Below, in pieces: positions 1 to 64,000 of a stretch of DNA of 64,000 nt. The stretch is taken from NCBI GenBank assembly GCA_016788425.1, contig JAEURQ010000004.1, forward strand, positions 186,001 through 250,000. Direction: 5' to 3'. The stretch comes from Chthonomonas sp. GTDB taxonomy: Bacteria > Armatimonadota > Fimbriimonadia > Fimbriimonadales > Fimbriimonadaceae. Under the pieces are notes generated by a model. The model had not been told where the DNA came from. It did no database searches and worked only from the letters and a program-made list of their open reading frames with translations. A program made the position numbers and the translations under genes. Positions within the stretch are counted from its first letter, which is position 1. The number at the start of each line of letters is the position of its first letter.

Positions 1-176
1 TGAAAAAGGGCATGATCGCGGCGATCGGGCGGCCGCTCGGTGAGGTCGGTCCGGAGCAACTGATTCAGCTGGTGCAAGACGTGCGGAGCACCCAGCGACG
101 CCTGCGCGTGATCGCGGTCGCCACTCGCGAAACCCGCGCCGCGGACACCCTCGTCATGGAGTTTCGCTACCGATGA
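1..176 (+). CDS. 3' end of an unrecognised gene (partial)
   Basis: An open frame enters from the left edge (first full codon at base 3) and ends at TGA 174-176. The 57 visible residues are basic, contain the stretch QLVQDVRSTQRRLRVIAV and end EFRYR. I see no diagnostic motif and cannot name it. Its stop overlaps the ATG of the next gene by 4 bp (ATGA), so the two are probably co-transcribed and translationally coupled. Confidence 0.6.
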   Translation, partial: KKGMIAAIGRPLGEVGPEQLIQLVQDVRSTQRRLRVIAVATRETRAADTLVMEFRYR

Positions 177-583
177 CGAAGACCATTTTGGCGATTGATC
201 CGGGTACCAGCAAATGCGGATTTGCGTTGGTGCGCCGCGAACTGGATGGCTCGCTAACTCTGGTCGAGCACGAGGTCGCGCCGCTCGACGACCTGGTGGC
301 GCGAGTGCAACAGTTTCAGGCCAACCACCCCTTTGCCATGGTCATCGTGGGGTCGAGCACCAACTCCAAAGAGGTGGTGGGCCGCCTGCGCGAACACCTT
401 CCGGCGATCGGCGTGATGGTGGTGGATGAGCGCAACACGAGCGAGGAGGCGCGCGCCCGTTATTGGGAGCATAACCCGCGCCGCGGATGGCGACGGCTGT
501 TGCCTTCCACACTGCAACTGCCTCCGGTGCCGATCGACGATTTTGCCGCCTTGGTGCTCGCCGAACGGGTGTTGCTGGAGTAG
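173..583 (+). CDS. RuvX/YqgF-like RNase H-fold nuclease
   Basis: This 136-aa protein begins with an RNase H-fold signature, AIDPGTSKCGFAL, where Asp9 is the likely first metal ligand. The C-terminal part, with RYWEHNP, RRLLPSTLQLPP and IDDFAALVLAERVL, resembles YqgF/RuvX-type proteins described as pre-16S rRNA-processing nucleases or Holliday-junction resolvase-like proteins. The length suits that family (about 130-150 aa). The ATG overlaps the stop of the upstream gene, and purS follows after 20 bp. The fold is well supported; whether the substrate is pre-16S rRNA or branched DNA cannot be decided from sequence. Confidence 0.75.
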   Translation: MTKTILAIDPGTSKCGFALVRRELDGSLTLVEHEVAPLDDLVARVQQFQANHPFAMVIVGSSTNSKEVVGRLREHLPAIGVMVVDERNTSEEARARYWEHNPRRGWRRLLPSTLQLPPVPIDDFAALVLAERVLLE

Positions 584-603
584 CGCTTCGGTAAACTAGC
601 GGC

Positions 604-837
604 ATGACCAAAGTCCGCCTCTTCGTCACGCTCAAGCCTTCGCTTCTCGATTCGGCGGGCCGCACGGTGACCAACTCGCTCCACGATTTGGGATTTGGCG
701 AAGTGGAGACCGCGCGGATTGGCAAGATGATTGAGCTGAACGTGGAGAACTACGATCCGGCGCGCATTGACGACATGTGCCGCAAGTTGCTGGCGAACCC
801 CGTGATCGAAGACTACAGCTACGAGGTCGTGCAGTGA
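604..837 (+). CDS. purS: phosphoribosylformylglycinamidine synthase subunit PurS
   Basis: This 77-aa protein is a full-length PurS, the small structural subunit of the FGAM synthase complex (PurS-PurQ-PurL) in step four of purine biosynthesis. Recognisable features are the [14 protein letters not shown] start and the pattern [19 protein letters not shown]. Its stop overlaps the GTG start of purQ by 4 bp. A separate PurS implies that the organism uses the small-type, Gram-positive/archaeal-like PurL; purL itself is not in the window. Confidence 0.95.
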
Positions 838-1487
838 GAGTCGCGGTACTTCGATTTCCGGGCAGCAACTGCGACCAAGACGCGCTGTACGCTTGCCGCG
901 AACTTGGCATGGGCGCCGAGTTTGTTTGGCACGCCGAGACCTCGCTGGCCGGATTCGACGCCGTGTTCGTGCCGGGCGGGTTTAGCTACGGCGACTATCT
1001 TCGCTGCGGAGCGATGGCCTCGCGAGCGGCGATCATGGCGGAAGTTCAGCGGTTCGCCGAGGAAGGCCGCCCGATTATCGGCGCGTGCAACGGGTTTCAG
1101 GTGCTGTGCGAAAGCGGGCTTTTGCCCGGCGCGTTGTTGCTCAACGAGGGTCAAAAATTTGTCTGCCGCGACGTCACGTTGCGCGCGGAAAACCGCACGA
1201 GTTTCTGGACACGCGACATCAAGCAGGACCTCACGTTGCCGATTGCCCATGGCGAGGGCCGCTACACCTGCGACGACGAGACTCACGCGAGGCTGGTCGG
1301 CGAGGGCTTGATCGCGTTTCGCTACGTGGACAATCCGAACGGCAGTCGCGATGATATCGCGGGCGTGGTGAACGAGCGCGGCAACGTGCTGGGCCTCATG
1401 CCACACCCCGAACGAGCGGTCAATGGCTTGGCCGGAAAAACCGATGGCCGACTGCTACTGAACTGCCTCACCCTTTTGAACGTCTAG
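834..1487 (+). CDS. purQ: phosphoribosylformylglycinamidine synthase subunit PurQ (glutaminase)
   Basis: PurQ is the class I glutamine amidotransferase subunit that supplies ammonia to PurL. The 217-aa product starts at GTG 834 inside GTGA, overlapping the purS stop. A longer frame from 777 adds residues that do not belong to the family. The N-terminus [14 protein letters not shown] is characteristic. The nucleophile Cys85 lies in [11 protein letters not shown], and the catalytic His/Glu pair is in LMPHPER near the C-terminus. Length and motifs are typical. Confidence 0.95.
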
Positions 1488-1510
1488 AACAGTGCCGATA
1501 ACTGAAAAGG

Positions 1511-2215
1511 ATGACTGCGCACGCCCGAAAACCCTGGATACGAATTGCCGCGATCGTGGCGATTTTGACTTTGGCCCTGCCCGCCTTTGCAAAAAAGCAG
1601 GTGCTCGGCAAGTTGGGTCAAACCGTGCAGGCAACCAAAATTCTGGCGCAACCCGCGGCCCGCGCAAAGGTTTATTACAGCGCCAAGGCGTTTGAATATC
1701 TCATCGTCAACGACAGTAAGTACGACACTTGGCTGAAGGTTAAGCTCAAGAATGGTCGCGATGGCTACATCGCCCGCAACGCGGTCGCGAAGTTGCCCTA
1801 CGACGTAACGCAAACTACGAACGGCGAAACCGGATTTGAAAGTGGGCTCGACAAAACGAGCATCCCCGGCTATGCGCTCAAGTACGTCGGCACGCCCTAC
1901 GTATGGGGCGGAAATAACCTCAAGGGCGGCATCGACTGCTCCGGGTTTGTGCAACAACTTTACGGCAAAATCGGCATGAACCTGCCGCGCACGGCCAGTG
2001 AACAAGCGCTCGTTGGCAAACCAATCACTCGCCTGGACGATCTGAAATCTGGCGATCGTTTGTACTTCTGGGAGAACAAGCGCAACAAGATCGGCCACAC
2101 CGGCATCTACATGGGCAACGGCTACTTTATTCACAGCAGCCGCGGCAAGGGTGGCGTGGACACCGATTACCTGAGCGAAAAGTGGCGCAAGATTCTGGTC
2201 GCCGCTCGCCGCTAG
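1511..2215 (+). CDS. secreted NlpC/P60 peptidoglycan endopeptidase with SH3-like domain
   Basis: The 234-aa protein has a signal peptide (basic N-terminus, hydrophobic stretch about 11-25, ALPAFA-K cleavage). An SH3-like region follows at about 30-98 (WLKVKLKNGRDGYIARNAV), then an NlpC/P60 domain at about 115-234. The catalytic Cys143 is in GGIDCSGFVQ, His196 in IGHTGIYMG and His208 in YFIHSS. Enzymes of this kind cut the stem peptide of peptidoglycan in the envelope. It starts 23 bp after purQ in the same direction. The exact bond cleaved is not predictable. Confidence 0.9.
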   Translation: MTAHARKPWIRIAAIVAILTLALPAFAKKQVLGKLGQTVQATKILAQPAARAKVYYSAKAFEYLIVNDSKYDTWLKVKLKNGRDGYIARNAVAKLPYDVTQTTNGETGFESGLDKTSIPGYALKYVGTPYVWGGNNLKGGIDCSGFVQQLYGKIGMNLPRTASEQALVGKPITRLDDLKSGDRLYFWENKRNKIGHTGIYMGNGYFIHSSRGKGGVDTDYLSEKWRKILVAARR

Positions 2216-2235
2216 GCTTAGGATAAACTCGGGGC

Positions 2236-3090
2236 ATGTTTGCCCTCGCCAGCCTCCTTTTGCTTCAGGCCGCGCCTGACACCTTCAATCTACCGGTGGG
2301 TGCCGCGGGCTCAGTTGATCTCCAGCCGGGCATCACCGAGACTCGTAGCGGGCGGCAAGTGGATATGGCCGCGCTCGCCGCGGCGGCAAAACCCTACCAG
2401 TTTGTGTTTGTTGGCGAAAGCCACGACAAGCTCAGCGACCACCAAAATCAGGCGCGGATCATCAAGGCGCTGGTGGACGCCGGTCGCGACGTAGTGGTGG
2501 GTTTCGAGATGTTCACTCGCCCAAACCAGGCTTCCCTGGCACCTTTGACCCTGCAACGCTGGACGCTTGAAGAATTCGCCGAGCGGTCGAGTTGGAAGAC
2601 CGACTGGAACATGGATTTCAACCTGTACCGCCCCATCTTTGAGGTCGTGCGAGAGAAAAAGTTGCCGATGGTTGCGCTGAATATTCCGCGCGATTGGGTG
2701 CGCGTCGTCGGGCGCGGAGGCGTGAAGGCGATGACCAATGACATGCTGGCGCAGATGCCGCCGCTCGATGTTTCGCAAGCCGACCATCGCACGGTTTTTG
2801 ATTCGATGATGGGTGGGCACAGCGGTTCGATGGACAACACCTACGCGGCGATGGTGATGTGGGACACAGCGATGGCCGATTCCGCGCTCAAGGCGATGCG
2901 TTGGCGCAGCAAGAACGCCGTGATGGTGATTGTCGCCGGGTTTGGCCACAACGCTTACAACCAGGGCATTGGCTTGCGGCTGCGGCAGCAAAGCGATCAG
3001 CGCGCGCAAACCCTCAACGTGATTCCGGTGGGGACCACCGCGCGCGTGAGCCGCGGGCTGGCCGATTTCGTCATCCGGGACGCCCCATGA
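2236..3090 (+). CDS. ChaN-like (DUF399) secreted haem-binding-type protein
   Basis: A 284-aa protein with a short signal-like N-terminus (FALASLLLLQAA). It has the hallmark FVFVGESHDKLSDHQNQ, followed by VVVGFEMFTRPNQ, NIPRDWVR and VIVAGFGHNAY. This is the pattern of the ChaN/Tiki-like family, in which GE-H and later acidic/histidine positions form the active or haem-binding site. ChaN proteins are linked to iron/haem handling, but no iron gene lies nearby here. The stop overlaps the ATG of trpG/pabA by 4 bp, so the two are co-translated. The family call is firm and the function uncertain. Confidence 0.78.
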   Translation: MFALASLLLLQAAPDTFNLPVGAAGSVDLQPGITETRSGRQVDMAALAAAAKPYQFVFVGESHDKLSDHQNQARIIKALVDAGRDVVVGFEMFTRPNQASLAPLTLQRWTLEEFAERSSWKTDWNMDFNLYRPIFEVVREKKLPMVALNIPRDWVRVVGRGGVKAMTNDMLAQMPPLDVSQADHRTVFDSMMGGHSGSMDNTYAAMVMWDTAMADSALKAMRWRSKNAVMVIVAGFGHNAYNQGIGLRLRQQSDQRAQTLNVIPVGTTARVSRGLADFVIRDAP

Positions 3091-3674
3091 TTCTCGTCAT
3101 CGACAACTTCGATAGCTTCACCTACAACCTGGTGCAGTACTTGGGCATGGCCGGCGCCGAGGTGGTGGTGCGCCGCAACAACGAGCTGTCGCTCGACCAG
3201 ATTCGGGCGATGCGCCCAGCAGGGATCATGCTGAGTCCCGGGCCGTGCACGCCTAACGAATCAGGGGTTTGCCAAGACGTGGCGAGCGCGATGCTCGCGG
3301 GCGACAAGGACCTTGCCATGCCGCTTTTTGGCGTGTGCCTGGGCCACCAAGTGCTGGGGCAGGTCAGCGGCGGCACCGTGGCGCGGGCGGAGCGCATCAT
3401 GCACGGCAAGACCTCGCAGATCGAGCACGATGGCGCGGGCCTGTTCGCGGGCGTGCCGAGCCCGTTTACGGCGGTCCGCTATCACTCGCTGGTGATCCGC
3501 GCGGAGACCCTGCATCCCGACTTTCTGATCTCGGCACGGAGCCTCGACGACGGCGAAATCATGGGGATTCGGCATCGGCACTTGCCGATCGAGGGCGTGC
3601 AGTTTCACCCCGAATCGGTGTTGACCGAGCACGGCATGGACTTGGTGCGCAACTTCCTGCGCATGGTCGGCTAA
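3087..3674 (+). CDS. trpG: anthranilate/aminodeoxychorismate synthase glutaminase subunit
   Basis: This 195-aa class I glutamine amidotransferase begins MILVIDNFDSFTYNLVQYL, the standard TrpG/PabA start. The ATG at 3087 lies in the ATGA overlap with the upstream gene; a longer in-frame extension from 2859 lacks family similarity. The nucleophile Cys84 is in FGVCLGHQVLGQ, and the His/Glu pair is in VQFHPESVLTEHG. It supplies ammonia for anthranilate (tryptophan) and/or 4-amino-4-deoxychorismate (folate) synthesis. No TrpE/PabB is in the window, so trpG and pabA cannot be distinguished. It is convergent with cheW, overlapping by 4 bp. Confidence 0.92.
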   Translation: MILVIDNFDSFTYNLVQYLGMAGAEVVVRRNNELSLDQIRAMRPAGIMLSPGPCTPNESGVCQDVASAMLAGDKDLAMPLFGVCLGHQVLGQVSGGTVARAERIMHGKTSQIEHDGAGLFAGVPSPFTAVRYHSLVIRAETLHPDFLISARSLDDGEIMGIRHRHLPIEGVQFHPESVLTEHGMDLVRNFLRMVG

Positions 3675-4120
3675 GCCACCGCGAGTTTGAGCGTGCGGGC
3701 GCGATCGCGGATGGGAATCAGGTGCTCCGGCTCCAAAATCAGCACGAGCCGCGCGCGGTCCTTCGCGACTCCGGCGATGAAGTCGTCCTCCTTTTGCCGC
3801 AGCATTGCGAGGTCGCGGTCAATAACCGCCTCGGCGAGCTCGATGATGCCATCCACTCGATCCACGCGCAACGCGACTCGTTCGCCGGATACGGGAATCA
3901 CGATGAGGTTGCTGCTCGTGGCGGTGGCGGGGCGGTCAAACCGCACGCGAAGGTCCACCACGGGCAGCGTCGAGCCGCGAAGTTCGAAGATGCCGGCCAC
4001 GATTTTTGGGCTGCGCGGAATTTTGGTGATCGGCATTTCGGCAAGAATTCTCTCCACTTGCTCAATCGGAATCCCGAAAAACTCTTTATCTACTTCGAAA
4101 ACAACGTACTTGCGGTCCAT
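3671..4120 (-). CDS. cheW: CheW-like chemotaxis coupling protein
   Basis: The 149-aa protein is a single CheW domain. It opens YVVFEVDKEFFGIPIEQVERIL, continues with IVAGIFELRGSTLPVVDLRVRF, which includes the RG-x-x-PVVDL core, and later has VALRVDRVDGIIEL. CheW bridges chemoreceptors and the CheA kinase at the inner membrane. No cheA, mcp or flagellar gene is in the window, so it may serve a chemotaxis-like pathway controlling pili (a pilin cluster lies at 36-39 kb) or flagella elsewhere. It is divergent from the gene at 4190 and convergent with trpG. Confidence 0.92.
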   Translation of the reverse strand: MDRKYVVFEVDKEFFGIPIEQVERILAEMPITKIPRSPKIVAGIFELRGSTLPVVDLRVRFDRPATATSSNLIVIPVSGERVALRVDRVDGIIELAEAVIDRDLAMLRQKEDDFIAGVAKDRARLVLILEPEHLIPIRDRARTLKLAVA

Positions 4121-4189
4121 CTCGTCCCTACCCCAAGGTGACCTGTTCCGCAGATGCGAGGGGCCACGCGCACGTAGAGTTAACAGGAC

Positions 4190-5143
4190 ATGCTGATATC
4201 GCTGATTGCCGCCACCGCGCTTGCACCGACTCCGACGGAGCGGCTGCGCACCGGCTTGGCGAACCTTATTCGCCCGCCGGTCTCGATGGACCTCACCCTT
4301 GCGAAGGGTACGGTCAAGGTGTTATGGGAGCGACCCGACGCCACGAGCGAGCGGTTCCGCATTGGCGTGGAGGGTGACCTCTACGAGTACCGCGGGTTGC
4401 CGCGCGCGTTTTTGGAGATCGATTGGACGGCTCGCGAATATAGCGAGGGCGCGAAAGCGCCGACCGACTTTGGGCCGTACGGAGAAATCGCGGATGAGCT
4501 CACGAGCGGCTATCCCTTTATTGTTCATCCGCCGAATCTGGCGATTTTGCTCACCGGCGCGAAGGTGACGGCGACGGGCAAAGATCGCTTGACCGTGAAG
4601 CGCGGCGTCGAGCGGTTGGATCTGCTGTTTGATGCCAAGGGCGCGGTGCAAAAGTTCACGCAGACCATCGTCACGCCGACGCAAACGATCACCCGGGATT
4701 GGGTTGTGACGGCGGTGCGGCGCAAAGCCGCGACGGTCTCGGTGGAGCCGCCCAAGGGCATGTCGCCCGCGACGCTCAGCACCGGGCCGTGGACTTTGGA
4801 TTCCTCGATTCCGATTCCCGACTTTGCCGTGCAGACCAACGCGGGCGTAACGCGCCTGAGCAAGGTGCTCGGCACCGGCTACTCGCTGGTGGAATTGGTC
4901 GCGCCCGGCGAGAGCCCTGTGCCGTCGTTGGCCGGTGTCATTAACAAGTACAAGCTCAAGCACTTGGTGATTGGCCCGGGCCAAGCCCTGCGCGACGTCA
5001 ACGGCGCGTGGGAGCGCACGTTTGCCCAGGGTGGATATCCGGTGGTGATGCTTATGGATAGCCAGCGGCTGATCCACATCGCGTTTCAGGGCCGCATGGC
5101 CGAGATGGTGCCCGAGCTCACGGAATACTTGAACCAGCGCTGA
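4190..5143 (+). CDS. exported protein of unknown function with thioredoxin-like C-terminus
   Basis: A 317-aa protein with a short hydrophobic N-terminus (LISLIAATALA). The N-terminal two thirds contain WERPDATSERFRIGVEG and LEIDWTAREY, reminiscent of LolA/DUF2092-type beta-sheet domains. The last third (IPIPDFAVQTNAGVTRLS, then YPVVMLMDSQ and a closing helix) looks like a redoxin fold, but no CXXC motif is present where the catalytic cysteines should be. If correct, this is a non-catalytic thioredoxin fold. It is followed 16 bp later by serC. The fold assignments are inference. Confidence 0.6.
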   Translation: MLISLIAATALAPTPTERLRTGLANLIRPPVSMDLTLAKGTVKVLWERPDATSERFRIGVEGDLYEYRGLPRAFLEIDWTAREYSEGAKAPTDFGPYGEIADELTSGYPFIVHPPNLAILLTGAKVTATGKDRLTVKRGVERLDLLFDAKGAVQKFTQTIVTPTQTITRDWVVTAVRRKAATVSVEPPKGMSPATLSTGPWTLDSSIPIPDFAVQTNAGVTRLSKVLGTGYSLVELVAPGESPVPSLAGVINKYKLKHLVIGPGQALRDVNGAWERTFAQGGYPVVMLMDSQRLIHIAFQGRMAEMVPELTEYLNQR

Positions 5144-5159
5144 CGGGTAAAACCTTGGC

Positions 5160-6251
5160 ATGAGTCAACCCCACGATCGTGCCTTTAACTTTTCCGCTGG
5201 CCCCTGCTGCCTTCCCGTGAGTGTGCTGGAAGAAGCGCAGCGCGAGCTACTGAACTACAAGGGCAAGGGCATGAGCGTGATGGAAATGAGCCACCGCAGC
5301 AAGCCCTACGAGGAGATTATCAACGGGGCCGAGGCGAACTTGCGCAAGCTCATGGGCATCTCCGACGACTACACGGTGCTGTTTTTGCAGGGCGGCGCGA
5401 GCATGCAGTTCAGCATGTTGCCGATGAGTTTTCTGCCGGCGGGCAGCTCCGCCGACTACGTGATCACCGGGACTTGGGGCAAAAAGGCGCTGGAAGCCGC
5501 CCAAATGGTGGGCTCCGCACAAGCGATTTTTGACGCGAAGGCGAGCAACTACAATCATGCGCCGAGCTTCGGCGAATTGAAGCTGACGCCCGGCGCGGCC
5601 TTCGCGCATTACACCAGCAACGAGACGATTCAGGGCGTGGATTTTTGGGCCGAGCCCGAGGGTGGCACCGATTGGGTGTGCGACATGAGCTCCAACATTC
5701 TTTCGCGGCCGACCGACGTGAACAAGTTTGCCATGATTTACGCCGGGGCGCAAAAGAACATGGGTCCGGCCGGGGTGGTCGTGGTCATTATCCGCAAAGA
5801 CTTTCTTGACCGGGCTCCCGAGAAGACGCATCCGATGCTTGACTACCGGGTGCAAGCCGAAAACGGCAGCATGTATAACACGCCGCCGTGCTGGAGCATC
5901 TACATGTGCGGTCTGGTGTACGAGTATCTGCTGGCCAACGGTGGGCTGGCCGCCAGTGCCGAGCGCAACACGCGCAAAGCGGCGACGATCTACGGCGCGA
6001 TCGACGGCTCGGACGGGTTCTATAAGGGCCACGCGGTCGAGGCGAATCGCTCGCAAATGAATATCACGTTTACGCTTCCGAGTGAGGATCTGACGAACGC
6101 CTTCTTGGCGGGGGCGAAGGATCGCCGATTGCTGGAGCTCAAGGGGCACCGCAGCGTGGGCGGGTGCCGAGCGAGCGTGTATAACGCGTTTCCGCAGGAT
6201 GGCTGCGACGCGCTGGCCGCGTACATGGCGGAGTTTCGCAGCGCGAACTAA
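5160..6251 (+). CDS. serC: phosphoserine aminotransferase
   Basis: This 363-aa PLP enzyme of fold type I starts FNFSAGPCCLPVSVLEEAQ, the SerC signature. It continues with SVMEMSHRSKPYEEI, FLQGGASMQFSMLPM and the PLP-lysine region YAGAQKNMGPAGVVVVII. It converts 3-phosphohydroxypyruvate to phosphoserine in serine synthesis, and may also act in the PLP salvage/synthesis route. Length is standard (about 360). It is convergent with the ABC permease, with a 3-bp gap. Confidence 0.96.
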   Translation: MSQPHDRAFNFSAGPCCLPVSVLEEAQRELLNYKGKGMSVMEMSHRSKPYEEIINGAEANLRKLMGISDDYTVLFLQGGASMQFSMLPMSFLPAGSSADYVITGTWGKKALEAAQMVGSAQAIFDAKASNYNHAPSFGELKLTPGAAFAHYTSNETIQGVDFWAEPEGGTDWVCDMSSNILSRPTDVNKFAMIYAGAQKNMGPAGVVVVIIRKDFLDRAPEKTHPMLDYRVQAENGSMYNTPPCWSIYMCGLVYEYLLANGGLAASAERNTRKAATIYGAIDGSDGFYKGHAVEANRSQMNITFTLPSEDLTNAFLAGAKDRRLLELKGHRSVGGCRASVYNAFPQDGCDALAAYMAEFRSAN

Positions 6252-6254
6252 GCG

Positions 6255-7061
6255 CTACATCCCGACGCCGCTGTACACCTTGGTGCCCGCGCGAAACATC
6301 ACGCGGTACCAGGCGTAGCACAGCACGATCCACACGACTTGGCCGCCAATGAGCGGCCACACCATGTGCTCGGGCACCTTGCCCAGCACCATTTCGGTGG
6401 GGAAGGCGGTGGTGTAGTAGAACGGCAGGAAGTAGCTGGCTTGCTTCGCCCAGGTCGGTAGCATTTCGATCGGGAAAATCTGTCCGCTCAGGAACAGCAT
6501 GGGGAAGTAGTGCAGCTCAAAGATGCTGGTTGCGTCCTCGACGAAGAGCGCGAGCATGGCAAAGGCGGTGCAGAACATCACGCTGACCCACTGCGCCAGC
6601 ACCAAGCTGACCACGAGGCCCAGTGAGAAGTGGAGTTGCGCGCCGCGCAAATAGCTCCAGTAGCACAGCACCATCAGGCCGATAACGGGCAAGGTCAGGA
6701 CGGTGCGCTGCACGCGCCAAGCGAGATTTCGGGCGATGACAAACCCCAGGTAGCTGGTCGGTCGCAAGAGCTGAGAGCTGAATTGCCCTTCGCGCATCTC
6801 GGTCATGATTTCCCACATCACGTGGCAGACCACCCAGCTGGTTACGACCAGCATGACGATGTAGTAGAGCGCAAAATCGCTGGCCGAGTAGCCGCGCACC
6901 TGCCCGCTACCGGCGACGAGCGCCATGACCAGCGGCATGGTGAAACACGTGACGGCGTCGGTGAGAACCCAGATCGCCATTTGCGCCGGGTAGGTCAAGA
7001 CTTCTTGCGTCACGACGCGCACGGTCGCCCCAAAATGGCGGAGTGATCGCGCGAATCCCAT
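6255..7061 (-). CDS. ABC-2 type transporter permease
   Basis: The 268-aa protein starts at ATG 7061 (MGFARSLRHFGATVRVV). A longer frame reaching 7202 is out-of-family sequence in the neighbouring PilZ gene. It has about six hydrophobic segments and the ABC-2/DUF990-type pattern: WEIMTEMREGQFSSQLLRP between early helices, then LFLSGQIFPIEMLPTW near the C-terminus. Such permeases pair with an ATPase to export lipids, polysaccharides or drugs. No ATPase is adjacent; it must be elsewhere. It is last in a minus-strand run, 10 bp after the PilZ gene. Confidence 0.82.
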   Translation of the reverse strand: MGFARSLRHFGATVRVVTQEVLTYPAQMAIWVLTDAVTCFTMPLVMALVAGSGQVRGYSASDFALYYIVMLVVTSWVVCHVMWEIMTEMREGQFSSQLLRPTSYLGFVIARNLAWRVQRTVLTLPVIGLMVLCYWSYLRGAQLHFSLGLVVSLVLAQWVSVMFCTAFAMLALFVEDATSIFELHYFPMLFLSGQIFPIEMLPTWAKQASYFLPFYYTTAFPTEMVLGKVPEHMVWPLIGGQVVWIVLCYAWYRVMFRAGTKVYSGVGM

Positions 7062-7071
7062 GGAACTCAAT

Positions 7072-7716
7072 TTACCGGAGTTCGAACGCGCGTGTGGGCT
7101 CTTGGAAGCGGATGCGGGTGAGTCCGCCCATGACATCGCCGAACGCCTCGTACACCGAATCCAGGGCGTAGCCAGTGACCTGCTGGTCGCCGACCTGCAC
7201 AATCACCAGATCGCCGTTCTCGAGTTTGAGGCCGCTGAGAATCAGCGCGCCTTCGCGGCTGTGGTTCAGCACCCGCCCGGGCATGCCGTTGAGGCGGCAA
7301 TCAATGGGTTCGAGGGCGCGGCGGCGTTGCTCGCGACGCTCGGTGCGGTGAAGACGCTCGGGGAGGCCGATGGTGTACTGGTGAGTGGCCGCGTCGCGGG
7401 AGAGAATCTTGGTGCGGAACAGCATGGCGCCGCCTTCGACAGGCGCATCCACGAGAACTTCTTCGCCGGGCTGCAGGGCCACGTACGAGTCGCGGCTGAG
7501 CGGGGCGGAGATGATCCACGTCCCGTTTTCGAAGCGGTCGAAGTGCGAACGAAAGGCTCCAGCGCGCGCCTTGAGCAGCAGCGGGCCGACGGGCCGCAAC
7601 TGGGCGTGTTGACGCAAGGTCAGTTGATGCCGAATGCGAAAGACGGCGAAGGCGAAGACGGCGCTACCAAGAAAGATTCCGCTCGGGATCAGGAGGGTTC
7701 GGAAAACTTCGGTCAT
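7072..7716 (-). CDS. membrane-anchored PilZ-domain protein (putative c-di-GMP receptor)
   Basis: The 214-aa protein starts at ATG 7716, with one N-terminal membrane helix (about 10-28). A YcgR-N-like beta domain follows (GTWIISAPL, PGEEVLVDAP). A C-terminal PilZ-like domain carries the arginine cluster RTERREQRRR and, about 20 residues later, NHSREGALI, which fits the D/N-x-S-x-x-G signature for cyclic di-GMP binding. The start overlaps the end of the upstream TPR gene by 53 bp. It may tie c-di-GMP to envelope or pilus functions; its target is unknown. Confidence 0.75.
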   Translation of the reverse strand: MTEVFRTLLIPSGIFLGSAVFAFAVFRIRHQLTLRQHAQLRPVGPLLLKARAGAFRSHFDRFENGTWIISAPLSRDSYVALQPGEEVLVDAPVEGGAMLFRTKILSRDAATHQYTIGLPERLHRTERREQRRRALEPIDCRLNGMPGRVLNHSREGALILSGLKLENGDLVIVQVGDQQVTGYALDSVYEAFGDVMGGLTRIRFQEPTRAFELR

Positions 7717-9190
7717 CTCGTTCTTGCATCTCCACTTCGGTTTCCGCTTGGACCAGTTTGTACTTGCGAATCGCGTCGCCGAGGGTGATCGCGATATCGT
7801 TGACGAGGTCCTCATCGCCGCGTTGAACCAAGGCGATGGCGTCCGATGTAGCTTGAACGAGCAATTTGTGGGCCAATTCGCGCTTGGCGTGGCTGGCAAT
7901 GTGGCGGGCGGGCACGCTTACGCGTCGAATCGCCATTTCTAGACCCTGCGCGACGTTCGCATTTTTGATCGCCTTCTCGAGCACTTGCGGGGCGCGTTTC
8001 GGTTCGAGCGCGGCGGCCATGGATTCGCGGACTTGGGCGACGACGCGCTCCCAGTGCTGCTCGGTGAGAATCACGAGGCGAGCATAAAACTCGTTGACTT
8101 CCGCCGCGGTCGGCTTGGGGGCTTTGTTCCACTCGGCTTCGGCGAGTTCGGTTTGCCCGTCGAAGGCGTAGGCCAAGGCGAGCCCAAAGTGAGCGTCGCC
8201 GGAATCCTTGGTTTTGAGCGCTTCCTGATAGGCTTCCACGGCGCGGGCCGGTTCGCCCTTGAGGAGCGCGATTTCGCCGCGAATGAGGCCGGCCATGTGG
8301 CCATCGCCATCGCGGGCGAGTGCCTGGTTGAGAGCGGTTTGCGCCTCGGTCATCTTGCCCATGCGCAGGTGGGCGCGGGCGGCGAGCAGCCACAAGCGCG
8401 TGCCGGGCGGAATGATGGTAGCCGATGATTCGGCGGTGGCGGCGGCGGTGGCAAAGTCGTTGCTGGCCATGAGCGCCTGAACCAAATCTTCGCGGACGCC
8501 CGGGTCGAGCGGATTGCTGTCCACGAGTTCGCGAATCATCGCGATCGCCTCGGCGTACCGACCTTCGTCCACGAGTTTCCTCGCGCTGGCGCGGGCCTGC
8601 GGAGTGGCCGGAATGGGCTTGATTTCGTGGGCCGGGCCGGGGCCGACCGGTTGCGTGACGGTGCCTTCCTCGGGCTTAGGCGTGTCGATTTTCGGACGGG
8701 CAGGGAGGCCCTTGAACGGAGTCTCGGCGAGCAGGATCGAAAGCGTTTGGGCAACCGAGAGCGCGTCGCTGGTGCGATCGCTGAGCATGTTCACCGAGAT
8801 TTGCTGAATGAAGCCGTGCTTCCAAATCTCGCTGCCATTGCGAAAGGCTTTGGTCGCCACGGCGATGCCGCCCTTGGTGCGCACGGCGGTGACGATGACG
8901 AGGTAGGGGATGCGGAATTCGTTGGCAAACTGGATCGCTGATTTTTCGGTCGCGCGGGCCGGATATTTGGTGCGCGAGTTGTCTTTCATGCGACGCCAAA
9001 GAGCGTCGGTTTCGGTCCACGTGATGGGCAGCACGCGGCCGTCCAGGTCAATGGCTTGCGCGAGGTCGTCCGCGACCCACACTTCGGCGTCGGCTTGACC
9101 CGGCAGAGCTTGCACGACGAGGCACTCGGGCGCGGCGAAGGCGTGGACGCCAGCGAGGGCGAGGGCCAGGCTGAGCGTGCGCTTGATCAT
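7664..9190 (-). CDS. secreted TPR-repeat protein
   Basis: The 508-aa protein starts at ATG 9190, with a signal peptide (MIKRTLSLALALAGVHAFA-A). The N-terminal part (to about 190) is a mixed domain with GRVLPITWTETDALW and AVRTKGGIAVATKAF, resembling domains that report on envelope stress but not assigned. From about 215 to 400 there are tandem TPR units (ARKLVDEGRYAEAIAMIREL, AHLRMGKMTEAQTALNQAL, AYQEALKTKDSGDAHFGLAL). The C-terminus is charged. The ATG overlaps the stop of the upstream zinc-ribbon gene by 4 bp. It is probably a protein-interaction scaffold outside the cytoplasm. Confidence 0.72.
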   Translation of the reverse strand: MIKRTLSLALALAGVHAFAAPECLVVQALPGQADAEVWVADDLAQAIDLDGRVLPITWTETDALWRRMKDNSRTKYPARATEKSAIQFANEFRIPYLVIVTAVRTKGGIAVATKAFRNGSEIWKHGFIQQISVNMLSDRTSDALSVAQTLSILLAETPFKGLPARPKIDTPKPEEGTVTQPVGPGPAHEIKPIPATPQARASARKLVDEGRYAEAIAMIRELVDSNPLDPGVREDLVQALMASNDFATAAATAESSATIIPPGTRLWLLAARAHLRMGKMTEAQTALNQALARDGDGHMAGLIRGEIALLKGEPARAVEAYQEALKTKDSGDAHFGLALAYAFDGQTELAEAEWNKAPKPTAAEVNEFYARLVILTEQHWERVVAQVRESMAAALEPKRAPQVLEKAIKNANVAQGLEMAIRRVSVPARHIASHAKRELAHKLLVQATSDAIALVQRGDEDLVNDIAITLGDAIRKYKLVQAETEVEMQERDDRSFPNPPDPERNLSW

Positions 9191-10458
9191 CCGCGAAGAA
9201 CCTGGACGGCCTGCTTGCATGCGCTCAGCGCGGCGGAGTTGCCGCCGGAGGCTTCAAAAATGCTGATCGCTTTTTCGTACGATTCGATCGCGTCAACCTT
9301 GCGGCCGATTCGCTCATAGCACTGACCGAGGCGCTGGTAGATGCGTCCGGCGGGGCCGCCCGCAGCGAGGGCGCGCTGATAGAGCCCAACGGCGCTCTCG
9401 TAGCGACCGGCGATGAACGCCTCTTGCGCTTGCTTAAAGGGGTCGGTGCCCGGCGTCGAATTGGTTTTGATCGGTTGGCTGCCACCCATGGTCGGGCGCT
9501 GATTGGCGCTCGGCTTGATCTCGTAGACCGGTGGGCGGGTCGGCTTCTTCACCGGCTCGGTATTGGCCTTTGGCGCGGGCCCGGTGCTCGGGTCCTCGTC
9601 CACCGTTCCGCTTTGAATATTCACCGAGGGGCCGGGGTTGGGGCGGCTATTCGCAATCGGGGTGGACGGCTCGATCCGCACGTCCGGCGTGATCGGTTCG
9701 AAGCCACTGTCGCGTGAGTCGCCACGACCGGTCGGCAAGCTGTTGGGGCGAGTTCCGGCATTGATGCGCGTCGCGGTTTCGGGGTTACGACGCGGATCGG
9801 GTGTGGTGTCGGTGGTGGCCGCCGGTTGCGCGACGTCGGGTTGGGGCTTTGCCGCCGGTTGTGCAGTTGGTTGGCCGAGGCTGGCGTCAATGCCTTCGGT
9901 GGTCGTGGGCCGGGTTTGGTTGCTCGCCACTTGGGTCGTCGTGGTTTTGGGTTGCTCTTGGCGGTTTTCCTGAATCCACGCGAGGCCGATGCCAGCGGAG
10001 CCGACGATCAGCGTGGCCGCAACGGCGGTGAGGGCGGCGGCCGCGCGGTTGGGGCCCTTGCTTGGCACGCTCAAACTTTCTTGCGAGAGGAGCAGGTTTA
10101 GGTGCTCAATCTTGATTGGGTAGACGGTCGAAGCGGGGTCGAGCTCGGCCAGCTTGGTGTAGGCGGTGAGCGCCGCGGGGTAGTCGCGGTCGCGCTCGCG
10201 CGCTTCGCCCAGCAATGCCCAGGCTTCAATGCAATTCTCATCTACTTCCAAGGCGCTTTGAGCGACGAGGACGCCCTCGGCCAAGCGGCCCTCGGCAACG
10301 GCTTTCATGCCTTCTTTCACGAGGTCGCGATTGCGCTCCTTAGCCGCCTCGATCGCTTTGGGATCGAGGGGCTGACCGCACTTACGGCAGAACGCGCTGT
10401 CAAGCGTGTTGCCGAGATCGCAGTGCACACAATGGACAATTCGATGGGCGGATTTCAT
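9187..10458 (-). CDS. zinc-ribbon / TPR membrane protein
   Basis: The 423-aa protein starts at ATG 10458 (a TTG nine bases upstream is also possible). An N-terminal zinc ribbon has Cys10, Cys13, Cys24 and Cys27 (HCVHCDLGN...FCRKCGQPL). TPR-like helices follow at about 35-115, then one membrane helix (AALTAVAATLIVGSAGIGLAW). A long low-complexity Pro/Thr/Asn linker comes next, and at the C-terminus further TPR units (QEAFIAGRYESAVGLYQRAL, RIGRKVDAIESYEKAI). The topology suggests cytoplasmic zinc ribbon and outer TPR. It begins a chain overlapping with the TPR and PilZ genes. No catalytic role is visible. Confidence 0.72.
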   Translation of the reverse strand: MKSAHRIVHCVHCDLGNTLDSAFCRKCGQPLDPKAIEAAKERNRDLVKEGMKAVAEGRLAEGVLVAQSALEVDENCIEAWALLGEARERDRDYPAALTAYTKLAELDPASTVYPIKIEHLNLLLSQESLSVPSKGPNRAAAALTAVAATLIVGSAGIGLAWIQENRQEQPKTTTTQVASNQTRPTTTEGIDASLGQPTAQPAAKPQPDVAQPAATTDTTPDPRRNPETATRINAGTRPNSLPTGRGDSRDSGFEPITPDVRIEPSTPIANSRPNPGPSVNIQSGTVDEDPSTGPAPKANTEPVKKPTRPPVYEIKPSANQRPTMGGSQPIKTNSTPGTDPFKQAQEAFIAGRYESAVGLYQRALAAGGPAGRIYQRLGQCYERIGRKVDAIESYEKAISIFEASGGNSAALSACKQAVQVLRG

Positions 10459-10501
10459 GAACGGCAAACCAGAGACTCAGTTTACCGCCTGAGAAGTTCA
10501 G

Positions 10502-10924
10502 TTACGCCACTTTTCCACGGCGCGCAACCTCGGCCCGGTACACATCGGCCAGCCCCTGGTACGGGTACGCCGACCACGCCACGCGAAGCTTTTTGCTGGC
10601 TTGGCGAAACACGTTCAGCACGCCCTGCTTGCTGCAGCCGGAACGGCGACCGATCTCCTCGAACGTGAGCCCGATTTTGCGCAGGAAGTAAACCTCGCGC
10701 TGGCGTGTGGTCAGACGGGCGCGACGCAGGACAGCCATAGCCTCGCGATCGGCGAGCGAGTCGCCGGGGTCGAGCGGTTGAAGCCACTTGATTTGGCGGT
10801 TTCGAGCGTGGGCGCGACGGATTTTTCGCGCCAAACTGTCCTCGGTAAAGTAGGGGTACTCCTTTGGTTTCAGAACGCGGGCGAGGAGTTGGTTTGCTTC
10901 AATTTCGATTCGAGTGATTCTCAT
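10502..10924 (-). CDS. small DNA-binding protein with sigma-70 region 4 / LuxR-like HTH
   Basis: The 140-aa protein starts at ATG 10924 (MRITRIEIEANQLLARV). The segment LTTRQREVYFLRKIGLTFEEIG followed by CSKQGVLNVFRQASKKLR is a helix-turn-helix of the sigma-70 region 4 kind, with the usual L-x-x-R-x-x-x. No sigma region 2 is present, so it is not a complete sigma factor. It lies 43 bp upstream of the zinc-ribbon gene and may head that operon. A perfect palindrome sits just upstream of its start and could be its own operator. Confidence 0.72.
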   Translation of the reverse strand: MRITRIEIEANQLLARVLKPKEYPYFTEDSLARKIRRAHARNRQIKWLQPLDPGDSLADREAMAVLRRARLTTRQREVYFLRKIGLTFEEIGRRSGCSKQGVLNVFRQASKKLRVAWSAYPYQGLADVYRAEVARRGKVA

Positions 10925-10945
10925 GGGTCTTGATCCCGCGCGATT

Positions 10946-10969
10946 TATAGTAGACGCGCATCTACTATA
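10946..10969. promoter_or_regulatory. perfect 9-bp inverted repeat, candidate operator
   Basis: TATAGTAGA (10946-10954) and TCTACTATA (10961-10969) are exact reverse complements separated by CGCGCA. The site is 21 bp upstream of the HTH gene start (minus strand) and 52 bp upstream of the rhodanese gene (plus strand), so it lies in a divergent promoter region. There is no T-run, which argues against a terminator. Autoregulation by the HTH protein is an inference. Confidence 0.55.
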
Positions 10970-11021
10970 TTTAGTCATGTCGGCAAAAGTCAACCGGGGT
11001 TTGGAGGGGTAAGGTGGAAAC

Positions 11022-11351
11022 ATGGCTGACATTCCCGAAATCTCCGTTCAAGAGCTCAGCGCCGAAATGGCCGGGCCGAATCCGCCCCGTCTGATTGATG
11101 TCCGCGAGCCCTCCGAAACCGAGCGCGGCATGCTTCCCGGCGCGGAAGCGATTCCTTTGGGGCAAATTGCGGATCGCCTCGGCGAACTGAATCCCACCGA
11201 CGATTTGGTCATCCAGTGCCGCTCGGGCGGACGCTCGGCGCGGGCCGCGGAGTTTCTGCTGGGCCAAGGCTTTCAGCGCGTGCGCAACCTGAAAGGCGGC
11301 GCCATCGCGTGGCGCGCCGAGATTGATCCGAGCTTTCCCGACCTCGGCTGA
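11022..11351 (+). CDS. rhodanese-like sulfurtransferase
   Basis: A 109-aa single-domain rhodanese. LIDVREPSETERGMLPGAEAIPLG is the CH2A-like region, and the active-site loop is VIQCRSGGRSARAA with catalytic Cys66. Proteins of this size pass persulfide sulfur in the cytoplasm (GlpE/PspE-like, but no signal peptide here). It lies 27 bp before dxr. The physiological sulfur acceptor is unknown. Confidence 0.9.
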   Translation: MADIPEISVQELSAEMAGPNPPRLIDVREPSETERGMLPGAEAIPLGQIADRLGELNPTDDLVIQCRSGGRSARAAEFLLGQGFQRVRNLKGGAIAWRAEIDPSFPDLG

Positions 11352-11378
11352 AGCGAGCGCGGCGGGTACCCTGACTTC

Positions 11379-12518
11379 GTGAAGCGAATCGTCGTCCTCG
11401 GGAGCACGGGCAGCATCGGCACGCAGACGCTGGACGTGGCGCGCGAGCACCCCGATCGGCTTCAGGTGGTCGGTTTGGTCGCCCACCGATCGGCGGCGGC
11501 GCTCCAAGCGCAGGCGGCCGAGTTTGCCGGTGCGCGGGTGGCTCTGATGGACGAAGCGGCCGCCGATGCCGCCGGCTTACCGGGCGGAATGAACGCGGTT
11601 CTGGACATGGTTTCCGCGCCCGACGTGGACCTGGTGGTGGTTTCGGTGGCGGGCGTGATCGGGCTGTTGCCGACGCTCCGCGCCATTGAATGCGGCAAGG
11701 ACATTGCGCTGGCCAGCAAGGAAGTGTTGGTCGCGGCCGGCGAGGTTGTCATGCGCGAGGTGCGCGCTCGCGGCATCACCCTGACCCCTATTGATAGCGA
11801 ACACTCGGCGGTGTTCCAGTGCGTACAAGGCGCGCCGCTCCGCGAGATTGACGAACTGATTTTGACCGCCAGCGGCGGGCCGTTTTTTGGAAGAAAACGC
11901 TCTGAACTTGCAAAAATCACGGTAGCCGAGGCGCTGAATCACCCCACCTGGGCGATGGGCGGAAAGATCACCATTGACAGCGCGACGCTCATGAACAAGG
12001 GCCTGGAGATTATCGAGGCCCGGTGGCTTTTCGATACACCACTCGATCGGGTGCGAGTGGTTGTGCACCGGCAAAGCATTATCCATTCGATGGTCAAATT
12101 CACCGATGGCAGCGTGCTGGGGCAGATGGGTTGGCCCAACATGCGGCTGCCGATTCAGTACGCATTGCTCTACCCGGAGCGACCGCCGAGCGGTCTGCGC
12201 GATTGGAACCCGATTGATTCGCCAACCCTCACCTTCGCCGAGCCGGATACCGAGACGTTTGGGTGTTTGGCCCTCGCGCGGGAGGCGGGCAACGCCGGGC
12301 AAACCTACCCCTGCGCGTTAAACGCGGCCAACGAAGAGGCGGCCAACCGATTTCTGCGGGACGAGATTCCGTTTTTAGGCATCGAGGACGCGGTGCGACG
12401 GGTGGTGGAGGCTCATCAACCCGTGGAGCCGACGCTTGACAACTTGCTGGCGGTGGATGCCGCGGCCCGGGCGCAGGTTCGCCAATGGAATCCTGCTGGC
12501 TCAATCTCCGTAAAATAG
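11379..12518 (+). CDS. dxr: 1-deoxy-D-xylulose 5-phosphate reductoisomerase
   Basis: The 379-aa protein catalyses the committed NADPH-dependent step of the MEP isoprenoid pathway (DXP to MEP). It starts at GTG 11379 with VLGSTGSIGTQTLDV (nucleotide binding), then LASKEVLVAAGE, the metal/substrate motif IDSEHSAVFQC, LTASGGPFF and MGGKITIDSATLMNKGLEIIEA. Length is normal. The downstream rseP-like gene starts 8 bp later, a pairing (dxr-rseP) common in bacteria. Confidence 0.97.
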   Translation: MKRIVVLGSTGSIGTQTLDVAREHPDRLQVVGLVAHRSAAALQAQAAEFAGARVALMDEAAADAAGLPGGMNAVLDMVSAPDVDLVVVSVAGVIGLLPTLRAIECGKDIALASKEVLVAAGEVVMREVRARGITLTPIDSEHSAVFQCVQGAPLREIDELILTASGGPFFGRKRSELAKITVAEALNHPTWAMGGKITIDSATLMNKGLEIIEARWLFDTPLDRVRVVVHRQSIIHSMVKFTDGSVLGQMGWPNMRLPIQYALLYPERPPSGLRDWNPIDSPTLTFAEPDTETFGCLALAREAGNAGQTYPCALNAANEEAANRFLRDEIPFLGIEDAVRRVVEAHQPVEPTLDNLLAVDAAARAQVRQWNPAGSISVK

Positions 12519-12525
12519 AAGGTTC

Positions 12526-14061
12526 ATGGAAGCGCTACTCAAATACGGCCAAGTCGGGCTCACATTCTTGCTCGTGATGACGGTGTTGGTGGGCGTCCAT
12601 GAATATGGCCACTACATCGCCGCACGGCTTTTCGGGATGCGTGTCAAAGCGTTTGCGATCATGATGGGCGGCGTCCGCGATCGCTCGTTTGATCGGGAGT
12701 CTGGCGGCAAGCTGGAGCCGGTTTGGCCGGTGTGGAGCATGGGGGTCATCGGCGCGGCCCTCACCACCGTCGGTGGGCTTGAGAGGGTTCCGAACCTGTT
12801 TTACGTCGGCATGGTGATGATGGCGTTCGCGCTGCCCATCTGGGTGACCGCACGTCTGGGTCGGCTGTATCGCCAGAACCTCCGCGACACGATTTCACCG
12901 CTCGTGACGGGCTACGGCATCTTCATGGTCGTCGCGCTGTTTGCGCTCCGGGGACAAGGCACCCCGAACAACTATCTGGCGCTCGCGTTTTTTGGTGGTT
13001 GGATCGGCGTGCTGTTTGCGTACTACAAGCCGGTGCTGGGCAAGGAACCCGAGCAGAACATGGGCGAAGGTGAGGTTACGACCGAAACCGGGCACAAACT
13101 TCCCGTGCGATTCCGCCCGATCATCGCTCGCAAGGACAAGCGCGGAACCGAGTTTTCGATGCTCGCACTGCCGCTCGGCGGGTTCTGCGCGATCGCGGGA
13201 ATGAACCCCGAGACCGAGCAGGAAGAGCGGGACGGATTCTACGCCAAGGCGGCTTGGAAGCGGTTCCTGGTGCTCTTTGCCGGACCCCTGTTTAGCCTGC
13301 TGCTGGGCGTGGTGCTGCTCACAATTTTGGTGAAGAGCAATGGCCTGCCGGATGGTCGGACGTTCGTGCTGAGTTTCAGCGCGGATAGCAAGGCGGCGGC
13401 AGCCGGGCTCCGCCCGGACGACCAGATTTTGCGGGTGAATGGCAAGCCGATTGAGAGCTTTGGCGACATGCGCTCGGCGATCGCCGCGACCCCAAAAGAC
13501 CAAGATGCGCAGGTTGAGTATTCGCGGGATGGCCAAACCGCAACGTTATCGGTGCCGACTTACCTGAGCCCGATGGAGGAGCCCGAGGTCACGCCAACTG
13601 GCTTGGCGACGGGCAAGATGGTGCATCCGCGTGTACTGGGATTGATGTTGAGATTCGGCAGCCGTCCGGCGGGATGGGGTGAATCGGCGGTGACCGCGGT
13701 GAAGATTCCCGGCGCCATGGTGGCGGGCCTGTTTAACCTCGCGAAGCAGCCCACGCTGGTGACCAAGAATGTCGGCGGGGCGGCCAGCATGGTCGCCGCG
13801 ACCAAAGAAGCGACCGACGAAGGTTGGCGAGGCATTTTGCGAATGGCGGGCCTGCTCAGCATGTCGCTCGGCGTGATGAACTTGCTACCGATTCAGCCGC
13901 TGGATGGCGGGCAGATGATGGTGGCCCTGTACGAAATGATCCGTGGCAAGCGGATGAGCCCTCGCGCGCTGGGCGTGGTGACGAGCATCGGCCTGGTGTT
14001 GATTTTGATGTTGATGTTCACCGTGTTGGTGGCCGACGTGACGCGGTTTACGGGGGGCTGA
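12526..14061 (+). CDS. rseP: site-2 (M50) membrane metalloprotease, RseP type
   Basis: The 511-aa protein has the zinc motif HEYGH (His25, Glu26, His29) in the first membrane helix and the second conserved motif NLLPIQPLDGGQM near residue 455. A single PDZ domain (AAAAGLRPDDQILRVNGKPIESFG) lies in the middle; E. coli RseP has two. Extra hydrophobic segments between residues 55 and 170 make it longer than usual (about 450). It performs regulated intramembrane proteolysis, for instance of anti-sigma factors. It lies directly after dxr, as in many genomes. Confidence 0.9.
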   Translation: MEALLKYGQVGLTFLLVMTVLVGVHEYGHYIAARLFGMRVKAFAIMMGGVRDRSFDRESGGKLEPVWPVWSMGVIGAALTTVGGLERVPNLFYVGMVMMAFALPIWVTARLGRLYRQNLRDTISPLVTGYGIFMVVALFALRGQGTPNNYLALAFFGGWIGVLFAYYKPVLGKEPEQNMGEGEVTTETGHKLPVRFRPIIARKDKRGTEFSMLALPLGGFCAIAGMNPETEQEERDGFYAKAAWKRFLVLFAGPLFSLLLGVVLLTILVKSNGLPDGRTFVLSFSADSKAAAAGLRPDDQILRVNGKPIESFGDMRSAIAATPKDQDAQVEYSRDGQTATLSVPTYLSPMEEPEVTPTGLATGKMVHPRVLGLMLRFGSRPAGWGESAVTAVKIPGAMVAGLFNLAKQPTLVTKNVGGAASMVAATKEATDEGWRGILRMAGLLSMSLGVMNLLPIQPLDGGQMMVALYEMIRGKRMSPRALGVVTSIGLVLILMLMFTVLVADVTRFTGG

Positions 14062-14065
14062 TGCC

Positions 14066-14458
14066 GTGCGCAACTGGGTGATTTGGGACGGCGATTGCGG
14101 GTTCTGCGCGTGGAGTATAGACCGCTTGATGGCGCGCGATCGCGATCACCGCCTGACGCCCGTAACTCAGCAGAACTGCCCGAACCCACCGCTGACTCCC
14201 GAACTGGCGGCCCAGGCGAAAACCGGCGTGTTGCTGGTGGACGAACAGGGACGATCGTGGCATGGCGCGGACGCATTCCTGCGCGCGCGATTGATGACCA
14301 AAGGTGGATGGTGGGCGGCGCCGCTTTTGTGGCCGCCGATCATTTGGCTGGGTCGCTTGGTGTACGGCGTGGTAGCTCGCAACCGCAGCCGCATTAGCCA
14401 AAGGTTCTTTGGCGGACATGAATGCGGCATGAATTATCGGCAACCGCCGAAAATTTAG
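14066..14458 (+). CDS. DCC-family thiol-disulfide oxidoreductase (DUF393)
   Basis: A 130-aa protein with the family signature near the N-terminus, IWDGDCGFCAWSIDRL, containing the CXXC pair in DGDCGFC. A later motif, GADAFLRARL, matches the conserved G-x-A-x-x-x-x-L stretch. It starts at GTG 14066, 4 bp after the rseP-like gene. DCC proteins are predicted thioredoxin-fold oxidoreductases; their partner is unknown. Confidence 0.85.
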   Translation: MRNWVIWDGDCGFCAWSIDRLMARDRDHRLTPVTQQNCPNPPLTPELAAQAKTGVLLVDEQGRSWHGADAFLRARLMTKGGWWAAPLLWPPIIWLGRLVYGVVARNRSRISQRFFGGHECGMNYRQPPKI

Positions 14459-14495
14459 CGAAAAATTAGCGCTTGTGTGATACAACATAAGAGCT

Positions 14496-15650
14496 ATGAA
14501 ATTTTCTCGAGGATTATTGTCGACTTCGGTGTTGGGTGCCCTCGCCGTGGGCGCGCAAGCGGCGAGCATCTACGTGTTCAGCTGCACAAACAATCTCCAG
14601 GATCAGTACATCTATACCGCCCTGACGGCCATGGGGCACAACGTGGTCATCGGCCAGGATGTCACAAGCTTCACGAATCTCTCCGTTGTCAGTCAGTACG
14701 AAGCGGTGTACGTGCAAGCCAATTACAATTGGGGCTTCAACTGGAACACGGCTCAACAGCAGACCATGATTGACTATGTCAACTCTGGTGGCGGGTTGGT
14801 CATCGCCGAATGGGTGCTGTGGATGCAGGGTACGGGTTCGTACTTCCAAACCATGGGGGCGATCATGCCTTCGACCGCGACGACAACGTACGACAGCGCG
14901 TCCTCGATTACTTACACGCAGGGCACGGCGAACGCGCTCATGAACGCGGGAATGCCCGCGACCTTTACGACGAACACGACGAATATTGCCGGGGTGCGAA
15001 CTCTCGTACCTTCGGTTAAGGCCGGCGCGATTACGTTTTACAACGACGGGATTTATCCGGCGGTAGTCGGATGGAATTATGGCAATGGTCGCACCGTGAA
15101 CTTCCACACGGTGAATGGTCAGCTTCAGCTTGAGAACGCGAATTTCCGACGTCTTCTGGCGAACTCCTTTACGTGGGCGACCTCGAATCCCCCCGCCGGC
15201 CCCGCGGTGACCGGTCAACTTTCGCTGCAAGGACTTGCTGGCACCATGCCGGCGAACGTTTCCGTGTACTACGTGAACAACGCGAACAACGTCGGCTCGG
15301 GTCGCGTGGTGGGTACGCTGAATGGAAGCGGCCAGTTCACGGTTCCCGGACCGAACGTTCCGGGCACGTATCGCATGTACGTAAGGACCGGATCGTGGCT
15401 CCGCAAGGTGAAGACCGTGACGACGGCCACGTCAACCGTTGCGAATGCCGGAGTGTTCACGCTCAAGAATGGTGATTGCAACGGCGACAACATTGTGGAT
15501 ATCGCCGACTACACCATCATCGCCGCCGCCTTTGATGGCGTACCTTCGAGCCCCAATTGGGATGTTCGAGCCGATGTCAATCGCGACTTGATCGTGGATA
15601 TCGCCGACTACTCGCTGATGGCATTGAACTTCGACGCGCTTGGCGACTAA
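14496..15650 (+). CDS. secreted protein with dockerin-like C-terminal tail
   Basis: A 384-aa protein with a signal peptide (LLSTSVLGALAVGAQA-A). The N-terminal 200 residues (SIYVFSCTNNLQDQYIYTAL, IDYVNSGGGLVIAEWVLW, AVVGWNYGNGRTVNFHTVNG) look like a glutamine-amidotransferase/ThuA-like alpha/beta fold. A beta-sandwich spacer follows at about 230-320. The tail has two calcium-loop-like repeats, GDCNGDNIVDIADYTII and ADVNRDLIVDIADYSLM, resembling type I dockerin or matrix-attachment EF-hand pairs. A strong terminator follows. The same tail occurs at 55787-57130. No cohesin partner is in the window. Confidence 0.75.
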   Translation: MKFSRGLLSTSVLGALAVGAQAASIYVFSCTNNLQDQYIYTALTAMGHNVVIGQDVTSFTNLSVVSQYEAVYVQANYNWGFNWNTAQQQTMIDYVNSGGGLVIAEWVLWMQGTGSYFQTMGAIMPSTATTTYDSASSITYTQGTANALMNAGMPATFTTNTTNIAGVRTLVPSVKAGAITFYNDGIYPAVVGWNYGNGRTVNFHTVNGQLQLENANFRRLLANSFTWATSNPPAGPAVTGQLSLQGLAGTMPANVSVYYVNNANNVGSGRVVGTLNGSGQFTVPGPNVPGTYRMYVRTGSWLRKVKTVTTATSTVANAGVFTLKNGDCNGDNIVDIADYTIIAAAFDGVPSSPNWDVRADVNRDLIVDIADYSLMALNFDALGD

Positions 15651-15673
15651 GATTCGTTCCCGGGGAGATGAGG

Positions 15674-15708
15674 GCGGGGTGCATTTTTTGCACCCCGCTC
15701 CTTTTTTT
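15674..15708 (+). terminator. Rho-independent terminator
   Basis: GCGGGGTGCA (15674-15683) pairs exactly with TGCACCCCGC (15689-15698) around a TTTTT loop and is followed by TCC and a run of seven T. It lies 24 bp after the stop of the dockerin-tailed gene and ends that transcript before the PEP-CTERM gene at 15743. Confidence 0.92.
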
Positions 15709-15742
15709 GCCCCTTTCTTGCTGGGTTGTGTATAACTTAGGC

Positions 15743-16663
15743 ATGAAGCAGATTCGCTTTTCTTTGGTTGTGTTGGGCTTGACTTCGTTCGCGACTTCGT
15801 TTGCCTCGTTTGATATGTGTCTGGTCAGCGATTCCGGCACGAATAGCGTGCACCGGATTGACCCGATTACGAATACCTATCTCGGCTCGTTTGGCGGCGG
15901 CATCTTGTCGAATCCCCGCGCGGTCGCCATTGATCAAGCCCTTAATCGGGCTTACGTGATGGATTTGACGAGCCGCGTTTCGGTGTGGGATTACAACACG
16001 GGCGAGTTCATCAACTCATGGAGCACTGGCTTTGGCGGAAGTAATCTCACTCGCAATAGCGATGGGACGCTGAACATTGTCGGCGCCTCTTCGATTCGAA
16101 GGTTTACGGCTAGCGGGGTGATTCAACGCGAGTACGTTCGCTCCGGGACGCTCGGGATTCAGCAAGGTCTTCTTGGTCCCGATGGTCAGTTCTACATGAG
16201 TACTCGTACCGGGAATAATTTTCGCTTGGAACGGTTTAGCTACGGCACGGGAACTTTTTTGGGAGACGAGTTCTGGGCTACCGATCGCGCGATTCTGTCT
16301 CCCGGCCCGGGCAACGTTCTCGTAAGTTTCGAGTATAGCGGGACGGTGTACGCCGAGTTGGACGTGTGGAACTCCGGTCCAAGCTCGATAGCAGCGGTTG
16401 GCACCACGGTGATCAATACCGTGGCCGGCATTGCGAACGGGCACGGAAGTATGAGCTTCATTTTGGGTCGCGACGCCGCCGTGCCGTCGCGGGGTGGCAT
16501 CATGCGTTACGATCGGGTGAACAACGCGTTCAGTCCGTTTTTAGCCGGTACGAGCTTTATCCAGACGCCGACGGGCTTGGCGAATGTGGTGGCTCCGGAG
16601 CCGGGCAGCATGCTCGCCCTCGGGCTTGGCTTGCTGGCGATGGCTCGCCGCAAGCGAAGCTGA
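15743..16663 (+). CDS. PEP-CTERM protein with beta-propeller-like repeats
   Basis: The 306-aa protein starts at ATG 15743 (signal peptide MKQIRFSLVVLGLTSFATSFA-S). The body has repeats typical of propeller proteins: DSGTNSVHRIDPITNTYLG, SRVSVWDYNTGEF, NGHGSMSFILGRD. The C-terminus is a PEP-CTERM sorting signal: APEPGS, a hydrophobic helix (MLALGLGLLAMA) and the basic end RRKRS. Such signals are processed by exosortase, attaching or secreting the protein at the cell surface. No exosortase is in the window. Confidence 0.82.
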   Translation: MKQIRFSLVVLGLTSFATSFASFDMCLVSDSGTNSVHRIDPITNTYLGSFGGGILSNPRAVAIDQALNRAYVMDLTSRVSVWDYNTGEFINSWSTGFGGSNLTRNSDGTLNIVGASSIRRFTASGVIQREYVRSGTLGIQQGLLGPDGQFYMSTRTGNNFRLERFSYGTGTFLGDEFWATDRAILSPGPGNVLVSFEYSGTVYAELDVWNSGPSSIAAVGTTVINTVAGIANGHGSMSFILGRDAAVPSRGGIMRYDRVNNAFSPFLAGTSFIQTPTGLANVVAPEPGSMLALGLGLLAMARRKRS

Positions 16664-16678
16664 GGGGTTCGAATTGGG

Positions 16679-17515
16679 TTAGGCGCGCTTGCGGCGGAAC
16701 AGCGCGAGCGCGCCGACGGCTACGGCCAGCGCCGAGCTCGGCTCGGGGACGGCCAGCAGGTTCAGGCGGGAGCCGATTTCGGTGCCCACCGGATCTCCAC
16801 CCATCCAGCTTGATGAGCCCCCGTTAATATCGCCCGTTAAAGGCCCGAATGCAAAAAGATTGAGGCCAACTTCGCCTTGCGCGAAACCGTACGACTGACC
16901 GCCTTGCAGATTGCTCTTGAACTGCACGTCAAAAAGCCGGAATCTTTGTCCAACGGGCGCTGAAATGCGGCAAAAAGGATTTCCGCCTGCGGATTCAAAT
17001 TTGAATTGGGCCGATAGCCCGGACATACGCGGTGTGCTTGAGTTGCCCGTGTAGCATCCACGGAATCTTCGACTTAAGAATCCAAGAGAACCCGGTCCCG
17101 CGTTCGTATACACGCCGTTGCTAACGGAATAAACTGGATCAAAACTTCCTGGGTTGTTGATCGAGGATTCCGCCGTTGCCCCAGCTGCCCGGATCTTGCC
17201 ATGCATGAACGAGTTATCAGTCGAAAACAAAGTTGTGCTGTTTGCGACCGGAGCCATGTCGTACGCAACCATGACGCTTCCCCCCGCTTCGTAAGCCGGA
17301 CTGGCCGACGTCAGACGCTCGGCCCAAATTTGTACCGAGAAGTTGTTCCCGGCAGTGGGAATTCTCAGGTTTGAGCCGGGCGTAATCACGGTGCCGACTG
17401 AACTATTGTTCAGCGAGGCGAGACTCGCATCGCCATAGGCGAAGTGAAACTTATAGTTGGCCTGAGACGTGGCGGCGACGGCGAGGCCGATCGCGAGGAG
17501 GGTGAACTTTCTCAC
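16679..17515 (-). CDS. PEP-CTERM protein, tandem paralogue 3
   Basis: The 278-aa protein starts at GTG 17515 in a GTGA overlap with the upstream paralogue. It has a signal peptide (KFTLLAIGLAVAATSQA-N), then YKFHFAYGDASLASLNNSSVG, a cadherin/pilin-like beta body, and a PEP-CTERM tail (VPEPSSALAVAVGALALFRRKRA). It shares long identical stretches with the genes at 17512 and 18357, so all three derive from tandem duplication. A Shine-Dalgarno core (AGGAGG) is 7 bases upstream. Probably an exported surface protein; no enzyme motif seen. Confidence 0.82.
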   Translation of the reverse strand: MRKFTLLAIGLAVAATSQANYKFHFAYGDASLASLNNSSVGTVITPGSNLRIPTAGNNFSVQIWAERLTSASPAYEAGGSVMVAYDMAPVANSTTLFSTDNSFMHGKIRAAGATAESSINNPGSFDPVYSVSNGVYTNAGPGSLGFLSRRFRGCYTGNSSTPRMSGLSAQFKFESAGGNPFCRISAPVGQRFRLFDVQFKSNLQGGQSYGFAQGEVGLNLFAFGPLTGDINGGSSSWMGGDPVGTEIGSRLNLLAVPEPSSALAVAVGALALFRRKRA

Positions 17516-18360
17516 GAGCGAACCTCCTTCGAAGCACGTCGATTACGGCGGAGCAGGGCGAGCGCGCCGATGGCTACCGCCAGCGCGGAACTCGGCTCGG
17601 GGACGACTGTGGTTAGGTTGAGGCGCGATCCCACGGCGGCACTCGTCGCGTAGTTGCCCATCCAGCTACAACCTCCGCCGTTACCGTTCGCGATGGTTGT
17701 TGCATAGAGATTGAGTCCGGCTTCGCCTTGCGCAAATCCATACGATTGGCCAGCTACCAAATTGCTGGTGAACTTCATGTCGCAGATGCGGACCCGCTCA
17801 TTCATGGCCATGGGGAGCCCAAAGCCGACCGGAGTGCCATCCGCGCCCTGCAACCCGAACTGAGCCGAGAGACCGAACATGCGCGGACTAATTGTGTTCC
17901 CGGTGAACGCACCTCGAAACTTCTTGCTCAGAACAGAAAACGAGCCAGGACCCCGTTCCTCACCTGTATTGATGTCAACCAAGCGCGACAGGGTGCCATC
18001 GTTCACGATTGATCCACTTGCGTCGCTTGTTTGCGACCGGATCTTCTGGTGCATGAAGCTCGAGTAGCTGGAATAGGAAGTTGTGCTGTTGGCAACGGGA
18101 GCTACATCATAGGCAACGATCACCGACGCTCCGCTGGCAACTTTGGTGCTGGACGAGATTTTCTCGGCCCAGATTTGAACTGAGAAATTGGCACCGGCGG
18201 TCGGCACGCGCAGGTTGGTGCCGCTGGCAATCAGGGTTCCTACCGTGCTGTTGTTGAGCGCAGCAAGTGCCGCATCGCCATACGCGAAGTGGAACTTAAA
18301 GTTAGCCTGAGACGTGGCCGCCACAGCAATGCCGATCGCGAGGAGGGTGAGCTTTTTCAC
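17512..18360 (-). CDS. PEP-CTERM protein, tandem paralogue 2
   Basis: The 282-aa protein starts at GTG 18360, again in a GTGA overlap. The signal peptide is KKLTLLAIGIAVAATSQA-N. The body is the most divergent of the three in the middle (ISPRMFGLSAQFGLQGADG). The PEP-CTERM tail VPEPSSALAVAIGALALLRRNRR is extended by ASKEVRS, because the stop is delayed until the overlap with the next gene. That extension also carries the ribosome-binding site of the next copy. Confidence 0.82.
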   Translation of the reverse strand: MKKLTLLAIGIAVAATSQANFKFHFAYGDAALAALNNSTVGTLIASGTNLRVPTAGANFSVQIWAEKISSSTKVASGASVIVAYDVAPVANSTTSYSSYSSFMHQKIRSQTSDASGSIVNDGTLSRLVDINTGEERGPGSFSVLSKKFRGAFTGNTISPRMFGLSAQFGLQGADGTPVGFGLPMAMNERVRICDMKFTSNLVAGQSYGFAQGEAGLNLYATTIANGNGGGCSWMGNYATSAAVGSRLNLTTVVPEPSSALAVAIGALALLRRNRRASKEVRS

Positions 18361-19208
18361 GAGCGAACCTCCTTCGAAGCACGTCGATTACGGCGGAGCA
18401 GCGCGAGCGCGCCGACGGCTACGGCCAGCGCCGAGCTCGGCTCGGGGACGGCGAGCAGGTTCAAGCGGGAGCCGATTTCGGTGCCAGTTGGTGCTTTGCC
18501 CATCCAGCTTGATGAGCCGCCGTTTATCTCGCCCGTGACAGGCCCAAATGCGAAAAGATTGAGGCCAACTTCGCCTTGCGCAAATCCGTAAGATTGCCCA
18601 TCCAGCAGGTTGCTTATGAACTGCATGTCAAACAGCCGAAATCGTTGCCCAACGGTTGGAGCAATGTAACAAATCGGATTGCCGCTTGCAGCTTCAAATT
18701 TGAATTGCGCGGATAAACCAAACATTCGAGGGCTGCTAGAGTTGCCCGTGTGTGCGCCCCGGAACTTTCTGCTGAGAAAGCCCAGGCTGCCAGGACCTTG
18801 TGGCGTGAAAGAGTTATCATAAACGTCCGTGAAAGTCCCAGCGTTGTTGATTGAGGCGGAGGCGGTTGCGCCGGCTGCGGCGATCCTCCTGTGCGCAAAG
18901 GAGGAGTAAGAGTCCCAGGATGTTGTGCTGTTTGCGACCGGAGCCATGTCGTACGCAACCATGACGGTGCCCCCTGGTTGGTAATCCTGACCGGTCGACG
19001 TCAAACGCTCGGCCCAAATTTGTACGGAAAAGTTATTCCCAGCAGTGGGAATTCTCAGGTTTGAACCGGGAGTAATGACGGTGCCGACTGAACTATTGTT
19101 CAGCGAGGCGAGGCTCGCATCGCCATAGGCGAAGTGAAACTTATAGTTGGCCTGAGACGTGGCCGCGACGGCGAGCGCAAGGGTGATCCCCGCAAGCTTA
19201 ATTTTCAT
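18357..19208 (-). CDS. PEP-CTERM protein, tandem paralogue 1 (first in operon)
   Basis: The 283-aa protein starts at ATG 19208, with GAGAGGT as ribosome-binding site 5-7 bases upstream. Signal peptide KIKLAGITLALAVAATSQA-N. The N-terminal 60 residues are nearly identical to those of paralogue 3 (YGDASLASLNNSSVGTVI, IPTAGNNFSVQIWAERLTS), and the tail RRNRRASKEVRS is identical to paralogue 2. The promoter should lie in 19209-19344, before the toxin gene. It is probably surface-exposed through exosortase processing. Confidence 0.82.
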   Translation of the reverse strand: MKIKLAGITLALAVAATSQANYKFHFAYGDASLASLNNSSVGTVITPGSNLRIPTAGNNFSVQIWAERLTSTGQDYQPGGTVMVAYDMAPVANSTTSWDSYSSFAHRRIAAAGATASASINNAGTFTDVYDNSFTPQGPGSLGFLSRKFRGAHTGNSSSPRMFGLSAQFKFEAASGNPICYIAPTVGQRFRLFDMQFISNLLDGQSYGFAQGEVGLNLFAFGPVTGEINGGSSSWMGKAPTGTEIGSRLNLLAVPEPSSALAVAVGALALLRRNRRASKEVRS

Positions 19209-19344
19209 ATTGATACCTCTCCAAAAACCCCTCTCGAGGTTAGGCGACGCCCGCATAGTTGCGAGCTATGAAATGCAGTGTAACAAACTTGGCGCAAAAA
19301 GCAGTGAAGATTTCCGGGAAAATGCGAAAATCGTCAGTGAAAGG

Positions 19345-19656
19345 TTAATCCTTGGGCCGAAGCGCATCGCGATAACCATGATAAATGCGCAATACGCGTA
19401 CCGTCGCCGACTCATCGTTCACGTGAAAGATCACGCGGTGCGAGAAGTGCCGGAACTGCCTCAGCTCAATGGCGAAGAATTTCTGCTCGTCGATGACCCG
19501 AAATCGCTGAGGATGGCTGTTCAAATCTGCGATGGCCGCCTCAAGCTTGTCAAGCCATTTGGCCGCGGCTGCCGGGCTCGTCGTCGAACGAATGTAAGCC
19601 GCCGCTTCGGTTGCGTCGCGCAGAGCCGATGGCTCGATAAAAACCTTATAGGTCAA
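19345..19656 (-). CDS. RelE/ParE-family toxin
   Basis: A 103-aa protein with the RelE/ParE layout: YKVFIEPSALRDATEAAAYI, a helical hairpin, then RVIDEQKFFAIELRQF and the final strands HRVIFHVNDESATVRVLRIYHG. Members block translation or DNA gyrase. It starts at TTG 19656 and overlaps the antitoxin gene by 11 bp, the usual order (antitoxin first). Toxin target cannot be told from sequence. Confidence 0.85.
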   Translation of the reverse strand: MTYKVFIEPSALRDATEAAAYIRSTTSPAAAAKWLDKLEAAIADLNSHPQRFRVIDEQKFFAIELRQFRHFSHRVIFHVNDESATVRVLRIYHGYRDALRPKD

Positions 19657-19927
19657 GGTGTTCGCGGATCCCTTGGAAACCCTCCGCCACCGGCACTCCG
19701 TCGTTCGCTGGCATGCCTGCCAACGCCTCGTTTACAGCGTGAACAAACCGCATGCTCTCCAGCGCGTCCTGCATTGCCTGATAGCTCTTGGCATCCAAAA
19801 GCACACATTCGGGCACGCCATTCACGGTCAACACCTCGGGCCGGCCCGTCTCCTTGAGCCGGGTCAAGTAGGTTCGGTAATTCCGGACAAAGTCCGTGAC
19901 CGGATGAATGTGGTCAATGTGCAACAT
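19646..19927 (-). CDS. Phd/YefM-family antitoxin
   Basis: A 93-aa protein with the Phd/YefM N-terminal DNA-binding fold: IHPVTDFVRNYRTYLTRLKET, then PEVLTVNGVPECVLLDAKSYQ and an acidic C-terminal helix for toxin wrapping. It is the first gene of the module and typically represses its own promoter, here in 19928-19990, which is shared with guaB on the other strand. Confidence 0.87.
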   Translation of the reverse strand: MLHIDHIHPVTDFVRNYRTYLTRLKETGRPEVLTVNGVPECVLLDAKSYQAMQDALESMRFVHAVNEALAGMPANDGVPVAEGFQGIREHLDL

Positions 19928-19929
19928 GA

Positions 19930-19960
19930 TTAATGTGACGCACAGAATACGCTATATAAT
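19930..19960 (+). promoter_or_regulatory. possible guaB promoter (-10 TATAAT)
   Basis: An exact TATAAT lies at 19955-19960, about 94 bp upstream of guaB, in an AT-rich patch that stands out in this GC-rich genome. TTAATG at 19930-19935 could be a weak -35 but the 19-bp spacing is long. The region is also the likely operator region of the antitoxin on the other strand. Confidence 0.35.
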
Positions 19961-20053
19961 TCACCACTAAATTAAACACAGGTAAAAATCTCGAAGCCCC
20001 AGCCGGGCGGTGCAAAACTCCGAAGCCCGACCCTGCCATAATCTGATGGCAAG

Positions 20054-21529
20054 ATGCACAATTTTCGCGAAGGTCTTAGCTTCGACGACGTCTTGCTCCT
20101 CCCGCAGCACACCGAAGTCCTGCCCAGCGAAGTCGATATCTCAACTCAGCTGCTGCCGAACGTCACCCTCAAGGTCCCGTTCGTCTCGGCTCCCATGGAC
20201 ACGGTAACCGGGGCGCGGATGGCCATTGCCATGGCGCGCGAGGGCGGTGTTGGTGTCCTCCACCGCAACGTCGGCATCGAGGAGCAGGCCGAAATGGTGG
20301 ACCGCGTCAAGCGATCCGAATCGGGCGTCATCACCAAGCCGTTCAAGCTCACCCCGAATGAGAGTCTGCAGGCCGCGCTCGCGCTGATGGATCGCTATCA
20401 CATCAGCGGGGTGCCGATTGTCAACGCGAAGGGCAAGCTCGTCGGCATTCTCACCAACCGCGATATTCGGTTTGAAACCGACTTTACCAAGCCGATCAAG
20501 GACCGCATGACCAAGCGCGGCCTCATCACCACGCGCGTCGGCACCACGCTCGAGGAAGCGGAGAAGATCCTCGCCGAGCACCGCGTGGAGAAGCTGCCGA
20601 TTGTGGACGACGAGTTCCATCTGACCGGCCTCATCACCATCAAGGACATTCAAAAGATTCGCAAGCACCCGCTGGCCACCAAGGACGCCAAGGGTCGGCT
20701 CGTGGTCGGCGCGGCAATCGGCTCGCTTCGCGAACCCTACGAACGCGCCAAGGCACTGTTTGATGCCGGTGTAGATTTTGTCGTGATTGACGCCGCGCAC
20801 GGGCATTCGCGCGGGGTGATGGAATGCCTCAAGATGCTCAAGGCGAAAATTCCCGACTTGCCGGTGATCGCGGGGAATGTCGCGACGCCCGAGGCCACGC
20901 GCGCGCTCATCGAGCTCGGCGCGGACGCGCTGCGGGTTGGCATTGGCGCGGGCTCCATCTGCACAACGCGGGTGGTCGCCGGTATCGGCGTCCCGCAGTT
21001 TTCGGCCGTTGCCTATTGCGCGGAAATCGCGAATGAAGCCGGGGTTCCGACCATCGCAGATGGCGGGCTGCGCAGTAGCGGCGACCTCGTGAAGAGTCTG
21101 GCCGCGGGCGGAAGTTGCGTGATGATGGGCAACATGTTCGCCGGGTGCGATGAAAGCCCGGGCGAAACCGAAATCTATCGCAATCGCGCGTACAAGGTGT
21201 ACCGTGGCATGGGCAGCATCGGCGCGATGAAGATCGGCTCCAGCGACCGCTACATGCAGGTGAAGGAGGCGGGCGGGACCATCGTTCCCGAGGGCGTCGA
21301 AGGTCGCGTGCCGTACAAGGGGCCGCTCGGTGACACCATGGCGCAGCTCATCGGCGGTCTGCGCAGCGGCATGGGTTATGTCGGCGCGGGCACGCTCCGC
21401 GAGCTTCGTCAACGCGCCGAGTTTATCAAGATCACCAACGCCGGTCTGCGGGAATCTCACCCGCACGACATCAGCATTACGAAGGAGCCACCGAACTACT
21501 CAAGCCCATGGTCCAACGATCACTCTTAA
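20054..21529 (+). CDS. guaB: inosine-5'-monophosphate dehydrogenase
   Basis: The 491-aa enzyme oxidises IMP to XMP, the first committed step to GMP. It begins with [20 protein letters not shown]. Two CBS domains are inserted at about 95-205 ([39 protein letters not shown]). The barrel has [14 protein letters not shown], the active-site loop with Cys303 in [11 protein letters not shown], and [20 protein letters not shown]. Length is standard. It overlaps the amidase gene by 22 bp. Confidence 0.97.
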
Positions 21530-22119
21530 TCCTGGTCGGCCTGCTCGGAGTTGCGTGGGCCGGCGAATTTGTCAATCCGGTGCGCGGCTGGGAGCCGGGG
21601 CCGCATGTGATTTCGCGCGCGGCTTGGGGAGCCAAACCCGTCTTGCCCGGCGGAACCCGGCAAAGTGTCTCTCGGATCACGATTCATCACGCGGGTGTGG
21701 CCACCAACCGCAAACGCACGTTCGTGGACAAAATGCGCGGACTGCAGGCGTTTAGTCAGCGCGAGGATAAGCTCGCGAGCGGCAAAACTAAGCCGGCCTG
21801 GATCGACATTCCGTACCACTACTACATTGATTGGCAGGGTCAGATCGCCGCGTGCCGGCCGGTGGAATGGGCCGGCGATACGAACACGGAATACAACCCG
21901 ACGGGCCACTTGCTGATCTGTTTAGAAGGCGACTTTACCAAGGAGCAGCCCACGGCGGCGCAGGTGGCCTCGCTCATCGCGTTTGTGCGCGAGCAGCGCG
22001 CCTGGCGCGGAGTTCCGGCTGATCGCGTGCAAACGCACCGCGACTTCGCTGAGACCGATTGCCCGGGCGAAAACCTCTACAAGCTGTTGGGCCTCATCCG
22101 CGAGCGGTCCACGCCGTGA
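21508..22119 (+). CDS. exported N-acetylmuramoyl-L-alanine amidase (Amidase_2/PGRP type)
   Basis: The 203-aa protein has a signal peptide ([14 protein letters not shown]) and a type 2 amidase domain: SRAAWGAKP at the entry, ITIHHAGVA with the first zinc histidine, [16 protein letters not shown], and [18 protein letters not shown] with the second histidine and the zinc cysteine. It cuts the bond between MurNAc and L-alanine in peptidoglycan. The ATG lies inside the end of guaB, and its stop overlaps the following gene (GTGA). Confidence 0.9.
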
Positions 22120-24065
22120 ACCGCCTCGCTGGGTCGCATTCGCCGTACCTGCGGCAGCACGCCGACAACCCCGTGCATTGGTGGCCGTGGGGTGAGGAGG
22201 CGTTTGCCGAGGCGACGCGGCGCAACGTGCCGGTGTTCCTGAGCGTGGGCTACAGCACCTGCCATTGGTGCCACGTCATGGCGCGCGAGTCGTTTTCCGA
22301 CCCCGCGGTGGCGGCGTTTCTCAACGAAAAGTTTGTCGCGATTAAGGTTGACCGCGAGGAGTTTCCCGACGTGGACGACGCCTACATGGCGGCGGTGCAA
22401 CTCAGCAGCGGTCGGGGCGGTTGGCCGATGACCGTGTTCATGGCCCCTGACCGAAGACCGTTCTTCGCGGGGACGTATTTTCCGCCCGAGCGGCACGGTC
22501 AGGTGCCGAGTTTCCGCGACTTGCTGCGGCAGATTGACGAGGCGTGGACCGGCGCGCGGACCGAGGTGCAGACAGCATGCGAGCAGTTTGACAAGGCACT
22601 ACGCGAAAGCCGTTCGGCCAATCTGGAGCCGTTTTCGGGCGATCTCTCGGCGGAGTTGCTGCACGATTGTGCGCGGGACTTGGAGGACGAATTCGACGCC
22701 GAGTACGGTGGGTTTGGCAACGCGCCGAAGTTTCCGCCGCACACCGCGCTGGAGTTTTTGGCGGCCTACGCCAAACGTCCGGATTGCCTCCTCGACGCGA
22801 GCGCGCACATGGCGCGGTGGACTCTGCGCAGCATGATTTTGGGCGGAATCCACGACCTGGTGGGCGGCGGGTTTCACCGCTACAGCACCGACGCCGAGTG
22901 GTTGCTGCCGCACTTTGAAAAGATGCTTACCGATAACGGGCAACTGCTTTCGGTGATGGCCGCCACGTTGCCGCTGACAGATGGCGAAGACGAGGCGTTG
23001 CTTCGCTTGGCGGGGCAGGGAATTGTCGGTTGGGTCGCGGAGCGCATGACCGACGCCTGCGGCGCATTTTTCACCGCACAAAACGCCGACACCGAGGGTC
23101 GGGAGGGCAAAACGTACGTGTGGCACGACGCCGAGATCGCGAGCCAGGAGTTCAAAGATGCGTTCGGCGTAATTCCGATGGGCAACTTTTTGGAGGAAGC
23201 CACCCGACAGCGTACGGGCGAGAATATCCTCATTTGGTCGTCGCCCGAAAGCCCCGTCAGCGATGGCGCCTGGCGATTTGCCGCCGAACTTGCCGAGCTA
23301 AAGCAGCGGCGAGACCAGCGCGCCCAGCCGAGCACCGACACCAAGATGCTGGCCAGCGCCAACGGCCTGATGATTCGCGGCCTTGCCGATTGGGCGCGTG
23401 CGACCGGCGATGCGCAGGCCCAGCAGATGGCGCAACGGGCCCTGGCGGTGTGGGCCGAGCAGCCCGATTGGCCGCACATGATCGCCGACGGGAAGCCGAT
23501 GGGCGCGGCCTATTTGGACGACGTGGCTTACCTTGGCTTGGCGGCAGAAGCCTGTATTCCGTTTGCGCCGGAGGCGGCGGACTTCGCCCGTCGTTGCGGA
23601 GAAAAGCTCGCCGATTTTCCCGGGCTGGTGTATTCCAGCGCGGCGCACGAAGATTGCTTTGGGCCGGCGCTCAAGCCGCTGGATCAGGCGGTGCCGAGCC
23701 CGGTTGGGGCGGCGATTCGCCTGATGGTGCGGCAAGCGATTCCGTGCGAATCGGACTTGATTCGGATGAGCGGGTGGATGCACCGCGCACCCCACGCCAG
23801 CGAGACTCTGCACCTGGCGCTGATGGAGCGGCTCGACGCCGGCAAACTGGCCGGAAGCCAGGCCGAATGGCAGCCCAACGAGCTAAACATAAAGCTCCAG
23901 GCAGGCGAAAAAATTGTGGGTGCCTGGCGGCTACCCGGGCGCGAGCCACTGGCCATTTCGGGTGAGCAAATCACGCTTCCGGAGAACACAACCGAAGTTG
24001 CGTATCGCATCTGCGACGCCGAAGCGTGTCGCCCTGAAGTCATCGCGACCCGCCCGGGTTCTTAA
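22116..24065 (+). CDS. DUF255 thioredoxin-domain protein (YyaL/SPATA20 family)
   Basis: The 649-aa protein starts at GTG 22116, overlapping the amidase stop by 4 bp. It opens [29 protein letters not shown] and has the signature [12 protein letters not shown] with a thioredoxin-like CXXC pair. Next come [35 protein letters not shown], and an alpha/alpha barrel resembling N-acylglucosamine epimerase folds ([39 protein letters not shown]). The family is widely conserved, but its reaction is not established. Length is slightly below the usual 670-700. Confidence 0.9.
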
Positions 24066-24098
24066 CAATTCACAAAGTTTCTTAACATTGGTTTAAAG
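24060..24098 (+). promoter_or_regulatory. Pho-box-like repeats upstream of pstS
   Basis: TCTTAACA occurs twice (24060-24067 and 24080-24087), and GTTTAAAG follows at 24091-24098, exactly 11 bp after the second copy. An 11-bp period of TTAAC-type boxes is the pattern bound by PhoB/PhoP regulators. The first copy overlaps the stop codon of the preceding gene. The site is 45-80 bp upstream of pstS, a sensible position. Match is by eye. Confidence 0.4.
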
Positions 24099-24142
24099 AA
24101 TCGCTTCTTTTCCCACGGGCCGAATTTCATAATCTGGGCGTG

Positions 24143-25177
24143 ATGAGTCAGAAGACGATCAACGTTCTCCTCGCCGGCCTGAGCCTCGGCGTCCTCGCTG
24201 CCAGCTGCGGCCCCAAGGCCGAAGGTGGCACCACCGAAGGCACGCCCGCAACCGACGGCGCGAAGCTTTCGGGCAAGCTGACGGTTGACGGTTCGAGCAC
24301 CGTTTATCCCGCCAGCATGGCCGTTGCCGAAGAATTCACGAACAAGAATCCGGACGTGAAGGCAGCCGTCAGCGAATCGGGTACCGGTGGCGGCTTCAAG
24401 AAGTTTGCGGCCAAGGAAATTGATATCGCGGGCGCATCGCGACCGATCAAGAAGGAAGAAATGGAAGCCTGCGCGAAGGCTGGCGTCGAGTTCATCGAGC
24501 TTCCCATCGCGTTCGACGGCCTCACCGTGATCGTCAACAAGGAAAACACGTTTGCCAAGTCGCTGACCGTGGATGAGCTCAAGAAGATGTGGGCGCCGGG
24601 CAGCACGATCAACAACTGGAAGGATGTGCGCCCCGGATTCCCCGACCTGCCGATCAAGTTCTTTGGCGCGGGCACCGACTCGGGCACGTTTGACTACTTC
24701 ACCAAGGCGATTGTCGGCGAAGAGAAGTCGATCCGCAACGACTACGCCGCCAGCGAAGACGACAACGTCATCAGCCTCGGCGTGCAAAACGACAAGGGTG
24801 GCATCGGCTTCCTGGGTTACAGCTACTTTGTGATGAACCAAGACAAAATGGCCGCCGTGGCCATTGGCGATGGAGCCAGTGCCGTAGCGCCGAGCACGGA
24901 AACCATTCAAGGCGGCAGCTACCAGCCGCTCAGCCGACCGCTCTTCATCTACGTGAGCAAGGCCGCCGCCGCGCGACCCGAAGTGAAGGCCTACATCGAG
25001 ATGTACTTGAGCAAGGAATCCCGCACAATCCTGGGCGAAGAAGGGTTCGTCGCTCTGCCGGACGCCGCCTACGACTTGGTGGCCAAGCGATTTACCGAAG
25101 GGAAAACTGGCAGCGTGTTTGCCGGCGAAACCCTGATCGGTGTTAAGATGGAAGATATCCTCAGCAAGGAAAAGTAA
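24143..25177 (+). CDS. pstS: phosphate ABC transporter substrate-binding lipoprotein PstS
   Basis: The 344-aa lipoprotein has the lipobox LAASC with Cys22 (ATG 24143; a GTG one codon earlier is possible). The phosphate-binding loops are visible: LTVDGSSTVYPASMAVAEEF, SESGTGGGFKKF, DIAGASRPIK and FFGAGTDSGTFDYF. It binds inorganic phosphate outside the inner membrane and hands it to PstC/PstA. It heads the pstSCA operon, with pstC starting 3 bp after its stop. Confidence 0.95.
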   Translation: MSQKTINVLLAGLSLGVLAASCGPKAEGGTTEGTPATDGAKLSGKLTVDGSSTVYPASMAVAEEFTNKNPDVKAAVSESGTGGGFKKFAAKEIDIAGASRPIKKEEMEACAKAGVEFIELPIAFDGLTVIVNKENTFAKSLTVDELKKMWAPGSTINNWKDVRPGFPDLPIKFFGAGTDSGTFDYFTKAIVGEEKSIRNDYAASEDDNVISLGVQNDKGGIGFLGYSYFVMNQDKMAAVAIGDGASAVAPSTETIQGGSYQPLSRPLFIYVSKAAAARPEVKAYIEMYLSKESRTILGEEGFVALPDAAYDLVAKRFTEGKTGSVFAGETLIGVKMEDILSKEK

Positions 25178-25180
25178 GTC

Positions 25181-26119
25181 TTGATCGCCACTCCCGAAGC
25201 CAATTCGAACCGCGCGGAATCCCTGCGCCGCCGCATCTCCCTTCGCTCATTGAGCGAGGGGACTTTGCGCTCATTGTGCTTCGTCTGCGCCATCGTCACG
25301 ATTCTCACGACGCTGGCGATTGCCTACTTTTTGATCGTCGAAACCGTGCCGTTCTTCGGAAAGGTAACGCCGGCGGAGTTCTATCTGGGCACCAAGTGGT
25401 CGCCGCAGATTACGCCCAACCGCTACGGCGTGTTGCCGCTAATCTCGGGCACGTTTATGATCGCCATCGGGGCGGCGGTGATCGCGATTCCGCTGGGGCT
25501 AGCCTCGGCGATTTACCTCACCGAGTTTGCGACGTTGCGCACCAAGCGTGTGCTCAAGCCGACGCTGGAAGTGCTCGCCGGGATACCGACCGTCGTCTAC
25601 GGCTACTTCGCGTTGACAATGATCACGCCGTTCCTCAAGAAGTTTTTCCCCTCGACGGAAGGCTCCAACGCGGCCTCCGGCGCGATTGTCGTGGGCATCA
25701 TGATTCTGCCGCTGGTGAGCTCGCTTTGTAGCGACGCGCTCGCCGCCGTTCCGCGCGCCCTGCGCGAGGGAGCCTATGGCCTGGGCAGCACCAAGCAAGA
25801 AGTCACGATGAAGGTGGTGGTGCCGGGCGCGCTCAGCGGCATCATGTCGTCGTTCATTCTGGCGATTTCGCGAGCCGTCGGCGAGACCATGGCCGTGACC
25901 TTGGCCGCGGGCGCCACGCCGAAGCTCACGACCAACTACCTGGAAAGCATTCAGACCATGACCGCCTACATCGTGCAAGTGGTGAAGGGCGACACGCCGG
26001 TGGGCAGCATCGGCTACCAAACCATCTTTGCCGTCGGGTTCTCGCTGTTCGTCATCACGTTCGTGATGAACCTCATCGCGCGGGCGCTCGTGCAGAAATA
26101 TCGGAGGGTTTACGAATGA
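25181..26119 (+). CDS. pstC: phosphate ABC transporter permease PstC
   Basis: The 312-aa permease has six predicted membrane helices and the EAA-type loop (ALREGAYGLGSTKQEVTMKVVVPGALSGIM). Other typical features are LEVLAGIPTVVYGYFAL and ISRAVGETMAVTLAAGA. No ATG lies near the expected N-terminus; I accept TTG 25181, 3 bp after the pstS stop. Overlap with pstA is 4 bp. It forms the inner-membrane channel with PstA. Confidence 0.94.
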   Translation: MIATPEANSNRAESLRRRISLRSLSEGTLRSLCFVCAIVTILTTLAIAYFLIVETVPFFGKVTPAEFYLGTKWSPQITPNRYGVLPLISGTFMIAIGAAVIAIPLGLASAIYLTEFATLRTKRVLKPTLEVLAGIPTVVYGYFALTMITPFLKKFFPSTEGSNAASGAIVVGIMILPLVSSLCSDALAAVPRALREGAYGLGSTKQEVTMKVVVPGALSGIMSSFILAISRAVGETMAVTLAAGATPKLTTNYLESIQTMTAYIVQVVKGDTPVGSIGYQTIFAVGFSLFVITFVMNLIARALVQKYRRVYE

Positions 26120-26979
26120 GTCTGGACCTATCGGCCAGCCCGTGGAACCAACGTCGCGCGCGGCGCGAAAAGGCGTTTAAGTACCTGTGCTTTGGAAGCA
26201 CGCTACTGGCGGTTTTGTTTCTTGCCATCTTGCTCGTGGGCATCTTCGCGCAAGGCTTGCCGAACCTTGACTTCAACTTTCTGACTCGCAATTCCTCGCG
26301 CCATGCGCGCAACGCGGGCATCTACAACGCGCTGATTGGGACGGTGTGGATCATCGGCCTGACCATCGCGATCTCGGTGCCGGTGGGCATCGCGGCCGGG
26401 GTTTATCTGGAGGAGTTTGGCAAGAAGAACCGCTTCACGCAGTTCATTCAGCTGAACATCGCCAACCTCGCGTCGGTGCCGTCCATCATCTACGCGTTGC
26501 TGGGGCTGGCGCTGTTTGTGCGCATCTTCTCGCTGGGGCGATCGATTATCGCGGGCGCGCTGACGATGAGTTTGCTCATCCTGCCGATGATCATCGTCAC
26601 CACGCAGGAAGCTCTGCGCGCGGTGCCGAAATCGTATCGCGAGGGCTCGCTCGCCCTCGGCTCGACGCCTTGGCAAGCGGTGACCAAGCAAGTGCTGCCC
26701 AATGCCATGCCCGGTATTCTTACGGGGGTCATCCTTAGCGTGAGCCGCGCGATTGGCGAGACCGCGCCGCTGGTGACCATGGGCGCGGTGTTCGTCAACA
26801 TGCCGCCGAAGGGCATCGGCGATAGTTTCACCGCATTGCCGTTGCAGATTTACAACTGGAGCGGGAGCGCCAAACCGGGATTTCAGGAGCTGGCCGCGAC
26901 CGGAATTATCGTGTTGCTGGCGGTGCTGCTGACCATGAATTCGGTCGCGATTTTCCTGCGGAATAAGTATCAGCGGTAG
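26116..26979 (+). CDS. pstA: phosphate ABC transporter permease PstA
   Basis: The 287-aa permease has the characteristic PstA segments ISVPVGIAAGVYLEEFG, NIANLASVPSIIYALLGLALF, the EAA loop (SYREGSLALGSTPWQAVTKQVLPNAMPGI) and SRAIGETAPLVTMGAVF. It starts in an ATGA overlap with pstC. The usual next gene, pstB (ATPase), is missing; a GDSL esterase gene begins 24 bp later. Confidence 0.94.
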   Translation: MSLDLSASPWNQRRARREKAFKYLCFGSTLLAVLFLAILLVGIFAQGLPNLDFNFLTRNSSRHARNAGIYNALIGTVWIIGLTIAISVPVGIAAGVYLEEFGKKNRFTQFIQLNIANLASVPSIIYALLGLALFVRIFSLGRSIIAGALTMSLLILPMIIVTTQEALRAVPKSYREGSLALGSTPWQAVTKQVLPNAMPGILTGVILSVSRAIGETAPLVTMGAVFVNMPPKGIGDSFTALPLQIYNWSGSAKPGFQELAATGIIVLLAVLLTMNSVAIFLRNKYQR

Positions 26980-27003
26980 GGAACGGGTAGCCTCGGGCCT
27001 GCT

Positions 27004-27912
27004 ATGAAGGTTCGGTCTCTTGTTTTCATTTCGCTCGCGCTGGCTTCGGTTTCGGCGCATGCCGCGTTCACGCGCCTGGTTACCTTAGGCGATAGCCTCA
27101 ACGATACGGGCAACGTCTATGGGATATCCGGCGGCGCGCAGCCTCCGGCTCCGTACTGGAACGGTCGCTTTAGCAATGGCCCCATTTGGGTGGAGGGCCT
27201 CGCCAACACGCTGGGTCTTAGCGCCACTGCGGCGGTCGGCGGCGGCACCAACTTTGCCTGGGGTGGTGCGGAGCTCAATCCAAACTCGCCCAACAGCACG
27301 CTGGGGACGCCGAACTTGGGCACCCAGATTCAGCAGATTCAGCTGGCCGGGCTCACGTTGAGCGCCAGCGATTTGGTGATTGTCAGCGGCGGCGGGAACG
27401 ACTTTTTCAACGGCGCGACCAATCCGGTGCAGGTCGCGGGCTGGCTGACCGGCCATATGCAGAGCCTTTACAATCTGGGCGCACGAAACTTCTTGGTGCC
27501 GAATCTGCCGCCGCTCGGCTTTACGCCGGGATACCTGGGCGGGGCGAATCAGGCGGGCGCCAACGCGCTTTCGCTCGGGTTCAACGCCGCTCTGGCAGGC
27601 AACTTGGCCGCCTTCCGCGGAGCCAACGCGGGTTCAACGGTGCTGGAGCTCAACATTCAGCAGCTGTTCCAGGATGTGCTGGCGAATCCGGCGGGCTACG
27701 GGTTCACTAACGTGACGCAGAACTATATTGTCAATGGCGCGGGGGCGAATGCCGACCAGTGGCTATTTTTTGACAACGTGCACCCGACTCGGGCCGGGCA
27801 CGCGCTGGTGGCGCAGCGCGCCGCGCAGTTGGTTCCCGAGCCCTCGGCGGGCGTGGTGGTGGCCATGGGTCTGGCGCTGCTGGCACGTCGTCGCCGCGTG
27901 AACGTTGGCTGA
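27004..27912 (+). CDS. PEP-CTERM GDSL-type esterase/lipase
   Basis: The 302-aa protein has a signal peptide (SLVFISLALASVSAHA-A). SGNH blocks are visible: block I with the nucleophile in LVTLGDSLNDTGNVYG, block II around GRFSNGPIWVEGLA, block III VSGGGNDFF, and block V FFDNVHPTRAGHALVA with the catalytic Asp and His. A PEP-CTERM tail follows: VPEPSAGVVVAMGLALLARRRR. It is probably a surface-anchored or secreted esterase; the substrate is unknown. It follows pstA closely but is likely a separate unit. Confidence 0.86.
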   Translation: MKVRSLVFISLALASVSAHAAFTRLVTLGDSLNDTGNVYGISGGAQPPAPYWNGRFSNGPIWVEGLANTLGLSATAAVGGGTNFAWGGAELNPNSPNSTLGTPNLGTQIQQIQLAGLTLSASDLVIVSGGGNDFFNGATNPVQVAGWLTGHMQSLYNLGARNFLVPNLPPLGFTPGYLGGANQAGANALSLGFNAALAGNLAAFRGANAGSTVLELNIQQLFQDVLANPAGYGFTNVTQNYIVNGAGANADQWLFFDNVHPTRAGHALVAQRAAQLVPEPSAGVVVAMGLALLARRRRVNVG

Positions 27913-28239
27913 CGGTTATGAATAGGGGCTGACATTCCCTCGCTTTTTGGCGGAGGATGGGCTTAGATGAAGGTGGGGTCGCCCTTAACACGTGGTCGAA
28001 TTTGCCACCTCTCCCTGGCACCCCGTGGCGGGCCGCTCGCGGCCTGCCTTTTGTGTTTGCCTTGGTGGGGTCTTGCTGTAAGGTTTGCCGTGCGGTTTTG
28101 TGGCGGGAGGGCGCCGCGAGCCCCGCGAGCAGCATTTATTTCACCTCGCTTTTGGCAATCTTCTGCTGTGGTTCCGCACATGCTCTCAGGCTCGGCCCTT
28201 GGGTCTAGGCTGCAGCTCTCTTTTCAAACGCCAGCCTCA
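27913..28239. other. non-coding stretch before the repeat island
   Basis: No convincing gene. GGCCG (28031-28035) and CGGCC (28040-28044) flank CTCG and are followed by a T-rich stretch, which could be a weak terminator for the GDSL gene. At 28102-28130 there is a degraded minus-orientation copy of the half-element described below (GGCGGGAGG...CCCCGCGAGC). A 216-codon frame covers the region but its composition follows the repeats, and I do not accept it. Confidence 0.4.
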
Positions 28240-28311
28240 GCCGCGTCGGGGCGGGAGGACGACGCGAGCCCTGCGAGCGAGTCCGGGGGAGTGGCCGTGG
28301 GCCGACGCGGC
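28240..28311 (-). repeat. 72-bp inverted-terminus element, copy 1
   Basis: The element is bounded by GCCGCGTCGG and CCGACGCGGC, exact reverse complements, and is in the opposite orientation to the other four copies. Its interior reads as the reverse complement of the GGCCACTCCCCCGGACTCGC core. It abuts the duplicated leader of the small ORF at 28390. Confidence 0.85.
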
Positions 28312-28389
28312 GGAAACTTGGTCATCGATTTTCGCAGGATTTGGCTTATACTGTGTGCTCAGGCGGATTTCGCCTACGATTTGTGTCTC
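28311..28389 (+). promoter_or_regulatory. duplicated promoter/leader, copy 1
   Basis: This 79-bp stretch matches 30078-30157 with only a handful of changes in its first 60 bases (shared CATCGATTTTCGCAGGAT and GGCTTATACTGTGTGCTC). TATACT at 28347-28352 is a reasonable -10; the -35 is weak. A small hairpin (AGGCG/CGCCT, loop GATTT) lies just before the start codon region. Both copies end at an ATGAGGAA start. Confidence 0.6.
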
Positions 28390-28617
28390 ATGAGGAACTT
28401 GGAAACTGTGGCGAAAGCGAATTCTCTCAACGAGGGGAGTGGGCTTTGGCGGATGAAGCAAGAGCTAAACACGTTCTTTACTGGTACTGAGCCGGCGAGT
28501 AGCTTCGCGAATGATCGCGTGATGCGTGGGCAGGTTATCTGGTGTACGAATGAGGAGCTTGAGTCTCCGGTGCTTACAATGTATGCAACTTCAGAGATGA
28601 AGGGGGCTGTGCAATGA
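28390..28617 (+). CDS. small hypothetical protein (75 aa)
   Basis: An ORF starting ATGAGGAAC directly at the end of the duplicated leader; its stop overlaps the next ATG (ATGA). The product (MRNLETVAKANSLNEG..., later ASSFANDRVMRGQVIWC) has no signal peptide and no recognised family. In the sister cassette at 30158 the same leader runs straight into the PEP-CTERM gene, so this ORF is either an insertion here or a loss there. Position argues for translation; function unknown. Confidence 0.5.
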   Translation: MRNLETVAKANSLNEGSGLWRMKQELNTFFTGTEPASSFANDRVMRGQVIWCTNEELESPVLTMYATSEMKGAVQ

Positions 28618-29537
28618 GATTGCTTTTTGCCTCCCTCGCCTCTTTGTCCCTGACTCTTCTTGCTGAAGCGCAGCCTCGACAACTTAGGTATTTCCTACAG
28701 TATGGGGATCAAGGTTTGGTAGATATGGCGAGATCAACGGGGGTAGACTTAAATGCCGCAGTTGGAAGCGAAATACCCACTCATGTCAGCTTAAACGTAC
28801 CAATTGTTGGGAATTTTAGAGTAAGGATTGCTGTGCAAAATATGGGTAGCAGTTATGGCGAAGTCTTTTTAAGTACTTTGACAAGTTATATTGCATATGA
28901 TCGAGCAGAAGTGACCAATGTCGCTTACTTAGGTGCCATACCAAGTGACACATATTCCTTTAGAAAGCTATCACCTGCGTTTACTGCAGAAGAAAGTCTT
29001 GCAGCAAATCTGTCGAGATTTGCGAGCGATCCGGTCTTTGACCGGCAGAAACGGCCACTCGATGAAAATTCTGATGGGGTACAGGATTTAGCAAATTACG
29101 TTGTCGTTTCCAGCAGGGGGATTGGCGCATACGTGGCGGGAAGCGATGATCTTCGACAACTCAGGCCGATCGGACTGTCTCACAGTGTGTGGCCGCGCTA
29201 CCTAACACGCAACGGAAACTTCGGGTTTGGTTGGCTGAAGGTGTTGCCGGGCGAAAAGCATGTGATCTGTGATCAATCCTTTACAACATCTTTAGGTATC
29301 GGCGAAACGTACGGCACCCACAGTGGCGAAACTGGGTTGCTGGTGCATACCTCCGGTGGTGAAAAAACACCCAATGGTAACGACCACGGGTACTACCGTT
29401 CGAGCTTGATGCACCCCGAGCCATGGCAGCATATTGGTGCAAAGTACACATTGATCGGGGCAGCGCCTGTGCCAGAGCCAGGGGTGATGGTGGGCTTGCT
29501 CGCTGGACTCGGGATGTTGATTCGCCGTCGTCGGTAG
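28614..29537 (+). CDS. PEP-CTERM protein, AT-rich paralogue A
   Basis: The 307-aa protein has a signal peptide (LLFASLASLSLTLLAEA-Q) and a body of unknown fold with YFLQYGDQGLVDMARSTGVD, SYIAYDRAEVTNVAYLG and PLDENSDGVQDLANYVV. The PEP-CTERM tail is VPEPGVMVGLLAGLGMLIRRRR. It is clearly paralogous to 30158-31087 along its whole length. It is also distantly similar in style to the three tandem proteins at 16.7-19.2 kb (YGD near the N-terminus, IAYD). Base composition is low GC compared with neighbours (I count 33-43% in sampled 60-base lines). Confidence 0.78.
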   Translation: MRLLFASLASLSLTLLAEAQPRQLRYFLQYGDQGLVDMARSTGVDLNAAVGSEIPTHVSLNVPIVGNFRVRIAVQNMGSSYGEVFLSTLTSYIAYDRAEVTNVAYLGAIPSDTYSFRKLSPAFTAEESLAANLSRFASDPVFDRQKRPLDENSDGVQDLANYVVVSSRGIGAYVAGSDDLRQLRPIGLSHSVWPRYLTRNGNFGFGWLKVLPGEKHVICDQSFTTSLGIGETYGTHSGETGLLVHTSGGEKTPNGNDHGYYRSSLMHPEPWQHIGAKYTLIGAAPVPEPGVMVGLLAGLGMLIRRRR

Positions 29538-29584
29538 GTCGGCACCGACACAACCCCGCGCAAAGCGTTCTGAACCCACCTTCC
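29538..29584 (+). repeat. post-stop spacer repeat, copy 1
   Basis: Immediately after the PEP-CTERM stop codon. Shares AACCCCGCGCAAAGCGTTCT and its flanks with 31088-31133 and 31321-31367, and always sits between a PEP-CTERM 3' end and a 72-bp element. Confidence 0.75.
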
Positions 29585-29656
29585 GCCGCGTCGGCCCACG
29601 GCCACTCCCCCGGACTCGCTCGCAAGGCTCGCAACGTCCTCCCGCCCCGACGCGGC
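29585..29656 (+). repeat. 72-bp inverted-terminus element, copy 2
   Basis: Bounded by GCCGCGTCGG and CCGACGCGGC, with core GGCCACTCCCCCGGACTCGC. It directly follows the post-stop spacer of the first AT-rich PEP-CTERM gene. Confidence 0.9.
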
Positions 29657-29659
29657 TAT

Positions 29660-29726
29660 GCTGGCGTAAGAGTGGAGCTTTGGCGAGGGCGAAAGCCTTT
29701 CACCGACGCGGCTGAGCTGGCCCTGA
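29660..29726 (+). repeat. 67-bp direct repeat, copy 1
   Basis: GCTGGCGTAAGAGTG to CTGAGCTGGCCCTGA. It matches 31444-31510 with two mismatches, and in both places starts 4 bases after a 72-bp element. Confidence 0.85.
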
Positions 29727-29739
29727 CAATGGGAACCTG

Positions 29740-29787
29740 GTGGCTGGCGAGAGAGCACAAACCGGACGCGCTCGCGGGCTCGCGCCA
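29740..29787 (+). repeat. half-element, degenerate copy
   Basis: Begins GTGGCTGGCGAGAGAGC and continues into a CCGGACGCGCTCGCGGGCTC core that resembles the right half of the 72-bp element, but lacks the terminal CCGACGCGG. The rest of the gap up to 29901 holds no gene that I can support. Confidence 0.5.
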
Positions 29788-29901
29788 AACCCGCTGCACG
29801 CGGCGAGGCTGGCGCGGCACGCACCACGGCATTCTGTCCGCGAATTGTCCGCGGCTCCGGCAACTCGCGCAAGGCGGCCAATCGCAAGGAAACCACTTTT
29901 C

Positions 29902-29973
29902 GCCGCGTCGGCCCATGGCCACTCCCCCGGACTCGCTCGCAAGGCTCGCATCGTCCTCCCACCCCGACGCGGC
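29902..29973 (+). repeat. 72-bp inverted-terminus element, copy 3
   Basis: Same termini and core as copy 2, with small differences (CCATGG, CATCG, CCACC). No coding gene lies between copies 2 and 3. Confidence 0.9.
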
Positions 29974-30000
29974 TGGTGCTGGCGTTGAAAAGGGACCCTG

Positions 30001-30078
30001 GTGGCTGGCAAAGGAGCGCAAGCCGGACTCGCTCGCGGGGCTCGCGTCGCCCTCCTGCCCCGACCGCCCCGACGCGGC
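30001..30078 (+). repeat. half-element, copy ending at the leader
   Basis: Starts GTGGCTGGCAAAGGAGC, contains GCAAGCCGGACTCGCTCGC and ends with CCGACGCGGC, where the second leader copy begins. The CCGACC/GCCCCGAC stretch near its end contains a short internal duplication. Confidence 0.75.
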
Positions 30079-30157
30079 GGAAACTTCGCCATCGATTTTC
30101 GCAGGATGTGGCTTATACTGTGTGCTCAGGCGGATTTCGCCCGGAGTTGTGTTTCAC
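30078..30157 (+). promoter_or_regulatory. duplicated promoter/leader, copy 2
   Basis: This 80-bp match to 28311-28389 has the same TATACT -10-like hexamer and GGCG/CGCC mini-hairpin. It ends directly at the ATG of the second AT-rich PEP-CTERM gene. Confidence 0.6.
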
Positions 30158-31087
30158 ATGAGGAAGATTGCTGTTTTGGGGTTTGTCGCGGTGGCGTTCC
30201 TACCGGGGCTTGCGCTCGCGCAGGTTCGTCAGTTTCGTTTCTACTTGACTTACCAGGATCCAATGCTTATTGCTCTGGCGAGAGCAAGTGGCGCAGATGT
30301 CACCGCTGCTCTGGGTAAGGAGATACCCTCGGATAGATATCTAAATGTGCCAGCGGCAAGCTCCTTCCGAGTGGGTTTGGAATTTCAGCATATCTCAAAC
30401 GGCGAAGGGGACGTCTATGTTAAGGATTGTATAAGCTTCATCGCGTATGATCGGGCTGAGTTGACAAATGTCAGTTATCTCGCGGCTCCACCCTTAGATA
30501 ACTACTCCTTTAGAAAAGTCGCTCCAATGTTTACAACGGAGTCAAGCTTGTCAATGAACTTGGAGAATTTCGGTGGCGGATCGGCTTATGATCTAAACCG
30601 GGATCCTATCGACGAGAACAATGATGGCATCCCAGATCAAGCAACTTACTTTGCGAGTTCATCCCTTGGCGTTGGAGGTTATGTTTTGGGAAGCGACGAC
30701 ACTCGCCAGGTGCGACCGGTTGGGACATCTTATGCGATCCGGCCATTGTATCGACGGTCAAACGGAACTAGTGCACTTGGTTGGTTAAAGGTACAGCCCG
30801 GGGAAAGGCATCGAATTTGCACTTCGGTTTACACAAATTCCTTGCAAGTTGGGGAGCCATATGGCAGCCGAACTGGTGAAACGGGTTTGCTTTTGCACAC
30901 GACCGGTGGTGAGCAAACTGGCCAAAGCAACAATCTTGGCTACCCGAGAAATTCAGGATTCAACCCCGAGCCCTGGCAGAATATTGGGGCCAAGTACACC
31001 CTCATGGGGGCTGCGCCTGTGCCGGAGCCGGGGGGGATGGTTGGCTTGCTGGCTGGACTTGCGATGTTGATTCGCCGGCGCGGCTAG
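30158..31087 (+). CDS. PEP-CTERM protein, AT-rich paralogue B
   Basis: The 309-aa protein starts at ATG 30158; a long upstream in-frame extension is only repeat sequence. Signal peptide (VLGFVAVAFLPGLALA-Q). The body parallels 28614: FYLTYQDPMLIALARASGAD, SFIAYDRAELTNVSYLA, PIDENNDGIPDQATYF, GETGLLLHTTGGEQTG, PEPWQNIGAKYTLMGAAP. PEP-CTERM tail VPEPGGMVGLLAGLAMLIRRRG. GC is low (40% in the line sampled). Function unknown. Confidence 0.8.
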   Translation: MRKIAVLGFVAVAFLPGLALAQVRQFRFYLTYQDPMLIALARASGADVTAALGKEIPSDRYLNVPAASSFRVGLEFQHISNGEGDVYVKDCISFIAYDRAELTNVSYLAAPPLDNYSFRKVAPMFTTESSLSMNLENFGGGSAYDLNRDPIDENNDGIPDQATYFASSSLGVGGYVLGSDDTRQVRPVGTSYAIRPLYRRSNGTSALGWLKVQPGERHRICTSVYTNSLQVGEPYGSRTGETGLLLHTTGGEQTGQSNNLGYPRNSGFNPEPWQNIGAKYTLMGAAPVPEPGGMVGLLAGLAMLIRRRG

Positions 31088-31133
31088 GTCGGCCCGACCC
31101 AACCCCGCGCAAAGCGTTCTGAACCCAACTTCC
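31088..31133 (+). repeat. post-stop spacer repeat, copy 2
   Basis: Follows the stop of paralogue B and matches 29538-29584 (AACCCCGCGCAAAGCGTTCT), with small changes. Confidence 0.75.
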
Positions 31134-31205
31134 GCCGCGTCGGCCCATGGCCACTCCCCCGGACTCGCTCGCAAGGCTCGCATCGTCCTCCCGCCCCGAC
31201 GCGGC
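31134..31205 (+). repeat. 72-bp inverted-terminus element, copy 4
   Basis: GCCGCGTCGG...CCGACGCGGC with the same core as copies 2 and 3. It separates paralogue B from the truncated third PEP-CTERM 3' end. Confidence 0.9.
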
Positions 31206-31252
31206 TGAACTCGCCCCTGAAGATGGGGGCAGAGAGGAAGGCGAAAGTCATC

Positions 31253-31320
31253 CGGCCGGAGCCGGGGGGATGGTTGGCTTGCTCGCTGGACTGGGGATGG
31301 TGATTCGCCGGCGCGGCTAG
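31253..31320 (+). pseudogene. orphan 3' end of a third PEP-CTERM paralogue
   Basis: The frame encodes RPEPGGMVGLLAGLGMVIRRRG and a TAG stop, nearly identical to the end of paralogue B. Only this sorting-signal tail remains; the rest of the gene and its leader are missing. It is followed by the same spacer and 72-bp element as the intact copies, showing that the tail, spacer and element were copied together. Confidence 0.85.
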
Positions 31321-31367
31321 ATCGGCCCCGACACAACCCCGCGCAAAGCGTTCAAAAACCACTTCCC
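31321..31367 (+). repeat. post-stop spacer repeat, copy 3
   Basis: Third copy of the spacer (shares AACCCCGCGCAAAGCGTTC), after the orphan PEP-CTERM tail. Confidence 0.75.
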
Positions 31368-31439
31368 GCCGCGTCGGCCCAAGGCCACTCCCCCGGACTC
31401 GCTCGCGGGGCTCGCGACGTCCTCCCGCCCCGACACGGC
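31368..31439 (+). repeat. 72-bp inverted-terminus element, copy 5
   Basis: Left terminus GCCGCGTCGG is exact; the right terminus is CCGACACGGC with one mismatch. The interior matches the other copies. Confidence 0.88.
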
Positions 31440-31443
31440 TAGG

Positions 31444-31510
31444 GCTGGCGTAAGAGTGAAGCTTTGTCGAGGGCGAAAGCCTTTCACCGACGCGGCTGAG
31501 CTGGCCCTGA
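31444..31510 (+). repeat. 67-bp direct repeat, copy 2
   Basis: Two mismatches relative to 29660-29726, in the same position relative to its 72-bp element. Confidence 0.85.
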
Positions 31511-31523
31511 AAGTTGGAGCAAA

Positions 31524-31592
31524 GTGGCTGGGGAAGGAGCGCAAGCCGGACTCGCTCGCGGGGCTCGCGTCGTCCTCCCGCCCCGACGCGGC
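31524..31592 (+). repeat. half-element copy
   Basis: GTGGCTGGGGAAGGAGC, then the GCAAGCCGGACTCGCTCGC core, ending CCGACGCGGC. Lacks the left GCCGCGTCGG terminus. Confidence 0.75.
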
Positions 31593-31618
31593 TGGTGCTG
31601 GCACAGCGAAAGGAATGG

Positions 31619-31687
31619 GTGGCTGGCGAAAGTGCGCAAGCCGGACTTGCTCGCTAGGCTCGCGTCGTCCTCCCGCCCCGACGCGGC
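31619..31687 (+). repeat. half-element copy
   Basis: GTGGCTGGCGAAAGTGC, then a core with a few changes (GGACTTGCTCGCTAGGC), ending CCGACGCGGC. From here to 31845 I see only decayed repeat sequence (for example GCGAAAGAGCGCAAG at about 31716) and no gene. Confidence 0.72.
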
Positions 31688-31845
31688 TAATGCTGGCCCT
31701 GAAAAGTGCAATAGCCTGCGAAAGAGCGCAAGTCAACGCACGCAAAAGTCGGCAATCCCGAGAGGGAACCACGAGAGGAAGCTATGCGGATGGCAAGAAT
31801 CGTCCACCCTTCGGCCAAACGAAAGCCCAAACCCCATCCAACCCG

Positions 31846-32850
31846 CTACCGGCGGGGAAACAGCTGCGCCGTGCGGCGCGCGAGAATCTTATCCAGCTCA
31901 GCCAAGTCCTTGGCCGCCGAGGCGGCGTCTTTCCCCTTGCGGCGCTTGATCACCCCACCCGCGATTGTATAAGTCAAGCGCTCCGTCTTTACATATTTCT
32001 TCCCGCTAAACGTCAGGCGGTACACGCCCGTGTTCGCCGGGCGGGGAGAGATCAGGTTCCCCAGCGAGTAATGGATCGGCTGGCCGCCCACGATCTCGGA
32101 GCCTTGCAGCACGTGCGGATGCGCGCCGACGACCGCGTCGGCGCCCGCCGCGATCATCGCTCGTCCCAAACGGAGTTGCCAGTCTTTGGGCAGGCGGGCC
32201 CGCTCGTCGCCCCAGTGAGGCGCAACAATCAGCACATCGCACCGCTTGCGCGCCGCAAGAATACGATTGGTCAAGTCCTTTAGGTTCTTTTCATCCAGCG
32301 CGCCGCCGTAGTTGAGCGTCGCGATGCCGGGGGTTTTTGCGCTCGCCGGGCCGCACGTGTTGAGCGCGCCCGCGCCGACAAAGCAAAGGTAGCTGAGCAT
32401 GCCCACTCGGATTCCATAGCGATTGCGGAACACGGCCACCTCGTTCGCCGCAACCACATTCGCGCCCGCGCCGCTATGCGCAATGCCCGCCTTGTCCAGC
32501 AGCCCCAGCATCTGATTCAGCCCTTTCGCGCCGTAATCCATGGCGTGATTGTTCGCCAAACTCACCAGATCCAAACCCATGCTGGTGAGCGTTGAAACAT
32601 GACCGGGATCCGCCTTGAGGACGAACTGCCGCTTCGCTTTGAGGTCAGCGGCCGACTTGCGCGGCGTCACGGTTTTGGCGTCCGTCAGCGGAATCTCGAG
32701 GTTGGCGTAAGCCACGTCCGCGGTGCGAAACAGCTGCGCGACGCCCGCCATCGGCTTGCTCTTCGGCGTGATCGCATTGAGCATCAGGTCGCCGCCCACC
32801 ACGAGGGTCCAAGTGGGGGGAGCGAGAGCGATGGCCGCGGCAATGAGCAT
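31846..32850 (-). CDS. CapA-family (PGA_cap) metallophosphatase-like exported protein
   Basis: The 334-aa protein starts at ATG 32850 with a short signal-like stretch (MLIAAAIALAPPTW). It has the CapA pattern: LVVGGDLMLN at the N-terminus, DVAYANLEIPLTD, LDLVSLANNHAMDYG, LIVAPHWGDER and VVGAHPHVLQGSEIVGGQPIHYSLGN. These match the calcineurin-like fold of PGA_cap proteins (poly-gamma-glutamate synthesis CapA and relatives). No capB/capC is nearby, so a phosphatase-like role on another substrate is possible. It is divergent from the gene at 32894. Confidence 0.87.
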   Translation of the reverse strand: MLIAAAIALAPPTWTLVVGGDLMLNAITPKSKPMAGVAQLFRTADVAYANLEIPLTDAKTVTPRKSAADLKAKRQFVLKADPGHVSTLTSMGLDLVSLANNHAMDYGAKGLNQMLGLLDKAGIAHSGAGANVVAANEVAVFRNRYGIRVGMLSYLCFVGAGALNTCGPASAKTPGIATLNYGGALDEKNLKDLTNRILAARKRCDVLIVAPHWGDERARLPKDWQLRLGRAMIAAGADAVVGAHPHVLQGSEIVGGQPIHYSLGNLISPRPANTGVYRLTFSGKKYVKTERLTYTIAGGVIKRRKGKDAASAAKDLAELDKILARRTAQLFPRR

Positions 32851-32893
32851 CGCGCCTAGTTTACAAGGTCGCCGCTGGCGGTCGGAGGGAGTG

Positions 32894-33202
32894 ATGCAAA
32901 CGCTTCGAATTGTTTCGCCCGTCACGACCAGCGCGCTCAGCCCGACCTCGGCCACGCCCATCGCCCTGCCCGCTGGCTCAGGCAACGGCGTGATTCTGCA
33001 CAACCCGATCGCCGGATCGCGGGTGGCCCTGACCTTGAGCGGCCCCGATGAATCCGCGCCCGCCACCGTGGATGGCTCCAATCAGTTGTTTGTGCTAGCC
33101 GCCGGAGCGTCGCTTGCGCTCGACCTCACCGATAACGTGCGCATTTTCGCCCAGTGCGATGTCGCGGGCGGGCAGGTCAACGCCGCGCTCGCGGGTGGTT
33201 AG
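32894..33202 (+). CDS. small hypothetical protein (102 aa)
   Basis: Starts at ATG 32894 behind GGAGGGAGTG, a good ribosome-binding site. The product (QTLRIVSPVTTSALSPTSAT, then GVILHNPIAGSRVALTL and LFVLAAGASLALDLTDN) is an all-beta-looking, cysteine-poor protein without signal peptide. The GASLALDL stretch is of the type seen in small phage virion proteins, but this is a weak impression. It is convergent with the ROK kinase, overlapping by 4 bp. Confidence 0.6.
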   Translation: MQTLRIVSPVTTSALSPTSATPIALPAGSGNGVILHNPIAGSRVALTLSGPDESAPATVDGSNQLFVLAAGASLALDLTDNVRIFAQCDVAGGQVNAALAGG

Positions 33203-34203
33203 ATCAACGCCAGAGCCGCCGCGCCAAGAATGCCGGCGTCGTCAATTTCCTTGGCCTGCACAATCGTGGCGAAGTCAAACAGGTTGGGGATCGCGACATT
33301 GCGGGCCGCGCGTCGGGCCGGGCCGAGAATAAACTCGCCGGCCTTAGCGATTTGGCCGCCGACGGCCACCACGTCCGGCGCAAAAATGTTGATGAACGAG
33401 CCGATGCCTTGACCGAGGAAGGTGCCGACTTCCTCGAACACCTCAATCGCGAGTTCGTCGCCGGCTTCGCAGGCCTTGGAGATGAGGCTCGGGCTGACCA
33501 GGTTCAAATCGCCGCCGGTCAGTTGGTGCAGCACCGAATCGCGGCCCCGGTTGAGGCGGTGCTGGGCGCGGCGGATGATGCTGTCGCGCTGACAATAGGC
33601 TTCGAGGCTGCCGTAGCTCCCAGCCGGGCAATCCAGCCCGCTCGGGTTGAGGCTGAGGTGGCCGCATTCCGCGCCGCCCTTGTTGCCGCCAAGCAGCACG
33701 ATCGGGCCGCGAGCGTCGCCTTGCACGGAGCCCGGTCCCATCACGATTCCGCCGCCCACGCCGGTGCCCAAGGTGAGCATCACCAGGCACTTGGCGCGGT
33801 TTTCGCCCGAGCCAAATCGATATTCGCCGAGCGCGGCCAGGTTCGCGTCATTGCCCATGCACACCGGAATCGAGAGCCGCTCACGCAGCATTGCGCCGAC
33901 CGGCACGTCCTTCCAATACTTAAAAACGCTGCCTTCGTAGTGGCCAAAGTTCGGCGCCCAAAAGACCATGCCGCTCACGTCGTCCACAAATCCCGGGATG
34001 GCGAGGCCGACTCTTTCCGGCGTGGTATCGGTGTCGTTAATCGCTTGCTCAATCACCTCGTTGAGCGCTTCGATGATGGCTTCAGTGCCTTCCTGAGCGC
34101 GGCTCGGAATCTCTTGCCGTTCGCCCTGGGGATTGCCAGCTTCGTCCAGCACTTGCGCGCGCACGTTGGTGCCGCCCAAATCCACGCCGACCACGGTCCG
34201 CAT
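33199..34203 (-). CDS. ROK-family sugar kinase (glucokinase-like)
   Basis: The 334-aa protein starts VVGVDLGGTNVRAQVLDEAGN, the ROK ATP-binding motif. It has VGLAIPGFVDDVSG, CMGNDANLAALGEYRFG with the catalytic Asp, and LTLGTGVGGGIV. The ROK zinc motif normally C-x-C-G-x-x-G-C-x-E is altered: GLDCPAGSYGSLEAY keeps only the first cysteine. It probably phosphorylates glucose or an amino sugar. It lies downstream of a MarR regulator whose stop overlaps its ATG (TGATG). Confidence 0.88.
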   Translation of the reverse strand: MRTVVGVDLGGTNVRAQVLDEAGNPQGERQEIPSRAQEGTEAIIEALNEVIEQAINDTDTTPERVGLAIPGFVDDVSGMVFWAPNFGHYEGSVFKYWKDVPVGAMLRERLSIPVCMGNDANLAALGEYRFGSGENRAKCLVMLTLGTGVGGGIVMGPGSVQGDARGPIVLLGGNKGGAECGHLSLNPSGLDCPAGSYGSLEAYCQRDSIIRRAQHRLNRGRDSVLHQLTGGDLNLVSPSLISKACEAGDELAIEVFEEVGTFLGQGIGSFINIFAPDVVAVGGQIAKAGEFILGPARRAARNVAIPNLFDFATIVQAKEIDDAGILGAAALALI

Positions 34204-34634
34204 CAGGCGTCACCGCCTTCGAGGTTGGTCAGCATTTGGTCCAACACTCGCGCGACCACGCTCAGTTCGGTTTCAGTAATTCCCTTTAGCATCTGTTCTT
34301 CAATTGCGCCAATGTCGCGCACCATCAGCTTCACCGCGGCCTTCCCGGCGGGGGTCAGCAACACGCGCTTAGAGCGTCGGTCGCGCCGATCGTCCACTTG
34401 CTCAATCAGGCCCAATCGCAGGTGCAGTTGGATGGCCTCGGTGAGGGTTGGCGGAGTGATGGCGAGCCGCCGCGCAACCTCCGCCTGCACCAAGCCTCGG
34501 GCGTGGCCGTACAGCGTGGTGAGCAGTTGGAACGTGGCCCAACGATACCCCCGGGCCCGCAGCTTTGGCTCAATCGCACTGGATTGCGCGTCGTGCAAAA
34601 TTGCGATTCGCGCCAAAATTTCTTGTCCGGCCAT
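34203..34634 (-). CDS. MarR-family transcriptional regulator
   Basis: A 143-aa winged-helix protein (ATG 34634). FQLLTTLYGHARGLVQAEVARRL is followed by the recognition helix ITPPTLTEAIQLHLRLGLIEQ, the wing DRRDRRSKRVLLTPAGKAAV, and a C-terminal dimer helix. It precedes the ROK kinase in the same transcript and is divergent from the ArsR-B12 regulator. It probably controls the ROK gene or the divergent region; the ligand is unknown. Confidence 0.9.
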   Translation of the reverse strand: MAGQEILARIAILHDAQSSAIEPKLRARGYRWATFQLLTTLYGHARGLVQAEVARRLAITPPTLTEAIQLHLRLGLIEQVDDRRDRRSKRVLLTPAGKAAVKLMVRDIGAIEEQMLKGITETELSVVARVLDQMLTNLEGGDA

Positions 34635-34733
34635 AAGCAAGTTTGTACCTGATTGTTTCGGTCGGCGAATGTTTCCTGGGGTGAGCCGCTAGGTTGAACA
34701 ACTTTTAACATGCGCGGCTCGTAGTAGCTAGCA

Positions 34734-35645
34734 ATGCCGGACTTTATCCAAGATATGTTGGAGCCGTCGCGCCGCATCCTGCTTTGCGAATTGCTGGATG
34801 GAGCGCGAACGGTGACGCAACTGGTGGATGCGACCGGCATGAAGCAGCCGAATGTCAGCAATCACCTGGCCAAGTTGCGCGAACGCGATATCGTGCAGTC
34901 GAGCAAGATCGGCCGCCAGGTCTATTACAGTTTGCAGGGCTACGATATTGAGGTCGTGGTGCGCAACCTAATGATTCGTCAGGAAGAACCGCCGGTTGTT
35001 CCCGACGACGAGGTCGCGCTGAAGATCGCGCGCGCTGCGACCGCAGGCGACGACGAATCCGCAGCGCGGCTGATTGATCAGTACATGCGCGCGCATCGCG
35101 ATGTGATCAAAGCCTACGAAGACATTTTTGGGGCGGCGTTTTACTACATCGGCAAGTGGTTTGAGGTGCAGGCGATTGACGTGGCGCAGGAGCACCTGGC
35201 GACCGCGATTCTGGAACGGCTGATGTCGCGGGTGATGCACTATGCCGCGGTGCCACCGGCCACCGGGCCGAAGGCGATTTTAGCGTGCGTGCCCGAGAAC
35301 TATCACACCATTGGGCTTCGCATGCTCAGCGACTGTTTGCGCCTGCACGGTTGGCACACGTTTTACTTGGGGGCCAATGTGCCGCTGGCGAGCCTCACGA
35401 CTCGCGTGGCCGAGGTGCAACCCGACCTGCTCCTACTGAGCGTGACCACTGGTGAGCAGTTGCCGGCATTGAGCGAAGTTGTGGACGCGCTCGTGCGCGA
35501 ACGGGCGCGCCTAGAGCTCACCACGCGCATTGGCGTGGGCGGTCAAGGGACTCGCTTGCCCGAGGCGAGCGAAGTGCTCAAGCGGGTTGATTTCACCGCT
35601 AATACGCTCGGCGAATTTAACCAGCTCGTCCCGACTTTGGCTTAG
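34734..35645 (+). CDS. ArsR-type HTH fused to cobalamin-binding domains
   Basis: A 303-aa fusion. Residues 1-85 are an ArsR-like winged helix (RRILLCELLDGARTVTQLVD, KQPNVSNHLAKLRERDIV, GRQVYYSL). Residues about 95-170 are a B12-binding cap bundle with Trp142 and AQEHLATAILERL (Glu153-His154). Residues 180-300 are a Rossmann-like B12-binding domain with E188-x-x-H191-x-x-G194 (ENYHTIG) and LYL-type strands. Light-sensing CarH/LitR regulators have the same cap and H-x-x-G site but a MerR HTH. This may be a B12 sensor or photoreceptor. Its targets are unknown. Confidence 0.85.
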   Translation: MPDFIQDMLEPSRRILLCELLDGARTVTQLVDATGMKQPNVSNHLAKLRERDIVQSSKIGRQVYYSLQGYDIEVVVRNLMIRQEEPPVVPDDEVALKIARAATAGDDESAARLIDQYMRAHRDVIKAYEDIFGAAFYYIGKWFEVQAIDVAQEHLATAILERLMSRVMHYAAVPPATGPKAILACVPENYHTIGLRMLSDCLRLHGWHTFYLGANVPLASLTTRVAEVQPDLLLLSVTTGEQLPALSEVVDALVRERARLELTTRIGVGGQGTRLPEASEVLKRVDFTANTLGEFNQLVPTLA

Positions 35646-36072
35646 GCGTTCGCTTGGGCTGCGGGCTCGGAATCTTCTTATCCGCCCACGCCTTGGCGCT
35701 CACTCCGAGTACGGCCAGAAGGCTAAGCACGAGCCCAACGTTGACCCACGAGGGGCCACTTGCCGCGTGCTTGCTCGCTTCGGTCGCTTCCACCAGAGTC
35801 TGGCGCGAGGCAACCGCGATGTTGCTTTGCGCGCGCTCGGACGCCATGGCCGGAGCCACCGGCTGGGGCGCCGCCGCCTTAAAATCCTTGACCTCGCCCA
35901 TCGTCGCCTGGTGCGCCTGATCCTTCACCAAGCGCTCGTCGGTCACTTCCGGCACGGGCTTGAAGTTCGGATCGCGAATGATGCCGCCCGCCTTGGCGGT
36001 CGCGCCGATGGCCACGACGGCCAAGGCGAACAGGAGCGTTCGGAGCGTGGTTGCTTTGTTCTTCATCACCAT
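35617..36072 (-). CDS. hypothetical exported membrane protein at end of pilin operon
   Basis: A 151-aa protein (ATG 36072, with GAGG a few bases upstream; ATG 36066 possible). Signal peptide or first helix RTLLFALAVVAIGATAKA, a charged middle section, and a second hydrophobic helix WVNVGLVLSLLAVLGVSAKAW, then the basic tail PQPKRTPKPKSGRAG. Not recognised. It follows the PilX-like gene with a 7-bp overlap and ends 29 bp inside the convergent ArsR-B12 gene. Confidence 0.65.
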   Translation of the reverse strand: MVMKNKATTLRTLLFALAVVAIGATAKAGGIIRDPNFKPVPEVTDERLVKDQAHQATMGEVKDFKAAAPQPVAPAMASERAQSNIAVASRQTLVEATEASKHAASGPSWVNVGLVLSLLAVLGVSAKAWADKKIPSPQPKRTPKPKSGRAG

Positions 36073-37907
36073 TGGAAACCTCGGTCTTGCCATGTGCTGC
36101 GGAGCAACACTGGGCTGCGCGGCAGTTGAATGTCAACGATCGGCTGATTGGTCAGTTGACGCTCGCGAATGCGGTTGTCGTAGTTCATTTTAAGCGGCAG
36201 GCTATAGGTCACCAGCGCCTCGTCTTTGCTGATGAGGGTGCCGTTGAACGTGACGCCGCCGCCGCCAGTGCCGATGTTTCCGCCGCCGACGAAGTTGGAA
36301 TACAGAATCCCGTCAACCCGATTCACACCCGAGGAGATCGCATCAAGCGCGTTGTCGCCGAAGACGCTTTGGTACTTTTTGTAGCCGGTGCCGTCGGTTT
36401 GCGTGCCGTCGTAAGCCGGAATCAGCGTCCCGTCATCGGCGTAACGCGCCTTGGTAAACGGCGGTTTCATGTAGTACAGCGGATACGGATCCGAAAACTG
36501 CTTCGGGTTGCCCATGATGACCGACCCGCTGGCGCAGAGCGCGACTAGGTCCTTCTTTTCGTTGGCCTGCTCGGTCGCGAGCGGAGACCCGCGGAAGTCG
36601 GGCGGATTGACATACTGCCAGCTGCCGACGATGTGCACGTTGCGGCCTGCGTACAGGGTGCCCTGGCCCTGGACGTAGCCCTTCACGACGACATCTTGCG
36701 TAAACGTGACGGGGCCGTGGACCTTCACCGGTTTGCTCGAAGTGCCGACAAGGATGGCCGAGCCGGTCACCACGCCGTTGGTCGAAATGCGTTGATATGA
36801 GTTTGTGCTGCTATTCCAGACCTCCACGTACGGTTGCTGCCCAAAGTTGGGGTTGGCCGTGCCGTCGGCGAACGTCGCCTTGGGGTTGGTGTAGGTTTGG
36901 CTCAACGTTTGGTAACGCGAAATGTTTTGCAGGTCGGGCATGATCAGCTCCTGCGAGGGGTTCGTGTCGAGCGTCGTATGCGTCGCCGTCGAACCGGTGC
37001 GGACCCACGCTTTGGTGCCGCTGGCGTCGAACTTCACCGCACCCGAGGTGCGTCCGGCCGAGATCGCGCCCGTGGATTGAAACACGAAATCGCGCCACGT
37101 TTCGTAGTCGGACGTGCCCGCCGCGCCGTGCACGGTGCTGTCGTAACCCGGTCGGGTCGCGGCATCCACCTTCGAGCGATACGTCGCGTCGTCCATCTTG
37201 AACGGCGATCCATTGATCAGGCCGGGCGCGGCCGGGATCAGTTTGTCGTTGGCCGCGGCCACAATCGAGCCGTTGACGGTAGGGTCGCCGCCGCTAAAAT
37301 CGAAGTTGCCGTTGGCGCGCATGTCGCCGTTCACCACGAGGTCGTTTTGGCCGAAGCCGCTCATCCACCCGTAGTTGTTGACAAAGTACGTGTAGTCAAA
37401 AACGGCGCTGCGGGCGAGCTCGTAGCGGGCTTGCACGTCCACGATTTTGCGGGCCTCGTTGGTATCGAGTACGCCGTCATTGTCGGCATCCACCCAGCCG
37501 ACGGCGCGGATCGTGACATTTCGCACGTAAGTGTTGCCGGTTGGGGTTGAGTAGCCCACCACGCCGCTGCTAAAGCGACCGACGCCATCGAGACTGCCCG
37601 ACTGCGTGGACAAGGGATTGTTGATGGTTGCGCCCGTACAGGCCGCGTCCATTGCCGTGAACGTCTGGTTCGCGCGGAACGGTCGCCACAGCGAGCGGAG
37701 CGAGCTCTGCACACCCGCTTCGCAAAGTCCGGTGGTCTGCACATCCACGGCTTGGCGACGCGCCAGGCGGTTGGTTTGCGTGGCGCTATCCAGGTAGCTG
37801 CCGGTCGCAAACGTCAGGAGCATCAGCACCGAAAACGCGGCGATGAGAGCAAAGCCACGGTCTTTCTTGGTGCGATTCCTTCGAGGTCGAATTTGTTGCA
37901 GGGTCAT
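36066..37907 (-). CDS. PilX-like pilus assembly protein
   Basis: A 613-aa protein with an N-terminal pilin-type hydrophobic helix preceded by basic residues (RTKKDRGFALIAAFSVLMLLTFATGSYLD) and a long extracellular body rich in Gly/Asn/Thr (DLVVNGDMRANGNFDFSGG, VKGYVQGQGTLYAGRNVHIVG). The start GFALIAAF and gene order V-W-X match the minor pilin operons pilV-pilW-pilX. It is much longer than typical PilX. DADNDGVLDTNE resembles a calcium loop, suggesting an adhesin-like tip role. Confidence 0.72.
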   Translation of the reverse strand: MTLQQIRPRRNRTKKDRGFALIAAFSVLMLLTFATGSYLDSATQTNRLARRQAVDVQTTGLCEAGVQSSLRSLWRPFRANQTFTAMDAACTGATINNPLSTQSGSLDGVGRFSSGVVGYSTPTGNTYVRNVTIRAVGWVDADNDGVLDTNEARKIVDVQARYELARSAVFDYTYFVNNYGWMSGFGQNDLVVNGDMRANGNFDFSGGDPTVNGSIVAAANDKLIPAAPGLINGSPFKMDDATYRSKVDAATRPGYDSTVHGAAGTSDYETWRDFVFQSTGAISAGRTSGAVKFDASGTKAWVRTGSTATHTTLDTNPSQELIMPDLQNISRYQTLSQTYTNPKATFADGTANPNFGQQPYVEVWNSSTNSYQRISTNGVVTGSAILVGTSSKPVKVHGPVTFTQDVVVKGYVQGQGTLYAGRNVHIVGSWQYVNPPDFRGSPLATEQANEKKDLVALCASGSVIMGNPKQFSDPYPLYYMKPPFTKARYADDGTLIPAYDGTQTDGTGYKKYQSVFGDNALDAISSGVNRVDGILYSNFVGGGNIGTGGGGVTFNGTLISKDEALVTYSLPLKMNYDNRIRERQLTNQPIVDIQLPRSPVLLRSTWQDRGFQW

Positions 37908-38473
37908 CGGGTGGTCACCGGGATATTGCGGAGAAAAAAGGTCTCCGCGGTGAGGGTTTTTTGGCGCTCGGAATTGCGCCCGGCGTTGTCGGTGGTCAGC
38001 CGCATCTTCAGTTCGCGGATGACGGTGCCGTCGCCAGCGGTGAAAATTTGGTAGCTGTTGCCGCTGCTTGGGTTGATGTTGCTCACGTTGGTGGCGAGCG
38101 TTCGCATGGAAGCCGAGGGGCCGTATTCGATGCGCCCGACCGTGCTCACCACGCGGTACTGCACGCGGCGGGTAACGCCATCCCAGGTCATCGGCTGCAC
38201 GTAAAGGCCGGTGCCATCCTTGAGCGGAAGCTTGTAGTTGAGGCCCAGGCCGTTCGCGTCGAGCGTGACCTCCATGGCTTCTTTGAGTTCGGAACTGATG
38301 ACGCGGATGGATTTTTGGCCATCCACATTGCTATCAATTGCGCCTTGGCCCTTGGACCAACCGTACATGCCCATGACCAGCGTGGAGACCGTGCCGAACA
38401 CCACGAGCACGCCCAGCGAGGACGCCACCATGGTTTCGACCAGAGTAAACGCTTGAGACTTTCGACGTTTCAT
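37904..38473 (-). CDS. minor type IV pilin, PilW-like
   Basis: A 189-aa prepilin: KRRKSQAFTLVETMVASSLGVLVVFGTVSTL, with the conserved Glu5 after cleavage. The residue before the cleaved Phe is Ala rather than the usual Gly. The body (DGQKSIRVISSELKEAMEV, NPSSGNSYQIFTAGDG) fits PilW. Start and stop overlap neighbours by 4 bp each. Confidence 0.8.
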   Translation of the reverse strand: MKRRKSQAFTLVETMVASSLGVLVVFGTVSTLVMGMYGWSKGQGAIDSNVDGQKSIRVISSELKEAMEVTLDANGLGLNYKLPLKDGTGLYVQPMTWDGVTRRVQYRVVSTVGRIEYGPSASMRTLATNVSNINPSSGNSYQIFTAGDGTVIRELKMRLTTDNAGRNSERQKTLTAETFFLRNIPVTTR

Positions 38474-38928
38474 AAGTTGGCCACCAGGGTTCCCACCCGC
38501 ACGGTTCGGGTTTGTCCACGGTCGCTGTACTGCACCGTCACGATCACCCGGCGAAGGTCAAGGTCGGCTTGCTCAACCCGGATTTGGCCGGTGCCCGAGG
38601 GCAACACTTGGCTGACGGCTTCGTTCGTGCCGTTTCCGACGGCGGTGAAGCTGTAGGTATCGGCGGCGATGGGCGTCACCGAATCGATGAGTCCCTCGGT
38701 TTGCAGAGCCGCGGCGCTGAGATTGGGATAGCCAGTGCCACGCACGCGTTCGAGTTGCTGCTGTGCCAGGTTGGTCGCCTTGCCGAGCAGGTCGGCTTTG
38801 ATGCGACTTTGCGTTGCGACCGGGAGAGATGCGCTGACAATGACGGCGCACAAGGAAGCCAGGAAGACTCCTAAAAGTACTTCCACAAACGAGAAACCCC
38901 TATTCTTTGGTGCTCGACGGCGGTTCAT
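38470..38928 (-). CDS. minor type IV pilin, PilV-like
   Basis: A 152-aa prepilin with the cleavage region KNRGFSFVEVLLGVFLASLCAV and Glu5, followed by ATNLAQQQLERVRGTGYPNLS, the typical PilV pattern. First gene of the minor pilin operon (38928 down to 35617). Minor pilins prime pilus assembly at the inner membrane. Confidence 0.82.
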   Translation of the reverse strand: MNRRRAPKNRGFSFVEVLLGVFLASLCAVIVSASLPVATQSRIKADLLGKATNLAQQQLERVRGTGYPNLSAAALQTEGLIDSVTPIAADTYSFTAVGNGTNEAVSQVLPSGTGQIRVEQADLDLRRVIVTVQYSDRGQTRTVRVGTLVANL

Positions 38929-39000
38929 CTACATCTATCCCTACAAGTGATGTTCCATAGATGCCTGAAGAACTTAACCTAGTAGTTGTGCGGCAATGTG

Positions 39001-39035
39001 CAAAAAAACAAAAGCCCCGGAGAATGACCGGGGCT
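39001..39035 (-). terminator. Rho-independent terminator (distal of a pair)
   Basis: On the minus strand, AGCCCCGG (39028-39035) and CCGGGGCT (39013-39020) form an exact 8-bp stem, followed by a T-rich run (complement of 39002-39012). It lies downstream of the pilin gene and of a second, very similar terminator. Confidence 0.85.
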
Positions 39036-39090
39036 GATGAATCGTTGGCGCACGGGCTTGTTGTTCCCCATGCAAAAGCGACGTTCACAT

Positions 39091-39121
39091 AGCAAATTAG
39101 CCCCGGATAAACCGGGGCTAA
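39091..39121 (-). terminator. Rho-independent terminator (proximal of a pair)
   Basis: TTAGCCCCGG and CCGGGGCTAA (39112-39121 and 39097-39106 on the minus strand) form a 10-bp stem with a 5-nt loop, 18 bp after the pilin stop. The T-run is short (TTTG), so the second terminator may act as backup. Confidence 0.75.
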
Positions 39122-39138
39122 CAAGCATGAGTCGTTCC

Positions 39139-39489
39139 TTACGGAAGTGCGTGGCGAGCGTCGCTCGTCGAGTAGGTGCAAGTGGGGTTAGAGCCGACGG
39201 TCGCGATGCCGTAAGTACCACCCGACGGACAGGCCGGCATCGTGCGAATGTAGTTCGGCACAATGTTGGCTTGGGTGACAGTTGCACCCGAACCAAGTCG
39301 GTTTTCCATCGCGTACTGCTCCTTAGCCGAGTCAATTTGCTTGAGGTTGGCCACACAGGTCGATGCACGGCTTGTATCGCGAGCACGAACGAAGTTCGGG
39401 ACGGCGATGGCCAGCAGGATGCCGATGATCATGACCACGATCATGATTTCAATCAGCGTAAAGCCTTTGTTCTTCTTGATGTTCTTCAT
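39139..39489 (-). CDS. type IV pilin / pseudopilin (major pilin candidate)
   Basis: The 116-aa prepilin starts at ATG 39489. KNKGFTLIEIMIVVMIIGILLAIAVPNF is the canonical class III cleavage and N-terminal helix, with Glu5. The body is short, with a C-terminal disulfide pair (MPACPSGGTYGI...TCTYST). It has its own leader with several hairpins and its own double terminator, so it is expressed separately from the minor pilins, as expected for an abundant pilin. PulG-type pseudopilin is the alternative. Confidence 0.88.
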   Translation of the reverse strand: MKNIKKNKGFTLIEIMIVVMIIGILLAIAVPNFVRARDTSRASTCVANLKQIDSAKEQYAMENRLGSGATVTQANIVPNYIRTMPACPSGGTYGIATVGSNPTCTYSTSDARHALP

Positions 39490-39673
39490 AGGTTTCCGGT
39501 ACCTTCCGAGAGAGAGAGGTATATCCTCCCTCCTTGAATTCCTTGGATTGATCCTGTGAAGACCTCGTAAGAATACGAGACTCGTGAGAATCTCCCCACA
39601 AGTCTTGTCGGACAAGTGTCTTGAGATCTTTAGCCTGAAACCTTCAGGCAGGCTGTGACGTTCTAACCCATTG
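39490..39673 (-). promoter_or_regulatory. structured leader region of the pilin gene
   Basis: The gap between the pilin (minus) and M48 (plus) genes holds three exact hairpins: CTCGTA/TACGAG (39564-39579), CTTGTC/GACAAG (39604-39616) and CCTGAA/TTCAGG (39634-39648). GGAAGG and GGAGGGAGG stretches lie before the pilin start. No known riboswitch core (for example GEMM) was found. The region must also hold the M48 promoter. Confidence 0.5.
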
Positions 39674-40447
39674 ATGCGAAGAATCCGCAATTTTGCCGTT
39701 GCCACCACGCTGGTTGGCGCTGCCACCATGGCCCAAGCGCAGAGCCTGAAGCCCGATTTCAAGACTCAGCTGAAGCTCGGCAAGGAGGCGGCCGCCGAGC
39801 TGCGCACCAAGGAAAAGGTGCTCCCGGGCACCGACACCCGTGTGAAGCTACTACGCTCGCTCGGCGAGAAGCTCATTCGCACCATCCCTGACGCGGAGTG
39901 GAAGTCGCGCCCCTACGAATTCAGCTTCGATGTGATCGAAAGTAAGGAAGTCAACGCGTTCTGCTTGCCGGGCGGACCGGTCTTTTTCTACACCGGCCTG
40001 CTCGATAAAATGAGCACCGTGGACCAGCTGGTCGGCGTGCTCGGCCACGAAGTCGGCCACGCGCGGATGGAGCACTGGGCTCGCCAAGTGGAGGATTCCA
40101 ATAAGAAGGGTCTCCTGTTCGGCATCGCCAGCGAGATTTTCAACATCGGCAAAACCGGCCAAGACCTCGCCTCGCTCGCATTAGGTGTGGACCAACTGAA
40201 GTACGGCCGTAAGAACGAAAATCAAGCCGACGTCGAGGGGTTCAACTCGGTGGTGGCCATGGGCTACAACCCGCAAGGCATGGTGGACGTGTTCCGCATG
40301 TTCGAGGCGATGAAGAAAGGCAACAACAGCCCGGAATGGCTGAGCAGCCACCCCGACGACAAGAAGCGGATTCAGCGGCTGGAAGACATGACCAAGAAAT
40401 CCAAGCGCACCTTCCCGGCGCAGCAACGCCTACCCTGGCTGAAGTAG
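39674..40447 (+). CDS. exported M48-family metalloprotease
   Basis: The 257-aa protein (ATG 39674) has a signal peptide (FAVATTLVGAATMAQA-Q). The zinc site is HEVGH at 125-129, with the third ligand in ENQADVEG. FDVIESKEVNAFCLPGGPVFFYTGLL is typical of BepA/Oma1-like M48 proteases. The protein has no membrane helices after the signal. It probably handles damaged envelope proteins in the periplasm. It is convergent with the HD-domain gene, overlapping by 18 bp. Confidence 0.9.
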   Translation: MRRIRNFAVATTLVGAATMAQAQSLKPDFKTQLKLGKEAAAELRTKEKVLPGTDTRVKLLRSLGEKLIRTIPDAEWKSRPYEFSFDVIESKEVNAFCLPGGPVFFYTGLLDKMSTVDQLVGVLGHEVGHARMEHWARQVEDSNKKGLLFGIASEIFNIGKTGQDLASLALGVDQLKYGRKNENQADVEGFNSVVAMGYNPQGMVDVFRMFEAMKKGNNSPEWLSSHPDDKKRIQRLEDMTKKSKRTFPAQQRLPWLK

Positions 40448-40981
40448 CTCGTTCGCCACAGCCTGCCACAGCGCCGGATTGACCTCCGGCGCGATGAGGT
40501 GCAAAATCGTGCGGGTCTGCGCGTGGTAGCGGATCAGTTTGTCGGCGCTCTTTATCGCATTGGCGATTTTCACATTGCTCAGGCGATCGGCCAGTTTGAT
40601 CGTCTGCGCCTCATCGGACATCTCCTCGATGTCGCGGAGCAGCATGTAGGACCGGAGTTCCCAGACTTCCGCCTTGGTCATATCCTCAAGTTCTTCGGCG
40701 GTCGGCTCGTCGCGAGTGAGTTCTTTGACGAGCGCCGCGATCTCGGGGCCGAACTGCTCGGCGATGGTCTCGGGGGAAATGTTGCCGTGCTCCACGGTGT
40801 CGTGCAGAAAGGCGGCGGCCAGCATCGTCGGGTCGGTGATTCCGCCGATGTGCTGGAGGTTCAGCACCACCTCGCTCGGATGGACCACGTAGGGCAGCGG
40901 CGGCTCGTGGTCGGTCCATTGCCCGGCGTGAGCCTCGGTCATCAGTTGCGCGGCGCGGGCGAGCATCTCCATATGTCGCAT
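40430..40981 (-). CDS. HD-domain phosphohydrolase (SpoT/MESH1-like)
   Basis: The 183-aa protein starts at ATG 40981 (40972 also possible). The HD fold ligands are H34 (PYVVHPSEVV), H60-D61 (AAAFLHDTVEHG) and a later Asp in IKLADRLSNVKIANAI. The pattern resembles the ppGpp hydrolase domain of SpoT and the small MESH1 enzymes. No synthetase or TGS/ACT domain. It is divergent from ppx across a palindromic 15-bp region. A link between alarmone and polyphosphate is an attractive inference only. Confidence 0.8.
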   Translation of the reverse strand: MRHMEMLARAAQLMTEAHAGQWTDHEPPLPYVVHPSEVVLNLQHIGGITDPTMLAAAFLHDTVEHGNISPETIAEQFGPEIAALVKELTRDEPTAEELEDMTKAEVWELRSYMLLRDIEEMSDEAQTIKLADRLSNVKIANAIKSADKLIRYHAQTRTILHLIAPEVNPALWQAVANELLQPG

Positions 40982-40995
40982 TATGGGCCCCATAA
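40981..40995. promoter_or_regulatory. palindrome at the divergent HD/ppx starts
   Basis: TTATGGG (40981-40987) and CCCATAA (40989-40995) are exact reverse complements around a single C. The site touches the start codon of the HD gene and lies 15 bp before the favoured ppx start, so a bound protein would block both. Candidate operator only. Confidence 0.45.
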
Positions 40996-41009
40996 TAATG
41001 GGAATGGGC

Positions 41010-41921
41010 ATGGTGCTGGCGGCGGCGGATATCGGAAGCAATACGGTGCACCTGCTTGTCGCCGATGTGAACGGCTCGGTTCAGCGACGGCTCGCCAACG
41101 AAAGCGAATGGCTTTCGCTGGGTGAAGTAGTAAGCCGCGAGCGACGGATTCCGGACACCGACGCGGACCGATTGGTGGGCGTGCTCGCCCGCTACAAGGC
41201 AATATGCACCACCTTTAAGGCGCAAAAGCTATACGTTTTTGCCACCGAAGCCATGCGCGTGGCGGAAAACCACGACGCCGTTCTGCAGCGGATCAAGAAA
41301 GAAGTGGGCGTGACCGTGGACCTCATTCCCAGCCATCGCGAGGCCGAGCTGAGCTGGCGCGGCACGCAGCTGGATTGCAGTACGCCGGAGCCGGCGGCTC
41401 TCGTCGAAATCGGGGGCGGGAGCGTGCAGGTCGCGGTGGTGCAGCGCGGGGCGCTCACTCATCAAGTCTCGCTGCCGCTCGGCACGGGGCGACTGATCGA
41501 GCAAACCGGCCTGGTTTACCCTTGCCCGCCGGACCGCTTGGATCGCCTTGGCCGGCTGATTGATGCCGAACTGATGCGAGTTGCGGACTTCCCGCGGGTC
41601 AACAGCATGGTGGTCTCGGGCGGGGTCGGGCGCGGCATTTGGCGGGCATTGCACCCGGATGGGCTGCGCGACATCGTGCTGCCGGAAGTGAAGTATTTGG
41701 AATGGGCGGCGGCGCGCCTCACCGCGAGCCAAGGCGCGGCAAGATTTAACGTTCGGTTAAAACGCGGGCAAACGCTTGTGCCCGGCGCCATGGTGTTTCG
41801 TAAGATCATGGAGCGCCTCGACATTGATCACTTTGTAGTGAGCGAGTTTGGCGTGCGCGAGGGCGCGATTATGGAGCTGGCGGCGAACGCACCCAAGGCG
41901 AAGACCGCGAAGCGAAAGTGA
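41010..41921 (+). CDS. ppx: Ppx/GppA-family phosphatase
   Basis: The 303-aa protein starts best at ATG 41010 (VLAAADIGSNTVHLLVADV); in-frame ATGs at 40983, 40998 and 41004 add unlike residues. Motifs are the ASKHA phosphate loop ADIGSNT, VFATEAMR, VEIGGGSVQVAV and VSGGVGRG. It removes terminal phosphates from polyphosphate or pppGpp. The short single-catalytic-domain form (about 300 aa) is common. It overlaps ppk by 4 bp, forming a polyphosphate operon. Confidence 0.9.
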   Translation: MVLAAADIGSNTVHLLVADVNGSVQRRLANESEWLSLGEVVSRERRIPDTDADRLVGVLARYKAICTTFKAQKLYVFATEAMRVAENHDAVLQRIKKEVGVTVDLIPSHREAELSWRGTQLDCSTPEPAALVEIGGGSVQVAVVQRGALTHQVSLPLGTGRLIEQTGLVYPCPPDRLDRLGRLIDAELMRVADFPRVNSMVVSGGVGRGIWRALHPDGLRDIVLPEVKYLEWAAARLTASQGAARFNVRLKRGQTLVPGAMVFRKIMERLDIDHFVVSEFGVREGAIMELAANAPKAKTAKRK

Positions 41922-43936
41922 CCATGGCTGCCTACCTTAACCGCGAACTCAGTTGGCTTGAATTCAATCGGCGCGTGCTAGCCGAAGCCACCAACGAGCG
42001 CAATCCGTTGCTGGAAAAGTTAAAGTTTCTGGCGATTTTTGAATCAAATCTCGACGAGTTTTATATGGTGCGCGTTTCGGGCCTCATTGAGCAAGAAGAA
42101 GCGAAAATCACCGAGCGCACGCCGGATGGGCTGACGCCCTCCGAGCAGCTTCAGGCCATCGCCGAGCTTGCCGTGCCGATGCGCAAAGAGGCGAACCAGG
42201 TGTGGAAGGGGCTTCTGCCAAAACTGCAAAAAGTGGGCGTGCGGATTCGTGGGTGGGATGACCTCACCGACAAGCAGCGCGCCGACATGGCGACCTACTT
42301 TCTGCGGTCGATCAAGCCGATCCTTACGCCGCTGATTCTCGATCCCGCGCCGAGCGTGCCGTTTATCTCGAACCGCTCGCTGAACCTCGCGGTCGAGATT
42401 AGCGACGAGAGCGGGCCGCGGATCGGTCGCGTGAAGGTACCTCACGAAGACCGGCGGTTCATCCCTATTCCGGGGCTGAAAAACGAGTTCATTGCGCTGG
42501 AAGACCTGGTCACCGCGAACATCAATGAGCTGTACCCCGGCGCGAAGATCGTGGGGGTTCACCCGTTCCGGTTGGTGCGCGACGCCGACATGGATATCCG
42601 TTGGCTGGAAGCGGCGGACCTTGTCAGCTCGGTCGAAAACACGATTCACCAGCGCCGGTTTGGCGATCCGGTTCTGCTGCAAGTGCAGCCGACCATGCCC
42701 GCCGCGCTCCTGAAAAACCTCATGCGCATGCATGCGCTGGAAACACAGGACGTGATGGTGATTGATGGGCTGCTCGCGCTCGAAGGTCTTTGGGACCTCG
42801 CCGCCCTGAGCATCGCCGGCGAGAAGTTTCCGCCCGCCCGATCGTATCTCAGCGACAAACTCGCGACGAGCGACTCGCTATTCGCCGAGGTGAAGTCGCG
42901 CGACGTGGTGGTGCATCAGCCGTTTGACAGCTTCGCCAGCGTGCAGGCCTTCATCGATTCCGCCGCGACCGACCCGCGCGTGCTCGGCATCAAGCAAACC
43001 CTGTATCGCGTCGGCAAGGAGTCACCGGTGGTCGAATCGTTGCTGGAAGCGGCTCGCGAAGGCAAGCAAGTGGCCGTCATGGTCGAGCTCAAGGCGCGCT
43101 TTGACGAGACGAATAACATCACTTGGGCGCGGATGCTCGAACGCGCGGGGGTGCACGTGAGCTATGGCTTTCAGGAACTTAAAACCCACTGCAAACTCGC
43201 GCTCGTTGTGCGACGGCAATCGGATGGTTCGCTGCGTTCGTTCGCGCACATCGGCACCGGGAACTACAATCCGGTGACCGCGCAGCTCTACACCGACTTC
43301 GGCATGTTCACCTCCGATCCGGACATCACGGACGACGTGGCGACCCTGTTTAACTACCTCACCGGGTTCAGCAAAGACGTCAGTTACAAGCGCCTGCTGG
43401 TGGCGCCAGATAACCTGCGCGACGGAATTTTGGAGCGCATTGAGCGCGAGGCCGCGCACGGCAAGGCGGGCCGGATTATCTTTAAGCTCAACTCGCTCGT
43501 GGATCCGGAAGTCATCGACGCGCTCTACGAAGCGGCGGGCGCAGGGGTTTCCATTGATTGCGTGGTGCGGGGCATCTGCTGCCTCATCCCGCGCAAAAAC
43601 ATTCGTGTGCGCAGTATCGTCGGGCGATTTTTGGAGCATAGCCGCGCTTACTACTTTGGCAACAACGGCCAGGCGGAACTTTACATCGGCAGTAGCGACA
43701 TCATGCGACGCAACTTAGACCGCCGCGTCGAGGTCCTGGCCCCGATTTCGAACGCAAAACAGATTCAACGATTCTTGGAACAGGTGCTCGAACCCTACTT
43801 GCGGGACACGACAAACGCGTGGGAATTGCAGACCGATGGCACCTATGTTCGGGTGCAAAACGAGAAGAAACCTTACTCGGCGCAAGAAGCATTGCAGGAC
43901 AATCCGTTTTCGTTGCGCGATATCCCCACAAAATAG
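41918..43936 (+). CDS. ppk1: polyphosphate kinase 1
   Basis: The 672-aa protein (GTG 41918 in a GTGA overlap; ATG 41924 possible) makes polyphosphate from ATP. The N-terminal domain is YLNRELSWLEFNRRVLAEA. Other features are IKQTLYRVGKESPVVESL, the phospholipase-D-like segment HIGTGNYNPVTAQLYTDFG with the autophosphorylated histidine at about 444, and a second site in RRNLDRRVEVLAP. Length is standard. Together with ppx and the upstream pst genes it points to active phosphate storage. Confidence 0.96.
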   Translation: MTMAAYLNRELSWLEFNRRVLAEATNERNPLLEKLKFLAIFESNLDEFYMVRVSGLIEQEEAKITERTPDGLTPSEQLQAIAELAVPMRKEANQVWKGLLPKLQKVGVRIRGWDDLTDKQRADMATYFLRSIKPILTPLILDPAPSVPFISNRSLNLAVEISDESGPRIGRVKVPHEDRRFIPIPGLKNEFIALEDLVTANINELYPGAKIVGVHPFRLVRDADMDIRWLEAADLVSSVENTIHQRRFGDPVLLQVQPTMPAALLKNLMRMHALETQDVMVIDGLLALEGLWDLAALSIAGEKFPPARSYLSDKLATSDSLFAEVKSRDVVVHQPFDSFASVQAFIDSAATDPRVLGIKQTLYRVGKESPVVESLLEAAREGKQVAVMVELKARFDETNNITWARMLERAGVHVSYGFQELKTHCKLALVVRRQSDGSLRSFAHIGTGNYNPVTAQLYTDFGMFTSDPDITDDVATLFNYLTGFSKDVSYKRLLVAPDNLRDGILERIEREAAHGKAGRIIFKLNSLVDPEVIDALYEAAGAGVSIDCVVRGICCLIPRKNIRVRSIVGRFLEHSRAYYFGNNGQAELYIGSSDIMRRNLDRRVEVLAPISNAKQIQRFLEQVLEPYLRDTTNAWELQTDGTYVRVQNEKKPYSAQEALQDNPFSLRDIPTK

Positions 43937-43993
43937 TTACAGTTCTTCCTCCGTTTTGGCCTGAAATTGAGTACCTATACTGAGTTACTCATC

Positions 43994-45358
43994 ATGGTCT
44001 ACTTTGTACCGGGAATTATCGCTATTGCGGTCCTGTTATTGGTCACGCGATTGCAGCGCTACGAAAAGGCGGCGGCGTCTGATTTTGTGGGCGCGGGGCT
44101 GGCCGCCGCGCTTGGCCTCGCCGCCTATCTTTTGGCTCGTTCGCCCATGGCCAGCGGGTGGGAAGGCCAAGCAAGTCTCTACGGCATGGCCATCGGTGCG
44201 TTCCTGGGCGCGATAATGCACCTACTTCCGGATTACAAAGAATTCCGCGGCTCGGCCGGGTTTGCGGTCGCGCTGATGGGGATCGCCGCCATCCAAACGC
44301 CGAGCATGATTGATTCGCGCGGCATGATTCTCGGCCTCCTCGGAGGCGTGGGCGTGGTGTGGCTGATCTCGGCCAGCGATCGCCTGGCCGGACTCGTGCT
44401 CGGCGCGACCGTCCTCGGCTCGACGCACCTGTTCGCAAAGGAAATCGCGCTCGAAGGCACGGCGGAGCCGATTCGGCTGAGCGTCGCGATGGCGATGGTT
44501 TGGTTGCTGGTTTCGGTGGGCGAGGCCTTCGCCAAAGGCGAGAACCGGCGCCTCGTCCGGATCGCGGGCGGAGTCGGAGCGACCATGCTCGTGGTGTTCA
44601 TGGGCCGTAACCTGTTGGGTGTGGGCCAGATGTGGCAACCCGGTTTACTTGGACTCGGTGCGGCCGCGCTGGTCGCGTGGTTTGTCCCGAAAGATGAAGC
44701 GAAAAGTGGCCCCTACGCGACGGCCGCGGCGCTTCTCTGGCTGGGCCTGTGTACGGTCGCGGTCGGATTCGATCGCGCACTGGGATTGCCGATCATGCTC
44801 TTTTCGGCGGCCACGATGATGGTCTGCCTCGACCGCCCCGGCTTGCTCATCACGCTGGCCCCGGTGGTCGCGATGCTGCTGTTCCGGGTGATGCGACTCG
44901 CCGACCCGGCCGCCATGCGCTCGATTGACCTCGGCCAAAACTACGCCGTGGTGGGTCTTCTCGCAGGCTTCCTCATGGTCCAACTCAGCGGAATTTGGGG
45001 CGCAACCAATCGCATTGCTCGCGGGCTCGCGGGCGTCACGTTGGCGTTGCTCGTCGCGGCGTGCTTGGTGTTGATGGGCGGTCGAGGGAGCCTCGGCCTT
45101 ATTCTTGGCGCGGCGTTGGCGACCGCGTTTGTCCTGCGGGAGGCGGAGGGCGGCTTGCGCGCCTTGGCCAGTGGACTGGCCGTGGCCGGCATCGGCGCGG
45201 GTCTGCACCTGGGCATGCTGCCGTTCGCCGCGTTCGATAAGGAAGCCAAGTTGCAAATCCTGATCAAAATCTTTGTCGCCGCCGCGATATTCGCCATTGC
45301 GAGTGTCGCCGCAGCGCGTTCCAAACAAGAGGAATCACTCACTCATGAAACTGCTTAA
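43994..45358 (+). CDS. multi-pass membrane protein of unknown function
   Basis: A 454-aa protein (ATG 43994; TTG 43967 would add nine residues) made almost entirely of hydrophobic segments, about 12-14 by eye (IIAIAVLLLVTRL, AAALGLAAYLLA, MILGLLGGVGVVWLIS and more). It has few charged motifs. It resembles no transporter family I can name. It overlaps the alpha-2-macroglobulin gene by 14 bp, so the two are translated together and may form one envelope system. Confidence 0.75.
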   Translation: MVYFVPGIIAIAVLLLVTRLQRYEKAAASDFVGAGLAAALGLAAYLLARSPMASGWEGQASLYGMAIGAFLGAIMHLLPDYKEFRGSAGFAVALMGIAAIQTPSMIDSRGMILGLLGGVGVVWLISASDRLAGLVLGATVLGSTHLFAKEIALEGTAEPIRLSVAMAMVWLLVSVGEAFAKGENRRLVRIAGGVGATMLVVFMGRNLLGVGQMWQPGLLGLGAAALVAWFVPKDEAKSGPYATAAALLWLGLCTVAVGFDRALGLPIMLFSAATMMVCLDRPGLLITLAPVVAMLLFRVMRLADPAAMRSIDLGQNYAVVGLLAGFLMVQLSGIWGATNRIARGLAGVTLALLVAACLVLMGGRGSLGLILGAALATAFVLREAEGGLRALASGLAVAGIGAGLHLGMLPFAAFDKEAKLQILIKIFVAAAIFAIASVAAARSKQEESLTHETA

Positions 45359-48300
45359 GTCGGGCGGCTTGCTCAGCGTTGTTGTGGCGCTGGCGTGTTT
45401 GGCGGCGGTCTTCGCGCGCGGGGTCAACACCGAAATCATGGTGGGCTCGCTGGAAGGCACGGTCCTGCACAAAGAAACCGGGAAATTGGCGGCCAACGCC
45501 ACGGTGGTGATTTCGCAGAGCATGCCGGACGATCCGGACGGCGAGATTGAAACCGAGCGGCGCGTGATCCGCACCGATGACAAAGGCGTGTTTCGCGCCA
45601 AAAATCTTCCCGTCGGTTCGTATTCGCTGCGCGCGACGACTCGCCGAGCCGAGGTCTACGACGATACGGTCGTGATCAAGTCGGCGGCCACCAGCACGGT
45701 GAAACTTGCGCTTGAGCGACTGCCGATGAGCTTTTCGCTCAGCAGCGCCCAGCGGGTGTTTCTTCCCGACGAGCACGTTGTGTTTAACGTCGGCGGCGTC
45801 AGCGACCAACGCGAGATCAAGGCGACGGTTTACGAAGTGCCGATGGCGAAGTTTCAGGCGGCCGAGGACGTGCAAACCGTGCTCAGCGGCATCATTGATC
45901 GCCGCACCATGCGTCCGTTGCAACCCGACCAACTCAAGTTGGTCCGCACCATCAACCTTGACCTGACCGAAACTGATGGCGAAGGCGGCTTCCAGCAAGA
46001 GCTGTTTGTGAAGCAGCTTCCCGAGGGCGTTTACTGGCTTTCCACCAGCCTCACCGAAGGCAAAGACACCGAATTCCGGGGCGCGTATTTTGCCGTCAGC
46101 CGCATTGGGCTGATCTCCAAGGTCGGCGAAACCAAGGGCCTCGTGCAGGTGGTTGATCTGAAGACCGGCCAAGCGATTGGCGGCGTGCCGGTGCAAGAAG
46201 TGCGCGGTTCGGGCCTCGCGACGATTGGTACCACGGGGGCCGATGGCCTCGTGAACGTCTCGACAACCGGCTCGTTCCAGGGCATGTTCGCCCAGCAAGG
46301 TAAGTCCACGGCATTCCTCACCACCCGCCTATACGCGCGGAATCGGTCGATGGTGCGCAGCTACATCTATTCGGATCGCCCGGTGTATCGTCCCGGCGAC
46401 GAGATTCAGTGGAAGGCGATCGTCCGCACCGGCGACCCCGGCAGCTACGCCATCCCCAGTAACGCGCAAATCACGGCCACCTTGGAGGACCCCGATGGTC
46501 AGTCCGTGAGCACACCCGTGATGAACGGGCCGAGCGGCACGTTTAACGGCGGGTTCACGACCAAGACTGACGTTGTCGGCTGGTATTACCTGAGCCTCAA
46601 GGGCACGGTCAACGGCAAGGAATTCAGCGATTCGCGATCGTTTGAGGTCGCGGCTTACCGCAAGCCTGAGTTCAAAATCTCGATGAAGCCGACTCGCGAG
46701 AGCTTCACCAAGGTGGACGTGGTCGAGATGGAAGTGACCGCCGAGAACTACTTTGGCGGGCCGGTGGCGGGGGCGAAAATCTCCGGCACGGTGTTTGCCT
46801 CGCCGCGCGGCTACGGCAGTTACTACGAGTACGACAGCTACGGCGGCGAATACGTGGGCGACCTCGACGACACGGTGACCGACGACACGGGGAAGGCGAT
46901 TGTGCGATTCCCGGCCAGCAAACTCCGCGCCGGAAACCTGGACGAATCGAGCGAGCTTGAAGACCTGGACGTGCAGTTCCAGATCACCGGCAACGCCGGT
47001 GACGACAAGTATTTTGATGCGAGCGCGACCGTGCCCGTTCTTCAGGGCGAGTACGGCGTTTCGCTGGACACCGATCGCTACGTCGCGGCTCCCGGTGAGC
47101 GGGTCAACGCGCTGGTGCAAGTGGAGACTGCGATCGGCGAGAAGCCCGTGGCCGGTCAGGCGGTGACGATTGAATACGGCTACTACGAGTGGGACAAGCG
47201 CCGCTCGCGTTTCATTTTGGAAGGGACGGCGACGGGTCGCACCGATGCCTCGGGCAAGGCGAGCGTGCCGATTCCGGTTCCCGATGCGAACGACGTGCAA
47301 ATTCGCGCCAAGGTCACCGACCGCTCGGGCAACGTGATCGGCGCGGCGACAAGCGTGTGGGTCACCAGCCTGCGCGGCAACGATCGCCCGGTGGGCACGC
47401 TGGAAGTGAAGATGGATCGGCGCACCTATACGAGCGGCGAGACCGCCAAGGCGCTGATTATCACCGACAAGGTGGGCGGCGACGCGCTGCTGACCGTTGA
47501 GATCAATAACGTTGAGTTTCAGCGGGTCGTCAAGATCGACTCGCGCTCCACGACGGTGGATATTCCGGTTGCGAAAAACTACTTCCCGAACGCGACGGTT
47601 TCGGTTGTGCGCGTGCTGGATAAGCAATTCCAGGAGGCGTCAACCGAGCTGAAAGTGACCGAGACTTCCCATGAGTTGAAGGTCGAGATAACGGCGGATC
47701 GGCCGAAGGTTCAGCCCGGCGAAACCGTGAACTACACGGTGCGGACCACGGATGTGGCGGGCAAACCCGTGGCTAGCGACCTGAGTTTCGGCGTCGTGGA
47801 CGAGAGCGTTTACGCCATTCGCGAAGATCAAACCGACTTGGCGGGCACTTTCTATCCTTCGCGGTCGAGCTCCGTGAGCACGTACTTTAGCTTCCCCGAG
47901 GTCTACCTCGACGGCGGCGACAAAGATGCGGCTTCGAAGATGAAGAAGTTTGGCGAAGTGCGCAAGGAGTTCCGCGATACGGCGGCGTTCCGCGCGAACG
48001 TCCGCACGGATTCGGCGGGCCTCGCGAAGGTGACGGTGAAGTTGCCTGACAATCTGGGGTCGTGGCGCGCTACTGTTGTGGCCGTGAGCGATGCAACTCA
48101 GCTGGGCATCGCCACGCTAAACATCCTCGCGCAAAAGCCATTGATGGTGCGACTTTCGTTGCCGACTACGGCGACCGAAGGCGACGAAGCCGAGCTTAGT
48201 GCGCTGGTGACCAACAACACCGATTCGCCGCAGAACGTGGAACTCGGCGTGATGGCCCAAGGTATCTCGCTGGGCGCGGCGGGCGAGCAACGCGTGAGCG

Positions 48301-49958
48301 TGGAGGCTGGCGGCACAAAGATCGTGAAGTGGGCGGCTACGATGGGGCCGGAAGGCGAAGGCTTGCTGACGGCTGGCGTCCGCGCGGGCACCCTCAAGGA
48401 TGCCGTGAGGCTACCGGTGCAGATTCAGACTCGGCGAAACATTAACCGGGAGTATCTGAGCGGGCTTATGCCTTCTGGCGGGGAACCAATTTCGCGCAAG
48501 TTCGACAACAATCTTCGGGTGGTTCGCATCTATGCGGCGAACTCGATTCTCGACCTGATGCGGCCCGCGGTGGACGATCTCGTCGATTTTCAGTATCTCT
48601 GCGCCGAGCAGTCGATTAGCCGCTTTGTGCCGGCGTTGGTCGTGCGGAGCCTCACTCCGAACCCCGACCCCGCCTGGAGTGCGCGCATTGATGACGTGGT
48701 GGTGCGGGCCACGCGACGCCTGAATCAGCTGATCCGGCCGACCGGCGGATTCTCCTGGTACGACAATGGCATTGCCGACCCCGGTATGACGGCGATTGTG
48801 CTGGAAGGAATCCACACCGCGCGTTCGGTTGGCGTTCAGCCCAATATCGAACTGAAAGCGACCTTGGATTGGGCGGACAAACTCCTGCAAACCACTCGCG
48901 CGCAAAAGTACACCGAGCGGGGCAAGCCGAAGGAGTATTGGGATGCCGACCTGCTGCACCTCGCGGCGGCGATGCATCAAATTGCGCCGGACATGAAGGG
49001 CGGCGACACCTACGTTTCGGCTTGGCGCAAGTCGGTTGGCCGGGGGACTCTAGCCGAAGAACTCCTGGCCGCTTCGGCCACCGACTCGCCCGACGTGGCG
49101 GGGATTGAATCCACGCTGGCCGGCACCAAGGACATCGGCAGCATTGATCAAGATTGGACGGCGGATCGCATGATTGGTCGCGCGATTCGGTTGCTGGCCA
49201 AGTACAAGCCCGAGAGCGACCAAGTGCAACGCCTCGTCGGCCTGGCGGTCAGCCGTCGCCGTGGCGCGGGCTGGCTGAGCACGCGCGATTCGGCGGAGAT
49301 TATCCTCGGACTCGCGGCGTTGCCGAGCGTCCGTGCCGGCGATCCGGGTCAAGTTGAAGTGACGGTGGACGGCAAGTCCATGCCGATGACCGACGGGCAG
49401 CTCGTGATCAAAGATCGCGGTACAAAGGACATTCAGGTGCGCAATCTGGGCACCGGCCAGGCGGCTTACAGCCTCATGGTGGAGTCCTTTGGCGCGGCCG
49501 GAGCGGCGCCTCCCGCCTCTCCGGAAGGGATTTCCGTAGCCCGCAGCTTCCACGCGCTAGACGTGATTCGGATGAGCGACAACGCCAAGCGATTGGTGGC
49601 GAGCCGTAACAGTCGCGAACGATTCCGCTCGGGTGAAGTTGTTCGCGAAGTCTTTACAGTGAAGACCAAGTCGGCCATGAGCTTTGTGCAGATCACTCTG
49701 CCGCGCGTGAGCGGCTTGGAACCCGCGGACGATCCGAGCGCGGACTACTGGGACATGTGGTACTCGGGTATTCAGGTGTTCGATGATCGCATCACCCTGT
49801 TTGCCTACGATCTGCCGGTCGGCGAGCACAAGTTTGAGCTGAACTATCGCGCCGAAAAGCCGGGCAAGTACGTGGTGCGGTCGGGTTGGATGGCCCCCAT
49901 GTATCAGCCCGACCTTGTGACCACCGGCATGGAAAGTCGTCTGGAGATCGTTCCGTGA
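45345..49958 (+). CDS. bacterial alpha-2-macroglobulin family protein
   Basis: The 1537-aa exported protein has an N-terminal signal helix (GGLLSVVVALACLAAVFA). A carboxypeptidase-regulatory-like beta domain follows at about 30-125. The MG domain series starts YSDRPVYRPGDEIQWKAIVRTGD (about 340), then FGVVDESVYAIRED (about 820) and LPDNLGSWRATVVAVSD (about 900). The thioester motif is YLCAEQS with Cys1086 and Gln1089, inside the helical thioester domain (TGGFSWYDNGIADPGMTAIV). Such proteins trap proteases covalently to protect the envelope. Usually paired with pbpC; here it lies with a membrane protein and a VanW gene. Confidence 0.93.
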   Translation: MKLLKSGGLLSVVVALACLAAVFARGVNTEIMVGSLEGTVLHKETGKLAANATVVISQSMPDDPDGEIETERRVIRTDDKGVFRAKNLPVGSYSLRATTRRAEVYDDTVVIKSAATSTVKLALERLPMSFSLSSAQRVFLPDEHVVFNVGGVSDQREIKATVYEVPMAKFQAAEDVQTVLSGIIDRRTMRPLQPDQLKLVRTINLDLTETDGEGGFQQELFVKQLPEGVYWLSTSLTEGKDTEFRGAYFAVSRIGLISKVGETKGLVQVVDLKTGQAIGGVPVQEVRGSGLATIGTTGADGLVNVSTTGSFQGMFAQQGKSTAFLTTRLYARNRSMVRSYIYSDRPVYRPGDEIQWKAIVRTGDPGSYAIPSNAQITATLEDPDGQSVSTPVMNGPSGTFNGGFTTKTDVVGWYYLSLKGTVNGKEFSDSRSFEVAAYRKPEFKISMKPTRESFTKVDVVEMEVTAENYFGGPVAGAKISGTVFASPRGYGSYYEYDSYGGEYVGDLDDTVTDDTGKAIVRFPASKLRAGNLDESSELEDLDVQFQITGNAGDDKYFDASATVPVLQGEYGVSLDTDRYVAAPGERVNALVQVETAIGEKPVAGQAVTIEYGYYEWDKRRSRFILEGTATGRTDASGKASVPIPVPDANDVQIRAKVTDRSGNVIGAATSVWVTSLRGNDRPVGTLEVKMDRRTYTSGETAKALIITDKVGGDALLTVEINNVEFQRVVKIDSRSTTVDIPVAKNYFPNATVSVVRVLDKQFQEASTELKVTETSHELKVEITADRPKVQPGETVNYTVRTTDVAGKPVASDLSFGVVDESVYAIREDQTDLAGTFYPSRSSSVSTYFSFPEVYLDGGDKDAASKMKKFGEVRKEFRDTAAFRANVRTDSAGLAKVTVKLPDNLGSWRATVVAVSDATQLGIATLNILAQKPLMVRLSLPTTATEGDEAELSALVTNNTDSPQNVELGVMAQGISLGAAGEQRVSVEAGGTKIVKWAATMGPEGEGLLTAGVRAGTLKDAVRLPVQIQTRRNINREYLSGLMPSGGEPISRKFDNNLRVVRIYAANSILDLMRPAVDDLVDFQYLCAEQSISRFVPALVVRSLTPNPDPAWSARIDDVVVRATRRLNQLIRPTGGFSWYDNGIADPGMTAIVLEGIHTARSVGVQPNIELKATLDWADKLLQTTRAQKYTERGKPKEYWDADLLHLAAAMHQIAPDMKGGDTYVSAWRKSVGRGTLAEELLAASATDSPDVAGIESTLAGTKDIGSIDQDWTADRMIGRAIRLLAKYKPESDQVQRLVGLAVSRRRGAGWLSTRDSAEIILGLAALPSVRAGDPGQVEVTVDGKSMPMTDGQLVIKDRGTKDIQVRNLGTGQAAYSLMVESFGAAGAAPPASPEGISVARSFHALDVIRMSDNAKRLVASRNSRERFRSGEVVREVFTVKTKSAMSFVQITLPRVSGLEPADDPSADYWDMWYSGIQVFDDRITLFAYDLPVGEHKFELNYRAEKPGKYVVRSGWMAPMYQPDLVTTGMESRLEIVP

Positions 49959-50680
49959 AGGTCGTGATTCTGGGCTTGCTCGCGGCGGGAATTGGCGTCG
50001 CCACGCTGGGTTCGGGGAGCCGGGAGCAGGTGCTTGGCTCGTATGTGACGCCATTGGCCGGTCGCTCCAAGAACCAACGGGTCAATGCGCTTCGCGCGGC
50101 CGACGGCATCAACAGCGTCGTGATACCGGCGGGCGGCACGTTTAGCTTCAACCAACACGTGGGTTCGTGGAGCCGCGACCGCGGCTTTGTCAAAGCGCCG
50201 GTGAGCTACAACGGGCACCTGATTTCGGCGTACGGCGGGGCCGTGTGCCAGACCTCGACGACGCTCTACAACGCCGCGCTTTTGGCCGGACTCGAGGTGG
50301 TGGAGCGGAATCGCCACCGATTCGCGCCGAGCTATGTGGCCCCTGGTCGCGATGCCGCGGTCGCGTTTCCGGATATCGATTTGCGACTGCACAACCCCTA
50401 CGATGAGCCGGTGGTGATTGTGGCCGGTCGGGAAGGCGAGCATCTGCGAGTACGCATTGTGGGGCGGCTCGCCGCGACCGGGATTAAGGTCGTGGGCGAC
50501 GTGCATTCCGTCGCGCCAATGCGCGAGCTGACGGTGACGCCGGGGAGCGAGGTGCACCCGCACAAGGGAAAGGCGGGTTTCGACGTCAGCGTGTACCGGC
50601 TGTGGCCCAATGGTCAGCGCGAGCACGTGAGTTCGGACAACTATCCGGTGATGGATCGCCTAAAATCCGGACCCCCGTAG
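49955..50680 (+). CDS. VanW-family protein
   Basis: The 241-aa protein starts at GTG 49955, overlapping the macroglobulin stop. Hydrophobic N-terminus (VVILGLLAAGIGVATLG), then the VanW core: NALRAADGINSVVIPAGGTFSFNQHVG, GGAVCQTSTTLYNAALLAGLEVVERNRHRF, SYVAPGRDAAVAFPDIDLRLHNPYDEPVVI. VanW is found in vancomycin-resistance clusters and many unrelated bacteria; its biochemical role is unclear. The operon with a thioester macroglobulin suggests an envelope defence or cell wall role. Confidence 0.9.
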   Translation: MKVVILGLLAAGIGVATLGSGSREQVLGSYVTPLAGRSKNQRVNALRAADGINSVVIPAGGTFSFNQHVGSWSRDRGFVKAPVSYNGHLISAYGGAVCQTSTTLYNAALLAGLEVVERNRHRFAPSYVAPGRDAAVAFPDIDLRLHNPYDEPVVIVAGREGEHLRVRIVGRLAATGIKVVGDVHSVAPMRELTVTPGSEVHPHKGKAGFDVSVYRLWPNGQREHVSSDNYPVMDRLKSGPP

Positions 50681-50790
50681 GATTGCTTGAATTTTAGCAA
50701 TTCATCCTAGGAACTTTACTCTCCAACTTTTCCTCTAAAGGTTGGAATAAACTTGCAGGGCTTGATGGAGAGGGGCAAACCGTCTGGCAC

Positions 50791-52920
50791 ATGCTTAAAC
50801 CAAATCAACTCTTCTGTGCACTGGCTCTCGCCGCGTCCTCGTCGGTCCTTGCGGCCACGAACCTATACGTCTCCACCACGGGGAGCGACGCCAACACTGG
50901 GTTGGCGCCCGACCAAGGTGCAGGCTTAAACGGTCCGTTCGCATCGCTTGAACGGGCCCGGCAGTACCTAAAAACACTTCGCCGCACAACCGGCATTTCG
51001 TATCCGGTGACGGTGTACATGCGCGGCGGCGTCTATCGCCTGCCGACCGGCATTGAGTACGAAGGTGAAGATGGCGCGCCCGCCGGCGAGACCGTCACCA
51101 TCCGCAACTACGCGAAGGAGATTCCTTACATTCGCGGGAGCATTGAGGTGAACAACTTTGTTCCGCTGAGCGACCCGATCGCCTCGGCGCTGATCCCCTC
51201 GGAAGCGCATCAGTATGTGAAGCAGGCGAACCTGCTGGAACTCGGCACTATTGACCTAGGCACGCTGGTCAATCGGGGGATTCCGACACTGTGGAAGGAC
51301 GGTGCGGCGGCGCTGTACGATCGGCAACAGCCTTGCCAAATGGCGGGTTATCCGAATGCCGGGGAACCGATGCTCCAGTCCGATTCGCAAGGCGCTAACT
51401 TTGTTCAGAATAACGCGTTGGCCTCCCGCATCGCAGGCTGGGGCGTGCTTACTGACGCGTTTGTTCACGGATATCTTGGTAACGATTTCGCGGATGCAAT
51501 GCTGAAAATCCTGCTTGCTAACCCAATAAACGGAAGGATTGATCTGGCCAATGCGAGCTACTACGGTTACATGCCCGGGGCTCGTTTTAGGGTTGAGAAT
51601 GTTCTCGCGGAGTTGGATTCGCCGGGGGAGTACTACATTGACCGAGCCCGCGGCTTGGTCTTCTATTATCCGATAAGCCGTACTGGAGATATTCAGTGCG
51701 AGTTATCCGTGAGTAATCGCACAATGGTGCGTGTTTTAACGCCCAGCAACCTTCACTTTGAAGGCTTGGTGGTGGAGCAAGGTTGGCGTCATGCTTTTGA
51801 AGTGATCAACTCTCCCAACACCGTGATTCGGGGTTGCACCTTGCGTAATTTTGGCAACATGGGAGCCTTCGTGCGAAGTCCGGGAAATCAAATTCTCAGT
51901 AGCGATGTTTACAACGTAGGCTCAGTCGGTGTGTATGTAATCGGTGGTACTCGGTCCACCCTCACCCGTGGCGATCTCAAGGTTGACAACTGCCGAATTT
52001 GGAACTTTGGTCAAGGAGACTGGAGCTATTCCCCGGGAATCAAGGTTGAAGGTGTCGGTCAAACAATCACGCGCAACAGCATTAGCGATGGCCGACACTA
52101 CGGCGTTTTTGTTGAAGGCAATGATCACTTAGTGGAAGGCAACGACTTCTACAATCTGGCGACAGACACCTTGGATTCGGGTGCATTGGCCTTTAATCGC
52201 GACTGGACTCACCGCGGCAACGTCGTCCGTCGAAATCGGTTTCGAAATATCTACGACCGTCATCGCAACGCGATCAACGATCGGCGCTCCGACACGTGGG
52301 GAATCTATCTCGATGATTGTATCAGCGGAATGCTCATTGAGCAAAACATTTTTGTCAATGTTGGCTCAGCCTGGGTAATTGGTGGAGGGAGAGACAACGT
52401 GATTCGGAATAACGTGATCAATAACTTACGGTTTAAAAATCCATACATCACCGATCCGATGGTCAACAGTTGGCACTGCGATAGCCGATTGCTAACGCCC
52501 AATTCCTATCCGGGTCTGTGGGAATCGCTCAACACAAGGTTGGCCAATATGCCCTATCAAAATGCATTGTGGACGAGTCGCTATCCGACGTTGGCGAATA
52601 TCTTAAACGATTCCCCGCGAGAAGCAAAGAATAACTCGGTAACCAAGAACGTCTACTTTGGTCAGGTTTTTGAGGATCCTGATACCTTCGAGACCATCTG
52701 GTATTCGATGAATCTCGAGGCTAACGCGGGCATGTTTGGCATCGCCGACAATTTCTACGGCAAGACCAATCCCGGATTCCGCAACCCCGAAGCGGGGAAC
52801 TACAATGTCGTGCCCTTCAGCAAGGCGGCCCGCGCCGGACTCACAACCGTTAATACTTCGCTCATCGGACCCTACAACGACGAGTGGCGCGAAGGACGCA
52901 CGATCCACCCGCTCCCTTAA
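50791..52920 (+). CDS. secreted right-handed beta-helix protein (polysaccharide-active type)
   Basis: A 709-aa protein with a signal peptide (LFCALALAASSSVLA-A). The N-terminus (NLYVSTTGSDANTGLAP, PFASLERARQYLK, YMRGGVYRLPTGIEYEGEDG, IPYIRGSIEVNNF) is the common entry of large beta-helix polysaccharide lyase/hydrolase-like proteins such as GH141. Helix coils are clear from about 330 to 560 (VVEQGWRHAFEVINSPNTVIRGCTLRN, NRFRNIYDRHRNAINDRR). Its last two thirds are AT-richer than the flanks. Upstream gap 50681-50790 has a small hairpin (ATTGCT/AGCAAT) and no other gene. Confidence 0.8.
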   Translation: MLKPNQLFCALALAASSSVLAATNLYVSTTGSDANTGLAPDQGAGLNGPFASLERARQYLKTLRRTTGISYPVTVYMRGGVYRLPTGIEYEGEDGAPAGETVTIRNYAKEIPYIRGSIEVNNFVPLSDPIASALIPSEAHQYVKQANLLELGTIDLGTLVNRGIPTLWKDGAAALYDRQQPCQMAGYPNAGEPMLQSDSQGANFVQNNALASRIAGWGVLTDAFVHGYLGNDFADAMLKILLANPINGRIDLANASYYGYMPGARFRVENVLAELDSPGEYYIDRARGLVFYYPISRTGDIQCELSVSNRTMVRVLTPSNLHFEGLVVEQGWRHAFEVINSPNTVIRGCTLRNFGNMGAFVRSPGNQILSSDVYNVGSVGVYVIGGTRSTLTRGDLKVDNCRIWNFGQGDWSYSPGIKVEGVGQTITRNSISDGRHYGVFVEGNDHLVEGNDFYNLATDTLDSGALAFNRDWTHRGNVVRRNRFRNIYDRHRNAINDRRSDTWGIYLDDCISGMLIEQNIFVNVGSAWVIGGGRDNVIRNNVINNLRFKNPYITDPMVNSWHCDSRLLTPNSYPGLWESLNTRLANMPYQNALWTSRYPTLANILNDSPREAKNNSVTKNVYFGQVFEDPDTFETIWYSMNLEANAGMFGIADNFYGKTNPGFRNPEAGNYNVVPFSKAARAGLTTVNTSLIGPYNDEWREGRTIHPLP

Positions 52921-52931
52921 GAGAACTTCGC

Positions 52932-54212
52932 CTAGTGATGGAGTCGGCCAGCCACCAGTAGCCGCTCTGTCACTTGCGCGAAATAATCGTGCGCCACACG
53001 GGTTAAATGCACCTGATCCCCAAAGTCCCATCCGCTTGGTAGAAAGGCACGCGGTACTGACCCAATCGCCGTGTCAAAGTCTATTCTTGTGACCCTTGGC
53101 AGGATTCTCGCGACTTCGGCCACGGCATTCGGAACCATCATGCGGTACCGGCTTTCGCGCCCCGCGCCGGGAGCGGGCATCACCACGAGCACGACGTCAT
53201 TGTCGCGGTTTGTCAGCATGCGGCAGTACTCAAACAGGCCGCGTCGAAAGAGTTGATGGCCCAACGTAGCCGCTTCTAAATCTGTCCGTCCATAGGTGCT
53301 CTGATCGTTGGTGCCGAGTTCCAAAAACACAAGCTTCGAGTGAGGAAAGGTCGTGACGTTTGCATCGAAGACATCCCGAGTATAGGGTGTGACCATGCCA
53401 GCCTCCCGGTTTTGCAGATAACTGTTAAAACCTGAGGTATCGGCTAGCAGATTGCCCGAGCAGGCTAGGTTCTGAAATCGAATCCCCGCGTTCTCGTCGT
53501 CGCGGTAGCGCACGATTCCGCTGAGGCGTAGGTAACCCGTATGTGGAGCCCGAATTGACAGCCTAGATGTTGACTGCGGATCAAGCCGTTGCTTGCCCAA
53601 CACGGTTCGGCGCGCGATCTCCGGCGGGGTCGGGCGCGAGGTTACGATTTTCCCCGCAAACTGCTGATCGTCGTTAAACAAAACCCAATCCGACTCCGAC
53701 GCGACCTGGGTCATCCGGTAGGCAATCACCTCCAACGAGGTGATTTCCGAACCATCCCAACGGAGGTACAGCGGCGAATTGAGCGATCCGTTGAGGCGCA
53801 GCACTGCGTTGCCGGTGGCTTGCATATACTTTTGCCACTGGGTCGGATAGCCGCCGGTCACCCAAAACGGCTGCTGCTGAGCCGCCCATGTGTAGCGAGC
53901 GGGCAAAAATCCGCGGCCGCCCTCAATGCCCGGCGGGTTCCAACGGCTTTGGAGCGAGCGACCCATTTGGTTGGGCCAAGCCTGGGTATCCGGGTCGGCC
54001 AATCCATAGCCCCGCGACAAACTATCGCCGAGGAACAGCACGTCAACCGGGCGTTTCGAAAGGCCATCCAAACTGCTGTAAAAGCTGCTCAGCTTCGATG
54101 GATTAAAGCCGTATTGGTCGAAGAATTCGCTGGGCGTTCGCTGGGCGAAAGAGACTTGTGAGGTTCCAACCAGGAGAAGTGCTCCCTGTAAGAGTTGCCG
54201 GGGTCGGAACAT
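52932..54212 (-). CDS. secreted SGNH/GDSL hydrolase
   Basis: The 426-aa protein (ATG 54212; a GTG one codon earlier is possible) has a signal peptide (LLQGALLLVGTSQVSFA-Q). The nucleophile block is VLFLGDSLSRGYGLAD, the G/N blocks are FLELGTNDQSTYG, and the catalytic Asp/His block is VHLTRVAHDYF. The middle contains a beta-sandwich-like insertion (YLRWDGSEITSLEVIAYRM) often seen in carbohydrate esterases. It is convergent with the beta-helix gene (11-bp gap), so the two may act on the same polysaccharide. Confidence 0.82.
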   Translation of the reverse strand: MFRPRQLLQGALLLVGTSQVSFAQRTPSEFFDQYGFNPSKLSSFYSSLDGLSKRPVDVLFLGDSLSRGYGLADPDTQAWPNQMGRSLQSRWNPPGIEGGRGFLPARYTWAAQQQPFWVTGGYPTQWQKYMQATGNAVLRLNGSLNSPLYLRWDGSEITSLEVIAYRMTQVASESDWVLFNDDQQFAGKIVTSRPTPPEIARRTVLGKQRLDPQSTSRLSIRAPHTGYLRLSGIVRYRDDENAGIRFQNLACSGNLLADTSGFNSYLQNREAGMVTPYTRDVFDANVTTFPHSKLVFLELGTNDQSTYGRTDLEAATLGHQLFRRGLFEYCRMLTNRDNDVVLVVMPAPGAGRESRYRMMVPNAVAEVARILPRVTRIDFDTAIGSVPRAFLPSGWDFGDQVHLTRVAHDYFAQVTERLLVAGRLHH

Positions 54213-54251
54213 CACCCTTAGTCTAACTTATGAATGCTAAAGCTTGCAAGA

Positions 54252-55706
54252 TTAACGCTTTCTTCCGCCCAACAGTCCGCCCAAAAGTCCGCGAATCAGT
54301 TGCCTTCCGAGCTGGCTTCCTGCGGCTCGAACCGTGCTTTTCACCACACTCTCCAGCACCGAATCGGTGCGTCGAGCCGGAGCTTTCTTTTCAGGTTCTG
54401 GTTGCTGCGCCTGCTCTTCTTCGGCTTGCACGCGGCGCTTGGAGAGCACCTCATAGGCCGATTCGCGATCGACCATTGTGTTGTACTTGGTGCCCACGAC
54501 GCTGGCGTTCATGGTGGCCATGCGCTCCTCCGGCGTGGCCGGTCCCAGCCGCGAGGCGGGCGGCTTGATCAGCGTGCGCTCGACCACGGTCGGCGCGCCG
54601 TCGGAGCCCAACATCGAAACAAGGGCTTCGCCCACGACCATGGTCGTGATGACTTCCTTGGTGTTGAACTTCGGGTTTTGCCGGAACGTTTCCGCCGCGG
54701 TATCCACCGCCTTTTGGTCGCGCGGAGTGAAGGCGCGCAACGCGTGCTGCACGCGGTTGCTCAGCTGCGCCGAAACCGTGTCCGGAATATCCAGCGGGTG
54801 CTGCGTGACAAAGTACACACCGACGCCCTTGGAGCGCACCAGGCGGACGACTTGCTCAATCTTCTCGAGCAGGCTCTTGGGCGCGTCGGTAAACAGCAGG
54901 TGCGCTTCGTCAAAGAAGAACGCCAGCTTCGGATGAGGCAGGTCGCCGACTTCCGGCATGTTCTCAAAGAGCTCGCTGAGCATCCACAGCAGGAACGTGG
55001 CGTACAGTCGCGGACTTTGCATCAGCTTGTCCGCGGCCAAAATGTTGATCATGCCGCGGCCATCACTGGTGGTGCGAATCAGGTCGTTCAGGTCAAGCGC
55101 GGGCTCGCCAAAAAAGGTCTCCGCGCCTTGCTCTTCCAGCACCAGCAGCTGCCGCTGAATCGTGCCCACGGTTGCGCTCGACACATTGCCGTATTCGTTG
55201 CGATACTGGTCCGCGTTGTCGGCCACGTGGACCATCAGGCTGCGCAGGTCCTTGAGGTCGAGCAGAAGGAGCCCGGCTTCGTCGGCCACGCGGAACGCCA
55301 CGTTCAGCACTCCTTCCTGAACCTCGTTGAGCTGCAGCAAGCGCGCGAGCAACAAGGGTCCCATTTCGGAGATGGTCGCGCGCACCGGATGCCCCTTCTC
55401 CCCGAAGACGTCCCAGTAGGTAACTGGATAGCTCCGATGCTCATAAGGGCTCAGGCCAATTTCGGTGGCGCGAGCTTCCAGCTTGGCGTTACCGCCACCG
55501 GTTTGCGACATCCCGCTGAGGTCGCCTTTCACGTCGGCCATGAAGACCGCGCAACCAAGGTCGGAAAGGCCTTCGGCGAGGGTTTGGAGCGTGACGGTCT
55601 TACCCGTCCCGGTCGCGCCCGCGATCAGGCCGTGGCGGTTCGCATACTTGGGGAGCAGGTAAACGGGATTCTCTCCCTTCCCAACGAAAATGCCCTGAGG
55701 ATCCAT
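54252..55706 (-). CDS. HerA/FtsK-like ATPase (DUF853, YjgR type)
   Basis: A 484-aa cytoplasmic ATPase. Walker A GATGTGKT at 30-37 in [21 protein letters not shown], Walker [13 protein letters not shown], and the sensor-like region [26 protein letters not shown]. Family DUF853 is poorly characterised; related HerA proteins translocate DNA, and some belong to anti-phage systems. No nuclease partner (NurA, Sir2) adjoins. C-terminal tail is Arg/Gly-rich ([12 protein letters not shown]). Confidence 0.88.
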
Positions 55707-55733
55707 ATGCCCTCAGTGTACAAGGTGGTCGGG

Positions 55734-55765
55734 CAAAAAAATTGCCTCCCGGTTGGGGAGGCAAT
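55734..55765 (-). terminator. Rho-independent terminator
   Basis: Minus-strand stem ATTGCCTCCC / GGGAGGCAAT (55741-55750 and 55756-55765, 5-nt loop) followed by seven T (complement of 55734-55740). It ends the dockerin-tailed gene at 55787. Confidence 0.92.
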
Positions 55766-55786
55766 CTCCGATCTCCAGGGGAAAGC

Positions 55787-57130
55787 TTAGTCGTCGACGC
55801 CGTCGAACGCAGCGGCTAGCGCCGAGTAGTCGGCGATGTCCACAATGCCGTCAACCGTGATGTCACACATCATCGGGGAGATTCCGTCTCCGTCCGCGGT
55901 CGTCCAGTCGGCATCGCCGCTGCTGCGGTCGAAGTACAGAGCCAGCTTCGAGTAGTCGGCAATGTCCACAATGCCATCGTCAACGATGTCGCCGTTCGGC
56001 AAGGTCCACGAACCATTACCGGCCGTTCCGGCCACGGCTACCGACACGGCGCGTCGCAGCCAGGAGCCGTTTTCGATGTTGGCCTTCACCGTGTAAGTAC
56101 CGTCAGCGAGCGAGTTCGTGATGCTGAACGCACCGCCGCTCGTGAGGGTCACGCCGGTGAAGTTGGCCACCGAGTTGCCGCCGCCGTCGAACACTTCGAC
56201 GTGGGCGGTTCGTGTGGAGAGATCGCCCGCAAACGAGTTGGCGGCAATCGTTCCGGTCAGGGCACCCGAGGGCTCGCCTTGTCGGAAGTTGTCAATGAAG
56301 ATATCGTGATCATCCGGGGTGGCTTCGCTACCCGCCACCGGCGAGAAGATCAGGGAACTGAGGCTAACCCATCCGGCCGAAAGGGGGTCAAGCAGACCGT
56401 TGCCGCCGGAGAAGTTTCGCAACGTCAGATTGGCGGTGTTGGGTAGATCAACGGTGATCGTTGTCCACACACCCGCGGGCACCACATATCCACCGGCGGC
56501 ACCGGTGGTTTTCAGGGCGTCGGCGGTGGCCGTTGGGCCGCCAACCAGTTCAAACGGAGCAGCTGTGCTGCCAATGCCGCCTATCGTCGGGCCAGTGAGC
56601 GCCGCTTCGCTGATCAGCAACGCAACGCGGACGGGCTTGACGCTATAGATGTCGAACTTAAACTTCTCGGTCGTGCTGAGAATGGGGTTCTTCAGGTCAG
56701 GGACGCCGCCAGTTCCGCGGTTTTGGCTAAAGTACGCGCGCAGGAAGGTGCGGCCCGCATCTGTGTTGCGGTTGGCCGGAGTCGCGCCGTCCGCCGGGTT
56801 CCACGGAGCCATAAACGCGAAGCGGAGCCGGTAAAGATTATCCGTTCCATTGCCCGCGGGCACCGAAGGATTGCTACCCGCGAGAATGGCGCTGAGGTTG
56901 GGTTGAGCCACCGTGGTCATCATCGTCGGGTCCTGATACCAGCCGATATTGTTGTTCGATCCGGAGGCTCCCGTATCGACAAAGCTGAAGAACCAACGAC
57001 CACCTGCAAAGGCGTTCGGGTCGGTGACCGCCTGAAGCTGGTTGTCGAAATCGACGATCATTGTTTCTGCGGCCACCACTGTCGACATGGCCGACACAGC
57101 TAGCGCCGTTGCGAGCGTAAAGCGTTTCAT
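55787..57130 (-). CDS. secreted protein with dockerin-like C-terminal tail
   Basis: The 447-aa protein (ATG 57130) has a signal peptide (FTLATALAVSAMSTVVA-A) and an N-terminal jelly-roll-like domain (MIVDFDNQLQAVTDPNAF, SVKPVRVALLISEAAL, VPAGVWTTITVDLPNTA), which resembles carbohydrate-binding modules. A short Ig-like section comes next (SNADGTY-type, GTYTVKANIENGSWLRRAVSV), then two dockerin-like loops: GDIVDDGIVDIADYSKLALYFD and CDITVDGIVDIADYSALAAAFDG. The last section parallels the tail of 14496-15650, including the preceding GSWLR beta domain. Terminator follows. Confidence 0.78.
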   Translation of the reverse strand: MKRFTLATALAVSAMSTVVAAETMIVDFDNQLQAVTDPNAFAGGRWFFSFVDTGASGSNNNIGWYQDPTMMTTVAQPNLSAILAGSNPSVPAGNGTDNLYRLRFAFMAPWNPADGATPANRNTDAGRTFLRAYFSQNRGTGGVPDLKNPILSTTEKFKFDIYSVKPVRVALLISEAALTGPTIGGIGSTAAPFELVGGPTATADALKTTGAAGGYVVPAGVWTTITVDLPNTANLTLRNFSGGNGLLDPLSAGWVSLSSLIFSPVAGSEATPDDHDIFIDNFRQGEPSGALTGTIAANSFAGDLSTRTAHVEVFDGGGNSVANFTGVTLTSGGAFSITNSLADGTYTVKANIENGSWLRRAVSVAVAGTAGNGSWTLPNGDIVDDGIVDIADYSKLALYFDRSSGDADWTTADGDGISPMMCDITVDGIVDIADYSALAAAFDGVDD

Positions 57131-57235
57131 AATTCGAATCTGAAGTCGCACCGGACTCCCAACCTATTTTAGTAACGTTCGGAACGCTTTGGGCCGCCAA
57201 GCCACACTTTTTTCGAAAAACTGGTACCGGTATTT

Positions 57236-58087
57236 CTACGGGGAGATCGCCATATCCAGCACGACGTCGCCCGTGGGGAGCGTGCCGACGAGCGTCGCCA
57301 CGCCCGTGGTGAGGTTCACCGTATAGAGATCGCTGCGGAATTCGCCGAGGTCCAGGGACTGGTTGTTGGTGACAAACGCGGTGTTGCTGGCGGGGCCAGA
57401 CAGAATTTCAAAGCTTGTAAAAAGGTCCAAGTCGATGCCGAGTTGGCCCACGGTTTGGCAGCCGCCATTGTTCGGAGTCGGCAATCGAACGAGCGCATCA
57501 GTGGAGGCATCAATGGCGAATAGAGTCGAACCCGCTGAATCGGCGACGTTGTTGTTAAACGCGAAGCCAGTGACGTTGGGGTTCTCAAACTCGTTGGCGT
57601 CGCCCGAGAGATAGAACAGATCGGCGTCGTTGGCAATCAGGACGCCGTCGGCACCGATGCGACCGTTGGCCCGGAGCTGCGAAATCACGCGGTAGCCGCT
57701 CGTCACCGGGTCGTACTCAAACTGCAACGCGTCGCCCGGCGTGAAACCGTCGAACGGCTCAAAAAGCTTGGTGGCAGCGCCAGTTGTGGTGTTGATGGAA
57801 TAAATGCGGAAGTTGTCATCGAGGCCGAGCAAAGCCTTGCGCTTCACGTCCCAGTCAATCGAGAGCAAGAACGCCCCGCCCTCGAGACCGGTCACGTCAA
57901 CTTGGCGTACGAGCGCGCCGGGGGTGGTGCGGTTCATCACCGAGAGCTGATTGTCCGGATTGATCGCGTACAGTTGCGAAGCCGGAGGAGGGACCACCAC
58001 TCCGCCTCCGCCCGAACCGCCGCCACCGCATCCAGCGGCCAGCAATCCGAGGGTCGTAAGAGCCGGGAACCAAACCTTCTTGAGCAT
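57236..58087 (-). CDS. DUF4394-domain lipoprotein
   Basis: A 283-aa lipoprotein with lipobox LLAAGC followed by a Gly-rich spacer. The body (LYAINPDNQLSVMNRTTPGALV, LLSIDWDVKRKALLGLDDNFRIYSINTTTGAATKL, FNNNVADSAGSTLFAIDASTDAL) is the DUF4394 beta-propeller type. Function unknown; probably outer-surface or periplasmic. It lies 105 bp upstream of the dockerin-tailed gene and is transcribed in the same direction. Confidence 0.82.
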   Translation of the reverse strand: MLKKVWFPALTTLGLLAAGCGGGGSGGGGVVVPPPASQLYAINPDNQLSVMNRTTPGALVRQVDVTGLEGGAFLLSIDWDVKRKALLGLDDNFRIYSINTTTGAATKLFEPFDGFTPGDALQFEYDPVTSGYRVISQLRANGRIGADGVLIANDADLFYLSGDANEFENPNVTGFAFNNNVADSAGSTLFAIDASTDALVRLPTPNNGGCQTVGQLGIDLDLFTSFEILSGPASNTAFVTNNQSLDLGEFRSDLYTVNLTTGVATLVGTLPTGDVVLDMAISP

Positions 58088-58137
58088 GCAAGGTTTGGAC
58101 GGTTGAGCCCCGCAAATTGGTCAGTACATAAGAAACT

Positions 58138-58320
58138 TTATACGCGGACGTCGAGGTGGTTTGGTTCCTCGGGGGTGGGGTGTTCGTCGCGTTCGGGCGC
58201 TTCTTCGGGCTCGTCGCGACGGCGTTTGCGCTCGCGCTCGTCGCGATGATCCACCGGACGATGCACGGGCACTATGCCCGCGCCATTGAGAGGTCCACGG
58301 ATCGGAGGTAGTGCCGACAT
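58138..58320 (-). CDS. small highly charged protein (60 aa)
   Basis: ATG 58320 with AGGGAA six bases upstream. The product is Arg/Glu/Pro-rich (HRDERERKRRRDEPEEAPERDE) and ends NHLDVRV. No family recognised; the composition suggests a disordered or nucleic-acid-associated peptide. It could be spurious. Confidence 0.4.
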   Translation of the reverse strand: MSALPPIRGPLNGAGIVPVHRPVDHRDERERKRRRDEPEEAPERDEHPTPEEPNHLDVRV

Positions 58321-58385
58321 AGTTGTTCCCTACCGTTGTCAAGGGAGATTATCGGCTAGCAAAGTTGAGGAATTTAGCCAAATTC

Positions 58386-58739
58386 CTAGTCTAATCTCTG
58401 CAAATGTACAGGCATGTTGCCGGCGCCGAGCAGGACAAAGAGCACCAGCGAGATCTCGCTGGCGGTTTGACTACAGCTAAAGCTAATGCACTCGCCGCTC
58501 TTAATCTCAAACAATTCGCGGCTTTTGTTGAGCGTGTTGGTGACGATCAACTCGTGCTTGCCGGGGCGGATGGGATACCGCCGCGACTCGCCGAACGCGA
58601 GTTGACCAAGCACCTGCCCATCCAGCAACACGCGCACGTGGCGCATCTTCACGTCCCGCTTCTCGCGCCGCGAAATATCGAGAAAGCCGGGGATCAGCAG
58701 GCTAAACTCGTCGTCCAATATCGGGGAATCCGAATCCAC
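58386..58739 (-). CDS. hypothetical protein (117 aa), PEGA-like
   Basis: GTG start at 58739. RHVRVLLDGQVLGQLAFGESRRYPIRPGKHELIVT is a PEGA-like beta motif (a strand, G-x-x-x-G turn, P-G-x-H). The C-terminal half has a hydrophobic stretch ISLVLFVLLGAG. Intracellular or membrane-associated; unknown function. Confidence 0.6.
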   Translation of the reverse strand: MDSDSPILDDEFSLLIPGFLDISRREKRDVKMRHVRVLLDGQVLGQLAFGESRRYPIRPGKHELIVTNTLNKSRELFEIKSGECISFSCSQTASEISLVLFVLLGAGNMPVHLQRLD

Positions 58740-58816
58740 ATCAAAAAGTATACATAAGGTGTTCTAAAGTCGCGACAAAGATTGCCGATAAAGTGTGTGG
58801 GGGAGCGGAATCAACT

Positions 58817-59329
58817 ATGATCTGCTCAGAATATTTAGCTTGGGAAGGCGCGCTGCGCCTTTCAACCAACCTTGTGCATCCGGAATGGGGCGGCGCGTTT
58901 TCGCTCTGGGCGGCGCGAATCTGCCACACGCGAGCCGGAACCGGACCGTGCGGCGTGCTTCGCATCACCCGCGATGGCGAACCACGAGCGGTCGTCTGTG
59001 CGCCCGACCCGAAAATCGCCAAGGCCGTTCAAGACGCCTTTGGCTTGTCCTCATATGAGGTGACCTTGGGACTGCTGCAGTTTGGCGAGGGGGCATTGCC
59101 CGCAACCGCCGGAATCTTGCTCGAAGGGCTGAGTGTCCGTGTGAGTCTCGGCGCGCCAGGCGCGGCCAAACCCGCGCAAAGCACCACCGGCTGGGGGCAG
59201 CAATCGCTGGAGATTCTCCACGAGCAGGCCGCGATTGTCGTCAAAAAGGTGCTCATCCCATCCGACGCCTCGACAACGGCCGCGATTAGCCTGAGCGGTT
59301 TTGCCGTGGCACCCGCCAAAGCCGCCTAA
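58817..59329 (+). CDS. hypothetical protein convergent with the capsid operon (170 aa)
   Basis: ATG 58817 behind GGGAGCGG. Product: LRLSTNLVHPEWGGAFSLWAARICHTRAGT, then GVLRITRDGEPRAVVCAPDPK and an Ala-rich C-terminus. No known domain. Its TAA (59327-59329) lies inside the stop region of the last capsid-operon gene on the other strand. It might be a partner of that system or just a neighbour. Confidence 0.6.
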   Translation: MICSEYLAWEGALRLSTNLVHPEWGGAFSLWAARICHTRAGTGPCGVLRITRDGEPRAVVCAPDPKIAKAVQDAFGLSSYEVTLGLLQFGEGALPATAGILLEGLSVRVSLGAPGAAKPAQSTTGWGQQSLEILHEQAAIVVKKVLIPSDASTTAAISLSGFAVAPAKAA

Positions 59330-59625
59330 CTAAACAGAACAACCTTGGCCACGACCGCTCCATCCCAGCGAACGGGATGGACGTGGTGAACTTCGTAGGT
59401 TTCGCCCGCCCAGACGACGCCGTCATTCACCACGGCTGCCACCGCGGGCAACACCAGCGCGTGATAGATCGGCCGGGTGACCAGATACGCGCTGTCGGCG
59501 GCCATAAACGCCGAGGATTGGCTGGGTGTCGCCACCGAGATAAGGGCGGCGGCGGTGGTGCCGTCAATGGTCACCGCCTCGCCGTGTCGGGCAATCTTGG
59601 CCGCCAAGCGGTCGGCGACAATCAT
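59326..59625 (-). CDS. small head-module protein (99 aa), connector/tail-joining candidate
   Basis: Last gene of the capsid operon, starting in an ATGA overlap. IVADRLAAKIARHGEAVTIDGTTAAALISV and YEVHHVHPVRWDGAVVAKVVLF suggest a small beta-barrel protein of the head-tail joining kind. Assigned from position after the connector-like gene; sequence evidence alone is weak. Confidence 0.55.
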   Translation of the reverse strand: MIVADRLAAKIARHGEAVTIDGTTAAALISVATPSQSSAFMAADSAYLVTRPIYHALVLPAVAAVVNDGVVWAGETYEVHHVHPVRWDGAVVAKVVLFS

Positions 59626-60035
59626 TCGTCGTCCTCCCGCTTGCCGCTCACGAGCGCAATCCGCGCGTTGAGCAAGCCTTGCGCAGGTTCGTGCCGCAGA
59701 TAGGGGTGCATCCGGCCCATGCCTTGCGCCTTCAATCCGCTCGGATCGTTCGGATTCAGGCCCGCGTAGGGTCGCACGGAGATCATCGCGAAGTCGAGCT
59801 CATCGGCGTAGCCGGGTTGGCGATAAAGCCACGCGACAAGCTCGCCGGCCACCATCTCGACGCACGCCAAGCTCATCATCTGAAACGCGCCACCATCGAG
59901 GGCCAACGCCGGGTCCACAGCCAGCGTGTAAGGCTCCGTAATGAGCGTAATCAGGAACGAAATCTGCGTGTCGTAGGTGCCCGAGGGAACTCCGGCCAGC
60001 TGCTGCACCTGCGCCACCGTGACGTTAAACGCCAT
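59622..60035 (-). CDS. head-tail connector-like protein (Mu gp36-like candidate)
   Basis: A 137-aa, mostly helical protein (VTVAQVQQLAGVPSGTYDTQISFLI, FQMMSLACVEMVAGELVAWLYRQ). In Mu-like phages a protein of this size and position, shortly after the major capsid protein, joins head and tail. Starts 3 bp after the preceding gene. No lineage-specific motif seen. Confidence 0.55.
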   Translation of the reverse strand: MAFNVTVAQVQQLAGVPSGTYDTQISFLITLITEPYTLAVDPALALDGGAFQMMSLACVEMVAGELVAWLYRQPGYADELDFAMISVRPYAGLNPNDPSGLKAQGMGRMHPYLRHEPAQGLLNARIALVSGKREDDE

Positions 60036-60038
60036 GGC

Positions 60039-60281
60039 TTAAAGGCGGTCCGCCAGCCGCCGGAGCAGGGCCGTGTTCTCGGCCACGTTCTCGCGCAGGG
60101 CAAACACGCTTTCGCTCAGCCGATCGTACGCCTGTTCGCGGTGCTGCGAACTTTCTTTCAGCACGCTGAGCATCTGCTCAAGCAGACGAAATCGGCCCAG
60201 CAGAGTCAATCGGGCCAAGCCCACGGCGGAGACGAGCATGCCGCCGCACGTGAGCAAGAGTTCACGCCAGGTTACTTCCAA
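60039..60281 (-). CDS. small membrane/coiled-coil protein B of the head module (80 aa)
   Basis: TTG start 60281, overlapping the upstream gene by 10 bp. N-terminal membrane helix (LLLTCGGMLVSAVGLARL), then a coiled coil (LEQMLSVLKESSQHREQAYDRLSESVFALRENVAENTALLRRL). Holin/spanin-like or membrane-docking role possible. Not a virion gene in classical Mu. Confidence 0.6.
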   Translation of the reverse strand: MEVTWRELLLTCGGMLVSAVGLARLTLLGRFRLLEQMLSVLKESSQHREQAYDRLSESVFALRENVAENTALLRRLADRL

Positions 60282-60523
60282 CGGAGCGCCCTCCGGAGTT
60301 GCGCTAAGCCCTGGCTCAGCGTCGCCAGCTCCGATTCCAACGCAACAAAGGCCTGGCGGACGCGCTGCGCTTCGGGCGACTGAGCGCCGGTGAGCAGGGT
60401 CGAGAGCTCTTGATGGAACGTAGCCAACGCGGTTTGCGCGCGGCGAACCGAGGTCCACACCCCGGCCGCCGCGCCCACCGCGCCGCCCAATCCGAGCGCC
60501 AACACCACTTGGGCCCAGTCCAC
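60272..60523 (-). CDS. small membrane/coiled-coil protein A of the head module (83 aa)
   Basis: GTG start 60523, sharing one base with the stop of the capsid gene (TAGTG). N-terminal helix (VVLALGLGGAVGAAAGVW), then an amphipathic helix (FVALESELATLSQGLAQLRRAL). Same layout as the following gene, so they may act as a pair. Confidence 0.6.
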   Translation of the reverse strand: MDWAQVVLALGLGGAVGAAAGVWTSVRRAQTALATFHQELSTLLTGAQSPEAQRVRQAFVALESELATLSQGLAQLRRALRWK

Positions 60524-61455
60524 TAGTAGCCGCCCCCAAACGCGGTCTGCCAAAGGCCGTAGCCGACGTTGTAGCGGCCGCGCACGCCGTAGTAGAACCG
60601 GTCGCGCATCCAGCCCGATTCGCTGTCGGAGCCCTCCATCGCGGTGAACTCGACCGGCACGTCGCTGCGTTGCTGCAGAATCACGCCGCGCATCGGTCGC
60701 TTGGTGTCGAGCAAGTACCAGCGGTCCTCGTTAGTGCCAGCAATGAAGGGCGTCACCACCACATTCAGCTTGCCGTACAGCGCGTTGACATAGGGCGTGC
60801 TGGCCGCGGTATCCACCGCATTGCCGGCGTACCGCACCACCGGACTCTGCACCAGTTCGGAGGCAAGCCATTGGTTCTTGGGGCCGACCACCAGCGTGTC
60901 GGGCAGAATCCCCAGCGGCACCCCGACATCGTCCGGCAAGATCATCATCGCGTTGATGGCCGCAGTCAGCGAAGCTTCGGCGAGATCGTCCGCGGAGATG
61001 TTGCTGAGCGTGCCCGCTCCTTGCGGGTGGGCCGACCCGAAGAACGCCACACCATCCGAACCGAGCTGGGTGTTACCCGTGAGCAGCGCCTCGATGACCA
61101 GTTGCGTGCGGTGCGTCGCCACACGAAACGCAAGGTCGCGAATGCGGATGCGGATGAGGTCGAGCTGATCGTCTTCGAGCGCCTTGCGATCCACACCGAT
61201 GCTCGCCTCGAAGACCTTGTCCTCAATCGCCGTGGCGTAGCTGGAGAGCCCACCGGGTTGCCGCTCGTCAATGAACTCGCGCATGGGTGGCGGCGCGCCC
61301 AGCCAAGCGTAGCGCTGCATCGGCAAGGTCGTGTTGATGACCGTCGCCAAGCGATCGGCGAGCCCCAGATCGACCTCGCTGCGATAGGCTTGGTGGAATT
61401 CGGCCCGCAGGCCGGGAAGGAGCAGAGCCGGGATGTCAGATTTTGTGATTGCCAT
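60523..61455 (-). CDS. Mu-like major capsid protein (gpT family)
   Basis: A 310-aa protein that aligns by eye with phage Mu gpT. The N-terminus is LLLPGLRAEFHQAYRSEVD; then MQRYAWLGAPPPMREFIDER (Mu has Y-x-WLG-x-x-P-x-x-x-E-W), FEASIGVDRKALEDDQLDL (Mu TVGISRDDFEDDNLGIY), GVAFFGSAHP, and the C-terminus RWYLLDTKRPMRGVILQQR ... VEFTAMEGSDSESGWMRDRFYYGV...YGLWQTAFG, matching WYLLDT-x-x, EFTAL and GFWQLAYG of Mu. It should assemble an HK97-fold shell. Confidence 0.9.
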   Translation of the reverse strand: MAITKSDIPALLLPGLRAEFHQAYRSEVDLGLADRLATVINTTLPMQRYAWLGAPPPMREFIDERQPGGLSSYATAIEDKVFEASIGVDRKALEDDQLDLIRIRIRDLAFRVATHRTQLVIEALLTGNTQLGSDGVAFFGSAHPQGAGTLSNISADDLAEASLTAAINAMMILPDDVGVPLGILPDTLVVGPKNQWLASELVQSPVVRYAGNAVDTAASTPYVNALYGKLNVVVTPFIAGTNEDRWYLLDTKRPMRGVILQQRSDVPVEFTAMEGSDSESGWMRDRFYYGVRGRYNVGYGLWQTAFGGGY

Positions 61456-61458
61456 GAG

Positions 61459-61899
61459 TTAAACGGTGTAGTTGTCGATGCGGACGCGCACGCCCGCGAC
61501 GCCGGTCGAGGTGGTCTCCAAACCCACAATCGTGCCGACCTTGTATTGGTTCGTGAGGCCCGCGGTGGCGATTTGCACCTCCCAATCGGTGTTGGCGTAG
61601 ACCTCCTTGCCGACGTCTCCGGCCGCGGGAGTGAAGCCGCTCGCCGCGCGGAAGACAAAGCACCCGCTCTTGGTAATCGGCATCGTCTTGTCGCCCGCCG
61701 AACCGGCGGTGTTGTCAATCGTCTCGTTGGCCACACCCACGAATTTGAGGCTCGCGGTGCCGTGGGCGATGCTCGTGGCAAAGCCGGACGAGTTGACCGC
61801 CACCAACGCTCCTTTGTAGAGCTTGGCGACGGCCATTTTGTAGGCGACCACGATTCCGGGTCGCTCGAACGTTTCGTAAGGTTGAGATAAGGCAGCCAT
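61459..61899 (-). CDS. capsid cement/decoration-like protein (DUF2190-like)
   Basis: A 146-aa protein with VAVAKLYKGALVAVNSSGFATSI, KFVGVANETIDN, FTPAAGDVGKEVYANTD and a C-terminal strand GVRVRIDNYTV. This is the pattern of short beta proteins placed directly before the capsid gene in many phages. It ends 3 bp before the capsid start. Family name tentative. Confidence 0.65.
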   Translation of the reverse strand: MAALSQPYETFERPGIVVAYKMAVAKLYKGALVAVNSSGFATSIAHGTASLKFVGVANETIDNTAGSAGDKTMPITKSGCFVFRAASGFTPAAGDVGKEVYANTDWEVQIATAGLTNQYKVGTIVGLETTSTGVAGVRVRIDNYTV

Positions 61900-61905
61900 A
61901 GGGGG

Positions 61906-62673
61906 TTAGCGAGCCTCCCGGGCTCGCGCAATGTCGGGGAGCGCAACGCTCGGGAAGTGTCGCTGATAGAACTCGCGTTCATCGGGCGAGAATTGGTGCT
62001 CGGCGGATTCAAAGTGCGGAACCTGCTCGCCGAACAATCGGTGCGGCGGTTGCGATTCGATGAACCGCGCGAAGACCTGCGCCACCGGCGTGGCGTCGCC
62101 GCCAAAGGGGACCGTGCCGCCCGATTCCAACAGGACCCGCGCAAACTCGCTTTGCGCCGGCAGCAGTTTTCCCTCTTCGATCCAGCGACGGAGTTGCCGC
62201 GAGGAGTCGTCGGTGACTTGTTTGCGGCGCAGCGCCAGGAACTTGCTGCGCCAATCCACGAGCTCGCCCAACGAACCCGAGAACAGTCGCGCCGAGCTGA
62301 CTCGCGGCGACTGCACCAGGCTCACTTCCTCGATCGAGTCGAGTTCGGCCGAAAGGCCGATGCTCAGCGACTTGGCGTCGCTACGCTCGATGAGGGCGTT
62401 GGCTTCGGGCGAAAGGTGGACGGTGCCAAAGAGCTCGCTGCCCTCGACCCACACTTGGGTCAGTCGCCCGAGTTCCAGCGGCGACGTCGCGTGCTCAATG
62501 AGCACTGGCACGGGTTCGCCAAACCGCTGCGCCAGACGTTCCAGGTCGGCGGCCTCAAACTCCACGCCCTTGTCCGGGTAGGAGCCAGCCTCAAACAGCT
62601 TGGCCGAACGTTCAATCCATTCTTGATTTTCATCCATGTACGCCGGGTTGGCGTTTACATAGACATACGTCAA
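61906..62673 (-). CDS. Mu gpI-like head maturation protease/scaffold
   Basis: A 255-aa protein. The protease half has AKLFEAGSYPDKGVEFEAADLERL, EPVPVLIEHATSPLELGRLTQVW with the likely catalytic His61, and SLSIGLSAELDSIEEVSLVQSPRVSSARLF, where the serine region of prohead proteases lies (S103-G-x-S and EVSLV). The rest is charged and helical, as in a scaffold. It starts at TTG 62673, overlapping the GNAT stop (ATG 62637 is the alternative). Confidence 0.75.
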   Translation of the reverse strand: MTYVYVNANPAYMDENQEWIERSAKLFEAGSYPDKGVEFEAADLERLAQRFGEPVPVLIEHATSPLELGRLTQVWVEGSELFGTVHLSPEANALIERSDAKSLSIGLSAELDSIEEVSLVQSPRVSSARLFSGSLGELVDWRSKFLALRRKQVTDDSSRQLRRWIEEGKLLPAQSEFARVLLESGGTVPFGGDATPVAQVFARFIESQPPHRLFGEQVPHFESAEHQFSPDEREFYQRHFPSVALPDIARAREAR

Positions 62674-63272
62674 CTAATCCATTCAAGGAGCGCGGCGGAA
62701 TCGCCGGATTCGGGATCAGGCATGTAGTCGCGAATCACGTCCACCAGGGTCAACCCCATCGCGAGCAAAGGGCTGAGCGTCCTGTCCTGCCGCTGACGCT
62801 CGCTCACCGCTTGGCAATACGCGCCTGGGTCTTCGAATCCACTCCCTGCGAAATCGGGGATGCGGCACGCGGTGCCATAACGAACTAAGCCGAGTTGCCG
62901 CACACACGCAAACCGCGCCTCGTACAGGGCGCGGGCGATGCCGCGGCGACGGAACCCCGGATGCACGCTGATGTCGGCGCCGTACAGCGTGGTGCCATGG
63001 GGCTCATAGTTGCGGAACTCGAATCCGCCGAGCGTCTCCTCCCAGGGTAGGTGCGCTTGCCAGGTCGCCTCGCTGATGCGCAGGGCACTGGCCGACCCGA
63101 CAATCTGCCCCTTGATGTCGGCGACAAACTGTCCCTCGGGAAACGTGATCAAGTGCGCGAGCAGATGCTGCCCTTGCCACAATTGATCCGCCGGAAACGG
63201 CTCGGGAAAGCACGCGCGTTGCAGCGCCACCACGCCCGCCACGTCGCCGACCAGCATCGGCCGCACGTGCAT
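62670..63272 (-). CDS. GNAT-family N-acetyltransferase
   Basis: A 200-aa acetyltransferase. The acetyl-CoA loop is in DISVHPGFRRRGIARALYEARFACV (R-x-x-G-I/A motif); the N-terminal part is RPMLVGDVAGVVALQRACFPEPFP. Substrate unknown. It is sandwiched between parB (1-bp stop/start overlap) and the phage-like protease (4-bp overlap), an unusual place for a GNAT. Confidence 0.85.
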   Translation of the reverse strand: MHVRPMLVGDVAGVVALQRACFPEPFPADQLWQGQHLLAHLITFPEGQFVADIKGQIVGSASALRISEATWQAHLPWEETLGGFEFRNYEPHGTTLYGADISVHPGFRRRGIARALYEARFACVRQLGLVRYGTACRIPDFAGSGFEDPGAYCQAVSERQRQDRTLSPLLAMGLTLVDVIRDYMPDPESGDSAALLEWIS

Positions 63273-64000
63273 CAGAGCGAAACGCCGAGGCGCTCCAAAA
63301 TCTGCTGAAGCTCTTCGTCGGAGTGGTAACTAATCGTCATCCGACCGCCAACCTTGCCCGGCTGAATCTCGGTCTGCGAACCCAGATAGGTGCTCAACGC
63401 ACGCTCCAACGCGCTGAGGTTGGGGTCTTTCGGCACGACCGCGCGGGTCGGGTTGGTTTCCGGCGCGGTCTTGCCCGAGACAAGTCGCTCCACTTCGCGA
63501 ACCGTAAGCCCGATTTCCAAAATCTTTTTGAACAGCGCAAGCTGCTGCACGGCGCTATCGAGCCCCAGCAGCGCCCGGGCGTGGCCCTCGCTGATGACGC
63601 CCTGCTCCAGCGCGTCCTGAATATCCGCCGGCAGACGAAGCAGCCGCATGGTGTTGGCCACCGTCGCCCGATTCTTGCCGACGCGGGTCGCGATTTGCTC
63701 TTGCGTCAGGCCATAGAGGTCGGAAAGCTCCTTGAAGGCGCGCGCGCATTCAATCGGGCTGATGTCTTCGCGCTGAATGTTTTCGATCAGCGCCATCTGC
63801 AGCACGTCTTGCGACGTGGCGGCGCGAATGAGCGCCGGAACCTCGGTGAGCCCGGCCAGTTTTGCGGCGCGATAGCGCCGCTCGCCGGCGATGATTTCGT
63901 ACTTGGAATCCGCGACCGCGCGCACCAAAATCGGTTGCAACAGCCCATGCTCCTTAATGGAGGCGGCGAGTTCGGCGATGGTGTCGTCGTCGAACCGGGT
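63272..64000 (-). CDS. parB: ParB-family partition protein (N-terminus outside window)
   Basis: 242 residues visible; the frame runs off the right edge without a start. TRFDDDTIAELAASIKEHGLLQPILVRAV and the CTP/arginine box IAGERRYRAAKLAGL are ParB N-domain motifs. The HTH is YGLTQEQIATRVGKNRATVANTMRLLRLP. The C-terminal dimerisation region is NLSALERALSTYLGSQ-like. It binds parS centromere sites and segregates the chromosome or a plasmid with ParA. parA is not visible. Confidence 0.94.
   Translation of the reverse strand, partial: TRFDDDTIAELAASIKEHGLLQPILVRAVADSKYEIIAGERRYRAAKLAGLTEVPALIRAATSQDVLQMALIENIQREDISPIECARAFKELSDLYGLTQEQIATRVGKNRATVANTMRLLRLPADIQDALEQGVISEGHARALLGLDSAVQQLALFKKILEIGLTVREVERLVSGKTAPETNPTRAVVPKDPNLSALERALSTYLGSQTEIQPGKVGGRMTISYHSDEELQQILERLGVSL

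Follow-up and report, generated by a model that had tools for sequence, protein, structure and literature searches.

A predicted ArsR-type repressor with a CarH-like cobalamin module in Fimbriimonadaceae: a likely photoreceptor acting through an ECF sigma factor

The open reading frame at 34734-35645 of the 64,000-nucleotide stretch of Chthonomonas sp. DNA analysed here (the window) encodes an ArsR winged helix followed by the two cobalamin-binding subdomains of CarH and MetH. All three Pfam domains of the protein (HTH_5, B12-binding_2 and B12-binding) score above their curated cut-offs, with 55 bits against a gathering score of 32.1 for B12-binding (PF02310) and 44.3 against 23 for B12-binding_2 (PF02607), and both HTH_5 and NF033788 (62.4 bits against a cut-off of 55) place it among the ArsR/SmtB proteins. 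This bears out the first-pass annotation of the locus, made from the sequence alone, which had read it as an ArsR winged helix fused to a CarH-like B12 module; the E-x-x-H-x-x-G cobalamin site named in that annotation is likewise present as E188, H191 and G194, and H191 is expected to be the lower axial ligand of the cobalt. The ArsR part lacks a Cys motif of the metalloregulator type, its single Cys (C18) being unconserved in the orthologue alignment. The features of the locus are as follows.

34734..35645, + strand: ArsR-cobalamin fusion regulator, 303 aa (open reading frame, Pfam domains, orthologues)
34764..34901, + strand: ArsR winged helix HTH_5, residues 11-56 (Pfam E 2.4e-12; NCBIfam HTH_metalloreg above cut-off)
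34845..34868, + strand: recognition helix QPNVSNHL, residues 38-45 (alignment of 18 orthologues)
35022..35231, + strand: cobalamin cap four-helix domain B12-binding_2, residues 97-166 (Pfam E 2.1e-11)
35151..35195, + strand: G140-K-W142-F143-x9-E153-H154, counterpart of the CarH GxxW-x9-EH (alignments to 8j2w and 8jbs; residues of relatives)
35271..35555, + strand: B12-binding Rossmann-like domain, residues 180-274 (Pfam E 8.9e-15; fold matches)
35295..35315, + strand: E188-N-Y-H191-T-I-G194 (H191 and G194 invariant in 18 orthologues)
35370..35384, + strand: GANVP, the GxxxP element of the light-responsive signature (G213, V216 and P217 invariant; signature from PMC11796333)
34641..34733, no strand: spacer separating the regulator from the divergent MarR gene (no family operator; a 9-nt direct repeat, 34651/34667, only)

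The fusion gene is single-copy in the window genome (2.67 Mb in 4 contigs, 99.9% complete). A search of genome contigs with this single protein recovered no relative; the relatives were instead retrieved with an alignment profile, which matched 36 loci over both halves of the protein, nearly all of them in MAGs named as Fimbriimonadaceae, Armatimonadetes or Chthonomonas. Eighteen other genomes of the family contain orthologues, of which that in G022 is matched only in its N-terminal part, near a contig end. The 18 aligned orthologues are 31-42% identical to the query, and their recognition helix is nearly invariant, with Q38, P39, N40, S42, N43, H44 and L45 fixed. On the family protein tree the regulator is scattered in a manner that forces at least four changes. 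One genome of the family without the ArsR fusion (G013) encodes a protein with a MerR-type-looking N-terminus and a B12 module (L042:261-1262), perhaps a conventional CarH.

In the same alignment of 18 orthologues E153, H154, H191, G194, G213 and P217, and also G140, are invariant, which indicates that the B12 site is under selection and is no chance likeness; most relatives have GxxH where the window protein has E-x-x-H. The first-pass annotation had further described a W...EH cap as in CarH, with a spacing between Trp and Glu-His one residue longer than in that protein. The EH pair holds good as E153-H154. The Trp does not: when phmmer aligns the protein with the photocobilin 8j2w and with 8jbs, the cobalamin domain of CtMerR, the photoreceptor Trp falls opposite F143 rather than W142. 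With the Gly that stands 13 residues before the Glu of EH also conserved, the pattern in the window protein is G-K-W-F-x9-EH (GxxF) with no insertion, so that F143 is the counterpart of CarH Trp131 and the spacing is normal, the longer one having come from a misread register. The Trp131 column is aromatic in all 35 relatives (Tyr in 25, Trp in 10), and the preceding position, which had been taken for the cap Trp, is Trp in 26 of the 35. The strict Wx9EH pattern is thus missing from the window protein (F143-x9-E153-H154) and present in more than a quarter of its relatives (the 10 of 35 with Trp). The elements of the light-responsive signature (GxxW, EH, GxxH and GxxxP) read GKWF, EH, ENYH and GANVP in the window protein, two of them strict and two substituted, and relatives such as L045 and L048 carry GxxW, EH and GNWH. 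None of the 35 relatives has a His at the CarH His132 position. This position is Arg in CtMerR and Gln in SasPcob, and CtMerR is light-responsive despite missing His132 (PMC11796333); the absence of this His is therefore compatible with a light response. Loss of the Trp is a real caution for the regulator, because Myxococcus CarA, which retains the B12 motif and has lost the Trp and four residues flanking it, does not depend on B12 (PMC9304148).

An AlphaFold model built from the 18 orthologues (mean pLDDT 92.1) was used for structural comparison. Its cobalamin part matches the photocobilin 8j2w best (Z 25.1, rmsd 1.9, 206 aligned residues), followed by the cobalamin domain of CtMerR (8jbs, Z 24.8), methionine synthase (MetH) 1bmt (Z 21.4) and TtCarH 5c8e (Z 19.6); the Foldseek matches agree with this. 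Photocobilins and the CtMerR domain are proven green-light B12 receptors (PMC10979010, PMC11796333). A MetH-like fold by itself says little on function, but the top two groups being light receptors lends support to a photoreceptor role for the modelled protein.

Expectation maximisation under a palindrome constraint on 32 non-redundant promoters of regulator genes recovered a shared palindrome, ATATATCA-N8-TGATATAT, which defines a predicted operator of 24 bp; earlier expectation-maximisation runs on the regulator promoters had also scored above shuffled controls. In leave-one-out scoring 14 of the 32 promoters reach at least 10 bits, where only about 0.1 would be expected from the background of 0.019 sites per kb at that threshold in 34 other regions. 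Within the family, a genome-wide pattern search allowing at most 2 mismatches found matches in 11 of 13 genomes with the regulator and in 0 of 10 without it (Fisher 7e-5, a test which here as elsewhere in this analysis treats genomes as independent, which they are only in part). By matrix scoring there is no operator in the window gene's own promoter or in that of the same-genus genome, and 34635-34733, which the first-pass annotation had put forward as the DNA-binding region, is without the family operator, its best score being about 0 bits. Operators of ArsR proteins resemble one another, and similar palindromes are common for them; in G044, which lacks the fusion, such a palindrome accompanies a different ArsR gene, one that has a metal-transport ATPase as its neighbour.

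The sole match to the pattern in the window genome (ATATATCAGTATCAGGTGATAGAA, G000:C3:345956-345979) begins within the -10 element of the promoter TTGACA-16-TACAAT of an ECF sigma-factor gene and ends one base before its ATG. The regulator gene and the ECF gene lie on different contigs of this genome. The orthologous ECF gene was sought in 61 genomes, and the upstream regions were scored with a matrix trained on the regulator promoters alone. An operator is found upstream of the gene in 17 of 18 regulator-bearing genomes as against 0 of 12 others, 3 of which are distant or outside the family (p 1.5e-7); the one regulator-bearing exception (G017) has only a distant sigma factor, with 44% identity. 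Operator and regulator also differ together in all three supported independent tree pairs, a result that is consistent with the linkage and comes from too few pairs for significance. As the operator overlaps the -10 element, its position suggests that the regulator represses the ECF sigma gene. Inspection of the loci by eye revealed no anti-sigma gene beside the ECF gene, which fits control of the sigma factor through transcription. Divergent from the ECF gene is a small protein of about 120-160 aa with an FVDL-ATL motif (L222:946-1317), which has equivalents at L198, L202, L215, L217 and L219, in genomes both with and without the regulator.

Fasciclin genes are further candidate targets. At 10 bits they carry operators in 8 of 15 regulator-bearing genomes versus 0 of 15 others (p 0.002), and at 8 bits in 11 of 15 versus 0 of 15 (p 5e-5); fasciclin also co-occurs with the regulator, being encoded in 18 of 19 genomes with it and 6 of 18 without (p 1e-4). 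In G012, which has no ECF orthologue, a fasciclin gene lies just 3' of the regulator with a perfect operator between the two. A fasciclin gene of R. sphaeroides, RSP_1409, belongs to the RpoE regulon and is upregulated under singlet oxygen (PMC7074977). Strong operators in G012 also stand directly 5' of genes for an FAD-dependent oxidoreductase and an old-yellow-enzyme protein (L189:3381-4616; L187 around 4745), and in this genome without the ECF orthologue the regulator may hence act on stress genes directly. Further operator matches were seen at an S41 peptidase gene in G012 and at an AraC-type gene in G019.

The ECF gene is in turn associated with carotenoid synthesis. Among family genomes, 20 of the 26 that have the ECF gene and 0 of the 11 that lack it encode a strong phytoene synthase (p 1.4e-5), so that the sigma gene accompanies this synthase in all 20 genomes of the family that encode it; the corresponding counts for the regulator are 15 of 19 genomes with it and 5 of 18 without (p 0.003). 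In two genomes without the regulator (G008 and G036) some 4-7 kb separate the ECF gene from crtB. A search upstream of the crt operons turned up no ECF-type promoter that they share, and the step from the sigma factor to the crt genes is therefore one that we infer. No convincing operator was detected at the phytoene synthase clusters or at non-adjacent acyl-CoA dehydrogenase genes, nor upstream of photolyase genes, one 10.1-bit match lying near the 3' end of the G006 photolyase gene. The carotenoid cluster of the window genome (L123:4136-11572, on G000:C4) has a photolyase at one end and further includes a CruF-like gene, two CrtI-like desaturases, an acyltransferase, phytoene synthase and a divergent glycosyltransferase.

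An acyl-CoA dehydrogenase is the commonest divergent neighbour of the regulator, a member of this family being present at 21 of the 36 loci. In the window the place that it has in most relatives is taken by a divergent MarR-family gene (34203-34640), which adjoins a ROK-family kinase gene (33199-34203). The window genome also encodes a PduO-type adenosyltransferase, so AdoCbl can probably be made.

Based on the architecture, the conserved B12 site, the operator motif and the linkage of this motif to both the presence of the regulator and the ECF gene, all of which emerge directly from the computation, we propose as the probable explanation that the protein is a B12-dependent ArsR-type repressor, most likely a photoreceptor of the CarH/LitR kind in which a winged helix has replaced the MerR domain and which acts via an ECF sigma factor. 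We infer that light is the signal and AdoCbl the ligand. Adenosylcobalamin would be bound by the C-terminal module in darkness, H191 lying beneath the cobalt and F143, E153 and H154 surrounding the adenosyl group, and the palindromic operators would then be occupied by the ArsR part, repression being predicted from the position of the site. The main conserved target would be the promoter of one ECF sigma-factor gene, with the fasciclin genes and, in many relatives, the regulator's own promoter region, often shared with the divergent acyl-CoA dehydrogenase gene, as additional ones. On illumination the Co-C bond would be cleaved and the protein would leave the DNA, whereupon the sigma factor would be made and would switch on genes for carotenoids and for the response to photo-oxidative stress. 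We hold with only a shade less confidence, and still as somewhat better than an even proposition, that these proteins constitute distinct B12 photoreceptors of the Armatimonadota, in which AdoCbl photolysis switches an ArsR winged helix, the cap is Tyr, Phe or Trp, no bis-His state is formed and an ECF cascade leads to photoprotection.

The cap and Rossmann cobalamin module behind an N-terminal DNA-binding domain is likewise the layout of CarH from Thermus thermophilus and Myxococcus xanthus (NF052513), with which the window protein shares the EH pair, the lower-ligand His and a match of the CarH model over residues 91-278. It differs from CarH in having an ArsR winged helix (HTH_5) rather than a MerR domain, in a whole-protein score of only 54.6 bits against the NF052513 cut-off of 400, in the Phe (Tyr or Trp in relatives) at Trp131 and the lack of a His at His132, which belongs to the bis-His light state of TtCarH, and in a predicted family operator that is an ArsR-like palindrome before an ECF sigma gene. 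The closest folds, the CtMerR domain of Chloracidobacterium thermophilum and the photocobilins, are light-responsive also without His132 (PMC11796333), but they have MerR or bilin/GGDEF partners in place of ArsR, are only 22-28% identical to the window protein and possess the full GxxW element. The predicted cascade is reminiscent of LitR-LitS of Streptomyces coelicolor, where the B12 regulator LitR controls the ECF factor LitS, which drives carotenoid genes (PMC12705666). This is a precedent for a B12 regulator acting through an ECF sigma factor, and the putative operator at the ECF gene in 17 of 18 genomes is a feature of this type. LitR, however, is of MerR type and is described as promoting litS transcription in light (PMC12705666), whereas the operator position here suggests repression; moreover, the regulator and sigma gene of the window genome are on separate contigs, and only co-occurrence connects them with crt. 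With the ArsR/SmtB proteins (NF033788, HTH_5) the regulator shares the winged helix, the layout of the recognition helix and a palindromic operator, and it departs from them in lacking the metal-sensing Cys motif and in the cobalamin module of about 200 residues fused behind.

The first-pass annotation had left the choice between a photoreceptor and a B12-status sensor. The fold matches to light receptors, the ECF/fasciclin regulon and the co-occurrence with phytoene synthase favour the former, with light itself as the presumed signal. Several observations from sequence count against it: Phe, and Tyr in most relatives, replaces the Trp of the cap; photolyase genes and the regulator promoter of the window carry no operator; the search for a common ECF promoter at crt gave none; and the commonest neighbour is an acyl-CoA dehydrogenase, no obvious light-response gene. 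That neighbour would suit a sensor in which occupancy by AdoCbl or MeCbl sets DNA binding and makes acyl-CoA metabolism and the ECF sigma factor dependent on the supply of cobalamin; the same binding site would serve such a sensor, and the replacement in the window protein of a Trp thought important for AdoCbl photochemistry points the same way. Yet AdoCbl-dependent methylmalonyl-CoA mutase, the candidate for a linked B12 process, had to be rejected, being unassociated with the regulator (7 of 19 genomes with it, 3 of 18 without, p 0.27) and absent from the window genome, which speaks against a simple role in B12 supply; the predicted targets, namely the ECF sigma gene, fasciclin genes and indirectly carotenoids, comprise no B12 uptake genes or B12 enzymes, and the closest structures are light receptors. 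We therefore judge a B12-status sensor to be rather unlikely.

The precedent of CarA, with its motif kept and its Trp and flanks lost (PMC9304148), together with F143 where photoreceptors have Trp, also allows for a B12-independent repressor that responds to some other cue and uses the cobalamin module only for dimerisation or partner binding. Against this stand the invariance in 18 orthologues of E153, H154, H191, G194, G213 and P217 and a capping column that is aromatic in 35 of 35 relatives and Trp in 10 of these, which make such a repressor improbable. Still a little less probable is that the operator belongs to a different co-inherited regulator, of ArsR or other type, and that the fusion protein controls something else. 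Palindromes of this kind are common for ArsR proteins, as the one at another ArsR gene in G044 illustrates, and the regulator's own promoter in the window's genus is without a site; however, the motif was learned from fusion-gene promoters and does not occur at the ECF gene in genomes that have this gene but lack the fusion, the recognition helix hardly varies, as one shared operator demands, and the three supported independent tree pairs change together.

Literature searches, which covered mainly openly accessible papers, found no description of an ArsR-cobalamin photoreceptor, and the main text of the SignatureFinder paper refers to HTH fusions without naming ArsR. The bare ArsR-cobalamin architecture may already be listed somewhere; what is new here is the predicted regulon of the regulator. 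If the photoreceptor proposal is true, a second DNA-binding fold, unrelated to the first, has been joined to B12 photoreception, and small dimeric repressors could take up the cobalamin cassette as a plug-in switch. A phylum that has received little study would also gain a testable light-response circuit, made up of the regulator, the ECF sigma factor and the fasciclin and carotenoid genes, and there would be a natural Trp/Tyr/Phe series for the role of the capping aromatic; with the operator defined at 24 bp, the claim can be tested at low cost. Green-light repressors based on ArsR could be useful optogenetic parts.

Elsewhere in the window, 28200-31700 contains several dispersed direct and inverted repeats with units of about 57-178 nt that are 60-96% alike. 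They are located both between and on either side of two related PEP-CTERM-like genes (28614-29537 and 29423-31087), and the region may represent a duplicated gene with repeat-rich flanks. PstS/PstC/PstA-like phosphate transport genes, named from reading their translations, are found at 24140-26979, and 14 kb beyond them, at 40983-43936, lie a Ppx/GppA-like gene, checked with Pfam, and a polyphosphate kinase-like gene, read from its translation.
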